Assembly (NCBI RefSeq): GCF_003402535.2
Contig: NZ_AP025170.1
Coordinates: forward strand, 310,001 to 374,000
DNA from: Cupriavidus sp. P-10
GTDB taxonomy: Bacteria; Pseudomonadota; Gammaproteobacteria; Burkholderiales; Burkholderiaceae
Direction of reading: 5' to 3'
DNA: 64,000 nucleotides
A program made the position numbers and the translations under genes. Below the pieces are notes generated by a model that was not told the origin of the DNA, made no database searches, and saw only the letters and a list, made by a program, of their open reading frames with translations. Of this stretch, positions 1 to 64,000 are shown one piece after another (within the stretch, counting starts at the first letter, position 1; each line of letters begins with the position of its first letter).

Positions 1-92
1 GCCTGGCCGCGCTCACGGTGGTGCTGATGGCCGTGCTGGGCTGGCGCGCACGCCGGCGCGCGGCATCGTCAGCGGCCCGCAACAACGCATGA
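1..92 (+). CDS. C-terminal tail of SURF1-like oxidase assembly protein (partial)
   Basis: The frame starting at base 3 is open from the window edge and ends at TGA 90-92. The 29 visible residues are a hydrophobic stretch (LAALTVVLMAVLGW) followed by an Arg-rich tail. This fits the last membrane helix and cytoplasmic end of SURF1, which normally precedes the next gene in betaproteobacterial cta clusters. The identity comes mainly from position, because too little sequence is left for a domain call. Confidence 0.45.
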   Translation, partial: LAALTVVLMAVLGWRARRRAASSAARNNA

Positions 93-166
93 GCGGATGG
101 CAGGCTCGCCCGGGCAGGTTCCCGGACGGGCTCTGACTGCAGATGAAAAAGGACAGACGTACTCCC

Positions 167-835
167 ATGGCACAGCAAGACTCCGCCCCGGCGCCCGCCG
201 GGACTCCGGCGATCCCGGCCTCGCCGCAGGATCCCCGCATCGACGCGCGCACGCGCCGCGGCCGCCTGCAGATGCTGATGCTGTTGCTGGTGTGCGCCTC
301 GCCAGTGATCGCCTCTTACTTCACCTACTACGTCATCAAGCCCCGGGGCGGCGCCACCAACTATGGCGCGCTGGTCGACCCGCAACGGCCGATGCCGCCG
401 GTGCGCGTCAACGACGAGCAGGGCAACGCCGTGCCGCTGGAGCAGTATCGCGGCAAGTGGCTGCTGGTGACGGCCGATCCGTCCGCGTGCGGCGAGGCCT
501 GCGCCAAGAAGCTTTTCACCATTCGCCAGATCCGCGCCGGGCAGGGACAGGACCGCGAGCGCATCGTGCCGGTGTGGCTGATCACCGATGACGGCAAGGT
601 TGACGAGCGCCTGAGCGCCGCCTACAACGAGCCCTACGCTGGCGTGCGCTTCCTGCGCATCGACCGCCAGGTGGCGCAGCAATGGCTGCCGGCCGAAACT
701 GGCAAGCGCGCCGAGGACACCATCTTCCTGGTCGATCCGCTCGGCAACCTGATGATGCGCTTCCCGCAGGACCCCGATCCCAAGAAGGTGAGCGGCGACC
801 TGAAGAAGCTGCTCAAGGTCTCGCGCATCGGGTAA
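167..835 (+). CDS. Cytochrome c oxidase-associated transmembrane protein
   Basis: A 222-residue protein with one N-terminal membrane helix (about residues 33-52), preceded by an Arg-rich segment, and a soluble domain that begins after YYVIKPRGG. The soluble part resembles a thioredoxin/SCO-like fold, with a Cys pair in the ACGEAC stretch. It lies between the SURF1 tail and ctaA, 10 bp before ctaA, and so belongs to the oxidase assembly operon. I chose ATG 167 because AAAAGGA lies about 12 bases upstream; an in-frame ATG at 143 would add eight residues but has no clear ribosome binding site. A role in copper or heme delivery is inferred from context. Confidence 0.75.
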   Translation: MAQQDSAPAPAGTPAIPASPQDPRIDARTRRGRLQMLMLLLVCASPVIASYFTYYVIKPRGGATNYGALVDPQRPMPPVRVNDEQGNAVPLEQYRGKWLLVTADPSACGEACAKKLFTIRQIRAGQGQDRERIVPVWLITDDGKVDERLSAAYNEPYAGVRFLRIDRQVAQQWLPAETGKRAEDTIFLVDPLGNLMMRFPQDPDPKKVSGDLKKLLKVSRIG

Positions 836-845
836 GGGGACGGGC

Positions 846-1958
846 ATGCTGCTGCAACTGGCCATCATTGGCGTCCTGATCGCACTGCTGCCGCTCAGCT
901 ACGTGCTGGTCAAGGGCGATCGCAACAAGTACCGCAAGCTGGTCTGGATCACCGCTTTCCTGACGCTGGACCTGATCATGTTCGGCAGCTTCACGCGGCT
1001 GACCGACTCCGGCCTGGGCTGCCCGGACTGGCCGGGCTGCTACGGCCACTCTAACCCGCATGCCGCGATGGAGCCGATCCGCGCAGCCGAGACCGCGCTG
1101 CCCAGCGGCCCGGTGACGCTGATGAAGGCATGGATCGAAATGATCCACCGCTATTTCGCCATGGCGGTGGGCGTGCTGATCATCGCGCTGATGGTGCTGG
1201 CCTGGGTCAAGCGCCGTGAGCTGAAGCAGTCGCCGTGGTTTGCCACCGGCGTGCTGGTGCTGGTGTGCGTGCAGGGCGCGTTCGGCGCCTTCACGGTGAC
1301 CATGAAGCTGCAGCCGATCATCGTGGTCACGCACCTGATGCTGGGCATGGGCCTGCTGGCGGCGCTGATCTGGCTGGGCTCGCGCAGCGACCCGCCGCAC
1401 CCGGTCGCCCCCCAGGCGGGGCGGCTGCACTGGCCGGTGCGCATCGGCCTGCTGCTGCTGGTGATCCAGATTTTCCTGGGCGGCTGGGTCAGCACCAACT
1501 ACGCGGTGCTCGCCTGCACGGACTTCCCGCTGTGCAACGGCCAACTGGTGCCGGAAATGGACTTCAGGCACGGCTTCACGCTGTGGCGACAGCTCGGCAT
1601 GACGGCCGATGGCGACTACATCCCGCACGCGGCGCTGGTGGCGATCCACTGGGTGCACCGGGGCTTCGCTTTCGTGGTGCTGGGCTATCTGGCGTGGTTC
1701 GGCTTGCGCGCGCGCCGGCTGGAGGGGCTGCACCGGCAGGCAGGCTGGCTGCTCGGCATGCTGGTGCTGCAACTGGCAACCGGGATGTCCAATATCGTGT
1801 TCGATTGGCCCCTGGTGGCGGCGGTCGCCCACAACGGCGGCGCGGCGGTGCTCCTGCTGCTGCTGGTCCGCCTCCACTACAATATAGGGCTCGCCGGGCT
1901 CACGATCGGGGCCGCCCGCGCCACTGCCCCTGCACCGAACGCCGCCCGCGCCACATGA
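846..1958 (+). CDS. ctaA: Heme A synthase
   Basis: CtaA/COX15 family inner-membrane enzyme that oxidises the C8 methyl of heme O to the formyl group of heme A for aa3-type oxidases. The 370 residues contain about eight membrane helices. Two Cys pairs expected in the periplasmic loops are visible: [10 protein letters not shown] (Cys59/Cys65) and ACTDFPLC. Candidate heme-ligand histidines include the EMIHR motif near residue 101 and the IHWVHR motif later. GGGGAC lies just before ATG 846. The stop overlaps the ctaB start (ATGA), so the two heme-modifying enzymes are translationally coupled. Confidence 0.93.
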
Positions 1959-2899
1959 AAGAAAAGACCCCTTCCGTGGTTACCGCTACACACCCTCATT
2001 CACTGGGCAAGTTGAGCCGGATACGGCACCTGACCCGGCAATATGCCGCCCTGACCAAGCCGCGCGTGACGCAGCTGGCAGTCTTCTGCGCCATCATCGG
2101 CATGTTCCTGGCCACGCCCGGCATGGTGCCGTGGCGCGTCCTGATCGGTGGTGCCGCCGGCATCTGGCTGCTCGCCGGGGCCGCCTTCGCCATCAACTGC
2201 CTGGTCGAGCAGAAGATCGACGCGCTGATGCGCCGCACCGCCTGGCGCCCGTCCGCCACCGGCGAGATCACCACGGCGCAGACGCTGGTGTTTTCCGCCC
2301 TCCTTGGCGGCGCCGGCATGTGGATGCTGCACGAGTTCGCCAACGACCTGACGATGTGGCTGACCTTCGCCACGTTCCTGGGCTACGCGGTGGTCTACAC
2401 CATCCTGCTCAAGCCGGCCACGCCGCAGAACATCGTCATCGGCGGCCTGTCCGGCGCGATGCCGCCGGCGCTGGGCTGGGCCGCCGTCGCCGGGGAAGTG
2501 CCGGCCGAGGCCTGGTTCCTGGTGCTGATCATCTTTACGTGGACGCCGCCGCACTTCTGGGCGCTGGCACTGTACCGCCGCGCCGATTACGCCAAGTCCG
2601 GCCTGCCGATGCTGCCGGTCACGCATGGCGAGCGCTACACGCTGCTGCATATCCTGCTGTACACGCTGATCATGATCGCGGCGACGCTGCTGCCGTTCGT
2701 CTACGGCATGAGCGGCTACATCTACCTGGCGGCCGCGCTGGCGCTGGGTGGCGGCTTCCTCGCCTACGCCTGGAAGATGTATCGCAACTATTCGGACGAG
2801 CTGGCGCAACGCACCTTCCGCTTCTCGATCCTGTACCTGTCGCTGCTGTTCGCGGCGCTGCTGGTCGACCATTACTTCAAGTTCGTGCCGCAGGTCTGA
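1955..2899 (+). CDS. ctaB: Protoheme IX farnesyltransferase (heme O synthase)
   Basis: UbiA-superfamily prenyltransferase that adds a farnesyl group to protoheme to make heme O, the substrate of CtaA. It has 314 residues and about nine helices. The two acidic/Arg substrate loops are recognisable: the first reads [20 protein letters not shown] (in the NxxxDxxxD position), and the second includes [15 protein letters not shown]. The start ATG 1955 lies inside the ctaA stop. The betaproteobacterial form of the first motif, with NCLVEQ instead of NDYFD, is seen here. Confidence 0.93.
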
Positions 2900-3027
2900 C
2901 CTGCAATCGCCACGCTGCGGGCTGCGGCATCTTGTCGCGGCCGGCGCAGCGCGGCGGCACCATCGGCGATACTGGGTGCCTTCGCCGACGTTTTCCACCG
3001 CTGACCGCTCCACACAAGCTTTCGCGC

Positions 3028-3642
3028 ATGCCCAGACCCGCTTCCGGCCTGTTCGCCGCCTTCCGCCGCTTTTCCCTTTTTGCCGCGCTCGCGCTGGCGC
3101 TGGCCGCCTGCGGGCAGCAGAAGGCGTCGTTCCGCAATGTCGATATCAGCGGCGCCGCGGACTTCGGCAAGGATTTCTCGCTGCCTGACCATACCGGCAA
3201 GGTCCGCACCATCGCCGACTTCAAGGGCAAGGCAGTGGTGATGTTCTTCGGCTACACCCACTGCCCGGACGTGTGCCCGACCACCATGGCCGAGCTCAAG
3301 GCGGTGATGGAGCAGATGGGCCCCGATGCCGAGCGGGTCCAGGTGCTGTTCGTCACGGTCGATCCGGAGCGCGACACGCAGGCGCTGCTGGCGCAGTACG
3401 TCCCCGCATTCGATCCGCGCTTCCTGGGGCTGCGCCCGGCCGACGACGCCGCGCTGCAGAAGCTGGCCAAGGACTTCAAGGTGTTCTACGCCAAGGTGCC
3501 GGGCAGCTCGCCCAACAACTATACGGTGGATCACTCGGCGGGCAGCTATGTGTTCGATCCGGAGGGCCGGCTGCGGTTGTTCATCCGCCACGGCCAGGGT
3601 CCGGAGCCGATCGCGCACGACCTGAAGCAGTTGCTTTCCTGA
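3028..3642 (+). CDS. SCO1/SenC copper chaperone lipoprotein for cytochrome oxidase
   Basis: A 204-residue SCO1/SenC/PrrC protein that helps load the CuA centre of cytochrome c oxidase subunit II at the periplasmic membrane face. The signal peptide ends in a lipobox (LALAAC), so it is probably an anchored lipoprotein. The copper-binding CxxxC lies in GYTHCPDVCPTT, and the distal His is in VDHSAGSYVF. It lies 128 bp after ctaB and is the last gene of the oxidase assembly cluster, followed by a clear terminator. The ribosome binding site is weak, so the start was chosen for a complete lipoprotein signal. Confidence 0.92.
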   Translation: MPRPASGLFAAFRRFSLFAALALALAACGQQKASFRNVDISGAADFGKDFSLPDHTGKVRTIADFKGKAVVMFFGYTHCPDVCPTTMAELKAVMEQMGPDAERVQVLFVTVDPERDTQALLAQYVPAFDPRFLGLRPADDAALQKLAKDFKVFYAKVPGSSPNNYTVDHSAGSYVFDPEGRLRLFIRHGQGPEPIAHDLKQLLS

Positions 3643-3720
3643 CGTCCCGGGTGTCTGAATGGTGCGGCATAACGTCGCACCGCCGGAGTCAAGACGAAAT
3701 CAAGACAATTTCAAGACGAA

Positions 3721-3750
3721 AAAAAGCCGGTCCAGATGGACCGGCTTTTT
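3721..3750. terminator. Bidirectional Rho-independent terminator between sco and rpoH
   Basis: A perfect 8-bp stem GCCGGTCC / GGACCGGC (3726-3733 and 3738-3745) with loop AGAT. It is flanked by five or more A on the left and five T on the right, so it can stop both the plus-strand sco transcript and the minus-strand rpoH transcript. Confidence 0.9.
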
Positions 3751-3767
3751 GCATGGGCCGTGCGGCA

Positions 3768-4697
3768 TCAGGCAAATGCCTGCAGCGCCCCTTTCATCTT
3801 CTTCATCGCCGCGGCTTCGATCTGGCGGATGCGCTCCGCCGAGACGCCGAACTCGGCGGCCAGCTCATGCAGCGTGGCGCCGCCCGAGCCGTCGTCCTCG
3901 ACGTGCAGCCAGCGTGCCTCGATGATGCGGCGGCTGCGCTCGTCCAGCCGTCCCAGCGCTTCTTCCAGGCCTTCGACCTGCATGCGGTCGTTGCGCTTGG
4001 CTTCCAGCACGCGCGTGGGTTCGTTGTGGTTGTCCGCCAGGTAGGCGATGGGGGCGAATTCCTCTTCGCCGTCGTCGACCTGGCCTTCCAGCGCGAGGTC
4101 GCCGCCCGACAGGCGGGTTTCCATCTCCATCACTTCTTCCGGCTTCACGTTCAGCTCGCGCGCGACGGCCTCGACCTGCTCCGGCGTGAACGTGTGCAAG
4201 CCCTGCTTGTGGCTGCGCAGGTTGAAGAACAGCTTGCGCTGGGCCTTGGTGGTCGCCACCTTGACCATGCGCCAGTTCTTCAGCACGTACTCGTGGATCT
4301 CGGCCTTGATCCAGTGCATCGCATACGAGACCAGGCGTACGCCCTGCTCGGGGTCGAAGCGCTTCACGGCCTTCATCAGGCCGATATTGCCTTCCTGGAT
4401 CAGGTCGGCGTGCGGCAGGCCATAGCCCAGGTACTGGCGGGCGATCGACACCACCAGGCGCAGGTGAGACATCACCAGCTGGCGTGCGGCATCGACAGAA
4501 TCGTTATCGCGGAGATCGCGCGCCAGGCGCTGCTCTTCCTCCGCGGTCAGCAACGGAATTCGGTGGACAGCCTGGATATAGCTGTCGAGATTACCCACGG
4601 TCGCCGGGAAGGTCAGCGCAAAGCTGCTCCCGCTACGCGGCGCCGTCGGCAGACGGTTGGTCGTCAGGGTTTGGTCGGCAGACAAGACTGCGTTCAC
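3768..4697 (-). CDS. rpoH: RNA polymerase heat-shock sigma factor (sigma-32)
   Basis: A 309-residue group 3 sigma factor that directs RNA polymerase to heat-shock promoters. Visible parts are region 2 (DLIQEGNIGLMKAVKRFDP and SYAMHWIKAEIHEYVLKNWR), the RpoH box QRKLFFNLR that separates it from RpoD/RpoS, and a region 4 helix-turn-helix (AAEFGVSAERIRQIE). The start is GTG at 4697, with AAGGAG 7 bases upstream; no ATG is available. It is monocistronic between a terminator and the divergently transcribed pirin gene. A perfect HrcA operator lies about 90-115 bp upstream, so control by HrcA is likely. Confidence 0.96.
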   Translation of the reverse strand: MNAVLSADQTLTTNRLPTAPRSGSSFALTFPATVGNLDSYIQAVHRIPLLTAEEEQRLARDLRDNDSVDAARQLVMSHLRLVVSIARQYLGYGLPHADLIQEGNIGLMKAVKRFDPEQGVRLVSYAMHWIKAEIHEYVLKNWRMVKVATTKAQRKLFFNLRSHKQGLHTFTPEQVEAVARELNVKPEEVMEMETRLSGGDLALEGQVDDGEEEFAPIAYLADNHNEPTRVLEAKRNDRMQVEGLEEALGRLDERSRRIIEARWLHVEDDGSGGATLHELAAEFGVSAERIRQIEAAAMKKMKGALQAFA

Positions 4698-4785
4698 TCA
4701 ATTGCTCCTTTCGCATCCGGCGGTTGGATTGCCGGGTCATGCCCCGCGCGTTCTTGTGGGAGCGGCGGCGGCACTGCAACACATC

Positions 4786-4812
4786 TTAGCACTCCAACCG
4801 GGTGAGTGCTAA
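4786..4812 (-). promoter_or_regulatory. CIRCE element (HrcA operator) upstream of rpoH
   Basis: The sequence is exactly TTAGCACTC-N9-GAGTGCTAA, the CIRCE consensus with its 9-base spacer. Read toward rpoH, a candidate sigma-70 promoter overlaps it: -35 TTAGCA (4807-4812), an 18-bp spacer and -10 TAAGAT (4783-4788). HrcA bound here would therefore cover the promoter. The operator match is certain from the sequence; the promoter match is modest (4/6 at each hexamer). Confidence 0.93.
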
Positions 4813-5046
4813 TTGGAGTTCCAATGCCCGTGATAGTTCCCGTCGATTGATTCTCCGCATCGCATAGCGGCAACACTATAAAGCGGCGCCGGGGATACAC
4901 GTGGCTGGACACACTCCTGTTAGAGCTAGTGTGTGCCCGGCGGTTCTGCACGCCAGTGGAATGATCCGTTGCGCCAACGGCTACACTCGACGCAAGCGGC
5001 GGCAAGTTGGCATGCTTGCAGCCTCTCTCATACCCCCGGAGGAGTT
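4813..5046. other. Intergenic region between rpoH and pirin, with two small dyads
   Basis: There is no gene here. Two inverted repeats are visible: ACACACT-N12-AGTGTGT (4909-4934) and CCGTTG-CGC-CAACGG (4966-4980). The second is followed by TACACT, a possible plus-strand -10. Their regulators are unknown. The pirin ribosome binding site GGAGGAG ends two bases before ATG 5047. Confidence 0.4.
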
Positions 5047-5925
5047 ATGTCTGCTATCGAACACTTGTTGAAGCCGCATGTGCGCGACCTGGGCGATTTC
5101 ACCGTGCGCCGCCTGCTGCCGGCGGCTGCGACCCAGACGGTCGGCCCATTTATCTTCTTCGACCATATGGGGCCGGTGCAGATGCCGCAGGGCGAGGGCG
5201 CGGATGTGCGTCCGCATCCGCATATCGGGCTGGCGACCGTTACCTACCTGTTCGAAGGCGAGATCATGCACCGCGACAGCCTGGGCAGCGAGCAGGCGAT
5301 CCGCCCGGGCGACGTCAACTGGATGACCGCCGGCCATGGCATCGTCCACTCCGAGCGCTCGCCCGACCATGTCCGTGCCGCGGGCGCGCGCCTGCACGGC
5401 ATCCAGACGTGGGTGGCATTGCCGAAGGCGCACGAAACCGCCGAACCGTCCTTTTTCCACCATCCCGCGGCGACGCTGCCCCGCATCGAGCAGCCGGGGG
5501 TGCGCATGGTGGTGATCGCCGGCGACGCTTTCGGCAAGACTTCTCCGGTCAAGGTCTTCAGCCGCACCCTGTACGTAGCGATCGAGCTGGACGCCGGCGC
5601 GAGCGTGGAGATACCGGCCGAGCATGCGGAACGTGGCATTTACCCGGTGGACGGCGCGGTGGCGCTGGACGGCGAGCCGCTGCCGGCCGAGCACATGGTG
5701 GTGCTGACACCCGGACAGCCGGCCACGCTGATGGCGACGGCGCCGTCGCGCGTAATGCTGCTGGGCGGCGACCCCACCGACGGCCGTCGTTTTATCTACT
5801 GGAATTTCGTTGCCAGCAGCAAGGAGGCCATCGAAGCTGCCGCCAGCCGCTGGGAGGGCGACCAGTTCCCGCACGTGCCGGGTGACGATCGCGAGCGCAT
5901 CCCGCTGCCGGCGCGCAAGCCCTGA
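5047..5925 (+). CDS. Pirin family cupin protein
   Basis: A 292-residue bicupin of the pirin family. The N-terminal cupin has the metal-ligand set RPHPHIG and later GHGIVHSE (two His, one His, one Glu), so a metal site should be intact. The C-terminal pirin domain contains LLGGDPTDGRRFIYWNFV. Bacterial pirins have been reported as quercetin 2,3-dioxygenases or as metabolic regulators; the sequence does not show which applies here. The start is backed by a strong GGAGGAG. It is divergent from rpoH and stands alone. Confidence 0.9.
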   Translation: MSAIEHLLKPHVRDLGDFTVRRLLPAAATQTVGPFIFFDHMGPVQMPQGEGADVRPHPHIGLATVTYLFEGEIMHRDSLGSEQAIRPGDVNWMTAGHGIVHSERSPDHVRAAGARLHGIQTWVALPKAHETAEPSFFHHPAATLPRIEQPGVRMVVIAGDAFGKTSPVKVFSRTLYVAIELDAGASVEIPAEHAERGIYPVDGAVALDGEPLPAEHMVVLTPGQPATLMATAPSRVMLLGGDPTDGRRFIYWNFVASSKEAIEAAASRWEGDQFPHVPGDDRERIPLPARKP

Positions 5926-5930
5926 ACCGG

Positions 5931-5950
5931 GCGGTCCGCGCTCGGACCGC
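5931..5950. terminator. Possible weak terminator hairpin between pirin and ybiB
   Basis: GCGGTCC / GGACCGC stem with a 6-base loop in the 27-bp gap between two converging genes. There is no T run on either side, so intrinsic termination would be weak. Confidence 0.4.
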
Positions 5951-5952
5951 GC

Positions 5953-6978
5953 TCAGACCGGACTGGCCCAGGTGACGCGGGTGCCCAGTTTCAGGCACTC
6001 GCGGATGGCTTCGACCTGCGTGGCGATCGGCACCGGCACCGGTACGGCGCCATCGAGCACGCGCCGGATCCATGCCGCGGTCAGGCCGGCATCGTTGCCG
6101 GGCGGCAGTTCCGGCACTTCGGCCAGCGAGCCACCGGCCGGATCGACCAGCGTCTGCTGATGGCCTTCATGCAACCAGTCGATGCGGCCGCTGCGGCGCG
6201 CATCGGCCACCACTTCACCTTCGGTGCCACGTGCCAGCAGCACGTTGGCCGGCTCGTGCGAGAAATAATCGGTCAGCGTCTCGCGGTATTCCGGGTGGGT
6301 ATAGCTGTACAGCCGCAACCCTTCGCCCGGGCTGTGCTCACCCACCGGCTGCAGCATCTTGGCCACGGTATGCGACGAATTGCGCAACCCGATCACGGTG
6401 CGCCGCTCCAGCAGCCGCGACAGGCCGGGCGACAGCACATCTACCGGCAGCACCGCCAGCGGGCCGTCGCCGCCGGTCTCACGCAGCCGTGCCGAGGCTT
6501 CTGCCGTGCTGGTGCACAGCGGAATGCCCAGCGCCTCGAACAGGGTCATGCTGGTGACGCGGTCATTGAATAGGCGAGTGCCGTGCACCAGTACGGGGAT
6601 GCCTTCGCGCGCCAGCAGCAGCGCCAGCAGCGGCACCAGGTTCGGTTGCTTGCGTGCGCCGTTATAGCTGGGGATCACCACCGCCTGGCGGTCGGGCGGC
6701 GCGGGCAGCGGCTGGCAGTGCGCATGGGCGGCTTCGAGCATGCCGGCAAGCTCGTGCGGGGCCTCGCCCTTGATGCGGTAGGCCATCAGGATCGCGCCCA
6801 GTTCGATATCGGACACGCGCCCGGCCAGCATCGCGTCGAACAAGGTCTGGGCGTCGTCGCGCGGCAGCGCGCGCGCGCCGTTGACGCCACGGCCGACCTC
6901 CTTGATATAGCGGGCGGCGGGGAATGGGCTGGCTGGCGTGGTCATGGCGGCGTGGGGAGGAGTCTGTGCTGGGTTCAT
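5953..6978 (-). CDS. ybiB: YbiB/TrpD2-like DNA-binding protein
   Basis: A 341-residue homologue of the anthranilate phosphoribosyltransferase fold (nucleoside phosphorylase/TrpD-like). It has an N-terminal helical domain (TLFDAMLAGRVSDIELGAILMAYRIKGE) and an alpha/beta domain with IPSYNGARKQPNLVPLLALLLA. E. coli YbiB of this subfamily binds nucleic acids and lacks TrpD activity. It is the last gene of the nitrate transport cluster, 61 bp after nrtD. A role in nitrate use is only suggested by position. An ATG at 6945 is an alternative start. Confidence 0.82.
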   Translation of the reverse strand: MNPAQTPPHAAMTTPASPFPAARYIKEVGRGVNGARALPRDDAQTLFDAMLAGRVSDIELGAILMAYRIKGEAPHELAGMLEAAHAHCQPLPAPPDRQAVVIPSYNGARKQPNLVPLLALLLAREGIPVLVHGTRLFNDRVTSMTLFEALGIPLCTSTAEASARLRETGGDGPLAVLPVDVLSPGLSRLLERRTVIGLRNSSHTVAKMLQPVGEHSPGEGLRLYSYTHPEYRETLTDYFSHEPANVLLARGTEGEVVADARRSGRIDWLHEGHQQTLVDPAGGSLAEVPELPPGNDAGLTAAWIRRVLDGAVPVPVPIATQVEAIRECLKLGTRVTWASPV

Positions 6979-6992
6979 GATAGCGGAGCAGC

Positions 6993-7028
6993 GCCGTTGC
7001 GCCCATCGCCGCCGATGGGCGCAACGGC
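6993..7028 (-). other. Perfect 16-bp stem hairpin between nrtD and ybiB
   Basis: GCCGTTGCGCCCATCG (6993-7008) pairs with its exact complement at 7013-7028 around a 4-base loop. It sits in the 61-bp gap after the nrtD stop. No T run follows on the minus strand, so it looks more like an mRNA-stabilising or processing hairpin, or a Rho-associated terminator, than an intrinsic terminator. Confidence 0.75.
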
Positions 7029-7039
7029 GGGAGGCAAGG

Positions 7040-7843
7040 TCATGCTGCCTCTTGCAGCGCCGGGTTACGCTGCTTGCGGTAGAGGAAGTCCAGTACCGCC
7101 GTGCGGCAGGCGTGGTAAGCCTTGTCGTCGGCCAGCGCCACGCGGTCGCGCGGGCGCGGCAGGTCTACCTTGAGGATCTCGCCGATGGTGGCGGCCGGGC
7201 CGTTGGTCATCATCACGATGCGGTCGGCGAGCAGCACGGCTTCATCGACATCGTGCGTGACCATCACCACCGTGCTGCGCGTGCGCGCCACGATCTTGAT
7301 CAGCTCGTCCTGCAGGTGCGCGCGCGTCAGCGCATCGAGCGCGCCGAAGGGTTCGTCCATCAGCAGCACCTTGGGCGCCATCGCCAGCGCCCGGGCAATG
7401 CCGACGCGCTGCTTCATGCCGCCGGAAATCTCATGCGGGTACTTGCCCTCGGCGTGCGTCAGGCCCACCAGCGCCAGCGTCTCGTGCGTACGCGCCTTGA
7501 GTTCGGCCTTGCCCTCGCTGGCGGCAAACACGCGTTCCACGCCCAGGTAGACGTTCTCGAAGCAGGTCAGCCAGGGCAGCAGCGAATGGTTCTGGAACAC
7601 CACGGCACGCTCCGGTCCGGGCCCGGCGATCTCGCGCCCGGCGCAGATCAGCGCGCCGGTGGTTGGCGTGGCCAGCCCCGCGATCAGGTTCAGCAGCGTG
7701 GACTTGCCACAGCCGGAGTGCCCGATCAGCGTGATGAACTCGCCCTCGGCAATCTGCAGGTTGATGTCGCGCAGGGCGACGAAGGGCCCCTTGCGCGTCT
7801 TGAAGGTCTGTCCGACGTTCTCGATGCTGACGAACTTTTCCAT
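7040..7843 (-). CDS. nrtD: Nitrate ABC transporter ATP-binding protein
   Basis: A 267-residue ATPase of the NrtD/TauB/SsuB class. Walker A is GHSGCGKST (residues 41-49), the Q-loop reads VVFQNHSLLPW, the signature is ISGGMKQRVGIARAL, Walker B is VLLMDEPFGALD, and the H-loop is MVTHD. It lacks the C-terminal NrtA-like domain of cyanobacterial NrtC. It lies 18 bp after nrtB and energises nitrate import through NrtB. The nitrate rather than sulfonate assignment rests on the NrtA homologue and nasT upstream. Confidence 0.9.
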   Translation of the reverse strand: MEKFVSIENVGQTFKTRKGPFVALRDINLQIAEGEFITLIGHSGCGKSTLLNLIAGLATPTTGALICAGREIAGPGPERAVVFQNHSLLPWLTCFENVYLGVERVFAASEGKAELKARTHETLALVGLTHAEGKYPHEISGGMKQRVGIARALAMAPKVLLMDEPFGALDALTRAHLQDELIKIVARTRSTVVMVTHDVDEAVLLADRIVMMTNGPAATIGEILKVDLPRPRDRVALADDKAYHACRTAVLDFLYRKQRNPALQEAA

Positions 7844-7861
7844 GGCGTCTCTCCCTCGCTT

Positions 7862-8773
7862 TTAGTTGGCGCCGTAGCTGAAGCGCCGTGCCAGTGCCAG
7901 CAATGCATGTTCGAGCATCAGCCCGATGACGCCGATCACGAAGATCGCGATCACGATGTGCTCGACCTTCAGGTTGTTCCACTCGTCCCACAGCCAGAAG
8001 CCGATGCCGGTGCCGCCGGTCAGCATCTCTGCCGCCACGATCACCAGCCATGCGGTGCCGATCGACAGCCGCACGCCGGTCAGCATGTAGGGCAGCACCG
8101 CGGGGAACAGCACCCGCGTGAACACCTTCCACTCCGACAGGTCGAGCACACGCGCCACGTTCAGGTAGTCCTGCGGCACGCGCGTGACGCCCACGGCGGT
8201 ATTGATCACCATCGGCCAGATCGAGCAGATAAAGATCGCCCAGATCGCCGCCGGGTTGGCGGCCTTGAACAGCAGCAGCCCGATCGGCAGCCAGGCCAGC
8301 GGCGAGACCGGCCGCAGCAGGCTGATCACGGGCGACGCCATCGCGTTCAGGAACGCAAAGCGCCCGATCAGGAAGCCTGCCGGGATGCCGATCACCGCGG
8401 CCAGGCCGAAGCCCGCGGCCACGCGCGCCAGCGACGCCAGCACGTTCCAGCCGATGCCCTGGTCGTTGGGGCCGTTGCGGTAGAACGGGTCGGAGAACAG
8501 CGGCACCGCCGCGTTCCAGGTTGTGCCCGGCGTGGGAATCGCCGGGATCAGCGTGGCGATGCCGTGCCAGGCCAGCACGAACAGGGCAAAGCCCAGTACC
8601 GGCGGCACGGCCTTGCGCACCAGGGCGCCGAGCGCGTCGCGGCGTTGCGCGCGCCGTTCCTGCGCGGCGATCTCCAGCTCGCGCCGCCGTGCGCGTTCCT
8701 TGGCATCGGTGTCGATGGCGGCGGCATGGGCCGCATTGGCGCCGTCAGGCGCGGTGTGGGCGATGGCATTCAC
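7862..8773 (-). CDS. nrtB: Nitrate ABC transporter permease
   Basis: A 303-residue inner-membrane permease of the NrtB/SsuC family with about six helices after a charged N-terminus (KERARRRELEIAAQERRAQRR). The EAA-type loop that contacts the ATPase is visible around PQDYLNVARVLDLSEWKVFTRVLFPAVLP. The start is GTG 8773, with AGGAG six bases upstream; the open frame continues further upstream but has no credible start. The gap to nrtA is 56 bp. Confidence 0.9.
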   Translation of the reverse strand: MNAIAHTAPDGANAAHAAAIDTDAKERARRRELEIAAQERRAQRRDALGALVRKAVPPVLGFALFVLAWHGIATLIPAIPTPGTTWNAAVPLFSDPFYRNGPNDQGIGWNVLASLARVAAGFGLAAVIGIPAGFLIGRFAFLNAMASPVISLLRPVSPLAWLPIGLLLFKAANPAAIWAIFICSIWPMVINTAVGVTRVPQDYLNVARVLDLSEWKVFTRVLFPAVLPYMLTGVRLSIGTAWLVIVAAEMLTGGTGIGFWLWDEWNNLKVEHIVIAIFVIGVIGLMLEHALLALARRFSYGAN

Positions 8774-8829
8774 GTCGGGCTCCTTTGTCCAGGGGCGCTG
8801 CGGATCAGCGGGGAGGTGGCGGCCTGGCG

Positions 8830-10170
8830 TCAGGCGTTCTGCGCGCCGGCCTTGATCTTGAAGCCGTCGGCGTACGCCTTCGGGTCCTTGGTGGCATCCC
8901 AGACCACGCCGTCGATCAGCTTCGCGGTACGGAAGTCGCTCTTGGGCAGCGGCACCTGCGCCGCGGCAGCGGCCTGCCTGAAGATGTCGATACGGTTGAC
9001 CTGCTTCGCCACGGCAAGGTAGTCCGGGTGGTCCTTGAGCAAGCCCCAGCGCTTGTGCTGGGTCAGGAACCACATGCCATCGGACAGGAACGGGTAGTTG
9101 GCGCTGCCGTCCTGGTAGAACTTCATGGCATCAGGATCGTCCCAGGTCTTGCCCAGGCCGTTGTTGTAGCGGCCGAGCATGCGGTCCAGGATGATGTCCA
9201 TGTCGGTGTTGACGTAGGACTTGGCGGCGATGGTCTCGGCGGTCTTGCGGCGGTTGGAGGCCGAAGCGTCGATAAACCTGGACGCTTCCAGCACCGCGGC
9301 CACCATCGCGCGCGCGGTGTTGGGGTACTTTTGCACGAAGTCCGCGGTGGTGCCGAGCGTCTTCTCCGGATGGTTCTTCCAGATCGACTGCGTGGTCTCG
9401 GCGGTAAAACCGATCTTGTCGGCGATGGCGCGCGCGCCCCAGGGCTCGCCTACGCAGAAGCCGTCCATGTTGCCCACGCGCATGTTGGCCACCATCTGCG
9501 GCGGCGGCACGGTGATGGCCTTGGCGTCCTGCATCGGGTTGATGCCGTGGGCCGCGAGCCAGTAGTACAGCCACATCGCGTGCGTGCCGGTGGGGAAGGT
9601 CTGCGCGAAAGTGTAGTCGCGCTTTTCCTTGACCATCAGCGCCTTCAGGCTGGCGCCGTCGCGCACGCCTTTTTCGGCCAGCTTCGACGACAGCGTGATG
9701 GCTTGGCCGTTGTAGTTCAGGTTCATCAGCACCGCCATGTCTTTCTTGGGGCCACCGATGCCGAGCTGTACGCCGTAGATCAGGCCGTACAGCACGTGCG
9801 CGGCATCGAGCTCGCCATTGACCAGCTTGTCGCGCACGCCGGCCCACGAGGCTTCCTTGGTCGGCGTGATCTTGATCCCGTATTTCTTGTCGATGCCGAG
9901 CGTGGACGCCATGACCACTGAAGCGCAGTCGGTCAGCGGGATGAAGCCGATGCGCACGTCGGTCTTCTCGGGGGCGTCGGACCCCGCTGCCCACGCCCCG
10001 GCGCGCACCAGCGGATCGACCAGCGTCATGACGCTGGCGCCGGCGATGGTCGCCAGCACGCGGCGGCGGCCGCTGCTGGCTGGCACCGCGTCGGCAGCGG
10101 CCGCCGAGGCGGCTTCAGAGGCGTTCACCGCCGCGTGCAGCGGCTTGGCAATCCTGAGGCGAGAAGGCAT
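8830..10170 (-). CDS. nrtA: Nitrate-binding protein, Tat-type signal
   Basis: A 446-residue CmpA/NrtA-family solute-binding protein. The start ATG 10170 follows GGAG and gives a long n-region, then SGRRRVLATIAGASVMTLV, a Tat-like signal. The mature protein starts near TDVRIGFIPLTDCASVV, the usual NrtA start, and contains FCVGEPWGARAI. It is the specificity component of the nrtABD importer. The signal peptide argues against its being NasS, the cytoplasmic NrtA-like sensor that partners NasT. It is preceded by an ANTAR target RNA and a terminator (10185-10315). Confidence 0.9.
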   Translation of the reverse strand: MPSRLRIAKPLHAAVNASEAASAAAADAVPASSGRRRVLATIAGASVMTLVDPLVRAGAWAAGSDAPEKTDVRIGFIPLTDCASVVMASTLGIDKKYGIKITPTKEASWAGVRDKLVNGELDAAHVLYGLIYGVQLGIGGPKKDMAVLMNLNYNGQAITLSSKLAEKGVRDGASLKALMVKEKRDYTFAQTFPTGTHAMWLYYWLAAHGINPMQDAKAITVPPPQMVANMRVGNMDGFCVGEPWGARAIADKIGFTAETTQSIWKNHPEKTLGTTADFVQKYPNTARAMVAAVLEASRFIDASASNRRKTAETIAAKSYVNTDMDIILDRMLGRYNNGLGKTWDDPDAMKFYQDGSANYPFLSDGMWFLTQHKRWGLLKDHPDYLAVAKQVNRIDIFRQAAAAAQVPLPKSDFRTAKLIDGVVWDATKDPKAYADGFKIKAGAQNA

Positions 10171-10184
10171 TGCGAAACTCCAAG

Positions 10185-10243
10185 AAAAAAGCGTCCCTGT
10201 CCGCGGCCGGCTTCGCCAGAAGACCGGTACGGTGCAGGGACGC
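10185..10243 (-). terminator. Leader terminator (attenuator) upstream of nrtA
   Basis: On the minus strand GCGTCCCTG (10235-10243) pairs perfectly with CAGGGACGC (10191-10199), directly followed by six T (10185-10190). A smaller CCGG/CCGG hairpin can form inside the loop. It lies 15 bases before the nrtA start, so it stops transcription before the gene unless antitermination occurs. Confidence 0.93.
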
Positions 10244-10258
10244 CGTTGTCCATGGCGT

Positions 10259-10315
10259 GACGCAGCCTGCGTTGGCTGTGTCCGCCTAAATTGTGATCGG
10301 CCGCCGTTGGCCGAT
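10259..10315 (-). ncRNA. ANTAR target leader RNA (two hexaloop hairpins) for NasT
   Basis: On the minus strand P1 has stem ATCGGCC/GGCCGAT with loop AACGGC (10296-10315). P2 has a 9-bp stem with one mismatch (GACACAGCC/GGCTGCGTC) and loop AACGCA (10259-10282). The linker is 13 bases. Both loops are six bases long with A at position 1 and G at position 4, the pattern recognised by ANTAR proteins. The terminator follows directly. NasT is the obvious ligand, because its gene is next door. Confidence 0.9.
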
Positions 10316-10326
10316 GACTGCATATC

Positions 10327-10341
10327 GCAAGGCGTGTGCCA
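10327..10341 (-). promoter_or_regulatory. Sigma-54 promoter for the nrtA leader
   Basis: The minus strand reads TGGCACACGCCTTGC, which matches TGGCAC-N5-TTGC with exactly 10 bases between the -24 GG and the -12 GC. Transcription would start near 10315, the first base of hairpin P1. That agreement in position supports both calls. Confidence 0.85.
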
Positions 10342-10475
10342 GCCTGTGCGGTGCAGCATTTCGGGGCGGGACTGTACCGGCGGAGTGACGCATCGGGTCG
10401 AAATGGGCTGGCACGGTGCGTGCGCCGACCGCGCTGCCGCATCGCGGGGCAGCGCGGCGGGAGGCGGTTAGGGGA

Positions 10476-10503
10476 CGGTGCAGAGGCGGTGCAGAGGCGG
10501 TGC
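10476..10503 (-). repeat. 11-bp tandem repeat with GGTGCA half-sites
   Basis: CGGTGCAGAGG occurs twice in tandem (10476-10486, 10487-10497), followed by a partial third copy CGGTGC. Each unit contains GGTGC, the right half of the NtrC site, at one-helical-turn spacing. It lies about 160-190 bases upstream of the predicted nrtA start site. Confidence 0.7.
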
Positions 10504-10591
10504 GCGAAGGGATCGCTTTGGGGCGGCGCCAGGATCGTGCATTGCACCAGCCGCGGGCTGCCGCGCCCCGGGGCCGGCGGTGGACGGGCGA

Positions 10592-11227
10592 TCAGCCCAT
10601 CACGTCGATCACGCGCTGGGCGGCGTCGACCAGTTTCAGGCCGCGCTCCATCGCCATGCTGCGCAGGCGCTTGTAGGCCTCGTCCTCGCTGATGCCGCGC
10701 GCCTGCATCAGCAGGCCCTTGGCGCGCTCGACCACCTTGCGCTCGGCCAGCTTGAGGCGGGTGGCGTCGAGTTCGGCGCGCAGCTGCTGGTCCAGCTCGA
10801 AGCGGGCATAGGCGACGTCGAGCACCGTCTTGACGCGCTCGGCGCGCAGGCCGTCAACGATATAGGCGGTAATGCCCACCGACAGCGCGGCCTTGATGCG
10901 CTGGCTGTCGTCGTTGTCGGTAAACAGCACGATGGGCCGCGGCGCATGCTGGGTCGAGACGCAGACATGCTCGATGGTGTCGCGCGCGGCAGACTCCGAG
11001 GCGATGATCAGCATGTCGGGCTGGGTGGCGGTGATCACGTCCGGCAGGTGCAGGTCGGCATCGACGATCTGGATCTCGCTGAAGCCGGCGCTGAGCAGCC
11101 CGTTGCGGATGGTTTCGACGTTGAGCGGGTTGGCGTCAAGGGGATCGCGCACCAGCAGGATACGAAGCGTCCGTCCGGCGGCGGGGGCAGGCGTCGATGG
11201 CGAGGGGGGCGGATGGCGTCGGGTCAT
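10592..11227 (-). CDS. nasT: NasT-like ANTAR antitermination regulator
   Basis: A 211-residue protein with a receiver-like N-terminal domain and a C-terminal ANTAR RNA-binding domain ([33 protein letters not shown]). In the receiver the usual phosphoacceptor site reads [11 protein letters not shown], with Ala76 where Asp is expected, so classical phosphorylation is unlikely. NasT-type proteins bind two-hairpin leader RNAs and prevent termination of nitrate assimilation genes. Such an RNA lies just downstream of this gene. The start ATG 11227 was chosen because the open frame upstream has no protein-like composition. No nasS is in the window. Confidence 0.9.
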
Positions 11228-11252
11228 GGCTTCATTCTGTTGCAGTGCGCCA

Positions 11253-11268
11253 TGCAAGATTCGCGCCG
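11253..11268 (-). promoter_or_regulatory. Candidate sigma-54 promoter for nasT
   Basis: The minus strand reads CGGCGCGAATCTTGCA, close to TGGCACG-N4-TTGCA (two differences), with GG and GC 10 bases apart. The start site would fall near 11242, about 15 bases before ATG 11227, a short leader. Confidence 0.6.
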
Positions 11269-11286
11269 GGTGCGGGGCGGACCACC

Positions 11287-11303
11287 CGCACTGCCGTGGT
11301 GCA
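11287..11303. promoter_or_regulatory. NtrC-like binding site between nasT and the FAH gene
   Basis: CGCACTGCCGTGGTGCA matches the dyad TGCACY-N5-GGTGCA at all but the first base. It is centred about 53 bases upstream of the predicted nasT sigma-54 start, closer than most NtrC enhancers. The match is direct; activation by NtrC is inferred. Confidence 0.6.
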
Positions 11304-11469
11304 GTGTGGTCGCGGGCCCGCCTGGATTCATTGTATGCCGTCGTACGCAGCCCACCGCGCGCGGTGTATCCTGTTGCCCTGCCGCGCAGGGGGCGTCTGC
11401 TGGCGACGCCGCAATGCCTACCCCGCATCCCGTGCTGCGGAACTGATCAGAAAAAATCTGGAGAGATGC

Positions 11470-12171
11470 ATGACCGAATTCGTGTTCGCCCCGCCGGCCC
11501 CCGTTGGCGTGCCGGTGCGCGGCAGCAACGCTAGCTTCCCGGTCCGCCGCGTGTACTGCGTCGGCCGCAACTATGCTGCCCATGCCCGCGAAATGGGCTC
11601 GGATCCCGACCGCGAGCCGCCGTTCTTCTTCTGCAAGCCGTCCGACGCGGTCAGCTACGTCGCCGATGGCACCGAAGGCACCTTCCCGTACCCGCCGGGC
11701 ACCAGCAACTGCCACTATGAAGTGGAGCTGGTGGTGGCGATCGGCACGGGCGGGCGTGACATCCCGTTGGAAAGCGCCGCGCAACACGTGTTCGGCTACG
11801 CCGTGGGCCTGGACATGACCCGCCGCGACCTTCAGAACGAATCCAAGAAGACGGGCCGCCCCTGGGAAACCGGCAAGGCCTTCGACCGGTCGGCGCCGAT
11901 CGGGCCGATCGTGCCGGTCTCGGCCATCGGCCACCCGGAGAAGGGCGAGGTCACGCTGTCGGTCAACGGCGCGGAAAAGCAGCGCGGCGACCTGTCCGAC
12001 CTGATCTGGTCGGTGCCGGAGATGGTGTCGTACCTGTCGAAGCTGTTCGAATTGCAGCCGGGCGACCTGATCTTCAGCGGCACGCCCGAAGGCGTGGGCC
12101 CGGTGGTCAAGGGCGATGTCATGCAGTGCCACGTCGGCGGCGTGGGCGACCTCACCATCAAGGTAGTCTGA
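11470..12171 (+). CDS. Fumarylacetoacetate hydrolase family protein (fumarylpyruvate hydrolase-like)
   Basis: A 233-residue FAH-domain enzyme. The metal-binding acid set is visible: [12 protein letters not shown] gives the E-x-E pair, and [10 protein letters not shown] gives the Asp. [11 protein letters not shown] is the conserved C-terminal motif. At this size it resembles fumarylpyruvate hydrolases (NagK type) more than the 420-residue fumarylacetoacetases. The zeta-class isomerase starts 4 bp downstream, so the pair probably handles isomerisation then cleavage of a ring-fission product. No ring-cleaving dioxygenase is nearby. GGAGAG precedes ATG 11470. Confidence 0.87.
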
Positions 12172-12175
12172 TCCG

Positions 12176-12823
12176 ATGCTCAAGCTTTACAGCTACTTCC
12201 GCAGCTCGGCCTCGTTCCGTGTGCGCATCGCGCTGGAGCTGAAGGGGCTGCCGTACGAATACGTGCCGGTGCACCTGCTCAAGGAGGGTGGCCAGCAGCT
12301 CAAGCCCGAATTCCGTGCGGTGAACCCGGACGGCCTGGTGCCGGCGCTGGCCGATGACGGCAACGTACTGCAGCAATCGCTGGCCATCGTCGAGTACCTG
12401 GACGAAGTCCATCCCGAGCCGAAGCTGCTGCCCGGCACGGCGCTGGAGCGGGCCTACGTGCGTGGCCTGGCGCAGGAAATCGCGTGCGAGATCCATCCGC
12501 TGAACAACCTGCGCGTGCTGAAATACCTGAAGCACAAGGTAGGCGTGACCGACGAGGTCAAGGACGCCTGGTACCGCCACTGGATCGAGCTGGGCTTCGA
12601 GTCGCTGCAGGCCAACCTGGCGCGCGGCGGCAAGGCGGGGCGCTTCAGCTTTGGCGATACGCCGACGCTGGCCGATATCTGCCTGGTGCCGCAGGTGTTC
12701 AATGCGCAGCGCTTCAATGTCGACGTGAGCCGCTATCCGACGATCGCGAAGATCTATGAGGCGTGCATGGAGATGGAAGCGTTCCAGAAGGCGGAGCCGA
12801 AGTCGCAGCCTGACGCGGAATAA
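12176..12823 (+). CDS. maiA: Maleylacetoacetate/maleylpyruvate isomerase (zeta-class GST)
   Basis: A 215-residue zeta-class glutathione transferase. The N-terminal thioredoxin-like domain carries the class signature SSASFRVRIAL (residues 10-20), and the second domain is helical (residues about 85-210). The enzyme uses glutathione to turn the cis maleyl product into the fumaryl isomer hydrolysed by the preceding gene. The 4-bp gap shows an operon. Whether the substrate is maleylacetoacetate (Tyr route) or maleylpyruvate (gentisate route) cannot be told from sequence alone. Confidence 0.88.
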   Translation: MLKLYSYFRSSASFRVRIALELKGLPYEYVPVHLLKEGGQQLKPEFRAVNPDGLVPALADDGNVLQQSLAIVEYLDEVHPEPKLLPGTALERAYVRGLAQEIACEIHPLNNLRVLKYLKHKVGVTDEVKDAWYRHWIELGFESLQANLARGGKAGRFSFGDTPTLADICLVPQVFNAQRFNVDVSRYPTIAKIYEACMEMEAFQKAEPKSQPDAE

Positions 12824-12846
12824 GCGTTCGCGGGATCGCACGCAAG

Positions 12847-12875
12847 AAAACGCCCCGGTCAATGCCGGGGCGTTT
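12847..12875. terminator. Bidirectional terminator between maiA and ftsY
   Basis: An 8-bp stem CGCCCCGG (12851-12858) / CCGGGGCG (12865-12872), flanked by AAAA on the left and TTT on the right, between two converging genes. Confidence 0.85.
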
Positions 12876-12925
12876 CTGTTTCTGTTTCTGTTTGATGACT
12901 GGCTGATGACTGGCTGATGACTGGC
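12873..12925. repeat. Two adjacent short tandem repeats downstream of ftsY
   Basis: TTTCTG occurs three times (12873-12890). It is followed within two bases by TGATGACTGGC three times (12893-12925, 11-bp unit). The array lies between the maiA/ftsY terminator and the ftsY stop. Confidence 0.9.
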
Positions 12926-12930
12926 TGGCT

Positions 12931-14094
12931 TCAGCCCAGCAGCGCTTCGGCGAATTCCTCCGCCTTGAAGGGCTGCAGGTCCTCCACCTTCTCGCCCACG
13001 CCGATGAAGTACACCGGCACCGGGCGCTGGCGCGCGATCGCCGCCAGGATGCCGCCCTTGGCGGTGCCATCCAGCTTGGTCACGATCAGGCCGGTCAGCC
13101 CCAGCGCATCATCGAAGGCGCGGGTCTGCTGCAGGGCATTCTGGCCGGTATTGGCGTCGATCACCAGCAGCACCTCATGCGGCGCCGTCGGCATGGCCTT
13201 GCTGATGACGCGCTTGACCTTCTTCAGCTCCTCCATCAGGTGCAGCTGCGTCGGCAGGCGGCCGGCGGTATCGGCCATCACGATGTCGATGCCGCGCGCC
13301 TTGGCCGCGTTCACCGCGTCGAAGATCACCGCGGCCGGGTCGCCGCTTTCCTGCGCCACCACGGTGACGTTGTTGCGCTCGCCCCAGATCGTCAGCTGCT
13401 CGCGCGCGGCGGCGCGGAAGGTATCGCCAGCGGCCAGCAGGACCTTCTGGTCGTAGCGCTGGAAGTGCTTGCACAGCTTGCCGATGCTGGTGGTCTTGCC
13501 GGCGCCGTTGACGCCCGCGATCATCATCACCAGGGGCTGCTCGCGGCCCAGCGCCATGGTTTTTTCCAGCGGACGCAGCAGGTCGGTCAGCAGCGTCTTG
13601 AGCGCGGCCTTGACGCCTTCTGCCGATTCGATGCGCTCGGACCTGACCCGCTTGCGCAGCTCGGCCAGCAGGTATTCGGTGGCTTCCACGCCCGCGTCGG
13701 CCATCAGCAGCGCGGTTTCCAGCTCTTCGAACAGCGCCTCGTCGACCTTGACGCCGACGAACAGCGTGCCGATGTTGCGGCTGGTCTTGGACAGGCCCGT
13801 GCGCAGCCGATGCATCCACCCTTGCCGGGCTTCAGCGGTGACTGCGGGCGCGGGGACCAGTTCAAGCGTTTCGATGGCGGCGGCCGGTTCCGGCGCGGCC
13901 ACGGGGGCCGGCGCCGGGGGCGGCACCTGTGCGGGAACCGGTGTCGGCGTCGGGACCGGAGCCGGAGCGGGGACCGGGGCAGGCGCGGGTGTGGGCGTGG
14001 GGGTGGGCGCGGGCGCCTCTAGCGGCGCGGGTGCCGGGGCTGGCGTCTCGACGGACGCGGGCTCGGCCTTGCGCTTCTTCCAGAAACTAAACAT
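12931..14094 (-). CDS. ftsY: Signal recognition particle receptor FtsY
   Basis: A 387-residue SRP GTPase that docks ribosome-SRP complexes at the inner membrane. After MFSFWKKRK comes a low-complexity Pro/Ala region (about residues 15-75) in place of the acidic A domain. The N domain follows, then the G domain with G1 GVNGAGKTT, DTFRAAA, DTAGRLPT and TKLDGTAKGG. The C-terminus FIGVGEKVEDLQPF is typical. The PA-rich linker is longer and less acidic than in E. coli. It is divergent from the M16 peptidase operon. Confidence 0.96.
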   Translation of the reverse strand: MFSFWKKRKAEPASVETPAPAPAPLEAPAPTPTPTPAPAPVPAPAPVPTPTPVPAQVPPPAPAPVAAPEPAAAIETLELVPAPAVTAEARQGWMHRLRTGLSKTSRNIGTLFVGVKVDEALFEELETALLMADAGVEATEYLLAELRKRVRSERIESAEGVKAALKTLLTDLLRPLEKTMALGREQPLVMMIAGVNGAGKTTSIGKLCKHFQRYDQKVLLAAGDTFRAAAREQLTIWGERNNVTVVAQESGDPAAVIFDAVNAAKARGIDIVMADTAGRLPTQLHLMEELKKVKRVISKAMPTAPHEVLLVIDANTGQNALQQTRAFDDALGLTGLIVTKLDGTAKGGILAAIARQRPVPVYFIGVGEKVEDLQPFKAEEFAEALLG

Positions 14095-14204
14095 TGGGGA
14101 ATGGAGTCAATACCGGGGCCGCTACCCTGGTGGCACATTGCCGGCAGGCGACCGGTTAATAATCAAGGGCTTACGCTGACATCGCGAAGGTCGGGGAGAA
14201 CCCG

Positions 14205-14234
14205 TTGTGGTCCCGGCCGGCGATTGCGTATAGT
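14205..14234 (+). promoter_or_regulatory. Candidate sigma-70 promoter for the M16 peptidase operon
   Basis: TTGTGG (14205-14210), an 18-bp spacer and TATAGT (14229-14234). A 13-bp near-perfect tandem duplication (TAGTTCGCTACAT / CAGTTCGCTACAT, 14231-14256) starts at the -10 and covers the expected start site. Confidence 0.45.
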
Positions 14235-14322
14235 TCGCTACATCAGTTCGCTACATGGCTGATCCGCGCGCGCATGCCTGCCCGTGTGGATCGATCGGCA
14301 AAATTCTAGCAGACGGGGTCGC

Positions 14323-15861
14323 ATGAACCATTGCGTTGTCCTGACCGCGGCGGGCGCCGAAGGTGCCCAAGCACGCATCCAACGGCACTGCCAGCCTTCC
14401 TCCTCAACACTTCCCGCCGGCGCCGCGCGCCTGGCGCGGCGCATCGTCCCGGCGCTGCTGCTCGGCCTGCTGCCCTGGTCGTTGCCGGCCGGCGCGCAAG
14501 GCGTGGTCGGATCGCCGATGCCTTCCGCGCAGACCGCGCCCGCCGGCGCCACCGCGCATGGCACCACTGAATACCGGCTCTCCAACGGCCTGCGGCTGAT
14601 CGTCAAGGAGGACCACCGCGCACCCACGGTGGCGCACCAGATCTGGTACCGCGTCGGCGGCATCGACGAGGTCAGCGGCACCACGGGCGTGGCCCACATG
14701 CTCGAACACATGATGTTCAAGGGCACGCTCAAGGTCGGCGTGGGCGAGTTCTCCAAGCAGGTGGCGGCACTGGGCGGGCGCGAGAACGCCATGACCAACC
14801 GCGACTTCACCATGTACTACCAGCAGATCGGCAAGCAATACCTGCCGAAGATGATGGAGCTGGAGGCCGACCGCATGGCCAACCTCATCATCAGGAAGGA
14901 CGAGTTCGACCGCGAGATGAAAGTGGTGATGGAAGAGCGCCGCCTGCGCACTGACGATTCCGCCCGCGGCAACGTCTATGAGCAACTGCTCGCCACCGTC
15001 TACACCGCGGCTGCCTACCGCCACCCGGTGATCGGCTGGATGGACGACCTGGTCAACATGCGCGTCGACGACGTCAAGGACTGGTACCGCCAGTGGTACG
15101 TGCCCAATAACGCGCTGGTGATCGTCACCGGCGACGTCAAGGCCGAAGAAGTGCGGGCGCTCGCCGAGCGCTACTACGGCAAGCTCAAGCCGCGCACGCT
15201 GCCGCTGCGCAAGGACCAGGAAGAGCCGACGCAGCAGGGCATCAAGCGCATCTGGGTCAAGGCGCCGGCCGAGAACCAGTACATGGTGATGGCCTACAAG
15301 GTGCCGCGCCTGCGCGATGTCGAAAAGGATGTCGACCCCTACGCGCTGGAGGTCCTGGCTGCCGTGCTCAACGGCTATGACAATGCCCGCCTGACGCGCG
15401 AACTGGTGCGCGAGCAGCGGCTGGCCGACGACGTCAACGTCGGCTACGACAGCATCAACCGCGGCGAGTCGCTGTTCGTCCTCGACGGCACGCCCGCGGC
15501 CGGCCACAACACCGACGAGATCGAACGCGCGCTGCGCGCCGAGATCCAGCGCATCGCCAGGGAAGGGGTGTCGCCGGAAGAACTCAAGCGCGTCAAGGCG
15601 CAGGTGGTGGCGGGGCAGATCTACAAGCGCGATTCGGTGTTCGGGCAAGGCATGGAGATCGGCGTAACCGAGATTTCCGATATCCCCTGGCGCCAGATCG
15701 ACCGTATGCTCGACAAGATCAAGGCGGTCACGCCGGCGCAGGTTCAGGCCGTCGCCGCCAAGTATTTCAACGACGACAACCTGACCGTGGCCACGCTGGT
15801 GCCGCAGCCGATCGACCCGAACAAGCCCAAGACCCAGGCCCCGTCGGGCCTGCGCCACTGA
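14323..15861 (+). CDS. M16 family zinc metallopeptidase, active subunit
   Basis: A 512-residue pitrilysin/insulinase-family peptidase. The inverted zinc motif HxxEH is intact in VAHMLEHMMFKGT, and the distal Glu ligand is probable in MELEADRM. A hydrophobic export segment (ALLLGLLPWSLPAGAQG) lies about residues 43-59, unusually far from ATG 14323, so the true start may be a later non-ATG codon. It is followed 9 bp later by a second M16 protein without the zinc motif. The pair probably forms an active/inactive periplasmic heterodimer, as in other bacterial M16B pairs. Confidence 0.88.
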   Translation: MNHCVVLTAAGAEGAQARIQRHCQPSSSTLPAGAARLARRIVPALLLGLLPWSLPAGAQGVVGSPMPSAQTAPAGATAHGTTEYRLSNGLRLIVKEDHRAPTVAHQIWYRVGGIDEVSGTTGVAHMLEHMMFKGTLKVGVGEFSKQVAALGGRENAMTNRDFTMYYQQIGKQYLPKMMELEADRMANLIIRKDEFDREMKVVMEERRLRTDDSARGNVYEQLLATVYTAAAYRHPVIGWMDDLVNMRVDDVKDWYRQWYVPNNALVIVTGDVKAEEVRALAERYYGKLKPRTLPLRKDQEEPTQQGIKRIWVKAPAENQYMVMAYKVPRLRDVEKDVDPYALEVLAAVLNGYDNARLTRELVREQRLADDVNVGYDSINRGESLFVLDGTPAAGHNTDEIERALRAEIQRIAREGVSPEELKRVKAQVVAGQIYKRDSVFGQGMEIGVTEISDIPWRQIDRMLDKIKAVTPAQVQAVAAKYFNDDNLTVATLVPQPIDPNKPKTQAPSGLRH

Positions 15862-15870
15862 GGAACGACA

Positions 15871-17262
15871 ATGTCCCAGTCCGCCACTTTCCACAAAGCG
15901 CGGTCCCGCTCGCTGCGCACGCTGGCCGGCGCGGCGCTCGGCGCCGCCATGCTGCTGGCCGCGCAACTTGCCCAGGCCGCGATCCCGATCGAGCACTGGA
16001 CCGCATCCACCGGCGCGCGCGTGTTCTTTGTCCACAGCCCGTCGATTCCGATGCTCGATGTAAATATCGATTTCGATGCCGGCAGCCGCTATGACCCGCC
16101 CGGCAAGGCCGGGCTGGCGACGCTGACGGCGGCGCTGCTGGACAAGGGCGCGGCCGCGCAGGACGGCCAGCCGGCACGCGACGAGGCACAGATTGCCGAC
16201 GCCTTTGCCGATACCGGCGCGGCCTTCGGCGGCGCGGCGGGCGGCGACCGCGGCGGCATCGGGCTGCGCACGCTGACCGCGCAGCCCGAGCTGGACCAGT
16301 CGGTCGCGCTGGCGGCGCAGCTGATCAAGGCACCGATCTACCCGGACGCCGTGGTCGGGCGCGAGAAGCAGCGCCTGATCACTGCCATCCGCGAGGCCGA
16401 CACCAAGCCGGGCGTGATCGCCGACAAGGCGCTGGCCAAGGCCATGTACCCGGACCATCCCTACGGCGTGGCGGCCACGCCGGAGAGCGTGCAGTCGGTC
16501 ACGCGCGATGACATCGCCAAATTCTGGCGCGACAACTACGGTGCGAAGCGCGCGGTGGTGACGCTGATCGGCGCGATCGACCGCAAGCAGGCCGAAGCCA
16601 TTGCCGAACAACTCACGCGCGGGCTGCCGCAGGGCAGTGCCGCCCCGGCGCTGCCGCAGGTAAAGCTCAATATCCCGGCCAGCGAGCAGCGCCTGCCGCA
16701 TCCGGCGCAGCAATCGAGCGTGGCCATCGGCCAGCCGTCGATCGCACGCGGCGACCCCGACTATTTCGCGCTGCTGGTGGGCAACTATGTGCTCGGCGGC
16801 GGCGGCTTCAGCTCGCGCCTGACTGACGAGGTGCGGGAGAAGCGCGGCCTGACCTACGGTGTCGACAGCTACTTCGCGCCGTCGAAGCAGCCGGGGCCGT
16901 TCGGCATCAGCCTGCAGACCAAGAAGGCTCAGACCGACGAGGCGCTGGCGCTGGTGCGCCAGGTGCTGGCGCGCTTTGTCGCCGAAGGCCCGACCGAGAA
17001 GGAGCTGCGTGCGGCCAAGGACAACCTTGTCAACGGCTTTCCGCTGCGTATCGACAACAACCGCAAGCTGCTGACCAATGTCGCCAATATCGGCTGGTAC
17101 GGGCTGCCGCTGGACTACCTGGACACGTGGACCGCGCAGGTCGGCAAGGTGACGCGCGAGCAGGTCAGGGCGGCCTTCCAGCGGCATGTGCGTCCGGACG
17201 GCATGGCCACGGTGATCGTCGGCGGCCCGGTGGGCAGCACGCCGACCGCATCCCGTAAGTGA
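15871..17262 (+). CDS. M16 family peptidase, non-catalytic partner
   Basis: A 463-residue M16 protein with a clear signal peptide ending AAQLAQAA. In the place of HxxEH it has GLATLTAALLDKGA, so no zinc site. It keeps the C-terminal-type R/Y motif (GGGGFSSRLTDEVREKRGLTYGVDS) that completes the active site of the partner. Co-transcription with the active subunit 9 bp upstream supports a heterodimer. Substrates are unknown; periplasmic protein or peptide turnover is likely. Confidence 0.87.
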   Translation: MSQSATFHKARSRSLRTLAGAALGAAMLLAAQLAQAAIPIEHWTASTGARVFFVHSPSIPMLDVNIDFDAGSRYDPPGKAGLATLTAALLDKGAAAQDGQPARDEAQIADAFADTGAAFGGAAGGDRGGIGLRTLTAQPELDQSVALAAQLIKAPIYPDAVVGREKQRLITAIREADTKPGVIADKALAKAMYPDHPYGVAATPESVQSVTRDDIAKFWRDNYGAKRAVVTLIGAIDRKQAEAIAEQLTRGLPQGSAAPALPQVKLNIPASEQRLPHPAQQSSVAIGQPSIARGDPDYFALLVGNYVLGGGGFSSRLTDEVREKRGLTYGVDSYFAPSKQPGPFGISLQTKKAQTDEALALVRQVLARFVAEGPTEKELRAAKDNLVNGFPLRIDNNRKLLTNVANIGWYGLPLDYLDTWTAQVGKVTREQVRAAFQRHVRPDGMATVIVGGPVGSTPTASRK

Positions 17263-17338
17263 CGCAAGCACCGCACCTCGCGGGCCAGCCTATGCGCGCC
17301 CCCTCACGCGCGGCTGCGGCGAACCGGCCCGCAGGCTC

Positions 17339-17344
17339 TACAAT
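17339..17344 (+). promoter_or_regulatory. -10 element giving a possibly leaderless rsmD mRNA
   Basis: TACAAT lies seven bases upstream of the rsmD ATG (17351), so transcription would start at or next to the start codon. No Shine-Dalgarno and no good -35 are visible. Confidence 0.45.
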
Positions 17345-17350
17345 CACGGG

Positions 17351-18070
17351 ATGAATTCGCGTTCCCGATTGCCTTCGCCCGCTCCCGGCGGGCGTACTCC
17401 TTCCTCCGCGCCGGCCTCCGCTGCAGCCGGCGGACGTTCTCCCGCAGGCCCTCCGCGCCCGGTGCCGCGCCCGGTGCCGCGCCAGGCGCCGTCCCAGGTC
17501 CGCATCATCGGCGGGCGCTGGAAGCGCACGCTGCTGCCCGTGCCCGACGCCCAGGGTTTGCGCCCGACACCCGACCGCGTTCGCGAGACCCTGTTCAACT
17601 GGCTTGGCCAGGACCTGTCAGGGCTTGCCTGCCTGGACCTGTTTGCCGGCTCCGGCGCGCTCGGGTTCGAAGCCGCCTCCCGTGGCGCGGCTGCAGTAAC
17701 GCTGGTGGAGTTCAACCCGCGCGCAGCCAGGCAGCTGCGCGACAACCAGTACCGGCTCGATGCCAGCCAGGTCCGCGTAGTGCAGGGCGATGCCTTTACG
17801 GTCGCGGCGCAGATGCCCGACGGCAGCTTCGACGTGGTGTTCCTGGACCCGCCCTTTGCCGAGGACTGGATCGGCCCGTCGCTGGAGCATGCCGCGCGGC
17901 TGCTGCGGCCCGGTGGCGCAGTCTATGTCGAAACCGACCATGCGCTGACCGGCGTCGAGGCCCCGGTCCCGGCATCGCTGGAGATCGTGCGCCATGCGCG
18001 CGCCGGCGCAGTGCATTTCCATTTGCTGCAGCACCGCCAGCATCCACAGCACGGTAACGGCGCCGATTGA
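17351..18070 (+). CDS. rsmD: 16S rRNA (guanine(966)-N2)-methyltransferase
   Basis: A 239-residue RsmD. The N-terminal 45 residues are Pro/Arg-rich and variable. The conserved body starts at VRIIGGRWKR, with RPTPDRVRETLFNWL, the SAM motif LDLFAGSGALGFEA, and the catalytic DPPF in VVFLDPPFAEDW. It methylates G966 in the assembling 30S subunit. It lies 88 bp after the M16 pair and 239 bp before coaD, the usual bacterial neighbour. Confidence 0.92.
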   Translation: MNSRSRLPSPAPGGRTPSSAPASAAAGGRSPAGPPRPVPRPVPRQAPSQVRIIGGRWKRTLLPVPDAQGLRPTPDRVRETLFNWLGQDLSGLACLDLFAGSGALGFEAASRGAAAVTLVEFNPRAARQLRDNQYRLDASQVRVVQGDAFTVAAQMPDGSFDVVFLDPPFAEDWIGPSLEHAARLLRPGGAVYVETDHALTGVEAPVPASLEIVRHARAGAVHFHLLQHRQHPQHGNGAD

Positions 18071-18309
18071 CAACCTGCGCAGGGATTGCCCGAAGCTTCA
18101 GTTTCGCCATGTGCTAAGGGCACCTTTCCGATTGCGAAATGGATTCGTGGGTGCAGTGCCGCAAAACGGTGCGCTGCCCGCCTTCCAAGTGGCGCATTTA
18201 GGGTTACACTACGCCGCTGTCACAACGCTCGCGACGCAGCACCCACGCCGGTCCGACCGGCGAACGAGGCGGCCACAACGGCCGGCAGCGGGCAGATCAA
18301 GGAGGAAGT

Positions 18310-18795
18310 ATGGTCATCGCGGTCTATCCCGGCACCTTCGATCCAATGACCCGGGGACACGAGGATCTGGTCCGCCGTGCGTCGAATATCTTCGACGAAC
18401 TGGTGGTCGGCGTGGCGCATAGCCCCAACAAGCGCCCGTTCTTTGCGCTCGACGAGCGCATCGGCATTGCCCGCGAAGTGCTAGGGCACTATCCCAACGT
18501 GCGCGTGGAGGGTTTTGCCGGGCTGCTCAAGGACTTCGTTCGCAAGAACAATGCGCGCGTAATAGTGCGCGGCCTGCGCGCGGTGTCCGACTTCGAGTAT
18601 GAATTCCAGATGGCGGGCATGAACCGCTACCTGCTGCCGGACGTCGAGACCATGTTCCTCACGCCGTCCGACCAGTACCAGTTCATCTCCGGCACCTTTG
18701 TCCGCGAGATCGCGGTGCTGGGCGGCGATGTCAGCAAGTTCGTGTTCCCGTCGGTGGAGCGGTGGCTGCAAGAGAAAATCGCCAAACCGGAATAA
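18310..18795 (+). CDS. coaD: Phosphopantetheine adenylyltransferase
   Basis: A 161-residue nucleotidyltransferase that makes dephospho-CoA from 4'-phosphopantetheine and ATP, the fourth step of CoA synthesis. The T/HxGH signature is in [14 protein letters not shown] (residues 7-20). The second motif is [11 protein letters not shown]. Length is the family norm. The ribosome binding site AAGGAGGAAG is strong. A possible -10 TACACT is at 18205-18210 in the 239-bp upstream gap, which is otherwise empty. Confidence 0.96.
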
Positions 18796-18862
18796 AATAC
18801 GGCTTCAGACACGTCAGACCGCGGCCAGTCGGGCGCGGGCGTGTCCGCAGGAAGGAAACACC

Positions 18863-19123
18863 ATGGCGCTACTGATCACCGACGACTGCATCAACTGCGA
18901 CGTTTGTGAACCCGAGTGCCCGAACGAAGCCATTTCGATGGGGCCCGAGATCTATGAAATCGACCCCAACAAGTGTACCGAGTGCGTCGGGCACTTCGAC
19001 GAGCCGCAATGCCAGCAGGTCTGCCCGGTCGCCTGCATCCCCAAGGATCCGAACCGGGTGGAGTCGCAGGAGGTGCTGATGCAGCGCTACCGGCTGCTGA
19101 CGGCGGCCAAGCACGCTGCCTGA
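18863..19123 (+). CDS. YfhL-family 4Fe-4S dicluster ferredoxin
   Basis: An 86-residue ferredoxin. The first cluster motif is CINCDVCEPECP (Cys 9, 12, 15, 19). The second is CTECVGHFDEPQCQQVC with an extended spacing between its Cys residues, typical of the YfhL/Allochromatium type. It is a low-potential electron carrier; the partner is unknown. AGGAAGGAAA precedes the ATG, and coaD ends 67 bp upstream. Confidence 0.92.
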   Translation: MALLITDDCINCDVCEPECPNEAISMGPEIYEIDPNKCTECVGHFDEPQCQQVCPVACIPKDPNRVESQEVLMQRYRLLTAAKHAA

Positions 19124-19168
19124 TCCGCTGCCCGCCTGCCTGCATTGCTTCGCGTCGCACTCAGAGGT

Positions 19169-19205
19169 AAAAAAAGCCCCCGTCACCGCAAGGTGGCGGG
19201 GGCTT
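19169..19205. terminator. Terminator between fdx and phoX
   Basis: A 12-bp stem GCCCCCGTCACC (19176-19187) / GGTGGCGGGGGC (19192-19203) with loop GCAA. Seven A on the left become a T run for the minus-strand phoX transcript, so it is strongest in that direction. It also serves the plus-strand ferredoxin gene. Confidence 0.88.
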
Positions 19206-19255
19206 AACTTTTCCCCAGGTACTACGGTACTACGGCACTACAAGGCACTGCGCGG

Positions 19256-21112
19256 TTACGCACCCACCGGCTTGCCGTCCGTGCGGCGCACGACGATGGT
19301 CGACGAGCGCGGCGGCTTGGCGGCGTCCGGCCACTGGCCGGTCGGGTGCTGGATGTTGATGAAGCAGGTGGTCAGGTCCGGCGTGTAGGCGATGCCGGTG
19401 ATCTCGCAACCCTTCGGCCCGGCCAGGAAGCGCTTCGACTGCCCGGTCGGCGAGATGTAGTACATGCTGTTGTTGCCGAAGGTGTTGGTATAGGTCGCGC
19501 TGGTGCTGGAGTCGGTCTGCACCCACAGGCGGCCCTTCGGGTCCACGCGCAGGCCGTCCGGGCTCGAGAACGTGTCGCCGTTGATGTTGCCCTTCAGGTT
19601 GTCCGTGGCCAGCGACGGGTCGCCGGCCTGCAGCAGGATGCTCCAGGTGAAGGTGGTGGCCAGCGGCGAGTCGCCGGCTTCCTTCCACTGGATGATGTGA
19701 CCGTGCAGGTTCTGCACGCGCGGGTTGGCGGCGTCGGTCTGCTGGCGGCCGCTGTTGTTGGTCAGCGTGCAGAAGACGGTCTTGTCCAGGCCGACCGTGA
19801 TCCATTCCGGGCGGTCCATCAGCGTGCCGCCGGCCACGCGCGCGGCTGACTTCGTGTTGACCAGCACGTCAGCTTGCGTGGCGAAGTCAACAGTGGTCGG
19901 TGCCGGCGAGGTGGCAGACTGGGTCCAGTTGCCCGGATCCGAGGCGCCGACGGTCAGGCCATTCTTGCCTTGCGTTAGCTCGATCCACTGGCCGCTGCCA
20001 TCGGCGTTGAACTTGGCCACGTACAGCGTGCCGCTGTCCAGCAGGTTGGCGTTGGCCGAGCGGTTGCTGGGGTCGAACGCCTGGCTCGGGATGAACTTGT
20101 AGATGCAGCCCGGCGTGCCGTCGTCGCCCATGTAGAAGGCCACGTTGTGGCTGGCGTCGGTCAGGAAGGCGACGTTTTCATGGTCGAAGCGGCCCATCGC
20201 CGTGCGCTTGGCCGGCGCGCCCAGCGTGCCATACGGGTCGATCTCGACGACCCAGCCGTAGCCCTTCTCGTCCTGGTTCCTATCCAGGTAGTTGTCCGTG
20301 CTTTCTTCGCAGGTCAGGTAGGTGCCCCACGGCGTGTAGCCGCTGGAGCAGTTGTTGAGCATGCCGACCACGGTCGAGCCCACCACCGCAGCGGCAGGGC
20401 CGCCCACGCGGTACAGCGTGTTGCCGGTGTAGCGCTTGTTGTAGATCGAGTCGCGCTTGACCTGCCACTTGCCGCTGGCGGCCAGCTCGACCTCGATCAC
20501 CGAGATGCCGACCGCCGACAGCGCGATGCGCTTCTGCTCCGGCGTGGCGGTGCCTGCGGTGTAGGTGCCGCCGGCGAACAAGATGTTGTAGTCCGGCAGT
20601 TCGTGGTTGATGGCGAGCAGGCCGCCCTTCTGCGGATCGACACCCGACAGCGCGAAGAAATGCATGCCGTCATGGTTGCCGCCGGCCTGGCGCTCGGTTT
20701 CGGCCGACGACTGGAATGCGCCGGCGTAGCCGGTGGCGCCGGCCTCGACCGGATCGCCTGCGGAGAACAGTACGTCGACGCTGTAGCCGTTCGGCACGAC
20801 CACCGTGTCGGCGGTCGACTTGGCGATCGCCTCGAAGGTGACGTCGTAGCTCGGGGCGACGGCGCCAGGCACGGGGCCAGGGGCGGGAGCCGGTGCCGGT
20901 GCCGGAGCGGGCGCGGGATCGTCGCCGCCGCCGCAGGCGGCCAGCAGGCCGCTGCCAAAAGCCGAGAACAGCGACAGGCCCACGCCGCCGCGCAGCACCC
21001 GGCGGCGAGCGGGGTTGGCGGCGACGATGTCTTCCAGCCTCTGGCCGGGCACGTCAACGTCAGGCTTGGCAGCACGGCCGGCGGCGCGCGCTTCGTCGGT
21101 CAGGTACGACAT
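19256..21112 (-). CDS. PhoX-family (DUF839) alkaline phosphatase-like protein
   Basis: A 618-residue DUF839/PhoX protein. The N-terminus carries a Tat motif (RRRVLRGGVGLSLFSAF) directly followed by a lipobox (LLAAC), then a (PA)n linker. It may therefore be a Tat-exported lipoprotein. PhoX hallmarks present are LLAINHELPDY, GTYLTCEEST, GRFDHENVAF, RPEWITVGLD and SSPDGLRVDP, which supply the Ca/Fe-ligand Glu and Asp residues. PhoX enzymes release phosphate from phosphoesters. A Pho-box-like sequence upstream suggests PhoB control. AGAGAGGAAA precedes the ATG. Confidence 0.85.
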   Translation of the reverse strand: MSYLTDEARAAGRAAKPDVDVPGQRLEDIVAANPARRRVLRGGVGLSLFSAFGSGLLAACGGGDDPAPAPAPAPAPAPGPVPGAVAPSYDVTFEAIAKSTADTVVVPNGYSVDVLFSAGDPVEAGATGYAGAFQSSAETERQAGGNHDGMHFFALSGVDPQKGGLLAINHELPDYNILFAGGTYTAGTATPEQKRIALSAVGISVIEVELAASGKWQVKRDSIYNKRYTGNTLYRVGGPAAAVVGSTVVGMLNNCSSGYTPWGTYLTCEESTDNYLDRNQDEKGYGWVVEIDPYGTLGAPAKRTAMGRFDHENVAFLTDASHNVAFYMGDDGTPGCIYKFIPSQAFDPSNRSANANLLDSGTLYVAKFNADGSGQWIELTQGKNGLTVGASDPGNWTQSATSPAPTTVDFATQADVLVNTKSAARVAGGTLMDRPEWITVGLDKTVFCTLTNNSGRQQTDAANPRVQNLHGHIIQWKEAGDSPLATTFTWSILLQAGDPSLATDNLKGNINGDTFSSPDGLRVDPKGRLWVQTDSSTSATYTNTFGNNSMYYISPTGQSKRFLAGPKGCEITGIAYTPDLTTCFINIQHPTGQWPDAAKPPRSSTIVVRRTDGKPVGA

Positions 21113-21183
21113 GGGCTTTCCTCTCTTGTGGGTTTGTCATGCGCGCCGGCTACCATGTGATGCCGGAGCGGTGGAAACCCCGC

Positions 21184-21217
21184 AATGTAAGGACTGCCCG
21201 TGGAAGTTTGATGACAG
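21184..21217 (-). promoter_or_regulatory. Possible Pho box and -10 upstream of phoX
   Basis: On the minus strand CTGTCATCAAACTTCCAC (21200-21217) has a perfect first PhoB half-site (CTGTCAT), an AT-rich spacer and a poor second half (CTTCCAC, 4/7). TACATT (21184-21189) lies 10 bases further, where a -10 is expected. Confidence 0.5.
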
Positions 21218-21254
21218 CATGTCTGCAACATAAGAGTTGCAGCGCGCCAACGAC

Positions 21255-21280
21255 AAACGGGCCGCGTGTGCGGCCCGTTT
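21255..21280 (-). terminator. Terminator after pth
   Basis: A perfect 11-bp stem AAACGGGCCGC / GCGGCCCGTTT with a 4-base loop, 38 bp after the pth stop. The T tract is short (TTT). Confidence 0.7.
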
Positions 21281-21317
21281 CACATGCTTGTCGCAGGAGT
21301 GTGCCTGCGGCGCTTGT

Positions 21318-21914
21318 TCAGCGCGTAGTGTGCAGCTGCGCCATTGCGCGTTCGGCATCGCCGCGTGCCAGCAGGCCGAGCGGATCCATGCTGCGGTCGA
21401 TGGCCGCGTCGATCGCTTCCTGCTCCTCTTTGCGCGGTGGCTTGAGCACGAAGTTGACCACGTCCTCGCGTCCCGCGCCGGCGCCGCCGGGCGCATTGCG
21501 CGGATGGCCGACGCCGATGCGCAGGCGCCAGTAGTCCTGCGTGGTCAGGTGGGCCGAGATGTCCTTGAGGCCGTTGTGGCCACCCGCGCCGCCGCCGCGC
21601 TTGAGCTTGACGGTGCCGGACGGCAGATCCATCTCGTCGTGCGCGACGACGATCTCGTCCGGCAGGATCTTGTAGAAGCGTGCCAGCGAGACCACGGCCA
21701 GCCCGGAGCGGTTCATGAAGGTCGAGGGCTTGAGCAGCCAGATGTCCTGGTCCCACAGCCGCGCGCGCGCGGCCAGTCCGTGGAAGCGGCCTTCCACGCG
21801 CGGCGTGGCGCCGCCCATGCGGGCGAGCTGGTCCACCAGCCAGAAGCCGGCGTTGTGCCGGGTGGCCTCGTATTCCGCGCCGGGATTGCCGAGGCCGACG
21901 ATGAGCTTGATCAT
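21318..21914 (-). CDS. pth: Peptidyl-tRNA hydrolase
   Basis: A 198-residue Pth that frees tRNA from stalled peptidyl-tRNA. Active-site motifs are intact: GLGNPGAEYEATRHNAGF (catalytic His20 and Asn near residue 10), FMNRSG, VAHDEMDLP (Asp93 region) and GGGAGGHNGLKDI. It is in the conserved order prs-rplY-pth, 161 bp after rplY behind a terminator. Confidence 0.96.
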   Translation of the reverse strand: MIKLIVGLGNPGAEYEATRHNAGFWLVDQLARMGGATPRVEGRFHGLAARARLWDQDIWLLKPSTFMNRSGLAVVSLARFYKILPDEIVVAHDEMDLPSGTVKLKRGGGAGGHNGLKDISAHLTTQDYWRLRIGVGHPRNAPGGAGAGREDVVNFVLKPPRKEEQEAIDAAIDRSMDPLGLLARGDAERAMAQLHTTR

Positions 21915-22002
21915 GCGATTGACTGAGTCGTTGGCGCGCAGGGCTGCGCCACAGGCGCCAAGGATACCGAAAAACCCGCCACCTGCCGGTTCGGCAGGGT
22001 CG

Positions 22003-22034
22003 AAAAAAAACCGCCGCGAAGGGCGGCGGTTTTT
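22003..22034. terminator. Terminator between rplY and pth
   Basis: CCGCCGC (22011-22017) / GCGGCGG (22023-22029) flanked by eight A on the left and five T on the right. It terminates rplY on the minus strand with an eight-T tract. Confidence 0.9.
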
Positions 22035-22075
22035 CCGTGGCGCGGCCCATGGGCCGCGGCCGCTGCAGCAGCAGC

Positions 22076-22690
22076 TTAGGCAGCCGGCGTTTCGCCTTCG
22101 CCTTCGGCGCTTTCGGCGGCCGAAGCAGCGCCAGCCGGCAGCGAGATGCTGGCGATGGCGGGGTTGTCGTCACCGTGGGTGATGACGGTCACGCCCTTCG
22201 GCAGCTTCAGGTCGCTCAGGTGCAGGGTCTGGCCCAGTTCCATCGTGCCGACGTCCACTTCGATGAACTCAGGCAGGTCGGCCGGCAGGCACGACACTTC
22301 CAGGTCGTTGACGATGTGGTTGACCAGGCCGTGGCCCAGCTTCACGCCAGGAGCGGTTTCCTGGTTCATGAAGTGCAGGGGAACCTTGACGTGGATCTTT
22401 TCGGTGGCCGACACGCGCTGGAAGTCGACGTGCAGCACCAGCGGCTTGAACGGGTGCATCTGGAATGCGCGCAGCAGGGCCTTTTCTGCCTTGCCAGCGA
22501 CTTCCAGGTCGAGGATTGACGAGTGGAACGCTTCCTTCTTCAGGGCGTGCCACAGCGCATTGTGATCCAGTTCGATCATCTTCGGCTCGGCGGCGCCGCC
22601 GTAGATGATGCCGGGGGTCTTGCCCGAATTGCGCAGGCGGCGGCTCGCACCCGTACCCTGTACGCTACGCTCGAAAGCGACAACTTTCAT
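22076..22690 (-). CDS. rplY: 50S ribosomal protein L25 (Ctc family)
   Basis: A 204-residue L25/Ctc protein that binds 5S rRNA. The N-terminal L25 domain is about residues 1-95 ([30 protein letters not shown]). The C-terminal TL5/Ctc beta domain follows ([29 protein letters not shown]). The tail is acidic and Ala-rich. It lies 133 bp after prs. That gap has an imperfect hairpin (about 22774-22799) but no T run, so the two may be co-transcribed. Confidence 0.95.
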
Positions 22691-22823
22691 GATGACTCCA
22701 AAAGTAAAGAAGGCCGTCCGCGACCAGACAGCCTCGTTGCGGCGCTAACAAAAGAATCAGCGCCGATCAAGTCACGTTGGCCGCCGTAAAGCGGCTGCCA
22801 ACGCAGTAAAGCGTTAAATTCTA

Positions 22824-23777
22824 TCAGGAACCCGCAAACAGCGACATGATCGAGTCGCCCTTGACGATGCGGGTGAAGGTCTCGGCCAGCAGCGGTGCGG
22901 TCGAGAGCTGGCGGATCTTGCCGCACTTGGCGACTTCTTCCGACAGCGGGATGGTGTCGCACACCACCACTTCGTCCAGCGCCGAGTCGGCGATGCGGGC
23001 AGCGGCGCCGCCGGACAGCACGGGGTGCGTGCAATACGCGAACACCTTCAGCGCGCCACGCTCCTTCAGCACCTGGGCGGCCTTGCATAGCGTGCCGCCG
23101 GTGTCGATCATGTCATCCATGATGACGCAGTTGCGGCCTTCGACTTCACCGATGATGTTCATCACCTCGGCCACGTTGGCCTTGGGACGACGCTTGTCGA
23201 TGATCGCCAGGTCGCAGTTCAGTTCCTTGGCCAGCGCACGCGCACGAACCACGCCGCCGACGTCCGGCGAGACCACCAGCAGGTCGCCGTAGTTCTTCTC
23301 GCGCAGGTCGCCCAGCAGGACCGGCGATGCGTAGATGTTGTCGACGGGAATATCGAAGAAGCCCTGGATCTGGTCGGCGTGCAGGTCCATCGTCAGCACG
23401 CGCTCGACGCCGGCGACTTCCAGCATGTTGGCCACGACCTTGGCCGAGATTGCCACGCGCGCCGAACGCGGGCGGCGGTCCTGGCGGGCATAGCCGAAGT
23501 AGGGCATGGCGGCGGTGATGCTGCGTGCCGAGGCGCGCTTGAGCGCGTCGACCATCACCATCAGTTCCATCAGGTTGTCGTTGGTCGGCGCGCAGGTGGA
23601 CTGCAGCACGATGACGTGCTTGCCGCGAACGTTTTCCTGGATTTCAACCTGGACTTCACCGTCGGAGAAACGACCAACCTGGGCCTTGCCCAGCGGAATG
23701 CCGAGGTGCTGTACGACAGCCTCCGCGAGTTTGGGGTTGGCGTTGCCGGTAAATACCATCAAGCCTTCGCTGCTCAT
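22824..23777 (-). CDS. prs: Ribose-phosphate pyrophosphokinase (PRPP synthase)
   Basis: A 317-residue enzyme that makes PRPP from ribose 5-phosphate and ATP, feeding purine, pyrimidine, His, Trp and NAD synthesis. Motifs seen are [16 protein letters not shown], the ATP-binding [23 protein letters not shown] and the PRPP loop [16 protein letters not shown] 23777 fits the family N-terminus ([17 protein letters not shown]); GTG 23786 upstream is less likely. It follows tRNA-Gln. Confidence 0.96.
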
Positions 23778-23872
23778 TCGGGGCACCTGTCTTGCTGCTG
23801 GGGGAGCTTGGTGTCACCGGCGAAGCCGGTGACTTGGGATATCGTGTTCCGTTAGGACACTATAGGAAGTAA

Positions 23873-23949
23873 TGGCAGGGGAAGAAGGATTCGAACCTTC
23901 GAATGCCGGAATCAAAATCCGGTGCCTTGACCAACTTGGCGACTCCCCT
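23873..23949 (-). tRNA. tRNA-Gln (anticodon TTG)
   Basis: On the minus strand a 77-base cloverleaf with encoded CCA. The acceptor AGGGGAG pairs with TTCCCCT, the anticodon loop reads TTTTGAT, and the T arm GGTTCGAATCC is intact. It lies between ispE and prs, the standard betaproteobacterial position. No separate promoter is obvious, so it may be cut from the lolB-ispE transcript. Confidence 0.97.
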
Positions 23950-24008
23950 ACACAACCGGGCCGTTCTTCGTGGTACCAACCTGCCGTACCGCGCCGAACG
24001 ATAACTTG

Positions 24009-24887
24009 CTATGCGAACGCTGCGAGCGGGTGATGTGCCATACTCCTCACACACCTGCCATCCCATTCGGGAGGCAACCTTTCCAAGACCTGCTGCGCTG
24101 TCTTTGCGTCAGGAAAACGCGCAAACACGCAGGCTCCGGAACCGGTCATCCTGGCATGCTGATTGTATTGCTTCAGCCATTCCAGGGCTCGGGCGACTTC
24201 GCCGAACTTCGCTGTTGCTATCGGTTCCAGGTCGTTGCGACCGAAATCGAATTTGTTTGTGCGAGCAGCGAAGACCGCAATTATGGAGAGCGGCGTATCC
24301 CTTGTCAAGCGGGGGTCCGAAAAAATTTCAGCGGTGGGCACATGCTGCTTCGGATGGATGACCACGAACCAACTCTCGGGCAGGTCCACCGCCGTCAGTT
24401 GCTCGCCCACGCCCTCGGCAAAGGCGTTCTGGCCGAACACGAACACGGGCACGTCGGCGCCCAACGACAGGCCGATGCGCATCAGTTCTTCGCGCGCCAG
24501 GTCCAGGCCCCAGAGGTGGTTCAGCGCCAGCAGCGTGGTCGCGGCATCCGACGAGCCGCCGCCAATGCCGCCGCCCATCGGCAGCACCTTGTCGATCTCG
24601 ATGTCGGCGCCGAAGGTGGTGCCCGCCGCGGCCTGCAACGCGCGCGCGGCGCGCACGACCAGGTCGCTGTCGGCGGGTACGCCGGGCACGTCGGTGACGC
24701 GCGCCACGATGCCATCGTCGCGCCGGCGGAAATGCAGCGTGTCGCACCAGTCGACCAGCTGGAACACGGTCTGCAGCGTGTGGTAGCCGTCGGCGCGGCG
24801 CCCGGTCACGTGCAGGAACAGGTTGAGCTTGGCGGGCGCGGGGCAGTCGCGCAGCTCCGCGGGAGGCAGGTTGTTGGCGCGATTCAT
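24009..24887 (-). CDS. ispE: 4-diphosphocytidyl-2-C-methyl-D-erythritol kinase
   Basis: A 292-residue GHMP kinase of the MEP isoprenoid pathway; it phosphorylates CDP-ME at the 2-OH. Motifs are [21 protein letters not shown] at the N-terminus, the ATP loop [14 protein letters not shown], and the C-terminal [13 protein letters not shown] 24887 overlaps the lolB stop (ATGA), giving translational coupling. Confidence 0.95.
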
Positions 24888-25498
24888 GGCGTCTGGGGAT
24901 CGATGACCAGGCGCACCGACAGCGGGTTTGCGGCGGAATCGCGCGCCAGGTCGATACGGCGCGGCAATGCCGTGGCCGTGCCAGCGGCAGCAGTGTCTTG
25001 CCATGCGACATAGCGCACGGTCCAGCCGTTCTGCGCCAGCGTAGCCACGCGTCCCTGCTCGTCGCGCGTGGTGCGCGCCGGCGAGCCCTGCGCGGCACGG
25101 CCGTGCAGCCAGTCGCGCATTCCGGCCACCGGCAGCGCGAAGCCGAGCGCTTCTTCCATCAGCGTGTCGACCTCGGGCGCGTTGCGCGGCGGCTGGTTGG
25201 GCAGGTCCAGCGTGGCGCCGGACGGCGTGGCGGTGACCACTGCCAGCGTCTGGCCCAGCGGCGAGACCAGGTCGAGCCGCACGTTGCGGCCTTGCTCTTC
25301 CCAGCGGAAGCTGCCGGTCACGCCTTCGTCGCGGCCGTAGCGCACGTAGTTTGCCGAGAAGCGGCCGGTGTATTGCTGGCTTGCGCTGGCGTCGCCGGCA
25401 TCGAAGCCGCGTGTCGGCGCCACGCTGGCGCAGGCCTGCAGCAGCAGTGGGGCGCCCAGGCAAAGCAGTGCCAGGCGTCTGGTTCGGTTCATGGACAT
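24884..25498 (-). CDS. lolB: Outer-membrane lipoprotein LolB
   Basis: A 204-residue outer-membrane receptor that accepts lipoproteins from LolA. It has a lipoprotein signal ([17 protein letters not shown], lipobox LQAC). The LolB core [35 protein letters not shown] and [31 protein letters not shown] is clear. The start is ATG 25498 or ATG 25492. Overlap with ispE is conserved in betaproteobacteria. Confidence 0.92.
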
Positions 25499-25616
25499 GG
25501 TCGTGGAGCGGCGGTGCGCGGCCGTAGCCGCGGCCGCCGCACTGGGACGGGAATCCGGTGCCATGCCTGGCTGTGCAGGCACGGCTCGCCGGATTTCTCG
25601 GTTACGGGGTTACGGA

Positions 25617-27584
25617 TTACTTGGCCAGCTGCACGTCGAATTTGTACCGGCGCAGCGTATCGACCAGGGTTTCGTTCTCGGGATCGATGCGCATGGCCTC
25701 GGTCCAGGTCTTGCGCGCTTCGTCGTGCTCGCCGAGCTGCCACAGCACTTCGCCCAGGTGTGCGCCGATTTCAGCTTCGGGCGCCTTGGCGTAGGCGTTG
25801 CGCAGCAGGTCGGCGGCGGGGCGCAGCTCGCCCATGCGGAATTTGACCCAGGCCAGGCTGTCCATGATGTATGGATCGTCCGGGCCCAGCTCAGAGGCGC
25901 GTTCAAGCAGGCTGCGCGCTTCGGGCAGGCGTTCGTTGCGATCGGCGAGCGAGTAGCCGAGCGCGTTGTAGCCTTGCTTCTGCTGCGGCTGCAGCGCGAT
26001 CACGCGGCGCAGGCCCTTTTCCATGCTGTCGTAGCGCTTCTGGCGCTCGTCGAGCATGGCCAGCTCGTAGATCCAGTCGGCGTTGTCGGGCTCGGCCGCG
26101 ACCCGGTCGTCAAGCAGTTTGCGCGCGCGGTCGTAGGCCTTGGTCTCCATCAGCGTGGCCACCTCGGCCTGGCGGATTGCCATGACGCGCTGCGCGCGCT
26201 GGCCCGGGTCGGGGATATCCTCGGCGTCGGCAAGCATTTCGCCAAACAGTGCCTGCGCGTCGTCCAGCTTGCCCAGGCGTGCCAGCAACTGCGCGCGCTT
26301 GGCGGTGGCAGCCGGGGCCAGGCGGATGTCCTCGATGCGGTCCAGCCACTGGATCGCATTGGTGTAGTCCTTACGTTCCTCGGCGATCTGTGCCAGGTAC
26401 TGGTAGGCGATGTCGGGGTTGGCCGTGGGCTGCTTCTCGACCAGCTGCAGGTACTCCTTCAGGTATTGCTCGGCTTCGTCGTAGTTCTTGGCCTGCAGGC
26501 TGGTCAGCCCAAGTGCCAGCGGCACGCGCGGATCCGCGGGTGCCACCTTGCGCAGGGTCTCGAACTCTTGCCGGGCCGCCTGCATGTCGTTGCGCAGCAG
26601 GTACAGGCGTGCCAGCGTGATATGGCCGTTGACCGAATCGGGCGACTTGTCGAGGAAGCGCTTGAGGATGGCGACGGCTTCGTCGGGCTCCTTTTCGGCG
26701 CGCAGCTCGGCGGCCATCAGCGCGGCAGGCTCATAGCCCGGCCGCAGCTTCAGCGCCTGGTCGAGCGCGGCGATCGCGCCTGGCATGTCGCCGGCAACTT
26801 CGCGCGCGCGCGCCAGCGCCAGGTAGGTTTCCGGCAGCTTGGTATCGTTGCGCGTCAGCTCCTGCAGCAGCGTAGCTGCCCCGGCGGGATCACTGGTGCG
26901 CGACAGCTGCTGCTGCATCTGCAGGATGGCGTCGCCGCGGTGGCTGGCGGGTACAGCGGTCAGCTGCTGCTGCAGCAGCGGACGGGCGTCGTCCCAGCGT
27001 CCGTTCAGTACTAGCAGCGTCGACAGGACCTGCGCGGCAGCGGGCGAATTGGGCGAGATTTCGCGCCACAGCCGCGCCGCATCCAGCGCCTGCTGCGGGA
27101 CGCGCGCGTTGAAGGCGATCTCGGTGGCGCGCTGCGCGAAGCGCGGGTCGCGGGTCTGCCGCGCCAGTTCGAGGTAGGTGCGGTAGGCCGGGCCGACCAG
27201 GCCGCGCTGCATGGAAATTTCGGCCGCCAGCACCATATAGACGATGTCGTCGGTCAGCTCCAGCGACGGCAGCGGGCTGCGTGCCGACTTGCCGGTGCTT
27301 CCGGCGGCGGGGCGCGCGTCGTCAGAAGCGGCGAGCTGCAGCGGCGCAACCTGCGCCAGCGGCACGTCACCGGCGGGAGGTGCGGCATGGGTGGCGCCGG
27401 CGGCTATCGCCAGCAGCGCGGCGGCGCCCAGCGCACGTGCGTGGCGGCGGGTTCTGGCAAAGGCTCTCGCGACGCCTGCTGTGCGCGAAAATGCGCCCTC
27501 GCGTACGGGTATCCCGCACACAGTGGCTTGCAATGTGGCGTCCGGCATCAAATCCGGCGTCAGGTCCAGCTTCAGGTCCGACAT
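25617..27584 (-). CDS. Tetratricopeptide repeat protein
   Basis: A 655-residue TPR protein with an N-terminal export segment (RALGAAALLAIAAGATHAA). The rest is an array of helical pairs with TPR consensus residues, for example YLALARAREVAGDMPGAIAALDQAL and GYNALGYSLADRNERLPEARSLLERASEL. It lies upstream of lolB-ispE, as in related genomes, which suggests an outer-membrane or envelope role. No enzymatic motif is seen. ATG 27584 was chosen; a -10 TACAAT lies about 45 bases upstream. Confidence 0.85.
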   Translation of the reverse strand: MSDLKLDLTPDLMPDATLQATVCGIPVREGAFSRTAGVARAFARTRRHARALGAAALLAIAAGATHAAPPAGDVPLAQVAPLQLAASDDARPAAGSTGKSARSPLPSLELTDDIVYMVLAAEISMQRGLVGPAYRTYLELARQTRDPRFAQRATEIAFNARVPQQALDAARLWREISPNSPAAAQVLSTLLVLNGRWDDARPLLQQQLTAVPASHRGDAILQMQQQLSRTSDPAGAATLLQELTRNDTKLPETYLALARAREVAGDMPGAIAALDQALKLRPGYEPAALMAAELRAEKEPDEAVAILKRFLDKSPDSVNGHITLARLYLLRNDMQAARQEFETLRKVAPADPRVPLALGLTSLQAKNYDEAEQYLKEYLQLVEKQPTANPDIAYQYLAQIAEERKDYTNAIQWLDRIEDIRLAPAATAKRAQLLARLGKLDDAQALFGEMLADAEDIPDPGQRAQRVMAIRQAEVATLMETKAYDRARKLLDDRVAAEPDNADWIYELAMLDERQKRYDSMEKGLRRVIALQPQQKQGYNALGYSLADRNERLPEARSLLERASELGPDDPYIMDSLAWVKFRMGELRPAADLLRNAYAKAPEAEIGAHLGEVLWQLGEHDEARKTWTEAMRIDPENETLVDTLRRYKFDVQLAK

Positions 27585-27629
27585 GTATCGAGTGCTCCGG
27601 CGCACGCTGGCGAAGGAATGGATAAGGCC

Positions 27630-27650
27630 ATTGTAGCCTGCCGCTACAAT
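27630..27650. promoter_or_regulatory. Palindromic divergent -10 elements between the TPR gene and mutM
   Basis: ATTGTAGC-CTGCC-GCTACAAT is an 8-bp perfect inverted repeat with a 5-bp spacer. Each arm contains TACAAT reading outward, one toward the TPR gene and one toward mutM. No good -35 is present on either side. Confidence 0.6.
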
Positions 27651-27724
27651 GCGCTGCTTGGCGCGCGGGCCCATGGCCCGCAAGGCCGGCAGGAGTTTGG
27701 AGCGCTAACCAACGGAGAGGTTCG

Positions 27725-28600
27725 ATGCCTGAATTGCCCGAGGTCGAAGTGACCCGGCGCGGCTTGCTGCCGCACGTTGTGGGACGGCGAATTGAGGCGG
27801 TGACGGTGCGCCACCGCGGGCTGCGCTGGCCGGTCGACCCGGACCTCGAAGACCGCCTGTCGCAGCGCGTGGTGCGCCGGATCGAGCGCCGGGGCAAGTA
27901 CCTGCTGCTCGAATGTGTCAGCGATGAACCCGCCGAGCCGGCCGGCTGGCTGCTGGTGCACCTGGGCATGACCGGCACGCTGAGGGTACTGCCCAAGGCG
28001 CCGCCGCCAGGCGCCCATGACCACCTGGACGTGGTGCTGGCTCCTGGTGCCGAGGGCATAGAGGGCGGCCAGGGCCCGGTGGTGCTGCGCTTTCGCGATC
28101 CGCGCCGCTTCGGCGCGGTGCTGTGGACCACGCTGCCCGAGCACGAACTGCCATCCCACCCGCTGCTGCGCACGCTCGGCATCGAGCCCTTCGATGCCGC
28201 TTTCGACGGCGCCTGGCTGCACCGCCACACGCGCGGCCGCAGTGCCGCCATCAAGACGGTCTTGCTGGCCGGCGGCATCGTGGTCGGGGTCGGCAATATC
28301 TATGCGTCGGAAAGCCTGTTCCGCGCCGGCATTCGCCCCACAACCCCGGCCGGCCGTCTCAGCCGCGCGCGTTGTGACCGGCTGGCGCAGGCCGTGCGCG
28401 AGACCCTGGCGCAGGCCATCGAGCGCGGCGGCAGCACGCTGCGCGATTTCGTCGGCAGCGACGGCGCCAGCGGCTATTTCCAGCTCGATTGCTTTGTCTA
28501 CGACCGGGCCGGCCAGCCATGCCGCGTCTGCGCTACCCCGGTGCGCCAGATCGTGCAGGGCCAGCGCTCTACCTTCTACTGCCCGCACTGCCAGCACTGA
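27725..28600 (+). CDS. mutM: Formamidopyrimidine-DNA glycosylase
   Basis: A 291-residue bifunctional glycosylase/AP lyase that removes 8-oxoguanine and FaPy lesions. Catalytic Pro2 and Glu3 start the mature protein ([14 protein letters not shown]). The H2TH region is [15 protein letters not shown], and the C-terminal zinc finger CRVC...CPHC is intact. mutY, its partner in the GO system, follows after the dynamin-like gene. GGAGAGG precedes the ATG. Confidence 0.96.
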
Positions 28601-28873
28601 ACGCCGCTGTGGTGATGCGCCGTGTGGCGCACAATGCGCGTCGCCGGCGATTGTCGATGGCTCGGCGCAACACTCAGGCCCGCACGCCACCCGCATGGGA
28701 CGCGAATTCCACAAAACCGCCGTGGAAACCTGTATCGTGTGCGCAGTCATAAAAAGTTACAAAAATGGAACAGATTGGTCCGCCGGACGACTGCGGCGGG
28801 CCGGTAGTGCGGGAACACGGGCGCGCCACCGCTGGCGGCGCCCCGAAGTAAAAACCGAGTCAGCCGAACAGCC

Positions 28874-30826
28874 ATGACAACGCTCGCCCACCAATTCGAA
28901 CAATACGGCGCCTGGAGAACGGGGGTCCTCCAGTCCCTGGCCGAATTCCAGTCGTGGCTGCAACAGCACGACCTGTATGACGCGCAGGCCGACGATCGCG
29001 TGCAGCGGATCCAGAACGTGCTACGCAGCGACCGGCTCAAGGTAGCCTTCATTGCGGAGTTCTCGCGCGGCAAGAGCGAACTGATCAACGCGATCTTCTT
29101 TGCCGACTACGGGCGCCGTATCCTGCCGTCATCGGCGGGCCGCACCACGATGTGCCCGACCGAACTGCGTTACGACGAGGCCGAGCCGCCTTGCATCCGG
29201 CTGCTGCCGATCGAAACGCGGCTGCAGGACGCCTCCACCGCCGACTTCCTCGAGGCCGGCCCGTCGGCAACGCACTGGCATACGGTGTCGCTCGACCCGT
29301 CCTCGCCCGATGGCATGCTCGAAGCCTTCCAGCACGTGGTCCAGACCGTGCGCGTGCCGCCGCAGCAAGCCGAGGCACTGGGCCTTTACCACGAGAGCGA
29401 CCCCGATGCCGCCTACGCGGTCGATGCAGAGGGCATGGTCGAGATCTCGCGCTGGCGCCATGCGGTGATCAATTTCCCGCACCCGCTGCTGCGCCAGGGG
29501 CTGGTCATCCTCGACACGCCGGGGCTGAACGCGATCGGCACCGAGCCCGAACTGACGCTGCGCCTGATCCCCGACGCGCACGTGGTGGTGTTCGTGCTGG
29601 CCGCCGACGCTGGCGTGACCAAGAGCGACCTGGAGCTGTGGCGCACCCACGTGGACGCCGGCCACCGGCGCGGCTGCCTGGCCGTGCTCAACAAGATAGA
29701 CGGACTCTGGGACCCGCTGCGCCAGCCTTCCGAGATTGCCAGCGAGATCGCGCGGCAGGTCTCGAGTACGGCGCAGGTGCTGGGCATCGAGCAGGCGCGC
29801 GTCTATCCGGTGTCGGCGCAGAAGGGCCTGGTGGCCAAGGTCACGCATGACGACGCACTGCTGGCGCGCAGCGGCTTGCCGGAGTTCGAGCATGTGCTGT
29901 CCAACCAGCTGATCCCGCGACGGCGCGACATTGTCTCCGACCAGGTGCACCGCCAGGCGCAGGACATGGCGCGCGCCGCGCAGCAGCTGCTGCAGAGCCG
30001 CCGCCGCGATATCGTTGAGCAGTTGTTCGAACTGCGCGGGCTGCGCGGCAAGAACCACGCGATGGTCAAGCACATGCTGATGCGCGTGCAGGGCGAGAAG
30101 GAGGAGTTCGAGCAGAGCATCAGCAAGTTCCAGGCGCTGCGGCTGGTGTTCGGCCGCCACAGCGCCGACATCATCAAGAGCCTGCAGCTGCGCGACGTGC
30201 GCCGGACCATGCGTACCGCGCGCGAGCAGATGAAGGAGCGCTTCTTCTCGCGCGGCCTGCGCGAGGACATGGATGCGCTGTTCGCCCAGCTCACCGCGCT
30301 GGTGACCGATGCGGACAACAAGATCGGCCAGCTGCACCAGCTGATCGAAAGCATGTACCGGCGCTTCAATGCCGAGCATGGCTTCACGCTGCCCGCGCCG
30401 ATGCAGTTCACCGCCGAGCGCTACGTCGCCGAGCTGCAGGAAACTCTGCGGCTGGTGCATGCGCACTTCGGCACGGTCAGCATGCTGACGCGTTCGCGGC
30501 CGCAGCTGGTGGAGAACGCGTTCAGCACCATGGCCAGCCGCGTGCTGGAGAATTTCCGCGACCTGAACCGCGATATCGAGGTCTGGCTCAAGTCGGTGAT
30601 GACGCCGCTGGAAGCGCAGGTGCGCGAGCACCAGAAGCAGCTGCGCCGGCGCGTCGATTCGATCGAGCGCATCCATGAGGCGACCGATACGCTGGAAAGC
30701 CGTATCGCGCAGCTTGAGGAAGTGCTGAACGGGCTGGATGAGCGCAGCGGCAAGATCGAAGGGTTTGCGCTGCGGTTGCTGCGGCCGGCGGCCGGGGCGG
30801 AGGAAGCGAGCCTGGCGGTGGCGTGA
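28874..30826 (+). CDS. Dynamin-like GTPase of unknown function
   Basis: A 650-residue protein with an N-terminal dynamin-type G domain: P-loop AEFSRGKS (residues 61-68), switch Thr in GRTTMCPTEL, DTPGLNAIG (Asp214 onward) and NKID (273-276). The C-terminal 300 residues are predicted alpha-helical and rich in charged heptads (REHQKQLRRRVDSIERIHEATDTLESRIAQLEEVL), the stalk-like part. No clear transmembrane paddle is seen. Bacterial dynamin-like proteins remodel membranes. It lies between mutM and mutY, 273 bp after mutM, and ends in a tandem repeat and terminator. Confidence 0.85.
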   Translation: MTTLAHQFEQYGAWRTGVLQSLAEFQSWLQQHDLYDAQADDRVQRIQNVLRSDRLKVAFIAEFSRGKSELINAIFFADYGRRILPSSAGRTTMCPTELRYDEAEPPCIRLLPIETRLQDASTADFLEAGPSATHWHTVSLDPSSPDGMLEAFQHVVQTVRVPPQQAEALGLYHESDPDAAYAVDAEGMVEISRWRHAVINFPHPLLRQGLVILDTPGLNAIGTEPELTLRLIPDAHVVVFVLAADAGVTKSDLELWRTHVDAGHRRGCLAVLNKIDGLWDPLRQPSEIASEIARQVSSTAQVLGIEQARVYPVSAQKGLVAKVTHDDALLARSGLPEFEHVLSNQLIPRRRDIVSDQVHRQAQDMARAAQQLLQSRRRDIVEQLFELRGLRGKNHAMVKHMLMRVQGEKEEFEQSISKFQALRLVFGRHSADIIKSLQLRDVRRTMRTAREQMKERFFSRGLREDMDALFAQLTALVTDADNKIGQLHQLIESMYRRFNAEHGFTLPAPMQFTAERYVAELQETLRLVHAHFGTVSMLTRSRPQLVENAFSTMASRVLENFRDLNRDIEVWLKSVMTPLEAQVREHQKQLRRRVDSIERIHEATDTLESRIAQLEEVLNGLDERSGKIEGFALRLLRPAAGAEEASLAVA

Positions 30827-30879
30827 CGGGAAGCGGTTGACGGGATTCGGCTGACGGGATTCGGCTGACGGGATTCGGC
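30824..30879 (+). repeat. 14-bp tandem repeat starting at the dynamin-like gene's stop codon
   Basis: Four copies of a 14-bp unit. The first is TGACGGGAAGCGGT, whose TGA is the stop codon. Three identical copies of TGACGGGATTCGGC follow (30838-30851, 30852-30865, 30866-30879). Confidence 0.95.
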
Positions 30880-30902
30880 TTTCCTGGCCGGTATATCATG
30901 TA

Positions 30903-30930
30903 GCGCCGCGCATAGCGGCGCATTTTTTTT
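30903..30930 (+). terminator. Terminator after the dynamin-like gene
   Basis: GCGCCGC (30903-30909) / GCGGCGC (30915-30921), 5-base loop, then eight T. It separates the mutM-dynamin unit from mutY. Confidence 0.92.
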
Positions 30931-31006
30931 GCTGACAACGTTCGCATCCCCCAGAAATGATGCAACGTCGGTCGTCAACACCAGCCCACACCACAAGCCG
31001 TACCCC

Positions 31007-32179
31007 ATGCCCCGCAAGTCCACCCCCCGCGCCACCGCCGCCATTCCCGACGACATCCACGTGCCCCCCGATTTCGGCGCACGGATCGTCAACTGGCAAC
31101 GCGTCCACGGCCGGCACGACCTGCCGTGGCAGAACACGCGCGACGCCTACCGCATCTGGCTGTCGGAAATCATGCTGCAGCAGACCCAGGTCAGCGCGGT
31201 GATCGAATATTTCCAGCGCTTTGTCGCCGCATTGCCGACGGTGCAGGCACTTGCCGCCGCGCCCGCAGACCAGGTGATGGCGCTGTGGGCCGGCCTCGGC
31301 TACTATTCGCGCGCGCGCAACCTGCACCGCTGCGCGATGCAGTTGGTCAGCGAGCACGGCGGCGTTTTCCCAACCGATCCCGCGGTGCTGGCCACGCTCC
31401 CCGGTATCGGCCGCTCGACCGCGGCGGCGATCGCCGCATTCAGCGCCGGCGTGCGCTCGCCGATCCTCGACGGCAACGTCAAGCGCGTGTTTGCGCGCTG
31501 CTTCGGCATCCATGGCCATCCGGGCGAGCGCGCGGTGGAGACGCGCATGTGGCAGCTGGCCGAGATTGCACTGCCCGCAGCGGGCCCGCGCCAGGCCGAC
31601 GACATGGTCGCCTATACGCAAGGGCTGATGGACCTGGGCGCGACGGTCTGCTCGCGCGGCAAGCCGGCGTGCCTGGCCGATGCCGGCGCCTGCCCGCTGT
31701 CCGCCGACTGCGCGGCGCGCCGCGAAGGGCTGACCGGCGTGCTGCCCACGCCAAAGCCGCGCGCCGCGATTCCCGAGCGCAGCACGGTGATGCTGATGCT
31801 GCGGCGCGAGCGTGAAGTGCTGTTGCGGCTGCGCCCCGATAGCGGCATCTGGGGCGGCCTGTGGAGCCTGCCTGAAATGCCGGTCGACACCGTGCCTTTC
31901 GATGCGGAAGCCGCCGAAATGGCCGCGCTCGACTACGCCCGCGCCTACGGCAAGCCCGTGCGCGCCGCAATGGCGGGTGAGCTGACCCATGTCTTCACGC
32001 ACTTCCGCCTGTTGATCCGCGCGATTCGCGTCGATGTGGGCGCAGGTGATTTGATGGTGCAGGACAGCGTCACGGAAGCCGGGCAACGCTGGCTCTCGCT
32101 CGACGATCTCGACGCGCTGGGAACGCCCGCGCCGGTGCGCAGGCTGCTGGAGGACCAGGCCCGCGGCGGCCTGTTCTGA
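31007..32179 (+). CDS. mutY: Adenine DNA glycosylase MutY
   Basis: A 390-residue glycosylase that removes A opposite 8-oxoG. The HhH-GPD core has SEIMLQQTQVS (catalytic Glu), LPGIGRSTAAAI and LDGNVKRV (catalytic Asp). The C-terminal NUDIX-like 8-oxoG recognition domain starts near residue 245 (STVMLMLRRE, GGLWSLPE, LTHVFTHFRL). The 4Fe-4S cysteines are C-x6-C-x6-C-x5-C (CSRGKPACLADAGACPLSAD, then C), whereas the usual spacing is C-x6-C-x2-C-x5-C. The start ATG 31007 has a poor ribosome binding site. Confidence 0.94.
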   Translation: MPRKSTPRATAAIPDDIHVPPDFGARIVNWQRVHGRHDLPWQNTRDAYRIWLSEIMLQQTQVSAVIEYFQRFVAALPTVQALAAAPADQVMALWAGLGYYSRARNLHRCAMQLVSEHGGVFPTDPAVLATLPGIGRSTAAAIAAFSAGVRSPILDGNVKRVFARCFGIHGHPGERAVETRMWQLAEIALPAAGPRQADDMVAYTQGLMDLGATVCSRGKPACLADAGACPLSADCAARREGLTGVLPTPKPRAAIPERSTVMLMLRREREVLLRLRPDSGIWGGLWSLPEMPVDTVPFDAEAAEMAALDYARAYGKPVRAAMAGELTHVFTHFRLLIRAIRVDVGAGDLMVQDSVTEAGQRWLSLDDLDALGTPAPVRRLLEDQARGGLF

Positions 32180-32197
32180 AGGGGACCGCGGCGCGGG

Positions 32198-32866
32198 TCA
32201 GACGATGTGGTTCTGCCGCATGTAGCGGTGCACGATCTCGATGCGCATGCCCGCATCGGGCAGCGCCATCAGCATCTGCTTGGCCTTCAGCGGCACCGGC
32301 AGCAATTCGCACAACCGGTTGGCGACCCAGCTGGGATCGTCCCACAGGTAAGGCTCGTCGAACGGCATCCGGTCGGGTTGCTCGGCATGCAGCCGCGTCA
32401 CGATGCGGCGCAGCGCATCCAGGCATTCGCCCAGCAGTTCGAGCTTGCAGTCGATGATATCGGCGGGCAGCACCTCCGCACGCGCCACCAGCAGGCCGTC
32501 GTCGCGGGTCTCGTGGCTGATGATGTGGAAGCGCTCGCGCCCGCGCGCGCGGATCAGCAGCACGCCGAGCTGCTCCATGTTGCAGTCGACGATCTCGGCC
32601 AGGCAGCCCACCATCTCCGGCACGGTTGCCTTGCCGGGCTGCGCCACTTCGTCGCCGCTCTCGATCAGGCAGGCGCCGAACGGGGTGCTGTCGCGCAGGC
32701 AGTTGCGCACCATGTCGACATAGCGCGCCTCGAATACGCGCAACGGCAGCCGGCCACCGGGAAAGAGCACGGTGTGCAGCGGGAACAGCGGGAGGTTGTC
32801 TAGCGTCTGCGGCGCGGGGTCGGACCCGGCGGACGAGGTGGGGCGGTAAAGGTCAGTGGAAGACAT
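32198..32866 (-). CDS. LON N-terminal substrate-binding domain protein
   Basis: A 222-residue stand-alone LON-N (PUA-like) domain protein, with LPLFPLHTVLFPGGRLPLRVFEARYVDMVR near the start and GVLLIRARGRERFHI in the middle. The ATPase and protease parts of Lon are absent, so it is not itself a protease. It might bind or deliver substrates. It converges with mutY (18-bp gap, no clear terminator) and is followed upstream by rapZ. Confidence 0.88.
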   Translation of the reverse strand: MSSTDLYRPTSSAGSDPAPQTLDNLPLFPLHTVLFPGGRLPLRVFEARYVDMVRNCLRDSTPFGACLIESGDEVAQPGKATVPEMVGCLAEIVDCNMEQLGVLLIRARGRERFHIISHETRDDGLLVARAEVLPADIIDCKLELLGECLDALRRIVTRLHAEQPDRMPFDEPYLWDDPSWVANRLCELLPVPLKAKQMLMALPDAGMRIEIVHRYMRQNHIV

Positions 32867-32975
32867 GCGGTGCCAGCGTGCATAAGGGGATGCAAGGGGA
32901 TGCCAGAATGCAGCAACGGCGCGCCGCCGGACCGTACGCCGCGCCGCCGATGCCCGCAGGCCCGCACGCTTGGCG

Positions 32976-33860
32976 TCAGCCCGCCGGCGCGAGCTCTCGG
33001 TGTCTCACCAGCACATTACCATGCGCGCGGAAATAGTTGGCGAGCCTTTCCGCAATATAGACCGAGCGATGTTGGCCGCCGGTACAGCCGATGGCGACGG
33101 TCAGGTAGCTGCGGTTGTCGGCAATGAAACTCGGCAGCCACTTTTCCACATAGGCGCGGATATCCTCGGCCATCGCCAGCACCATCGGCTGCGCCTGCAA
33201 AAAATCTATCACCGGCGTGTCACGCCCGGTCAGCGGGCGCAGCGCCAGGTCGTAGTAGGGATTGGGCAGCGAACGCACGTCGAACACCATGTCGGCATCG
33301 CTGGGCACGCCGTGCTTGAAGCCGAAGGACTCGAATAGCAGCGTCAGGCGCTCGCTGTCGTCGCGGATCAGTTCCTTGATCCAGCTGCGCAGCGTATTGG
33401 TGCGCACATTGCTCGTATCGATGCGGTGCGCGGCCTCGGCCAGCGGACTCAGCAGTTCGCGCTCCATCTCGATCGCTTCCATCAGCGCCGTGTCGCTGAG
33501 CGCCGGTTCACCACCAGGGCCCTCCTGGTCGGCGGTACGGATCGACAGCGGATGGCGCCGCCGCGTCTCGGAATAACGCTGCACCAGTGCGTCGGTGCTC
33601 GCTGTCAGGAACACCACCTCGACCTGGTGCTCGCCGGCGAGCGCGCGCACGGTGTCGGGCAACTGGTCGAGCGACTCGCGGCTGCGGATGTCGGTGGCGA
33701 CGCCCAGGTGCGTGTAGCCCTGGCTGGAAAGGTAGCGTGTCAGTTCCGGGATGAACTGCGCCGGCAGGTTGTCCACGCAGTAATAGCCTGCATCTTCGAG
33801 GACGTTCAGTGCGACGGACTTGCCGGAACCGGAAATGCCGGTGATGAGAATGATGCGCAT
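32976..33860 (-). CDS. rapZ: RNase adapter protein RapZ
   Basis: A 294-residue RapZ/YvcJ protein. The N-terminal P-loop is GISGSGKS (residues 8-15). The C-terminal domain has [25 protein letters not shown] and [16 protein letters not shown]. In E. coli RapZ directs RNase E to the sRNA GlmZ to control glucosamine-6-phosphate synthesis. In betaproteobacteria that sRNA pair is not established, so the target here is open. Neighbours hprK and ptsN are the usual ones; psiF is inserted between. Confidence 0.95.
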
Positions 33861-33931
33861 AGCAACTGAAGCATAGCATCAGGTGATGGCCGCGTCATGA
33901 CAGCAGGATGACGGCGGACCCGCAATCAACA

Positions 33932-33955
33932 ATGGCGAACCTCGCGGTTCGCCAT
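33932..33955 (-). terminator. Terminator-like hairpin after psiF
   Basis: A perfect 10-bp stem ATGGCGAACC / GGTTCGCCAT with loop TCGC, 27 bp after the psiF stop. Only a broken T tract follows on the minus strand. Confidence 0.65.
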
Positions 33956-33981
33956 GCCGTGGTTCCTTCCGGGGTCGTACC

Positions 33982-34314
33982 TCAGGCCGCCTTCGACAGG
34001 CACTCCTTCATGTACGCCTTGTATTCGTCGCCCTTCTTGCCCTTGCCTTCCTTGCTGCAGGCTGACATCTTTTCCTGCTGGGTCTTGGGCGTGGCGTCCG
34101 ATTTGGCCGACAGGCACTCCTTCATGAACGCCTTGCGGTCGTCCCCCTTCTTGTCGCCGGCCTGCGCATTGCAGGTCTTCATCTTTTCCTGCTGCGCGGT
34201 GGGCGCCTTGGCGGCGTCCTTGGCCGGGGCGGCCGGTGCCGACGCCGACTGGGCGAAGGCCACGGATGCCAGCAGCGGAGTGACCAGCGCGCACATCGCG
34301 ATCAGTTTCTTCAT
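33982..34314 (-). CDS. psiF: PsiF-family phosphate-starvation-inducible protein
   Basis: A 110-residue exported protein. Its signal peptide is MKKLIAMCALVTPLLASVAFA, and two PsiF repeats follow (QQEKMKTCNAQAGDKKGDDR and QQEKMSACSKEGKGKKGDEY), each ending in KA[FY]MKECLS with two Cys. AAGGAGA precedes ATG 34314. In E. coli psiF belongs to the Pho regulon, and its biochemical role is unknown. It is inserted between rapZ and hprK. Confidence 0.9.
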   Translation of the reverse strand: MKKLIAMCALVTPLLASVAFAQSASAPAAPAKDAAKAPTAQQEKMKTCNAQAGDKKGDDRKAFMKECLSAKSDATPKTQQEKMSACSKEGKGKKGDEYKAYMKECLSKAA

Positions 34315-34376
34315 GCTTGCTCTCCTTGGTGTGGAAAACATCGTGGCCGCACGGTGTCAGGGGCTGGCGGCGGCCT

Positions 34377-34401
34377 TGTAATGGGCTCGATGCCCATTAC
34401 A
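34377..34401. other. Perfect 10-bp dyad upstream of psiF
   Basis: TGTAATGGGC-TCGAT-GCCCATTACA, located 63 bp upstream of the psiF start. It could be an operator, or a hairpin in the psiF leader. On the minus strand it includes CTGTAAT, one base off a PhoB half-site. Confidence 0.55.
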
Positions 34402-34491
34402 GCACAAAACGGAAGACGTCCCCAGCGCGTTGACGGCGGTGGTCGCCGCCGTTGTAAGCAATTGAAAACGGAGCGCTGATGGCCCCGGCGC

Positions 34492-35463
34492 TCAGAGCAG
34501 GCGGCCCTGGCCGCGCGAGACCGCATCGGCCTGCATCGCGGCGCGCTGGCGGTCCATGAAATCGCGCAGCGTGTCGATGCCACGCAGGCGCAGGATGGTG
34601 TTGCGCACCGCGGCCTCGACCAGCACGGCGAGGTTTCGCCCGGCCGCCACCTGGATCTTGACCATGTGGATCGGCAGGCCCAGCACGTCGAGGTATTGCG
34701 AATCGAGCGGCAGGCGCTCGAACTCGCCGTCGTTGCGGCGCACCAGCTGCACCACCAGCTTGATCTTCATCTTCCGGCGCACCGCGGTCTCGCCGAAGAT
34801 GGTCTTGATGTCGAGCAGGCCCAGGCCGCGCACTTCTAGCAGGTTCTGCAGCAGCGGCGGGCACCGGCCCTCGATGAAGTCCGGCCCCAGGCGTACGAAG
34901 TCAACCGCGTCGTCGGCCACCAGGCCGTGTCCGCGCGATATCAGTTCCAGGCCCAGTTCGCTCTTGCCCAGGCCCGATTCGCCCATGATCAGCACGCCCA
35001 TGCCGAGGATGTCGAGAAACACCCCGTGCATGGTCACGCGCGGCGCGGAGATGCGCGACAGGTACAGGCGCAGGTGGTCAATCACCGCGGCCGACGACAC
35101 CGGCGTGGTGAAGAGCGGCGTCGACGAGCGCGTGCAGCGCAGTTCCAGGTCCGGCGGCGGCTCCATGCCATCGGCCACCACCAGGAAAGGCGGCTCCAGC
35201 AGGATCAGCTCGCCCATCTGGCGCTTGCGGATATCGTCGTCCAGCCGCTGGTAGTAGGTGATTTCGGGCTTGCCGAGCACCTGGATGCGGTTGGGGTGGA
35301 TCAGGTTCAGGTGGCCAACCAGGTCCGCGGCAGAGGTCGCTTCGCGGGCGAATTCCACGTCGAAGGCGCGGTCCGCACCTTCCAGGCCGGCCACCCACGA
35401 GAGTTTGAGGTCGGCTGCGTTGTCGTCGAAGATGGACTGGGAAGTGACGCCGGTGAGTTCCAT
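34492..35463 (-). CDS. hprK: HPr kinase/phosphorylase
   Basis: A 323-residue HprK that phosphorylates and dephosphorylates HPr on serine. The catalytic part starts at residue ~135: [30 protein letters not shown] (Walker A GESGLGKS), DDAVDFVR, and the signature [20 protein letters not shown]. In betaproteobacteria the protein works in an incomplete PTS with EIIA-Ntr, and ptsN is 80 bp upstream. A weak GC hairpin overlaps its stop, followed by TTTT. Confidence 0.95.
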
Positions 35464-35543
35464 GCGGGTATGACGTGTGGGGCGGTGTGCCAGGCGCTGC
35501 GCCTGTCCGGTCTGTGCCGGCCCGTTCGGGACAGATCAGGGGA

Positions 35544-35999
35544 TCAGGGGTGCCATTCGGTCAGCAGCTGGTGCACGGCTTCGGAAGTGGGCAAGGTCGC
35601 CAGCCCTTCGCGCATGTCGCGGTCTGACAGCAGCTGCGCGATCTCTGACAGGATTTCCAGGTGCTGCTGCGTGGCCTGTTCCGGCACCAGCAGGAAAATC
35701 AGCAGCGACACCGGCTTGCCGTCAGGCGATTCGAACGGGATCGGCTCGGCCAGGCGCATGAAGGCGGCCAGCGGCTGCTTCAGGCCCTTGATGCGTCCGT
35801 GCGGGATCGCCACGCCGGCGCCGAGTCCGGTGGAACCCAGCGACTCGCGCGCGAACAGGTTGTCCGTCACGATGGCGCGCGCCACGCCATGGTTGTTCTC
35901 GAAGAGGAGCCCGGCCTGCTCGAACACACGCTTCTTGCTGGTGACGCTGACGTCGAGAGTGATGTTGCCGGGTGGCAGCAATTTGGCCAAACGATTCAT
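35544..35999 (-). CDS. ptsN: Nitrogen-regulatory PTS protein EIIA-Ntr
   Basis: A 151-residue EIIA domain of the fructose/mannitol class. The phosphorylated His is in GAGVAIPHGRIKG. It is the output of the nitrogen PTS and in other proteobacteria affects K+ transport, sigma-54 genes and cell envelope control. It forms a unit with hprK. A perfect -10 TATAAT lies about 100 bases upstream. Confidence 0.95.
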   Translation of the reverse strand: MNRLAKLLPPGNITLDVSVTSKKRVFEQAGLLFENNHGVARAIVTDNLFARESLGSTGLGAGVAIPHGRIKGLKQPLAAFMRLAEPIPFESPDGKPVSLLIFLLVPEQATQQHLEILSEIAQLLSDRDMREGLATLPTSEAVHQLLTEWHP

Positions 36000-36294
36000 G
36001 GGCGATGCGCAGGATTTCAGTTAGCGGGCGGATCCGCCGTTCCGCCGGGCAGTGGATGGCTCAGAGGCAGCGGATCACCGGCAGCGCCGAGGCGTCCGGC
36101 CATTATAGAGCAGCGGCCTCCCTGTGATTGTGCACCGCAGCGCTGCGCCCGTGTGGGTCCGCACCGTAACCGGGCGCGGGGCAGAATGCGGCGCTGCATG
36201 TATGGCGCAGCATACACCTTGCTGCGGCCGTTGCGAACACTCCGTCTCAAACGGGTGACAGCCCTTTGCGCACGCGCCACAGCGCTGCAGGCGC
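36000..36294 (-). promoter_or_regulatory. ptsN upstream region with a -10 TATAAT and a TGTATG dyad
   Basis: This gap between ptsN and hpf has no gene. On the minus strand TATAAT (36102-36107) is a full -10 match; its -35 (about CAATCA) is poor. Further upstream TGTATG-N6-CATACA (36199-36216) is a perfect 6-bp dyad of unknown meaning. Confidence 0.5.
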
Positions 36295-36318
36295 AAAAAA
36301 GCCGCGCAAATGCGCGGC
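36295..36318 (-). terminator. Terminator after hpf
   Basis: GCCGCGC (36301-36307) / GCGCGGC (36312-36318) with loop AAAT and six T on the minus strand. It closes the lpt-rpoN-hpf transcript and makes ptsN-hprK depend on its own promoter. Confidence 0.88.
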
Positions 36319-36369
36319 TTGCCTGTTTTGTCTTGATTCAGCAGCCCTCTGTGGGGCCACCGGGCACGG

Positions 36370-36720
36370 TCATTGCTGCATCTGCGCTGCGGCCATCTGG
36401 TACTTGACCGCTTCGCGGTCGTGGCCCTGCACGCGGTCCTTGTAGCGGAGTACCTGACGGTCTAGCTTGTCGACGAGTGCGTCGATCGCTGCATACAGGT
36501 CTTCATGATGCGCTTCAACGAAGATGTCCTTGCCCCTGAGATGTAGATTGATTTCCGCGTATTGCCGACGGTCCTTTTCCTTGTGGTTGTCGACAGAGAG
36601 CAGCACGCTAACGCCAATGACCTGATCGAAATGCCTGACGATTCGCTCCAGCTTCGTTTCCACGTACTCACGCAACGGCGGCGTGATGTCCAGGTGGTGT
36701 CCACTGATCTTGAAGTTCAT
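36370..36720 (-). CDS. hpf: Ribosome hibernation promoting factor (sigma-54 modulation protein)
   Basis: A 116-residue HPF/YfiA-family protein: [68 protein letters not shown]-type basic end. It binds the 30S decoding region in stationary phase. It is just 48 bp downstream of rpoN, the position that gave the older name sigma-54 modulation protein. Confidence 0.94.
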
Positions 36721-36768
36721 AGCGCTTCTCCTTCTGAAAGAGCCTCACCAGGCAGGCGGTGGGCTCGG

Positions 36769-38247
36769 CTACAAAGACTTGCGGAGATTCACTGCGGGGA
36801 TCTTCAGGGCTTCGCGATATTTGGCAACGGTGCGGCGTGCGACAACGAAGCCTTGCTCACCCAGCAGTTCGGCGATGCGACTGTCGGAAAGGGGATTCCT
36901 CGGGTCTTCGGCTCCTATCAGTTGCTTGATCAAGGCGCGGATGGCCGTTGATGAAGCCGCGCCACCGGTTTCGGTGGACACGTGGCTGCCGAAGAAGTAC
37001 TTCAGTTCGAAAGTACCCATCGGCGTTGCCATGTATTTATTGGTCGTCACCCGGGAGATGGTTGACTCGTGTAATCCCAGTGTATCGGCAATCTCCCGCA
37101 AAACCAAGGGGCGCATGGCGATTTCGCCGTGCGTGAAAAAGTTCTTTTGACGCTCGACAATGGCCTGCGAGACACGCAGGATCGTGTCGAACCTTTGCTG
37201 GATATTCTTGATCAGCCAGCGTGCCTCCTGCAGCTTCTGCTGCAGGCCAGCGGTACCTGACTCTCCCTTCGCGCCGCGCAGGATCTGCGCGTACATGTCG
37301 TTGATGCGCAGCCTCGGCATCACATCCGGATTGAGTTGCGCGATCCAGCCGCCGCCGCTCTTGCGCACGAACACATCGGGCACGACGAAGTCGGCTTCGG
37401 GGCGGCTGTACGCGTGGCCCGGGTAAGGTGCCAGCGAGCGGATCAATTCGTGCGCGGCCTTGAGTGCTGGCTCGTCTACCTGCAGCGCTTTCTTCAGGCG
37501 CGTGTAGTCGCGCACTGCCAGCAGTTCCAGGTGGTTATGCACGATGTTCAGCGCCAGCTCGCGCTGCGGGTGCTTCAGCCGGCGCAACTGCAGGCCGAGG
37601 CACTCGGCGGCATTGCGCGCGCCCACGCCAGGCGGGTCGAAGCTCTGCAGCAGCGTCAGCATGGCCTGCACTTCGTCGATCTCGAACTCGAGTTCTTCGG
37701 GCAGTTCTGCGCAGATTTCTTCGAGTGAGGCGCTGAGGTAGCCGTCGTCGTCGAGTGATTCGATCAGGAAGATGGCAAGGCCCTTGTCGCGCACCGAAAT
37801 CTTCAGCGGCGTCAGCTGTTCCATCAGGTATTCGCGCAGCGTGGGCTCGGCCTCGCGCAGCTGCATCGGCGTCTTCTCGTCTTCGTCGCCTTGCGGGCGG
37901 CGCGCGAAGTCGTCCAGGCTCCAGTCGCCGCCATAGTCATCGCCGCTGTTGCTGTCGCCGTAGCTGTCGTCGTCGCCCGCGCCATCGGCGCGCGCCTCGC
38001 CGTTGCCTTGCGGTTCGGCTGGTGCCGGGGCCGGCGCGCTCTGCAAGTTGACCGAACCATCGGCAGCCACGCGCAGCGGGCTTTCGATCCAGTCGTTCTC
38101 GCGTTCGAGCAGCGGGTTTTCCGTGAGCGCCTGTTCGACTTCCTGCTGCAGTTCCAGCGTCGACAGCTGCAACAGCCTGATCGACTGCTGCAGTTGCGGC
38201 GTCAGTGCCAGGTGCTGGGAGAGGCGGAGCTGTAGCGACGGTTTCAT
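36769..38247 (-). CDS. rpoN: RNA polymerase sigma-54 factor
   Basis: A 492-residue RpoN. Region I is Gln/Leu-rich ([30 protein letters not shown]). Region II is acidic and here contains a repetitive Asp/Gly/Ser stretch (around residues 85-115). The C-terminal RpoN box [10 protein letters not shown] is intact. It needs enhancer-binding proteins such as NtrC. Sigma-54 type promoters are found in this same window in front of nasT and nrtA. Confidence 0.96.
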
Positions 38248-38373
38248 GCGACCTATTTTATGCGCATCTTTCCGTTGTTGGAACGGAAATTGCTATCGAT
38301 GTCGCGGCTTGATCGACGCCGGCAGTGGGCTGGCCCATATGCAGATCATGGGGCCGAAAGCAGGGAGAATCAA

Positions 38374-38397
38374 TGGCCTGCCGCAGCGGGCAGGCCA
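38374..38397. other. Hairpin between lptB and rpoN
   Basis: TGGCCTGCC (38374-38382) / GGCAGGCCA (38389-38397), 6-base loop, 5 bp after the lptB stop. There is no T tract. It may partly attenuate the transcript, or stabilise the 3' end of the lpt message, before rpoN. Confidence 0.5.
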
Positions 38398-38402
38398 GTA
38401 CA

Positions 38403-39203
38403 TCACATGCGGAAGTTCTCGCCCAGGTAGACGCGCCGCACCGATTCGTTGGCGATGATCTCCTCGGGCTGGCCCGCGGCCAGCACCGTGCCTTCGCTGA
38501 TGATGTAGGCGTGGTCGCAGATGCCAAGGGTCTCGCGCACGTTGTGGTCGGTGATCAGCACGCCGATATTGCGCGCCTTCAGGAAGCTCACGATGCGCTG
38601 GATTTCGCCCACTGCGATCGGATCCACGCCGGCGAACGGTTCGTCCAGCAGGATGAAGCGCGGCGACGATGCCAGCGCGCGCGCGATTTCCACGCGGCGG
38701 CGTTCGCCGCCGGACAGCGACAGCGCCGGGTTGTTGCGCAGGTGCGCGATCTGCAGGTCGTCGAGCAGCGCGTCGAGCCTGCGTTCGATCTCGGCCTTGG
38801 CCAGCGGCTTGCCGTTCTCCACCTGCAGTTCCAGCACCGCGCGGATGTTCTCCTCGACGTTGAGCTTGCGGAAGACCGACGCTTCCTGCGGCAGGTAGGA
38901 CAGGCCCATGCGCGCGCGCTCGTGGATCGGCAGGCCGCTGATATGGTCGCCGTCGAGCACGATATCGCCCTCGTCCAGGTTCACCAGCCCCACGATCATG
39001 TAGAACGAGGTGGTCTTGCCCGCGCCGTTGGGGCCGAGCAGGCCGACCACTTCGCCACTCTTCACGTCCAGCGAGACATCCTTGACCACGGTGCGCGAGC
39101 CGTAGCGCTTTTTCAGGTGGCGCACGACCAGCGTGCTGCCGCCTTCGAGGACGGCCGTGGCTTGGACGGAAGGCTTTTCGGCGATGGTGGCGGTATCGGT
39201 CAT
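38403..39203 (-). CDS. lptB: LPS export ABC transporter ATPase LptB
   Basis: A 266-residue ATPase that powers LPS extraction with LptFG. Walker A is GPNGAGKTT, the Q-loop region is YLPQEASVFRKL, the signature is LSGGERRRVEIARAL, Walker B is FILLDEPFAGVDPI, and the switch His is in VLITDHNVRETL. The start ATG 39203 is preferred over GTG 39209. It follows lptA by 53 bp. Confidence 0.95.
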   Translation of the reverse strand: MTDTATIAEKPSVQATAVLEGGSTLVVRHLKKRYGSRTVVKDVSLDVKSGEVVGLLGPNGAGKTTSFYMIVGLVNLDEGDIVLDGDHISGLPIHERARMGLSYLPQEASVFRKLNVEENIRAVLELQVENGKPLAKAEIERRLDALLDDLQIAHLRNNPALSLSGGERRRVEIARALASSPRFILLDEPFAGVDPIAVGEIQRIVSFLKARNIGVLITDHNVRETLGICDHAYIISEGTVLAAGQPEEIIANESVRRVYLGENFRM

Positions 39204-39256
39204 TGGCACAGTCTGGCGTTCAGCGTTTCAGGCGAGGAAGCGGTCCCGGCCCGGCG

Positions 39257-39904
39257 TCAGGGTTTGTTGGCGGGCGCGGGCGCCGGCTTCAGGTCCAGCG
39301 GCGAGCCGCTGCCCGAACCCTGCGCATTCGGGTCCTGCCGCGGCGACAGCACCGCGCGCACGCGGCCCGACGGATTGGCGGCCGAGGTATTGTCGCCGCC
39401 GCCGGCAGCCGTGTAGAACTCCTTGCGGCTGTCGTAGGTCAGCACCGCGCCGCGGATTTCGTCGAGCATCTTGGCGCCCTGCAGGCGCGCCATGCGCGCG
39501 TGGCCGATCAGCTTGGACAGTTCCTGCTTGCCGTCGTATTCGATGCGGTCGCCCCAGCCGTCGATGTATTCGTCGACGCCTTCGCGCTTCTGCCGGATGT
39601 AGGCCTGCTTGCCGGCCTTGGCGGTGGCCACCGCGAACTGGTAGCCCTCGGGATCGGTGCGCAGCTCGGCCGCATCTGACTTCAGGACCATCGTGCCCTT
39701 GGTCAGCACCACGTTGCCGGTCAGCGTATAGATCTGCTTGACGTCGTCGTAGCTGGCGTTGTCGGCCTCCAGCACCATCGGCTTGTCGCGGTCCGCGCGC
39801 TCTGCCAGCGCGGGCTGGGCCAGCAGCAGGCCGAGGGCCGTGGCCGTGGCGAGCAGGGCCTGGGCGGCGTGTCGACGGGACGAAGTCGTCAGGGAAGCGG
39901 TCAT
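39257..39904 (-). CDS. lptA: LPS transport periplasmic protein LptA
   Basis: A 215-residue periplasmic bridge protein with a signal peptide ending QPALA. The OstA/LptA core is DKPMVLEADNASYDDVKQIYTLTGNVVLTKGTMVLKSD. The C-terminal tail is Pro/Ala-rich and longer than in E. coli. It oligomerises between LptC and LptD. The gap to lptC (138 bp) is larger than expected and holds a tandem repeat. Confidence 0.92.
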   Translation of the reverse strand: MTASLTTSSRRHAAQALLATATALGLLLAQPALAERADRDKPMVLEADNASYDDVKQIYTLTGNVVLTKGTMVLKSDAAELRTDPEGYQFAVATAKAGKQAYIRQKREGVDEYIDGWGDRIEYDGKQELSKLIGHARMARLQGAKMLDEIRGAVLTYDSRKEFYTAAGGGDNTSAANPSGRVRAVLSPRQDPNAQGSGSGSPLDLKPAPAPANKP

Positions 39905-39932
39905 GTTGGCAGCAGTGGCTAGAGGGCGTGTT

Positions 39933-39986
39933 GGTGCGGGTGGTGCGGGTGGTGCGGGTGGTGCGGGTGGTGCTGGTCGTGCGGGC
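39933..39986. repeat. 9-bp tandem repeat between lptC and lptA
   Basis: Four perfect copies of GGTGCGGGT (39933-39968), followed by two degenerate copies (GGTGCTGGT, CGTGCGGGC). It lies 29-82 bp upstream of the lptA start. Confidence 0.92.
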
Positions 39987-40042
39987 AGGCAGGGCGCGCA
40001 GCGGCATTGCCGGCGGCCGGCCGCGTGGCCGCGCGGACCGGG

Positions 40043-40672
40043 TCAGGGCCCCGGCGTACGGCCCGGGGACGGCCCGGTGACGATGGTGCCGCGTACATTG
40101 CCGAGCAATTGTACTTCGCGGGTGACGTTGTTGAAGATCAGCCCGTTCGCGGTCATCACCGAAGGGCCGCGCGTCAGCTTCACCGGTTTGTCGGTCTTGA
40201 CGATGTCGTCGTTGACCAGCAGCTGGAAATAGCTCGACGCGGCGGTCAGCTGCGGATCCTTGGACGGATCGACACCCTGCTGGCGCAGGATATGACCGTT
40301 GCCATACAGGTCGATCACCGAGCCTTCGGCGTTCATGTGCCCGATGTCGGCCCGCGCCGTCACTGGTGGGCGGTCGGGTTCATAGGCGCGCAGCGCGGGA
40401 CGCGTGACCTCGTAGGTCTGGTCGTCCTCGAAGTGGACCATGCGGTCGCCGGTGAAGCGGATCTTGGTGCTGCCATCCTGTGCCAGTTCCGTGGCCGAGA
40501 AACGGTCCATGAAATAGTCCGGCTCGTGCTTCTTGGTGGCCTGCGTATCCTGGCTTTCCTTGGGCGAGTTGATCTGCACCAGCCAGAAAGTGCTGCCAGC
40601 GACGATGGCCATCAGCAGCAGCGGCAGCAGCCGCATGACGATGCCGCTGAGGGAGGCGATGAGTGCCTGCAT
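40043..40672 (-). CDS. lptC: LPS export protein LptC
   Basis: A 209-residue bitopic inner-membrane protein: one N-terminal helix (MRLLPLLLMAIVAGSTFWLV), then an OstA-like periplasmic domain (PDYFMDRFSATELAQDGSTKIRFTGDRMVHFEDD). It accepts LPS from LptB2FG and passes it to LptA. It directly follows kdsD (22 bp); in many relatives kdsC sits between the two. Confidence 0.9.
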   Translation of the reverse strand: MQALIASLSGIVMRLLPLLLMAIVAGSTFWLVQINSPKESQDTQATKKHEPDYFMDRFSATELAQDGSTKIRFTGDRMVHFEDDQTYEVTRPALRAYEPDRPPVTARADIGHMNAEGSVIDLYGNGHILRQQGVDPSKDPQLTAASSYFQLLVNDDIVKTDKPVKLTRGPSVMTANGLIFNNVTREVQLLGNVRGTIVTGPSPGRTPGP

Positions 40673-40694
40673 GGTGTGCTTGTCCGCGCCCCGT

Positions 40695-41678
40695 TCAGAT
40701 GACCTTGGCGCGGGTCAGGTCGTGGATATGCAGCGCGCCGACCAGGCGCCCGTCGTCGTCGACCACCAGCAGCTGGTTGATGCGGTTGGCTTCCATGACC
40801 TGCACTGCCTCGACCGCAAGCTGGTTCTGGTTGACCACATGCGGGTTGTGGTGCATGACGTCGCCGATGGGAACGGTCTTCCAGTCGCGCGGGGTTTCCA
40901 GCAGGCGGCGCAGGTCGCCGTCGGTGAAGACGCCGATGGCATGGCCGTCGGGATCGACCACCGCGGTCATGGCCATGCCCTTGCGCGTGATTTCCATCAG
41001 CGCCTGGGCCAGCGGGGTGTTTTCCCGGACTTCGGGCACCGCATTGCCGCTGCGCATGACGTCGCGCACATGGGTCAGCAGCTTGCGCCCAAGCGCGCCG
41101 CCCGGGTGCGAGCGGGCAAAGTCTTCCTCGCCGAAGCCGCGCGCGTCCAGCACCGCCACCGCCAGCGCATCGCCCAGCGCCAGCGCGGCGGTGGTGCTTG
41201 CCGTCGGCGCCAGGTTCAGCGGGCAGGCTTCTTTTTCCACGCCCGCGTCGAGGTGCGCGTCAGCCAGCTTGGCGAGGTTCGATTCAGGATTGCCGGTGAC
41301 CGAGATCAGCCGCGCGCCGATGCGCTTGACGATCGGGATGATCGACAGCAGCTCGCCGGTCTCGCCGGAATTGGAAAACGCGACCAGCACGTCGTCGCGC
41401 GTGACCATGCCCAGGTCGCCGTGGCTGGCCTCGGCCGGATGCACGAAGAACGCCGGGGTGCCGGTGGAGGCCAGCGTGGCCGCCACCTTGCGCCCGATAT
41501 GGCCGGACTTGCCGATGCCGGAGACCACCACGCGCCCATTGCATTGCAGAATCATCTGCACGGCGTGGGCAAAGTCGTCGGTCAGGCGGCCGGAAAGTGC
41601 GGAAACCGCATCGGCTTCGGTCTGGAGGGTATCGCGGGCAAGGCGGAGTGCTCGATCCGCATCGAAATTGGCTATCAT
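40695..41678 (-). CDS. kdsD: Arabinose-5-phosphate isomerase
   Basis: A 327-residue KdsD/KpsF protein making D-arabinose 5-phosphate for KDO. The SIS domain has VVVSGIGKSGHIGRKVAATLASTGTPAFFVHPAEASHGDLG and FSNSGETGELL. Two CBS domains fill residues about 200-327. The start ATG 41678 is divergent from the Kef gene, 151 bp away. It heads the lptC-lptA-lptB-rpoN-hpf transcript. Confidence 0.94.
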   Translation of the reverse strand: MIANFDADRALRLARDTLQTEADAVSALSGRLTDDFAHAVQMILQCNGRVVVSGIGKSGHIGRKVAATLASTGTPAFFVHPAEASHGDLGMVTRDDVLVAFSNSGETGELLSIIPIVKRIGARLISVTGNPESNLAKLADAHLDAGVEKEACPLNLAPTASTTAALALGDALAVAVLDARGFGEEDFARSHPGGALGRKLLTHVRDVMRSGNAVPEVRENTPLAQALMEITRKGMAMTAVVDPDGHAIGVFTDGDLRRLLETPRDWKTVPIGDVMHHNPHVVNQNQLAVEAVQVMEANRINQLLVVDDDGRLVGALHIHDLTRAKVI

Positions 41679-41829
41679 GGCGTCGAAGTATACCAACGAA
41701 TGCGACGTCGCCCGGGGCTGGCTCCATGTGCCCCCGGGTGCCCGCCGCATCGCCGCGCTTGCCAAGTTTCCCCGGCAGGGTGCCCGTGCCGGGTCGGACG
41801 CGCGCCTGGCCGGTCACCCGACCATCTTG

Positions 41830-43809
41830 ATGCACTCACCGCTGGAACTGACCCTGGTGCTGCTGGCCGCTGCCGTCTTCGGCGTGGTCGCTTTCCGCAT
41901 GCTGCAGCTGCCGCCGATGCTTGGCTACCTCGCCGTGGGCATCCTGATCGGCCCGCATGCGCTGGGGCTGGCCAGCGACACCGCGCAGACCAAGTACCTG
42001 GCCGAGTTCGGCGTGGTGTTCCTGATGTTCTCGATCGGGCTGGAGTTCAGCCTGACCAAGCTACGCTCGATGAAGCGCCTGGTGTTCGGGCTGGGCGGCT
42101 CGCAGGTGGTGCTGTCGATGCTGGCGGTGGTGCCGGCCAGCTGGGCCTTCAACTGGCTGTTCCCGCTGTCGTGGCAGGCCTCGGTGGCGCTGGGCGGGGC
42201 GCTGGCGATGTCGTCCACGGCGATCGTCTCCAAGATGCTGTCCGAGCGCATGGAGCTGGAAAGCGAGCACGGGCGCAATATCATCAGCATCCTGCTGTTC
42301 CAGGACCTGGCGGTGGTGCCGCTGCTGATCGTGATCCCGGCGCTGTCGCGCGATCCCGGCGACCTGGTGGTGGCGCTGGGGATGGCCACGGTCAAGATCG
42401 TGGTGGCGCTGGGCGCGATCTTCTTCCTCGGCCAGCGCCTGATGAGCCGCTGGTTCCACATCGTCGCGGCGCGCCGCTCGCAGGAACTGTTCATGCTGAA
42501 CCTGCTGCTGGTGACGCTGGGCATGGCGGCGCTGACCGAGCGGCTGGGCCTGTCGATGGCGCTGGGCGCGTTCATGGCTGGCATGCTGATCTCCGAGACG
42601 CCGTACCGCCACCAGGTGGAAGAAGACATCAAGCCGTTCCGCGACGTGCTGCTGGGGCTGTTCTTCGTCACCATCGGCATGCTGCTCAATATCCGAGTAG
42701 TGCTGGACCACCTGTGGCTGGTGCTGGCCCTGCTGGTGGTGCCGATCGTGTTCAAGCTGGTGCTGATCGCGGTGCTGGCGCGGCTGTTCGGTTCGCGCCA
42801 GGGCGTGGCGATCCGTACCGGCCTGGGGCTGGCGCAGGCCGGCGAATTCGGCTTCGTGCTGCTGAACCAGATCGACGGCCTGAACCTGGTTGACCCGGTG
42901 CTGATCCAGGTGATCCTGGCCTCGATGCTGCTGTCGATGCTGGCCGCGCCGTTCCTGATCCAGTACAGCGACGCCATCGTGCTGCGCTTTGCCGCCAACG
43001 AATGGCTGATGCAGTCGCTGAACATGACCCGCATCGCCGCGCAGAGCCTGCAGACGGAAAAGCACGCCATCATCTGCGGCTTCGGCCGCAGCGGGCAGAA
43101 CCTGGCACACATGATGGAGCGCGAGGGCATCACCTATGTCGCGCTCGACCTGGACCCCGACCGCGTGCGCGAAGCCGCCGCCGCCGGCGACACCGTGGTC
43201 TACGGCGATGCCGGCCGGCGCGAGGCGCTGATCGCCGCTGGTCTCCACCGCGCCGCGGCGCTGATCATCACCTACGCCAACACGCCGTCGGCGCTCAAGG
43301 TGCTGCACCACGTGCAGGAGCTGGCGCCGGCGCTGCCGGTGATCGTGCGCACCGTCGACGATTCGGAACTGGATATCCTGCAGAAGGCGGGCGCCACCGA
43401 GGTGGTGCCCGAGATCATCGAGGGCAGCCTGATGCTGGCCTCGCACGCGCTGGTGCTGCTGGGCGTGCCGATGCGGCATGTGCTGCGCGGCGTGCAGGAG
43501 GCGCGCGACGCGCGCTACAGCCTGCTGCGAGGCTACTTCCACGGCCGCGACGACGATGAAGACATGGTCGAGCGCGATTCGGTGCGGCTCCATTCCGTGT
43601 CGCTGGGGCCGCAGTCCACCGCGGTCGGGCGGCGCCTGGGCATGCTCGGGCTGGAGCGGATCGGCGTGGAAGTGACCGCGGTGCGCCGGCGCGGCATCCG
43701 CGCCTTCGATCCGGAGCCCGAGACCGTGCTGGAACCGGGCGATATCGTCGTGCTGCGCGGCCAGCCGGAAGCGCTGGAAGCCGCCGAGACACGGATCCTG
43801 AACGGCTAG
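41830..43809 (+). CDS. Kef-type K+/H+ antiporter
   Basis: A 659-residue monovalent cation:proton antiporter-2 protein. The first 390 residues are about 12 helices of the Na+/H+ exchanger fold. A TrkA-N/RCK domain follows (HAIICGFGRSGQNLAHMMEREG, Rossmann GFGRSG). A TrkA-C domain forms the C-terminus (EPGDIVVLRGQPEALEAAE). Potassium efflux under electrophile or osmotic stress is the likely role. The frame is open far upstream, but the part before ATG 41830 is the reverse of kdsD and is not protein-like. Confidence 0.9.
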   Translation: MHSPLELTLVLLAAAVFGVVAFRMLQLPPMLGYLAVGILIGPHALGLASDTAQTKYLAEFGVVFLMFSIGLEFSLTKLRSMKRLVFGLGGSQVVLSMLAVVPASWAFNWLFPLSWQASVALGGALAMSSTAIVSKMLSERMELESEHGRNIISILLFQDLAVVPLLIVIPALSRDPGDLVVALGMATVKIVVALGAIFFLGQRLMSRWFHIVAARRSQELFMLNLLLVTLGMAALTERLGLSMALGAFMAGMLISETPYRHQVEEDIKPFRDVLLGLFFVTIGMLLNIRVVLDHLWLVLALLVVPIVFKLVLIAVLARLFGSRQGVAIRTGLGLAQAGEFGFVLLNQIDGLNLVDPVLIQVILASMLLSMLAAPFLIQYSDAIVLRFAANEWLMQSLNMTRIAAQSLQTEKHAIICGFGRSGQNLAHMMEREGITYVALDLDPDRVREAAAAGDTVVYGDAGRREALIAAGLHRAAALIITYANTPSALKVLHHVQELAPALPVIVRTVDDSELDILQKAGATEVVPEIIEGSLMLASHALVLLGVPMRHVLRGVQEARDARYSLLRGYFHGRDDDEDMVERDSVRLHSVSLGPQSTAVGRRLGMLGLERIGVEVTAVRRRGIRAFDPEPETVLEPGDIVVLRGQPEALEAAETRILNG

Positions 43810-43828
43810 CCACCGTGCGGGGCGCCTG

Positions 43829-44218
43829 TCAGTGGGAGAGCGCTTGCCGTGGGCGTGCTTCCGCCCAGGACTCCGGCAGGTCGTTCAGCACCGCGCGCGC
43901 GTCCAGCGAGCGGATGGGCACCGACTGGTCCGCAGGAATCCGGCCCTCGCCCTGCAGCTTCAGGTAGCGCAGGCAGCACACCCGCAGGAACGAAGAGAAG
44001 TTGCCCGCTACCGCTTCGCTGCCGCGGTGGGCGGTCAGCTCGTCATGCAGGCGCGTGATCAGCTGGTTGACGGTCATGCCGTCGCGACTGGCCAGTTCTT
44101 CCAGCACCTCCCAGAAAAGGCTTTCCAGCCGGATGCTGGTGGCCACCCCGTGCAGCCGCAGCGACCGTGCCTGGGTCTGGTACGAGGCCGGGTTGGCGCG
44201 GATAAAGATTTCACACAT
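43829..44218 (-). CDS. Ribbon-helix-helix domain protein
   Basis: A 129-residue protein with an RHH-like segment (TSIRLESLFWEVLEELASRDGMTVNQLITRLHDEL, residues about 27-61). It begins MCEIFIRANPASYQTQ. The family (RHH_4 type) is thought to include DNA-binding regulators, but no target is known. It converges with the Kef gene (19-bp gap). The start ATG 44218 was chosen because the upstream extension is Arg-rich and not conserved-looking. Confidence 0.78.
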   Translation of the reverse strand: MCEIFIRANPASYQTQARSLRLHGVATSIRLESLFWEVLEELASRDGMTVNQLITRLHDELTAHRGSEAVAGNFSSFLRVCCLRYLKLQGEGRIPADQSVPIRSLDARAVLNDLPESWAEARPRQALSH

Positions 44219-44304
44219 CGAAGCTCTCCGTGCTGCGCCGCGAGCGGCGTGCGGGTGCATGCCACGCCGCTCTGAAATGGCGCGGCGCCGCGTGGCGGAA
44301 GGCT

Positions 44305-44883
44305 CTAATGTACGATCCGCGTGCCCAGCACCGCAAGGAACTGTGCCAGCCATGCCGGGTGCGCGGGCCAGGCCGGCGCGGTGACCAGCTTGCCATCGGT
44401 ATGCGCCTGGTCGACCGGGATATCGACATAGGTGCCGCCGGCCAGCTTTACTTCCGGTGCGCACGCCGGGTAGGCCGAACAGCCCTTGCCCTCCAGCACG
44501 CCGGCGGCGGCCAGCAGCTGGGCGCCGTGGCAGACCGCGGCGATCGGCTTGTCGGCCTGGGCGAAGTGGCGCACGATCTCCAGCACGCGGGCATTCAGGC
44601 GCAGATATTCGGGCGCGCGGCCGCCGGGGATCACCAGCGCGTCGTACGCGGCCGGGTCGACCTCGGCAAAGGTGGCGTTCAGCGTGAAGTTGTGGCCGCG
44701 CTTCTCAGTGTAGGTCTGGTCGCCCTCGAAGTCGTGGATCGCCGTGGCGCAGGCGGCGCCTGCCTTCTTGTCGGGGCAGACGGCGTGGACGGTATGGCCG
44801 ACCATCTGCAGTGCCTGGAACGGCACCATGGTCTCGTAGTCTTCGGCATAGTCGCCGACCAGCATCAGTATCTTTTTCGCCAT
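44305..44883 (-). CDS. DJ-1/PfpI family protein
   Basis: A 192-residue DJ-1/PfpI protein. The nucleophile elbow is [11 protein letters not shown], with the reactive Cys followed by His. The conserved acid is in [11 protein letters not shown], and [12 protein letters not shown] is the glycine loop. Members include YhbO/PfpI-type proteases and deglycases; the true activity is not predictable. The tail TRIVH is typical of no special subclass. The start ATG 44883 follows GGAGACCGCG. Confidence 0.87.
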
Positions 44884-45050
44884 CGCGGTCTCCTGTATGG
44901 TTACGGGTGGCCGGCCGACAGCCGGCAGGGCCATTGTGCTGGCCGGACCGGCGGCGCGGGTGGTATCCCGTTACCGCAGCCGGCGCGGGCATCTTTCACC
45001 GGCGCGCCAGCGTGATCCTGCGCTCCTGCTCCTGATTTCTTCCAGACCCT

Positions 45051-45623
45051 ATGGCAGATTCCATCATCCAGTCCCCCGACCTCGGCGACGTCACCGGCTA
45101 CCTGCGCGACCGCATCCGGACCGTGCCGGACTGGCCCATGCCGGGCGTGATGTTCCGCGACATCACGCCGCTGTTGCAGGACCCCAAGACGCTGCGCGTG
45201 CTGATCGACGTCTTCGTGCACCGCTACATGGACGCCGAGCTCGACCTGGTTGCCGGCATCGACGCGCGCGGCTTTATCCTGGGCGCGATCGTCGCGTACG
45301 AGCTGAACCTGGGCTTCGTGCCGATCCGCAAGAAGGGTAAGCTGCCATTCCAGACGGTGGCCGAGGAATACGAGCTGGAGTACGGCAGCGCGACCGTCGA
45401 GATCCATGCCGATGCCTGCAAGCCCGGCGACCGCGTGCTGCTGGTCGACGACCTGATCGCCACCGGCGGCACCATGATGGCGGGGCGCAAGCTGCTGGAG
45501 CGGCTCGGCGCCACGGTGGTGGAAGGCGCCGCCATCGTCGACCTGCCCGAGCTGGGCGGCTCGAAGCTTTTGCAGAACGGCGGGTTGCCACTGTTCACGG
45601 TATGCCGCTTCGAAGGGCATTGA
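45051..45623 (+). CDS. apt: Adenine phosphoribosyltransferase
   Basis: A 190-residue purine-salvage enzyme making AMP from adenine and PRPP. It has the PRPP loop [13 protein letters not shown] and the N-terminal [17 protein letters not shown], and [13 protein letters not shown] is the hood loop. LysE follows 53 bp later. The prs gene (PRPP supply) lies elsewhere in the window, on the other strand. Confidence 0.95.
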
Positions 45624-45676
45624 GCCGCGGCCACCGGACCGCACACCCGCCGCCAGATTTCCGCTGAGGACTTCCC

Positions 45677-46288
45677 ATGCCAGACCTGCTGCTGTTCCTG
45701 CTGACCTCGGTCGCCGTCACCGTCGCGCCCGGCCCCGACAACCTCCAGGTGCTGGCGCGCGGCATGGCGCAGGGACGCAGCGCGGGGCTGGTGGCGGCGC
45801 TGGGCTTCTCGGTCGGCTGCCTGTTCCATACCGTGATCGCGGCGGTCGGGCTGGCGGCGGTGCTGCGCTCGTCGCCGCTGGCGTTCCAGCTGATCAAGTA
45901 CGCCGGCGCGGCCTACCTGATCTGGATCGGCATCCAGGCGCTGCGCGCCAAGGGCGGGCTGGCGCAGGGCGGCGATGTAGACGCCGTGCCGCTGGGCCGG
46001 GTCTTCCGCCAGAGCGTGCTCGGCAACATCATGAACCCCAAGGTGACGCTGTTCTTCCTGGTGTTCCTGCCGCAGTTCGTACGCGCCGATGCCGCGCACC
46101 CGGGGCTGCAGTTCCTGCTGCTGGGCGTGGTGTTCATGCTGCAGACCGCGGTGGTGTTCTCGCTGTTCGGCCTGTGCGCGGGCTGGCTCGGCGCCTGGCT
46201 GCGGCGGCGCCCGGCCACCGGCCGCTGGCTCGACCGGGCCGCGGGCGCGATCTTTGTCGGGCTGGGCATCAAGGTCGCGCTGCCCTGA
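45677..46288 (+). CDS. LysE/RhtB family amino-acid exporter
   Basis: A 203-residue membrane protein with about six helices. The RhtB signature is VAPGPDNLQVLARGMAQGRSAGLVAALGFSVG at the N-terminus, and FRQSVLGNIMNPKVTLFFLVFLPQF follows. It exports amino acids or related compounds; the substrate is unknown. GAGGACTT precedes the ATG. Confidence 0.9.
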   Translation: MPDLLLFLLTSVAVTVAPGPDNLQVLARGMAQGRSAGLVAALGFSVGCLFHTVIAAVGLAAVLRSSPLAFQLIKYAGAAYLIWIGIQALRAKGGLAQGGDVDAVPLGRVFRQSVLGNIMNPKVTLFFLVFLPQFVRADAAHPGLQFLLLGVVFMLQTAVVFSLFGLCAGWLGAWLRRRPATGRWLDRAAGAIFVGLGIKVALP

Positions 46289-46466
46289 GCGGATGGACGC
46301 GGCTTGCCCCCGCCGCCGCCGCATCTGTTGCCCGTTGCCCGCATCCCCGCCTTGTGCCGTTGCCGCTGCCCCGTGACGGGCGCATAATGCCTCATTGACA
46401 ACTACACGATGACCGGGCAGGGCCGCCTCCGGCAGTAATTCGGCACCGGTCACACTGAGGCGCACA

Positions 46467-48146
46467 ATGGGCGTACTTCTTCATCTGCTCTCGGGCGTTG
46501 CCCTGCTTGTATGGGGCACCAACATCGTCAAGGTTGGCATCCTGCGCGTCTACGGCGCCAACCTGCGCCACGTGCTGTCGACCAGCGTCTCCAACCGCTT
46601 CACCGCCTTTCTCGCCGGGCTCGGTGTCACCGGGCTGGTCCAGAGCAGCAACGCCACCGCGGTCATCGTCAGCTCCTTCGTCGGCCAGGGCCTGATCGCC
46701 GTGGCGCCGGCGCTGGCCATCATGCTGGGCGCCAACGTCGGCACCGCGCTGATGGTGCAGGTGTTCTCGCTGGACCTGTCGTGGCTGTCGCCGCTGCTGA
46801 TCTTCGTTGGCGTGATCGGCCACCTGACCTGGAAGGGCAGCAAACCGGGCCACGTCGGGCGCGTGCTGATCGGCCTGGGGCTGATCACGCTGGCGCTGGA
46901 GCTGATCTCCATTGCCACGCGGCCGGTGGTGCAGGCAGCCGGCGTCAAGGTGCTGTTCGCCTCGCTGACCGGCGACTCGGGGCTGGACATGCTGGTGGGC
47001 GCGTTCCTGACCATCCTCTGCTATTCCAGCCTGGCCGTGGTGCTGTTCTGTGGTGCGCTCGCTTCGGCCGGCGTGGTATCGATCCACGTGGCGCTGGCAC
47101 TGGTGCTGGGTGCCAACCTGGGCTCGGGCATCTCGGCGCTGCTGACCACCTCGGGCAACAACCAGCCGGGCAAGCGCGTGACGCTGGGCAACCTGCTGTC
47201 GCGCCTGCTGGGATGCCTGGTGGCGCTGCCGCTGCTGAACCAGGCCGAAGAACTGCTGGCGCTGATCGACCATGACCCGCAGCGGCTGATCGTCAATTTC
47301 CACCTGCTGTTCAACGTCGCGCTGGCGGTGCTGCTGCTCGGCGCCACGGCGCCGCTGGCGCGCCTGTGCGAAAAGGTGCTGCCCGGGCGCAATACCGGCG
47401 ACAGCCAGGTCACGCCGCGCCATCTCGACCCGGCCGCACTGACCACGCCCACGCTGGCGCTGGCCAACGCCGCGCGCGAGGTGCTGCGCATCGGCGACCG
47501 CGTCGAGCAGATGCTGGACAACATGCTGCGCGTGATGCGGACCAACGACGCCAAGCTGGCCACAGCCACCTGCCGCATCGACAACGAGGTCGACGACCTC
47601 TACACCGCGATCAAGCTCTACCTGACCCGCATCAGCCTGGAAGCGCTGGACGAGCGCGACGGCCAGCGCTGGACCGAGATCATCTCGCTGACCATCAATC
47701 TGGAGCATGCCGGCGACATCATCGAGCGCATCCTGCTCGATACCAAGGACAAGAAGATCGCCCACAACCTGATGTTCTCCGAGGCTGGCATGCAGGAAAT
47801 CGCCGAGATGCATGGGCGCCTGGTGGCCAACCTGCGGCTGGGTTTGTCGGTGTTCCTCAACGGCGACCTGAAGAGCGCGCAGGCGCTGATGGCGGAGAAG
47901 GCCAACTTCCGCGAGCTGGAGCGCAAGTACGCGCGCACCCACCTGCAGCGCGTGGCGGTGCAGACGGCCGAGAGCGTCGAGACCAGCTCGCTGCATCTGG
48001 ACGTGATCAGCGAGCTCAAGCGCTTGAACTCGCTGTTCTGCGCGACGGCCTATCCGGTGCTGGAGCAGGCCGGCGTGCTGAACCGCAGCCGGATGAAGGA
48101 AGACGATGTGCCGCCCGTCACGCGGGTACAGGCGGCGCAGCACTGA
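46467..48146 (+). CDS. Na+/phosphate cotransporter (NptA/PNaS family) with PhoU-like domain
   Basis: A 559-residue protein. The membrane half has two inverted QSSNATAVI-type repeats: GLVQSSNATAVIVSSFV and a second GANLGSGISALLTTSGN. About residues 340-540 form a helical PhoU-like domain. Na/Pi-II transporters take up phosphate with sodium. An apparent promoter is not obvious in the 178-bp gap. phoX and psiF elsewhere in the window are also phosphate-related, but not linked in an operon. Confidence 0.9.
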   Translation: MGVLLHLLSGVALLVWGTNIVKVGILRVYGANLRHVLSTSVSNRFTAFLAGLGVTGLVQSSNATAVIVSSFVGQGLIAVAPALAIMLGANVGTALMVQVFSLDLSWLSPLLIFVGVIGHLTWKGSKPGHVGRVLIGLGLITLALELISIATRPVVQAAGVKVLFASLTGDSGLDMLVGAFLTILCYSSLAVVLFCGALASAGVVSIHVALALVLGANLGSGISALLTTSGNNQPGKRVTLGNLLSRLLGCLVALPLLNQAEELLALIDHDPQRLIVNFHLLFNVALAVLLLGATAPLARLCEKVLPGRNTGDSQVTPRHLDPAALTTPTLALANAAREVLRIGDRVEQMLDNMLRVMRTNDAKLATATCRIDNEVDDLYTAIKLYLTRISLEALDERDGQRWTEIISLTINLEHAGDIIERILLDTKDKKIAHNLMFSEAGMQEIAEMHGRLVANLRLGLSVFLNGDLKSAQALMAEKANFRELERKYARTHLQRVAVQTAESVETSSLHLDVISELKRLNSLFCATAYPVLEQAGVLNRSRMKEDDVPPVTRVQAAQH

Positions 48147-48155
48147 GCCGCACGG

Positions 48156-48641
48156 CTACAGTTTGTAGCCGATCTTGCGCAGCAGCCCCTTCCGCTCCGC
48201 CACATCCGCCTCGGTCTCGATTCCCAGCGGCGAGGCGCCATCGATCACGCCCACCACGCCGCGGCCGGCATCGGTCTGCGCGACGATCACCTGCGTCGGG
48301 TTCGCCGTCGCGCAGTAGATCCGGCACACCTCCGGCACCGCGCGCACCGCGCCCAGCACGTTTACCGGGAAGAACCCGTCGCCCAGGAAGATCAGGAAGC
48401 TGTGTCCCGCGCCGATGGCGCGCGCGTTTTCGCACGCCATGTCGATCAGGGGCTCGTCGGTGCCCGACCAGCGCACCAGCCGCTTGCCCGAGGCCTCGCA
48501 GAACGCCAGCCCGAAGCGGATGCCGGGGACCGTGCCCACCAGCGCCTCGTGCAGGTCTTCCACGGTCTTGATGAAGTGCGACTGGCCGAAGATGAAGTTG
48601 GTGGCTTCCGGCTTGGTGACCGGTACGACCGTCAGTTCCAT
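48156..48641 (-). CDS. Adenosine-specific kinase-like protein
   Basis: A 161-residue protein of the adenosine-specific kinase family (PF04008): ATNFIFGQSHFIKTVEDLHEALV, GIRFGLAFCEASGKRLVRWSGTD, IYCATANPTQVIVAQTDAGRGVVGVIDG. The family was named from an archaeal protein with nucleotide binding; bacterial function is uncertain. It converges with the Na/Pi gene with a 9-bp gap. Confidence 0.88.
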   Translation of the reverse strand: MELTVVPVTKPEATNFIFGQSHFIKTVEDLHEALVGTVPGIRFGLAFCEASGKRLVRWSGTDEPLIDMACENARAIGAGHSFLIFLGDGFFPVNVLGAVRAVPEVCRIYCATANPTQVIVAQTDAGRGVVGVIDGASPLGIETEADVAERKGLLRKIGYKL

Positions 48642-48755
48642 GGCGGGGCTCCTGTGCGATGCATGTCGCCGTCCGGTTCATGGTAGGGCGCGAGGTGGTG
48701 AAAGCAAGCCAGCGCCTGCTATACCGGAGGGGTTGGCCCACCACCGGAGCCGCCG

Positions 48756-49358
48756 ATGCCTGCCTTTTGCCGCTTGCCTGCCGTGTTTGCCATGTTCGCC
48801 ATCGTCCCCACGCTTGCCGCCGCGCAGGTCACGCCGGCATCACAGGGCGAGATCGCGGTGAGCGAGCTGAAGCGCGCGCATGTCGTGGTGGTGCTGCGCC
48901 ATGCCAGCGCGCCGGGCGTGGGCGACCCGCCGGGATTCCGGCTGGCCGATTGCGCCACCCAACGCAACCTTGACGCGCGCGGACGCGAGCAGGCAGCGCG
49001 GCTGGGGGCGAGCTGGAAGGCGGCCGGCTTTCGCCCGACGCAGGTGTGGAGCAGCGCCTGGTGCCGCTGCCAGGACACGGCGCGGCTGATCGGCCTGGGG
49101 CCGGTACAGGTGCAGCCGCTGCTCAATTCGTTCTTCGGGGCGGAAGCGCAGCGCCGCGACGCGCAGGTCGCGCAGCTGTCGCGCCTGATCGACGGGCTCG
49201 ACCCGCGGGGCGGGCCTTACCTGATGGTCACGCACCAGGTGGTGATCACCGCGTTGACCGGCCATGGAGCCGACAGCGGTGGCGGCGTGGCGATCGAGTT
49301 GCCGCACGGCGGCACGGCGCGGCGCACGCGCGTGCTCCCGGCCGCCGGACTCGATTGA
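48756..49358 (+). CDS. Exported histidine phosphatase family protein
   Basis: A 200-residue protein with signal peptide MPAFCRLPAVFAMFAIVPTLAAA and the phosphohistidine motif VVVLRHASAP (RHA instead of RHG). The second Arg motif is WSSAWCRCQDTARL and the late His is in LMVTHQVV. Probable periplasmic phosphatase with unknown substrate. It stands between two converging genes. Confidence 0.85.
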   Translation: MPAFCRLPAVFAMFAIVPTLAAAQVTPASQGEIAVSELKRAHVVVVLRHASAPGVGDPPGFRLADCATQRNLDARGREQAARLGASWKAAGFRPTQVWSSAWCRCQDTARLIGLGPVQVQPLLNSFFGAEAQRRDAQVAQLSRLIDGLDPRGGPYLMVTHQVVITALTGHGADSGGGVAIELPHGGTARRTRVLPAAGLD

Positions 49359-49384
49359 GCCCGGCAGGTCGGCCGGTCGGCCGG

Positions 49385-52249
<2,865 letters not shown>

Positions 52250-52681
52250 AAGCCGAAAAGTCGTCGCCAGGCAGGCCGCCGCGGCCGGGGTGGCCGAGGT
52301 TGTCTGAAGGAAAGGCAAAACCCAATATGGCAAAGCCCAATGGCAAAACCCCACTAAGCAGGTGCAGCCAAGTGCGCTGGCTGGCACTCCGGACCGCTGG
52401 CGACGGCCGGAATGCGCATCCGGGCACACGCCGAGGGCCGCTGGCATGGCCAGGTGACCCGGGAAGCGCGAAGGAGCAAACCTGTTAATATACCCAACTT
52501 CGGTTTCCGGGGTGGTCGTCCCACAGCGGGCGCGTGCCGGGAACCTGGCGCAGAGCCGCCGCCGGCCCGGCTCCCGGGCGACCCGGAAGGCGGGAGGCGA
52601 TGGGCTTCAGGCGATCCCGGTCGCGACCGTCCTGGACTGTCCGCCAGCCGACCCCGCTTTCCAGAGATCCTCACGAGCGCA
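52250..52681. other. Intergenic region between uvrA and the MFS gene
   Basis: No gene is supported in these 432 bases. Three imperfect copies of GGCAAAACCCAAT lie at 52314-52353. CTGTTAATATACCCAA (52482-52497) resembles a LexA box (CTG-N10-CAG) with one wrong half-site base. It also contains an AT-rich -10-like stretch. Both could serve uvrA on the minus strand. Confidence 0.4.
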
Positions 52682-53932
52682 ATGCCGCCGATCCAGTCTT
52701 CTTCCCCGGACGCGAGCCCTGCCGGCGCGTCCCAGGCCCCCGCCCGCGAACGCATGACGCGCACCGAGCTGCGCGCCAGCGTGTCGCTGGCCAGCATCTT
52801 TGCGCTGCGCATGCTGGGGCTGTTCCTGATCCTGCCCGTATTTGCCGAATACGCCCGCAACCTGCCCGACGGGCATGACGCGCAGCGCGTTGGCCTGGCC
52901 ATGGGCATCTATGGCCTGATGCAGGCCTTCCTGCATATTCCGCTGGGCTGGCTGTCCGACCGCATCGGGCGCAAGCCGGTGATGGTGGGCGGGCTGCTGC
53001 TGTTTATCGCCGGCGGCCTGGTCGCGGCGTTCTCCGACACGCTGACCGGCATCATCGCGGGCCGGGCGCTGCAGGGCATGGGCGCCATTTCCGCGGCCAT
53101 CACCGCCTGCATCGCCGACCTGACGCGCGAGCGGCACCGCACCAAGGCGATGGCCATGGTGGGCGGCAGCATCGGCCTGACCTTTGCGCTGTCGCTGGTG
53201 ATCGCCTCGCCGCTGCTGCACAGCATCGGCATGCCGGGCATCTTCAGCCTGATGTCGGTGCTGGGCGTGGTGGCCATCGGCGTGACGCTGTTCCTGGTCC
53301 CGACGCCGCCGGCGCCGCACCCGGTGCGCCTGCCGTTCCGCAAGGTGCTGCTCAATGCCGACCTGGCGCGGCTGAACGTCGGTGTGCTGGCGCTGCACGC
53401 TTCGCAGGTCGCCATGTTCATGGTGGTGCCGGCGATGCTGACCGATGCCGGCATGCCGCTCGACCAGCACTGGAAGGTCTACCTGCCGGTGGTGCTGGTG
53501 TCGTTCGTGCTGATGCTGGGCCCGATGATGGCGGCCGAGCGCTACGGCCGCGTACGCCCGGTGCTGCTGGGCGCGGTGGCGCTGATGACCGCGGTGCAAC
53601 TGCTGTTTGCCGCGGTGCATGGGCTGTGGGCCATCGTCGGCGTGCTCTTGCTGTTCTTTGTCGCGTTCAACGTGCTGGAGGCAATGCAGCCCTCGCTGGT
53701 GTCGCGCTACGCCGCGGCCTCGCGCGGTGCGGCACTCGGCGTCTACAACACCACGCAGGCGCTTGGCCTGTTCCTTGGCGGTGCCGTCGGCGGCTGGCTG
53801 CTGAAGTACGAGGGCCGCAGCGCGGTGTTCGTCGGCTGCGCGGCGGTGCTGCTGGTCTGGCTTATAATCGCCTGGAACATGAAGGCGCCCCCGGCCCGCG
53901 GGCAGGAAGGCGCACCGGCGCCGGCAGCCTGA
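52682..53932 (+). CDS. MFS transporter
   Basis: A 416-residue major facilitator with 12 predicted helices. Motif A is in GWLSDRIGRKPVMVGG (about residues 80-95), and RALQGMGAISAAITACIADL follows. It resembles the YajR/uncharacterised efflux group that sits between uvrA and ssb in Burkholderiaceae; no substrate is known. ATG 52682 has a weak ribosome binding site. Confidence 0.9.
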   Translation: MPPIQSSSPDASPAGASQAPARERMTRTELRASVSLASIFALRMLGLFLILPVFAEYARNLPDGHDAQRVGLAMGIYGLMQAFLHIPLGWLSDRIGRKPVMVGGLLLFIAGGLVAAFSDTLTGIIAGRALQGMGAISAAITACIADLTRERHRTKAMAMVGGSIGLTFALSLVIASPLLHSIGMPGIFSLMSVLGVVAIGVTLFLVPTPPAPHPVRLPFRKVLLNADLARLNVGVLALHASQVAMFMVVPAMLTDAGMPLDQHWKVYLPVVLVSFVLMLGPMMAAERYGRVRPVLLGAVALMTAVQLLFAAVHGLWAIVGVLLLFFVAFNVLEAMQPSLVSRYAAASRGAALGVYNTTQALGLFLGGAVGGWLLKYEGRSAVFVGCAAVLLVWLIIAWNMKAPPARGQEGAPAPAA

Positions 53933-54208
53933 AATTGCCTTGCCATCGCATCAATCCGTAAAGCTTTTCGGGCCGGAACCGGCCTAGCATGATCGCGCCA
54001 CCCGACACCCGGCCGGGCGGCGCGATGTTCGTTTACGTTGCTGCGCGCGACGCCGCCGCAGTGAATGCGCGGTGACGGCGCGGTGCTGAATCAGGCATCC
54101 GGGCACGGTAGCCGGCGGCGCAGTATCGGATCACACTTACAGTCAGCTTCACCCTCATCGTATTGCCACGCTTTTCAACACAGCGCGTGGCTTTTGGAGA
54201 ACATTCAC

Positions 54209-54766
54209 ATGGCATCGGTCAACAAAGTCATTCTCGTCGGCAACCTCGGCGCAGACCCCGAAACCCGCTACATGCCCAGCGGCGACGCCGTCACCAACCT
54301 CCGCCTGGCGACCACCGATCGCTACAAGGACAAGCAGTCCGGCGAGATGAAGGAAGCCACCGAGTGGCACCGCGTTTCGATGTTCGGCAAGCTGGCCGAG
54401 ATCGCCGGCCAGTACCTGCGCAAGGGCTCGTCGGTCTATATCGAAGGCCGCATCCGCACCCGCAAGTGGCAGGACCAGTCCGGCCAGGACAAGTACTCGA
54501 CCGAAATTGTCGCCGACCAGATGCAGATGCTGGGCTCGCGCCAGGGCGGCGGCGGTGACGAAGGCGGCTTCGGCGGTGGCGGTGGTGGTGGCTACAGCCG
54601 TGACGCGCAAGGCGGCGGCGGTGGTGGTTACGGCGGCGGCCGTGGCGGCCAGGGCGGTGGCCAAGGCGGCGGCCAGGGCGGTGGCCAGGGTGGTGGCGGT
54701 GCGCGCCGCCCGCAGCAGGCACCGTCGAACGGTTTCGAGGATATGGACGACGATATTCCGTTCTGA
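54209..54766 (+). CDS. ssb: Single-stranded DNA-binding protein
   Basis: A 185-residue SSB. The OB fold is residues 1-110 ([59 protein letters not shown]). A Gly-rich, almost pure G/Q linker follows (about residues 115-165). The C-terminal tip DMDDDIPF recruits repair and replication proteins. TTGGAGA precedes the ATG. The 276-bp upstream gap has a GGCCGG-AA-CCGGCC hairpin at 53971-53984 after the MFS gene. Confidence 0.96.
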
Positions 54767-54795
54767 GTTTGCCTAACGCAGAACCGTGACACCAA

Positions 54796-54820
54796 CCCCG
54801 CCTGTGCGCGGGGTTTTTTT
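54796..54820 (+). terminator. Terminator after ssb
   Basis: CCCCGC (54796-54801) / GCGGGG (54808-54813) followed by seven T, 29 bp after the ssb stop. Confidence 0.9.
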
Positions 54821-54841
54821 ATGTCAGTAGCTTATGGAGTA

Positions 54842-55189
54842 TCAGGTGCGGTCATGCTCCATGGACCCAGAGGTGACGGAACAGCTGGAAACCGGAGAAC
54901 ACGGATTGCCGCCACAGCAGTTCTCCGTGAGGTATCCGAGCAGGGCATTCATGGTTTCGAACTGAGCCACGTAAATGATGGAGCGCCCTTCCTGGCGGCT
55001 GGCGAGCAGGCCAGCCCGGTGCAGCTCCTTCAGGTGGAAGGACAGCGACGAGGGCGGCATCTCCATGAGTTCTGCGATGCGCCCTGCGGGCAGGCCTTCA
55101 GGACCCGCCTGCACGAGCAAGCGGAATACGGCCAGCCGGATGGCGTGTGCAAGCGCGGCAAGCGCTTCAAGGGCTTTGTCGGTTTCCAT
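54842..55189 (-). CDS. ArsR-family transcriptional regulator
   Basis: A 115-residue winged-helix repressor: ALAHAIRLAVFRLLVQAG, ELMEMPPSSLSFHLKELHRAGLLASRQEGRSIIYV (recognition helix). The C-terminus ENCCGGNPCSPVSSC is Cys-rich, which suggests thiol-based metal or arsenic sensing. The classical ELCVCDL site in helix 3 is absent. No arsenic genes are near. Its promoter overlaps a dyad (55196-55224), which suggests autoregulation. Confidence 0.87.
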   Translation of the reverse strand: METDKALEALAALAHAIRLAVFRLLVQAGPEGLPAGRIAELMEMPPSSLSFHLKELHRAGLLASRQEGRSIIYVAQFETMNALLGYLTENCCGGNPCSPVSSCSVTSGSMEHDRT

Positions 55190-55195
55190 ATTTCG

Positions 55196-55224
55196 AATAT
55201 AGTCAAAATATCGGGGGCAGGCAA
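55196..55224 (-). promoter_or_regulatory. Promoter of the ArsR-family gene (likely leaderless)
   Basis: On the minus strand TTGCCT (55219-55224), a 17-bp spacer and TATATT (55196-55201). The -10 ends only six bases before ATG 55189, so the mRNA should start at or near the A of ATG. An imperfect CGATAT/ATATTCG dyad covers the -10, a plausible auto-operator. Confidence 0.65.
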
Positions 55225-55248
55225 CTGACTCGCCGGCCGGGTGCGATC

Positions 55249-55267
55249 TTTATACGTTCTTTATGCC
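55249..55267 (+). promoter_or_regulatory. KdpE-box-like direct repeat upstream of kdpD
   Basis: TTTATACGTTCTTTATGCC consists of two TTTATRC units 11 bp apart. It closely resembles the E. coli KdpE site in front of kdpFABC. Here it stands about 200 bp before kdpD; the K+ pump genes are absent. Confidence 0.55.
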
Positions 55268-55470
55268 GACCCGCTCCCTTTCTACCCGGTTTTTACGACC
55301 CTGCCGGTAAGCTGCATGCCAGGACTCACTCAAGGATGCCATGCCGTGATCGGGATCTTCCTGATCGTATTGATCGCCTTCGCCGCGCCGCGCCACAGGG
55401 CGCCATCCATTTGCCATCGCCGTGCGTGTGGCAGGCGGCCGTTCTGCTAGCATGGGACGCGAACTTTCCC

Positions 55471-58371
55471 ATGCCTGATACCGAACTCCGCGCCGCGGGC
55501 GCACGCCCCGATCCGGATGACCTGCTCAGGCAGGTGCAGGCCGAAACCGCACGGGCCGCGCGCGGCAAGCTCAGGGTCTACTTCGGCGCGTCGGCGGGCG
55601 TTGGCAAGACCTTTGCCATGCTCACCGCAGCGCGCGCGGCGGCGGCGCAGGGCATCGATGCCGTCATCGGCGTGGTCGAGACCCACGGCCGCGCGGAAAC
55701 CGACGCATTGATCGACGGCATCGAGCGCCTGCCGATGAAAGCAGTGCCGTACCGCGAGCGGGTCTTGAGCGAGTTCGACCTGGACGCGGCGCTGGCCCGC
55801 CATCCCGCGCTGGTGCTGGTCGACGAACTGGCGCATTCCAACGCGCCGGGCAGCCGCCATCCCAAGCGCTGGCAGGACATTCAGGAGCTGCAGGCGGCTG
55901 GCATCGACGTGTGGACCACGGTCAACGTGCAGCACCTCGACAGCCTGAACGAGGCCGTCGGCGGCATCACCGGCATCCGCGTGTGGGAGACCGTGCCCGA
56001 CACGGTCTTCGACGCCGCTGACGAGGTCGTGCTGGTCGACCTGCCGGCCGATGAACTGCTGCGCCGGCTGAAAGAGGGCAAGGTCTACCTGCCCGAGCAG
56101 GCGCGCCACGCGGCACGCAATTTCTTCCGCAAGGGCAACCTGATCGCGCTGCGCGAACTGGCGCTGCGCCGCACCGCGGATCGTATCGACGACGATGTGC
56201 GCGCCTGGCGCCAGTCCGAAGCCGTGCAGGCGGTCTGGCGCACGCGCGAGGCGGTGCTCGCCTGCATCGGCAGCGGCGACGATGCGGAGCAGGTGGTGCG
56301 CAGCGCGCGCCGGCTCGCCGGGCAGCTCGATTGCGACTGGCACGTGGTGACGGTGGCGACGCCCCGGCTGGCGCCGCTATCCGATACGGCCAGGCTGCGC
56401 CTGCAGGCCGCGATGCGCCTCGCCGAGGAACTGGGCGCGCGGACCGAGACGCTGGCTGGCAACGACATGGTGCAGGCAATTGCGGGCTACGTGCGCCGCC
56501 ATAACCTGACCAAGGTCGTGCTCGGCCGCGCGCCGGCGGACTGGCGCCGCGGCGGCTCGCCGGTAGAGCGTGCGCGGGCGCTGCTGGGCCTGGTGCTGTC
56601 GCCGCTCGTGAGCGGCCCGGGTGGGCTGCCCGGCCGCCGCGCCAGCTTTGCCGATGCGCTGGCGCGCGGCTGCCCCGAGATCGATATCATCCGCGTGGCC
56701 GCCGACATGACGCGCGCCGATCTCCGTCCACACCACGGCATCGACGAAACGGAAACCTCGGCAAGCACCGATGGCGCCAGGCGCAAGGACTACGCCTGGG
56801 CCGTGGCATGGTGCGCGGGCGCGACGCTGCTGTCGGCGCTGGCGCTGCCGTGGTTCGAAGTGGTCAACATCGTCATGCTGTTCCTGGTCGCGGTGGTCGG
56901 CGTGGCGCTGCGCCATGGCCGCGGGCCGGCGGCGCTGGCGTCGGTGCTGGCGGTGGCGGCGTTCGATTTCTTCTTCGTGCCGCCGCGGCTGTCCTTCGCC
57001 GTCACTGACGTGCAGTACCTGCTGACCTTCCTGGTGCTGCTGTCGGTCGGGCTGGTAGTCGGCCAGCTGACCGCGGGGCTGCGGGAGCAGGCGCGGCTGG
57101 CGGTGCGGCGCGAGGAAGATGCGCGCACGCTGTACGAACTGGCGCGAGAACTCTCGGCGGCATTGCAGCCCGAACAGATCGTCGCGATCGGCAGCCGCTT
57201 CCTGCGCGCCGCCTTCGATGCCAGCTCGGCCTTCTTCCTGGTCTCGGAGGACGGGCGGCTGTTGCCGCCGGTGTCGGATGCCAGCCCGCCGCGCAGCATG
57301 GGAAGCAGCGCCGGGCACACCGACTCGATCGACCGCGTGCTGGCCGAATGGGTCTTCCACCATGGCCAGCCAGCCGGCACGGGCACCAACACACTGCCGG
57401 GCAGCACGGTGCTGTACCTGCCGCTGAAGGCGCCGATGCGGACCCGCGGCGTGCTCGCCGTGGAGCCCGCGGTGCCGCACGCATTCGCGCAGCCGGCGCT
57501 GCGCCGGCAGGCCGACGTGTTCTGCACGCTGATTGCGATCGCGGTCGAGCGGCTGCACTATGTCGAGGTGGCGCAGCAGGCGCTGTTGTCGATGGAGTCG
57601 GAGCGCCTGCGCAGTTCGCTGCTGGCCGCGGTCTCGCATGACCTGCGTACCCCGCTGACCAGCCTGATCGGCATGGCGGAAACCATGCAGCGCGTTACGC
57701 CGCCGCTGGCCCCGCCACTGGATGAGACCGTCGCCGCGATGCTGGAGCAGGCGCGCCGCATGCGCACCATGGTGGTCAACCTGCTCGACATGGCCAGGCT
57801 GCAAAGCCGCGACGTGCACATCCGGCGCGAGTGGCAGTCGGTCGAGGAGCTGGTAGGCGCGAGCCTGGCCGCGATGCGCGATGCGCTGGCGCGCCACCGT
57901 GTCGCCGTGGCCGATCTGTCGCAGGTGCCGCTGGTGGAATGCGATGGCGTGCTGCTCGAGCGCGTGCTGTGCAACCTGCTGGAGAATGCCGCCAAGTACA
58001 CGCCTCCAGGCACCCAGATCCGGCTGTCCGCGGCGGCGCAGGGCGACGAGATCCGGGTCGTGGTCGAGGACGACGGACCCGGCGTACCTCGGGGCAGGGA
58101 GCGGCAGATCTTCGAGAAATTCACGCGCGGCGAGCGCGAGTCTGCTACCGCCGGCGTCGGGCTGGGACTGGCCGTGTGCGATGCCATCATGCAGGCGCAT
58201 GGCGGGCGCATCTGGGTGGAACCTGCGCAGCGGCATGGGGAGCATGAACGTCCCGACGAGAGCACCGGCGCGCGCTTCACCATCGCGTTGCCGCGCGGCA
58301 ACCCGCCCACGATCGAGCCCGAGCCGGCCGAACTGCCAGAGCTGTCGCCAACCAGGCAAGGAGAGGCATAG
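55471..58371 (+). CDS. kdpD: KdpD-type sensor histidine kinase
   Basis: A 966-residue KdpD. N-terminal KdpD domain with Walker A GASAGVGKT (39-47) and LVDELAHSN; Usp-like domain to about residue 410; four membrane helices near residues 435-540 (DFFFVPPRLSFAVTDVQYLL); GAF-like part; then the kinase with the phosphorylated His723 in VSHDLRTPLTSLIG, the N box LLENAAKY and the G box EDDGPGVP. It senses K+ or turgor stress. kdpE starts one base after its stop. kdpFABC is not upstream, where an ArsR gene and ssb lie instead. Confidence 0.93.
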   Translation: MPDTELRAAGARPDPDDLLRQVQAETARAARGKLRVYFGASAGVGKTFAMLTAARAAAAQGIDAVIGVVETHGRAETDALIDGIERLPMKAVPYRERVLSEFDLDAALARHPALVLVDELAHSNAPGSRHPKRWQDIQELQAAGIDVWTTVNVQHLDSLNEAVGGITGIRVWETVPDTVFDAADEVVLVDLPADELLRRLKEGKVYLPEQARHAARNFFRKGNLIALRELALRRTADRIDDDVRAWRQSEAVQAVWRTREAVLACIGSGDDAEQVVRSARRLAGQLDCDWHVVTVATPRLAPLSDTARLRLQAAMRLAEELGARTETLAGNDMVQAIAGYVRRHNLTKVVLGRAPADWRRGGSPVERARALLGLVLSPLVSGPGGLPGRRASFADALARGCPEIDIIRVAADMTRADLRPHHGIDETETSASTDGARRKDYAWAVAWCAGATLLSALALPWFEVVNIVMLFLVAVVGVALRHGRGPAALASVLAVAAFDFFFVPPRLSFAVTDVQYLLTFLVLLSVGLVVGQLTAGLREQARLAVRREEDARTLYELARELSAALQPEQIVAIGSRFLRAAFDASSAFFLVSEDGRLLPPVSDASPPRSMGSSAGHTDSIDRVLAEWVFHHGQPAGTGTNTLPGSTVLYLPLKAPMRTRGVLAVEPAVPHAFAQPALRRQADVFCTLIAIAVERLHYVEVAQQALLSMESERLRSSLLAAVSHDLRTPLTSLIGMAETMQRVTPPLAPPLDETVAAMLEQARRMRTMVVNLLDMARLQSRDVHIRREWQSVEELVGASLAAMRDALARHRVAVADLSQVPLVECDGVLLERVLCNLLENAAKYTPPGTQIRLSAAAQGDEIRVVVEDDGPGVPRGRERQIFEKFTRGERESATAGVGLGLAVCDAIMQAHGGRIWVEPAQRHGEHERPDESTGARFTIALPRGNPPTIEPEPAELPELSPTRQGEA

Positions 58372-59067
58372 ATGCCGTTCGATTTCTCGCCCACGATCCT
58401 GCTCGTCGAGGACGAACCGCATATCCGCCGTTTCGTCCGCCTGACGCTGGAGGCCGAGGGCTGCACGGTGCACGAGGCCGAGTCGCTCAAGCGCGGCCTG
58501 ATCGAGGCCGGGACGCGCCAGCCCGACCTGGTCATCCTCGACCTTGGCCTGCCGGACGGCGATGGGCTCAAGCTGATCGGCGAGATGCGCACGTGGACCG
58601 CCGTGCCGATCCTGGTGCTGTCCGCGCGCAGCGGCGAGGCCGACAAGGTCGGCGCGCTGGACGCGGGGGCCGACGATTACCTGACCAAGCCCTTCGGCGT
58701 GGCCGAGCTGGTGGCGCGCCTGCGCGTGCTGCTGCGCCGGCATGCCCGGGCCAATCCGCAGGGTTCCAGCCAGGTCAAGTTCGGCGACGTCCACGTCGAC
58801 CTCGCCAACCGCGTGGTCACGCGCGGCGGGCAGGCGGTGCACCTGACGCCGATCGAGTACCGGCTGCTGGCGGTGCTGATCGCGCATCGCGGCAAGGTCA
58901 TGACGCACCGCGAACTGCTGCGCGAGGTGTGGGGCCCCGCGCAGTCGGAGAGCAGCCAGTACCTGCGGGTCTACATGGGACACCTGCGCCACAAGCTCGA
59001 AGCGGACCCGGCGCAGCCGGTACACCTGCTGACCGAAGTGGGGCTGGGCTACCGGTTCGCCGGATAA
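58372..59067 (+). CDS. kdpE: KdpE-type response regulator
   Basis: A 231-residue OmpR/PhoB-class regulator. Receiver: VEDEP, phosphorylated Asp57 in VILDLGLPDGDG, LTKPF. The winged-helix DNA-binding domain has LTPIEYRLLAVLIAHRGKVMTHRELLREVWG. It directly abuts kdpD and is phosphorylated by it. The normal target kdpFABC is not in this window. Confidence 0.94.
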   Translation: MPFDFSPTILLVEDEPHIRRFVRLTLEAEGCTVHEAESLKRGLIEAGTRQPDLVILDLGLPDGDGLKLIGEMRTWTAVPILVLSARSGEADKVGALDAGADDYLTKPFGVAELVARLRVLLRRHARANPQGSSQVKFGDVHVDLANRVVTRGGQAVHLTPIEYRLLAVLIAHRGKVMTHRELLREVWGPAQSESSQYLRVYMGHLRHKLEADPAQPVHLLTEVGLGYRFAG

Positions 59068-59180
59068 GGCGGGGCACGGCAGCCGGCGGCACGCCTGCCG
59101 GCATCAACGACCACCATATCCACCCCACGGATCCGAGGACCTTCCGTGCCGGAGTGCCGTGGAAGTTCCAGGCGACGGCG

Positions 59181-60107
59181 CTACCACGCGCTGTCCGCGC
59201 CCCCCGGCCCCCGCGAGCGGTGCCCGGCAAACCGCTCCAGCATGAAATCCACCAGCGCCCGCACCTTGTCGGGCCGGTGGTTGCGCGCCGGGAACACCAG
59301 GTAGATATCCGCCGGCGCCAGCTGCCACTGCGGCAGCACGCGGCGCAGCGCCCCGCTGCGCAGGTGCTCGGCCACGTCCCATTCGGACCGCACCAGCAGC
59401 CCTTGCCCGTCCAGCGCCCACGCCAGCGCCGATTCGCCGTCGTTGGTGCTCATGGTGCCGCGCACCTTGACCGTTTCCTGCTGGGCGCCGTTGCGCAGGT
59501 GCCAGGTGCCGAAGGTCTCGTCCGCCTCGCGGATGAAGATGCAGTTGTGCCGCGCCAGCTCGCGCGGGTTCGCCGGCTCGCCGGCGGCCTGCAGGTAGGA
59601 CGGCGCGCCGCACAGCAGGCGCCGGTTGTTGGCGAGCAGCCGCGCGGTGAGCCGCACGTCGGGCAGCTCGCCGAAATGGATCAGCGCGTCCAGGCCCTGT
59701 TCGACCAGGTTCAGCGGCCGTTCGCTCAGGTGCAGCTGCACCTCGATCCTGGGGAACGCGCGTGCGAACGCCGACAACGCGGGCGCGATATGGCGGCGAC
59801 CGAAACCCAGCGTTGCGCCGATCTTCAGCAGGCCGTGCGGCGTGCTGCTGCTGCCGGCGATGGCGCGTTCCAGCGCTTCCATTTCCGCCAGGATGCGCGC
59901 GCCTTCGACCAGGTAGCTTTCGCCCTCCGGCGTCAGGCTGATGCGCCGCGTGGTCCGGTGCAGCAGCCGCACGCCCAGCCGCGCCTCCAGCGCGGCCAGC
60001 CGCTTGCTGACCGCGGGCGGCGTCACGCCCAGCTCCTGCGCGGCGGCGGCCAGGCTGCCGTGCTTGTTGATGCACTGGAAGAAGGCCAGGTCGGAAAAGT
60101 TGTCCAT
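59181..60107 (-). CDS. LysR-type transcriptional regulator
   Basis: A 308-residue LTTR with N-terminal helix-turn-helix (KHGSLAAAAQELGVTPPAVSKRLAALEARLG) and a substrate-binding effector domain. It is divergent from the Bug receptor gene (102-bp gap), so it probably regulates the Bug-leuCD-like transcript in response to the substrate. Confidence 0.93.
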   Translation of the reverse strand: MDNFSDLAFFQCINKHGSLAAAAQELGVTPPAVSKRLAALEARLGVRLLHRTTRRISLTPEGESYLVEGARILAEMEALERAIAGSSSTPHGLLKIGATLGFGRRHIAPALSAFARAFPRIEVQLHLSERPLNLVEQGLDALIHFGELPDVRLTARLLANNRRLLCGAPSYLQAAGEPANPRELARHNCIFIREADETFGTWHLRNGAQQETVKVRGTMSTNDGESALAWALDGQGLLVRSEWDVAEHLRSGALRRVLPQWQLAPADIYLVFPARNHRPDKVRALVDFMLERFAGHRSRGPGGADSAW

Positions 60108-60209
60108 TGCTGAATTACAGGAACTAAAGAAGTAACGGAGTCTGAATTATGTTTCTCCGGGGCAATGATACGATCGTTTCCACAACAATTCATCCCACAG
60201 GAGACGCCC
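60108..60209. promoter_or_regulatory. LysR-type divergent control region
   Basis: AT-rich 102-bp gap. TGAATTA is repeated directly (60111-60117 and 60142-60148), with several T-N11-A spacings, as expected for an LTTR site. GAGTCTGAATTATG is a candidate -10 stretch. AGGAGA precedes the GTG start of the Bug gene. Confidence 0.45.
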
Positions 60210-61184
60210 GTGAAACTTGTCCGCCTGACGGCCTTGATGGCTTGCGCCGCGGCTTTCGCCGCCACCGCTGGCACCGCCGCCGCCCAGTCCTATCCCCAGC
60301 GCCCGGTCCGCCTGATCGTGCCTTATGCCCCCGGCGGCAGCGCCGACATCGCCGCGCGCCTGGTCGCGGATGCCTGGGCCAAGAGCCTCGGCGGCACCAT
60401 GGTGGTGGAGAACCGCGCCGGCGCCGGCGGCAACATCGGTGTCGACGCCGTCGCCAAGGCGCCCGCCGATGGCTACACCATCGGCCTGCAGACGGTGTCG
60501 CTGGCGATCAACCCCGGCCTGTTCCCGCGCATGCCGTACGACACGCTGAAGGACCTTGCGCCGATCGGCATGGTCGCCAGCTCGCAACATGTGCTGGTGG
60601 TCAACAACAACATTCCGGCGAAGACGCTGCCGGAGCTGATCGCCGCGGCGAAGGCCCAGCCGGGCAAGATGACCTACGGCTCGGCCGGCAACGGCAGCAC
60701 CTTCCATATGTCGGCGGAGCTGTTCAAGTCGGTGGCCAACGTGTCGATCGTCCACGTGCCGTATCGCGGCGGCGGTCCGGCGCTGGTCGACACCATTGCC
60801 GGCCAGGTCGACATGAGTTTCCCGGTGGTGTCGGCGGCCCAGCAGCATGTGCAGGGCGGCAAGCTCAAGGCGCTGGCCGTGACCGGTTCCAGGCGTTCCG
60901 CGCAGCTGCCGAACGTGCCGACGGCGGCGGAGGCCGGCCTGCCTGGCTACAACTTCGAGACCTGGTTCATGGTGTTCGCGCCGACGGGCACGCCCAAGCC
61001 GGTCATCGACAAGCTGAACACTGCGCTGAACGCCGCGCTCGCGACGCCGGCCACGCGTGACCGGATGCTCAAGGAAGGCTTCGAGCCGACGCCGAGCACG
61101 CCCGCGGCCGCCCGGCAGCGGCTGGAGAAAGAAATGCCCGTGTGGGCCAACCTGATCAAGCAGCGCGGCATCACCGCGGAATGA
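60210..61184 (+). CDS. Bug-family (TctC) periplasmic solute-binding protein
   Basis: A 324-residue tripartite tricarboxylate-type receptor: signal peptide LTALMACAAAFAATAGTAAAQ, then YPQRPVRLIVPYAPGGSADIAARLVAD, ENRAGAGGNIG and VPYRGGGPAL, all Bug hallmarks. Bug proteins bind carboxylates or other small metabolites; the TctA/TctB membrane parts are not here, as often happens. GTG 60210 follows AGGAGA and gives a complete signal. Its stop overlaps an in-frame ATG of the next gene. Confidence 0.9.
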   Translation: MKLVRLTALMACAAAFAATAGTAAAQSYPQRPVRLIVPYAPGGSADIAARLVADAWAKSLGGTMVVENRAGAGGNIGVDAVAKAPADGYTIGLQTVSLAINPGLFPRMPYDTLKDLAPIGMVASSQHVLVVNNNIPAKTLPELIAAAKAQPGKMTYGSAGNGSTFHMSAELFKSVANVSIVHVPYRGGGPALVDTIAGQVDMSFPVVSAAQQHVQGGKLKALAVTGSRRSAQLPNVPTAAEAGLPGYNFETWFMVFAPTGTPKPVIDKLNTALNAALATPATRDRMLKEGFEPTPSTPAAARQRLEKEMPVWANLIKQRGITAE

Positions 61185-61222
61185 CCGTCATACCATCACC
61201 AAGCATTACCAAGGCCTTTGCC

Positions 61223-62641
61223 ATGACACCCCGGACCCTGTACCAGAAGCTGGTCGACTCCCATACCGTCGCCAGGATCGACGACGACAACGTGCTGTTG
61301 TACTGCGACCTGCACCTGATGAACGAATACACCAGCCCGCAGGCCTTCGCCGGCCTGCATGAGCAGGGGCGCGGCGTGCTGGTGCCGGGGCAGAACGTGG
61401 CCGTGGTCAGCCATATCATCCCCACGCACCCCGGCGCGATCCGCGTGATCGCCGATCCGGCGTCGGCGCTGCAGGCCACCAACCTGCGCAGCAACTGTGA
61501 CCGGCACGCGATCCCGCTGTTCGACACCAACGACACGCTGCAGGGCATCGAGCACGTGGTGGCGCCCGAGCACGGCATGATCCGCCCGGGCACGGTGGTG
61601 ATCTGCGGTGACAGCCACACCACCACCTACGGTGCGCTCGGCGCGCTGGGCTTTGGCATCGGCACGTCCGAGGTCGAGCACGTGCTGGCCACGCAGACGC
61701 TGGTCTACCGGATGGCAAAGACCATGCGCATCCGCGTGGACGGCAAGCTGCCGCTCGGCACCACTGCCAAGGACCTGATCCTGCGCATCATCGGTGCGAT
61801 CGGCGCGCAGGGTGCGCGTGGCTACGTGGTGGAGTACTGCGGCACGGCCATCCGCGACCTGAGCATCGAAGCCCGCTTCACGCTGTGCAACATGACGGTC
61901 GAGGCCGCCGCGCGCGGTGCGCTGATTGCGCCGGACGAGGCCGCCATCGACTACGTGCTGCGCCGCGCGCCGGATATTGATGGCCCGCTGCGCGACGCCG
62001 CGTTGCAGTACTGGCAGACGCTGCACAGCGACGCCGGCGCGCAGTTCGACATGGAATACGTCTTCGACGCGAGCCAGGTCGAGCCGCACGTGACCTGGGG
62101 TACCAGCCCCGACCAGGTGCTGCCGGTGTCGGGCCAGGTCCCGTTCCCTGAAGACCAGATCGACGAGGCGGAGCAGCGCGCGGTCGAGCGCGCGCTGGCC
62201 TACACGCACCTGCAGCCGGGCGCGACGCTTGCCGGCACGCCGATCCAGCACGTCTTCATCGGCTCATGCACCAATGGCCGCATCGAAGACCTGCGCGCGG
62301 TCGTGAGCGTGGTGCGCGGCAAGCGCGTCGCCGCGGGCGTGCGTGCCATGGTCGTGCCGGGATCGGGCGCGGTGAAGGCGCAGGCCGAGCGCGAAGGGCT
62401 GGCCGACATCCTCACCGCCGCGGGATTCGAATGGCGCCAGCCCGGCTGCTCGATGTGCCTGGCCATGAACGACGACGTGCTCGCCGACGGCGTGCGCTGC
62501 GCCTCCACCACCAACCGCAATTTCGAAGGCCGGCAGGGACGCGGTGCCATCACCCACCTGATGAGCCCGGCCATGGCGGCCGCGGCGGCCATTACCGGCG
62601 CGATCACCGACGTCCGCAAGCTGGAGCTGTCCCATGCCTGA
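61223..62641 (+). CDS. leuC: LeuC-like 3-isopropylmalate dehydratase large subunit (paralog)
   Basis: A 472-residue aconitase-superfamily large subunit. The 4Fe-4S cysteines are in HVFIGSCTNGR and PGCSMCLAMN. CGDSHTTTYGALGALGFGIGTSEVEHVLATQT and the active-site His/Asp segments are intact. ATG 61223 fits LeuC starts (TLYQKLVDSH); ATG 61181, overlapping the preceding stop, would add 14 residues. Context with a LysR regulator and a Bug receptor suggests a catabolic dehydratase or isomerase for an imported malate-like acid rather than the leucine enzyme. Confidence 0.85.
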   Translation: MTPRTLYQKLVDSHTVARIDDDNVLLYCDLHLMNEYTSPQAFAGLHEQGRGVLVPGQNVAVVSHIIPTHPGAIRVIADPASALQATNLRSNCDRHAIPLFDTNDTLQGIEHVVAPEHGMIRPGTVVICGDSHTTTYGALGALGFGIGTSEVEHVLATQTLVYRMAKTMRIRVDGKLPLGTTAKDLILRIIGAIGAQGARGYVVEYCGTAIRDLSIEARFTLCNMTVEAAARGALIAPDEAAIDYVLRRAPDIDGPLRDAALQYWQTLHSDAGAQFDMEYVFDASQVEPHVTWGTSPDQVLPVSGQVPFPEDQIDEAEQRAVERALAYTHLQPGATLAGTPIQHVFIGSCTNGRIEDLRAVVSVVRGKRVAAGVRAMVVPGSGAVKAQAEREGLADILTAAGFEWRQPGCSMCLAMNDDVLADGVRCASTTNRNFEGRQGRGAITHLMSPAMAAAAAITGAITDVRKLELSHA

Positions 62642-63278
62642 ACTTTCCTGCCTCACCGGCAAAGCCGCCGCGATCCGTTTCGAGAACCTCGACACCGACC
62701 AGATCATTCCCAAGCAGTTCCTGCGCGGTATCGACAAGTCCGGGCTCGCCGAAGGCATTCTCTATGACCACCGCTTCGACGCCACCGGCGCGCGGCGCCC
62801 GGAATTCGTGCTGAACCGGCCGGAGTACGCCGGCACCAGCATCCTGGTCGGCGGCGCCAATTTCGGCTGCGGCTCCAGCCGCGAGCATGCCGTATGGGGC
62901 CTGCAGCAGTTCGGCATCCGCGCCGTGATCGCGCCCAGCTTCGGCGAGATCTTCTACTCGAATGCGATGAACAACCGGCTGCTGCTGGTGATGCTGCCGC
63001 GCGAGGTGATCGAGCGGCTGATGAACGCCGTCGATGCCGACAGCGCCAACGCCATCCACATCGATGTCGAGGCCATGCAGGTGCGCACGCCGGTGGGCGA
63101 CTTTCCGTTCGAGCTGTCGGCACGGCATCGCCGGATGTTCCTGGAGGGGCTCGACATGATCGGCCTGTCGCTGACGCAGCGCGACGAGATCGAGCAGTTT
63201 GCGCGGCGCTACTGGGACGCGTTCCCGTGGGCCAAGGATGTGGCCCGGCGCACGCGCGAGCGCCTGGGAACAACCTGA
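62634..63278 (+). CDS. leuD: LeuD-like 3-isopropylmalate dehydratase small subunit (paralog)
   Basis: A 214-residue small subunit that closes the active site: LDTDQIIPKQFLRGIDKSGLAEGILYD, GANFGCGSSREHAVWGL, APSFGEIFYSNAMNN. Length is the family norm. It overlaps leuC by 8 bases, so the two are translationally coupled and make a heterodimer. Confidence 0.88.
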   Translation: MPELSCLTGKAAAIRFENLDTDQIIPKQFLRGIDKSGLAEGILYDHRFDATGARRPEFVLNRPEYAGTSILVGGANFGCGSSREHAVWGLQQFGIRAVIAPSFGEIFYSNAMNNRLLLVMLPREVIERLMNAVDADSANAIHIDVEAMQVRTPVGDFPFELSARHRRMFLEGLDMIGLSLTQRDEIEQFARRYWDAFPWAKDVARRTRERLGTT

Positions 63279-63317
63279 GCGCTTGCAGATGCCGCGCCAT
63301 CCCCGACGCGGCAAAAA

Positions 63318-63335
63318 CCGCATGACGTCATGCGG
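63318..63335. promoter_or_regulatory. Perfect 18-bp palindrome upstream of the porin gene
   Basis: CCGCATGACGTCATGCGG is an exact palindrome without a spacer, 40 bp after leuD and 80 bp before the porin start. ATGCGGA recurs 16 bases later (63330-63336, 63346-63352). It is probably an operator; with no loop it is a poor terminator. Confidence 0.6.
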
Positions 63336-63415
63336 ACACATTCGTATGCGGATGGTTGTCCGCGCCTCTATATTTTGCGTCCTAACTTTGTATGCAAAAT
63401 GGAGGTCGACGTCAG

Positions 63416-64000
63416 ATGGTCCGTCAGGGAGTCCGAACAACGAGGCGCGGTCGCGCCATCCCGCGGGGGCGTGCCGGCGGGCTCGCTGGCGCATTTGCCG
63501 GCGCATTGGCTGGCGCATTTGCCGGCGTTGTTGCCGTCAGCGTATCCACGCCTGCACAGGCCCAGTCGGTCACGCTGTATGGCCTGCTCGACACCATGGT
63601 CCGGTACTCGGACAACAACCGCGGCGACCAGCGCCTGGCGGAGTTGAGCGAGGGCTATTTCAGCGGCTCGCGCTGGGGCGTGCGCGGCACGGAGGCGCTC
63701 GGCGGTGGCTGGTCCGCGCTGTTCAACCTGGAAAGCGGCTTCGACCTGGCCACCGGCATGTCGCTGCAGGGCACCGCGACCACCAACTACGGGCAGGTCG
63801 GCACGCAGGGCAACGGCCGGCTGTTCGGGCGCCAATCGTATGCCGGCCTGCAGCATGAGACGCTCGGCACGCTGACCTTCGGCCGCCAGTTCACCACGGC
63901 CTATGACGCCACCTTCCGCTTCCAGCCGTACGGCCATCCGAACCTCGATGCCGTCGCCATCCTCAACGGCTATACCGGGCCGCGCCAGGACAACATGGTC
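63416..64000 (+). CDS. Gram-negative porin, partial at window end
   Basis: 195 residues are visible and the frame is open to the window edge. The signal peptide contains the repeat AGAFAGALAGAFAG and ends PAQAQ. The mature protein begins SVTLYGLLDTMVRYSDNN, the usual start of betaproteobacterial trimeric porins, and GSRWGVRGTEALGGGWSALFNLESGFDL, RLFGRQSYAGLQHETLGTLTFGRQFT follow. ATG 63416 was chosen because GGAGG lies ten bases upstream; an in-frame ATG at 63392 lacks a site. A possible -10 TATATT is at 63369-63374. Confidence 0.9.
   Translation, partial: MVRQGVRTTRRGRAIPRGRAGGLAGAFAGALAGAFAGVVAVSVSTPAQAQSVTLYGLLDTMVRYSDNNRGDQRLAELSEGYFSGSRWGVRGTEALGGGWSALFNLESGFDLATGMSLQGTATTNYGQVGTQGNGRLFGRQSYAGLQHETLGTLTFGRQFTTAYDATFRFQPYGHPNLDAVAILNGYTGPRQDNMV

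Follow-up and report, generated by a model that had tools for sequence, protein, structure and literature searches.

In Cupriavidus sp. P-10 the nitrate uptake operon nrtABC lies beside a gene for the ANTAR protein NasT, and the locus raises the question of how NasT would control the operon and what would signal nitrate to it. The window (the whole stretch of 64,000 nucleotides analysed) contained nrtA (8830–10170, minus strand), encoding a nitrate-binding protein with a twin-arginine signal that scored 355.6 bits with PF13379 in the window and matched Synechocystis NrtA 2g29 at E 8e-85. On the same strand were nrtB (7862–8839, start assumed; permease, TIGR01183, 244.8 bits, cut-off 209), nrtC (7040–7843; ATPase, TIGR01184, 343.2 bits, cut-off 291.8) and, upstream of nrtA, nasT (10592–11227, start assumed; receiver-ANTAR protein, PF03861, 70.4 bits). 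The last gene of the nrt run was ybiB (5953–6978, minus strand; NF006005, DNA-binding protein YbiB), which stayed beside nasT-nrtA in Cupriavidus even after loss of nrtBC, and likewise in genomes G038 and G017.

The leader between nasT and nrtA

A sigma-54 promoter and an ANTAR antitermination leader had been predicted before nrtA, and all of their elements were present on the minus strand between nasT and nrtA (10185–10341). Read along that strand, the order was a -24/-12 promoter, three hairpins (H1, H2 and H3), a terminator with six T and the nrtA ATG at 10170. The promoter, TGGCACACGCCTTGC (10327–10341), had 10 of 11 consensus letters with both GG and GC in place, and five such sites were found when both strands of the window were scanned. 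Transcription was predicted to start near 10315, where H1 begins, as in the original prediction. A second sigma-54-like site, TGGCACGGTGCGTGC (10409–10423, plus strand), pointed into nasT antisense and is possibly due to chance.

H1 (10296–10315; ATCGGCC-AACGGC-GGCCGAT), detected by folding and a hairpin scan, and H2 (10263–10278; CAGCC-AACGCA-GGCTG), detected by folding, carried the two hexaloops, AACGGC and AACGCA, that had been noticed for their A at position 1 and G at position 4 (A1/G4). An outer stem extended H2 to about 10254–10286 on folding. The earlier list of elements was correct as far as it went, but overlooked a third A1/G4 hairpin, H3 (10238–10251; GGAC-AACGGC-GTCC), identified by the hairpin scan, terminator overlap and folding. 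The 3′ arm of H3 doubled as the 5′ arm of the intrinsic terminator (10185–10244), whereas H1 and H2 had no overlap with it. The terminator did end in six T (10190–10185), but its stem had 10 pairs (5′ arm 10244–10235, 3′ arm 10199–10190) and not nine, and the gap to the nrtA ATG was 14 bases and not 15. A simple terminator scan had passed over it because its loop is longer than the scan permits.

An ANTAR leader is recognised by at least two hairpins of at least three pairs with A1/G4 hexaloops, and by a P2 hairpin overlapping the 5′ arm of an intrinsic terminator. H1, H2 and H3 were all hairpins of this kind, and H3 had the overlap, so that the proposed pair of H1 and H2 ahead of a separate terminator had to be replaced by an arrangement with H3 as the antiterminator (P2). 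In place of exactly two hexaloops the nrt leader had three, which, judged from the sequence, makes it a variant; two-loop relatives with the same build exist.

The leader folded at -71.3 kcal/mol (z = -5.5), and none of 200 shuffles was equally low. Among 5000 dinucleotide shuffles, at least two A1/G4 hairpins occurred in 20 and three in none, while a terminator was present in 388, a hairpin-terminator overlap in six and the full layout in none. Only one of 3194 window tiles (both strands) had the full layout, and this was the nrtA leader itself. The four pairs of H3 had probabilities of 0.97–0.99 with the RNA ending at H3, about 0.77 eight bases past the end of H3 and 0 once the 3′ arm of the terminator was included, and forcing H3 carried a penalty of 12.9 kcal/mol. 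Folding thus showed that the terminator excludes H3, the same exclusion as that of P2 and terminator in the published ANTAR leaders, as described in excerpts of PMC3369931 and PMC3369936. The covariance-model search that had been suggested as a check, with both hairpins expected to match, turned out differently: Rfam gave tRNA only and no ANTAR family in the window.

Very probably this element serves the nrtABC operon as an ANTAR antitermination leader that responds to NasT. Transcription by sigma-54 RNA polymerase would start near 10315, and H1, H2 and H3 would fold on emergence. With no active NasT, the 3′ arm of the terminator would capture the 3′ arm of H3 and transcription would stop before nrtA. 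A NasT dimer on two hexaloops, one of them that of H3, would stabilise H3, and the polymerase would pass; the partner loop would be that of H1, as in a second leader of this genome, or of H2. We infer that NasT binds the leader, that sigma-54 and NtrC activate transcription and that nitrate provides the signal. Two published results, taken from excerpts of the papers, count against the leader reading: lengthening the linker by 20 bases abolished antitermination by EutV (PMC8934654), and a change in the second hairpin had little effect in Paracoccus (PMC5424462). The distance from H1 to H3 is 44 bases here unless the spacer hairpin folds that up.

The original prediction also joined nitrogen limitation (NtrC/sigma-54) and nitrate (NasT) in an AND gate. 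Such a gate is plausible because NtrC dependence has been reported in relatives: according to excerpts of the two reports, nasT, a nitrate-binding protein and nirB fall in Burkholderia cenocepacia without ntrC (PMC5491218), and in Acidovorax citrulli without ntrC a gene called nasS falls and nasT rises (PMC10052978). NtrC-like sites were weak; the best in the window had 9 of 12 letters, and the mean best site over 117 loci was 9.4, against 7.9 in mononucleotide shuffles.

Conservation of the leader and the role of H2

In a Cupriavidus set with a match in 56 of 60 genomes, 50 loci were read, that of the window included. The leader was found in 47, a sigma-54 site scoring at least 9 within 260 bases of nrtA also in 47, nasT in 48, and nrtB or nrtC in 46. 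As anticipated for the loops, A1 and G4 were kept in H1 and in H3 of all 47 aligned leaders; they were kept in H2 of 44. It would also be conceivable that a plain terminator merely halts read-through from nasT, which precedes the promoter by about 250 bases on the same strand, and that the hairpins have no regulatory meaning. This is extremely improbable, since the promoter is situated between nasT and the hairpins, the loop letters that ANTAR domains need never varied in H1 and H3 of those 47 leaders, and a second leader of the same kind is located far from nasT.

The best 80 loci encoding NrtA relatives served as a betaproteobacterial set, and a strict rule found the leader in 61 of them. 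Leader and nasT occurred together in 54, the leader only in seven, nasT only in eight and neither in 11 (p = 1e-4, kinship ignored); 11 of the 19 leaderless loci were thus also without nasT, while the seven leaders without nasT nearby and the eight reverse cases count against the leader reading. The strict rule missed L031, L051, L055, L086 and L088, which a looser scan accepted; the last hairpin of L043 and L085 had no clear T run in the stretch examined, and L015 had no leader. Of 30 sampled genomes, 27 had an ANTAR protein, and the three without one were all leaderless. In eight loci (L023, L024, L028, L029, L032, L033, L036 and L037) an nrtA lacking both nasT and leader had as its neighbour, on the opposite strand, a diverged nrtABC whose NrtA was about 33% identical.

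Covariation between the last two hairpins was scored over 57 diverse leaders, in a set whose upstream hairpins were chosen by stem length, which favours pairing. The score was 0.449; shuffles gave 0.152, and slid controls no more than 0.123. This score speaks for the leader reading. The choice by stem length counts against it, as does the number of pairs with changes in both arms (6 of 9), which 33 of 500 shuffles also reached. Of 120 family genomes 77 had an ANTAR protein, and the 13 genomes matched by model R1 all belonged to these 77. As 64 ANTAR-bearing family genomes had no R1 match at 0.001, R1 describes the form of this lineage and not ANTAR targets generally. A plasmid search with the leader DNA gave no match.

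A second ANTAR leader (L278) was found in the same genome at C2:634000–644500 (minus strand), far from nasT and upstream of narK-nirBD. The genes behind it encoded a NarK-like transporter (307.7 bits, slightly below the model cut-off of 311.7), nirB, nirD and a NirB-like reductase. Its order was a sigma-54 site, H1, a spacer hairpin whose loop was not A1/G4, and H3 with the terminator. The nas leaders of all 13 Cupriavidus genomes read had A1/G4 loops in H1 and H3 but not in the middle, and their H3 started 88 to 96 bases after the promoter start, against 90 in the nrt leader. From this matching layout, H2 occupies the place of the spacer hairpin with an ANTAR loop, and it looks like a former spacer hairpin in which such a loop arose.

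As H1 and H2 of the window leader both have A1/G4 hexaloops, they could in principle be the ANTAR pair, with the terminator a separate downstream element. We regard this as very unlikely: the terminator overlaps H3 and neither of the other two, and in two Cupriavidus nrt leaders A1/G4 is missing from H2 and kept in H1 and H3. The middle loop of the 13 nas leaders led us to reject H1 and H2 as the working pair. The A1/G4 loop of H2 was lost, with those of H1 and H3 kept, in G069 and G002, genomes in which nasT is not beside nrtA and NIT-ANTAR proteins are present (G002 has one further ANTAR protein elsewhere); it was lost in one of the other 45 Cupriavidus leaders (p = 0.003, kinship ignored).

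An outside set of 66 leaders (window included) was scored by a procedure that depends on RNAfold and overlooks a few middle hairpins (L070, L079). An A1/G4 middle hairpin was seen in 31, and the H1 loop failed A1/G4 in 13 of these by script and in 12 by eye; among the 35 leaders without such a middle hairpin it failed in five. It is as if the duty of P1 could shift from H1 to H2, so far as these sequences indicate. With its single NasT, its nrt leader of three loops and its nas leader of two, this one genome offers a natural comparison that bears on which hexaloops an ANTAR dimer uses.

Over its own genome R1 gave 15 matches up to E = 10, with the nrtA leader at the top (42.4 bits). Seven others (30.0 down to 18.1 bits) were rejected, none having the leader layout by eye, and the top two of them lay antisense to or inside long open frames. 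A 17.6-bit match beside nirB was the nas leader, scoring low because R1 penalises its long linker, and the idea of the nrtA leader as the only target in the genome was thereby rejected.

NasT, NrtA and the possible source of the nitrate signal

A profile search found NasT, of the receiver-ANTAR type, as the only ANTAR protein in the genome, and Pfam matched only its ANTAR domain and no NIT domain. The leader, described earlier as of nasF/nasR type, is therefore assigned to the NasT and not the NasR kind. In the NasT receiver an Ala occupies the position of an Asp in the solved relative 6wsh that we take to be the phosphorylation site; in 128 NasT rows this position was A in 69, D in 44, E in nine, Q in three, K in one and a gap in two.

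In the known systems nitrate causes NasS, a cytoplasmic protein related to NrtA, to release NasT (excerpt of PMC3795266). A PF13379 search of the genome found no NasS gene: NrtA scored 357 bits, the next of the 14 matches scored 95, and the rest scored lower. Proteins beside nasT on S. meliloti pSymB and in Pigmentiphaga scored 253 and 303 bits. Among the 27 ANTAR-bearing sampled genomes (some assemblies incomplete), 16 had no second PF13379 protein above 200 bits, one had one beside nasT, and 10 had an unlinked one of 270–289 bits, possibly another NrtA or else a NasS encoded away from nasT. The original prediction overlooked that NasS is missing.

Since no NasS was found, NrtA is the likeliest source of the signal, and this step, taken alone, has about an even chance of being right. 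Tentatively, and with somewhat less assurance, we propose that NasT works without NasS in Cupriavidus and many other betaproteobacteria and that NrtA is the sensor. Nitrate-free NrtA would hold NasT, nitrate would release it, and the binding protein would thus control its own operon and narK-nirBD; on loss of nrtBC, NrtA would lose its export signal and become NasS in place. As a Tat substrate NrtA would fold in the cytoplasm prior to export. It is possible, if rather doubtful, that NasT acts without NrtA, either sensing nitrate with its own receiver or some unknown partner or as an always-active protein following its NtrC-controlled supply, the loss of NasS being regulatory decay. The NrtA of the window, bearing an export signal and sitting with nrtBC, would fit such independence; an always-active NasT would make a conserved attenuator pointless.

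Relatives that lack nrtBC beside nasT-nrtA bear on both proposals. There were eight, and in seven of them the export signal was altered or gone and the motif CVGEPW was changed to CAGEPW, which speaks against a NasT independent of NrtA. Four were Cupriavidus genomes (G079, G115, G174 and G160) that kept nasT and nrtA but gave no match to nrtB at 1e-30 or to nrtC at 1e-90. Their signals were altered after the twin arginine, and these sequences suggest loss of NrtA export; signal hydropathy was rejected as proof of it, the four values (1.15–1.60) overlapping those of apparently intact signals (1.31–1.82) in the rows printed. Mature NrtA had a dN/dS of 0.16–0.22 among the four, and of 0.08–0.11 among five with nrtBC. 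This purifying selection on an NrtA beside nasT also argues against NasT acting alone. The narK-nirBD leader was present in all four; the nrtA leader was intact in G160, reduced in G174 to a remnant lacking the sigma-54 site, and missing from G079 and G115. The other three, from other genera (G038, G037 and G053), had no twin-arginine signal, and the stretch read contained no nrtBC; a search for nrtC in G038, a genome that is 70% complete, found none.

All seven signal-altered proteins had CAGEPW, while among 113 NrtA rows whose locus includes nrtB or nrtC, CVGEPW occurred in 110, CAGEPW in none and no such motif in three. As a general mark of NasS, CAGEPW was rejected: nine NasS-like rows showed A in five, C in one and V in three, and V is also found in the protein encoded next to nasT in S. 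meliloti (GFCVGAPW). Other cases favour a NasT independent of NrtA. The eighth relative, G017, retained signal and CVGEPW with nrtBC missing from the stretch; it is among 14 rows with CVGEPW and no nrtBC seen, which include two from NasT-less genomes and loci cut short. In nine nasT-less loci (L040 and the eight listed above, which adjoin a diverged nrtABC) NrtA persisted without its own nrtBC downstream, so that it can stand alone for other reasons, and the odds of NrtA as the sensor are lowered a little.

Trees required four changes between signal-less and other states, and in the wider tree well-supported branches impose at least three of these; the direction at the base (NrtA to NasS or the reverse) was not fixed by them. 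In L295 and L296 (G037 and G053) a sigma-54 site and an ANTAR-type leader stood directly before the signal-less NrtA/NasS-like gene (60% identity, CAGEPW, nasT upstream, no nrtBC in the stretch); by its sequence, the sensor gene itself may there lie behind an attenuator.

If NrtA is the sensor, a transporter binding protein would double as a cytoplasmic regulator reporting on its own substrate, a single genus would hold steps from transporter part to NasS-type sensor, and the naming of nrtA and nasS beside nasT would be corrected.

Relation to known systems

The nrt leader resembled the nasF, amiE and eut ANTAR leaders, as given in excerpts of PMC3369931 (Ramesh et al. 2012) and PMC3369936 (Stewart and van Tilbeurgh 2012), in its A1/G4 hexaloops, the last overlapping the 5′ arm of the terminator, and in the ANTAR protein in the genome. 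It differed from the leaders described there in having three hexaloops, and the nas leader differed in the plain spacer hairpin between P1 and P2. The NasT-type protein and the leaders before nitrate assimilation genes were as in NasS-NasT of Paracoccus, Azotobacter and Pseudomonas (excerpts of PMC3795266 and PMC5424462); unlike in the accounts given there, no NasS was found, nasT lay beside nrtABC, and Ala stood at the phospho-Asp position. The NrtA beside nasT is a NasS relative with an export signal, unlike the cytoplasmic NasS of PMC3795266 (excerpt). Enterococcus EutX RNA, in an excerpt of PMC8934654, likewise has an extra single hexaloop beside a dual hexaloop motif, but here the third loop is in an operon attenuator.

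The leader class is known. The 2012 survey has hits in Burkholderia, and some of these leaders may be listed in it. In the open-licence PMC literature no paper was found on a three-hexaloop attenuator or on NrtA as a partner of NasT; the three-loop form and NrtA in place of NasS look new.

ANTAR antitermination of nitrate assimilation genes is also the mode of Klebsiella NasR, a NIT-ANTAR protein. The window leader would share the sigma-54/NtrC setting of NasR. Unlike NasR, the protein of the window has no NIT domain, and two other Cupriavidus genomes carry NIT-ANTAR proteins. NIT-ANTAR (NasR-like) proteins were seen at L094 and L113 in other Cupriavidus genomes, and at L099 by sequence likeness only; adjoining L094 and L113 was a frame that by eye resembled a formate/nitrite transporter.
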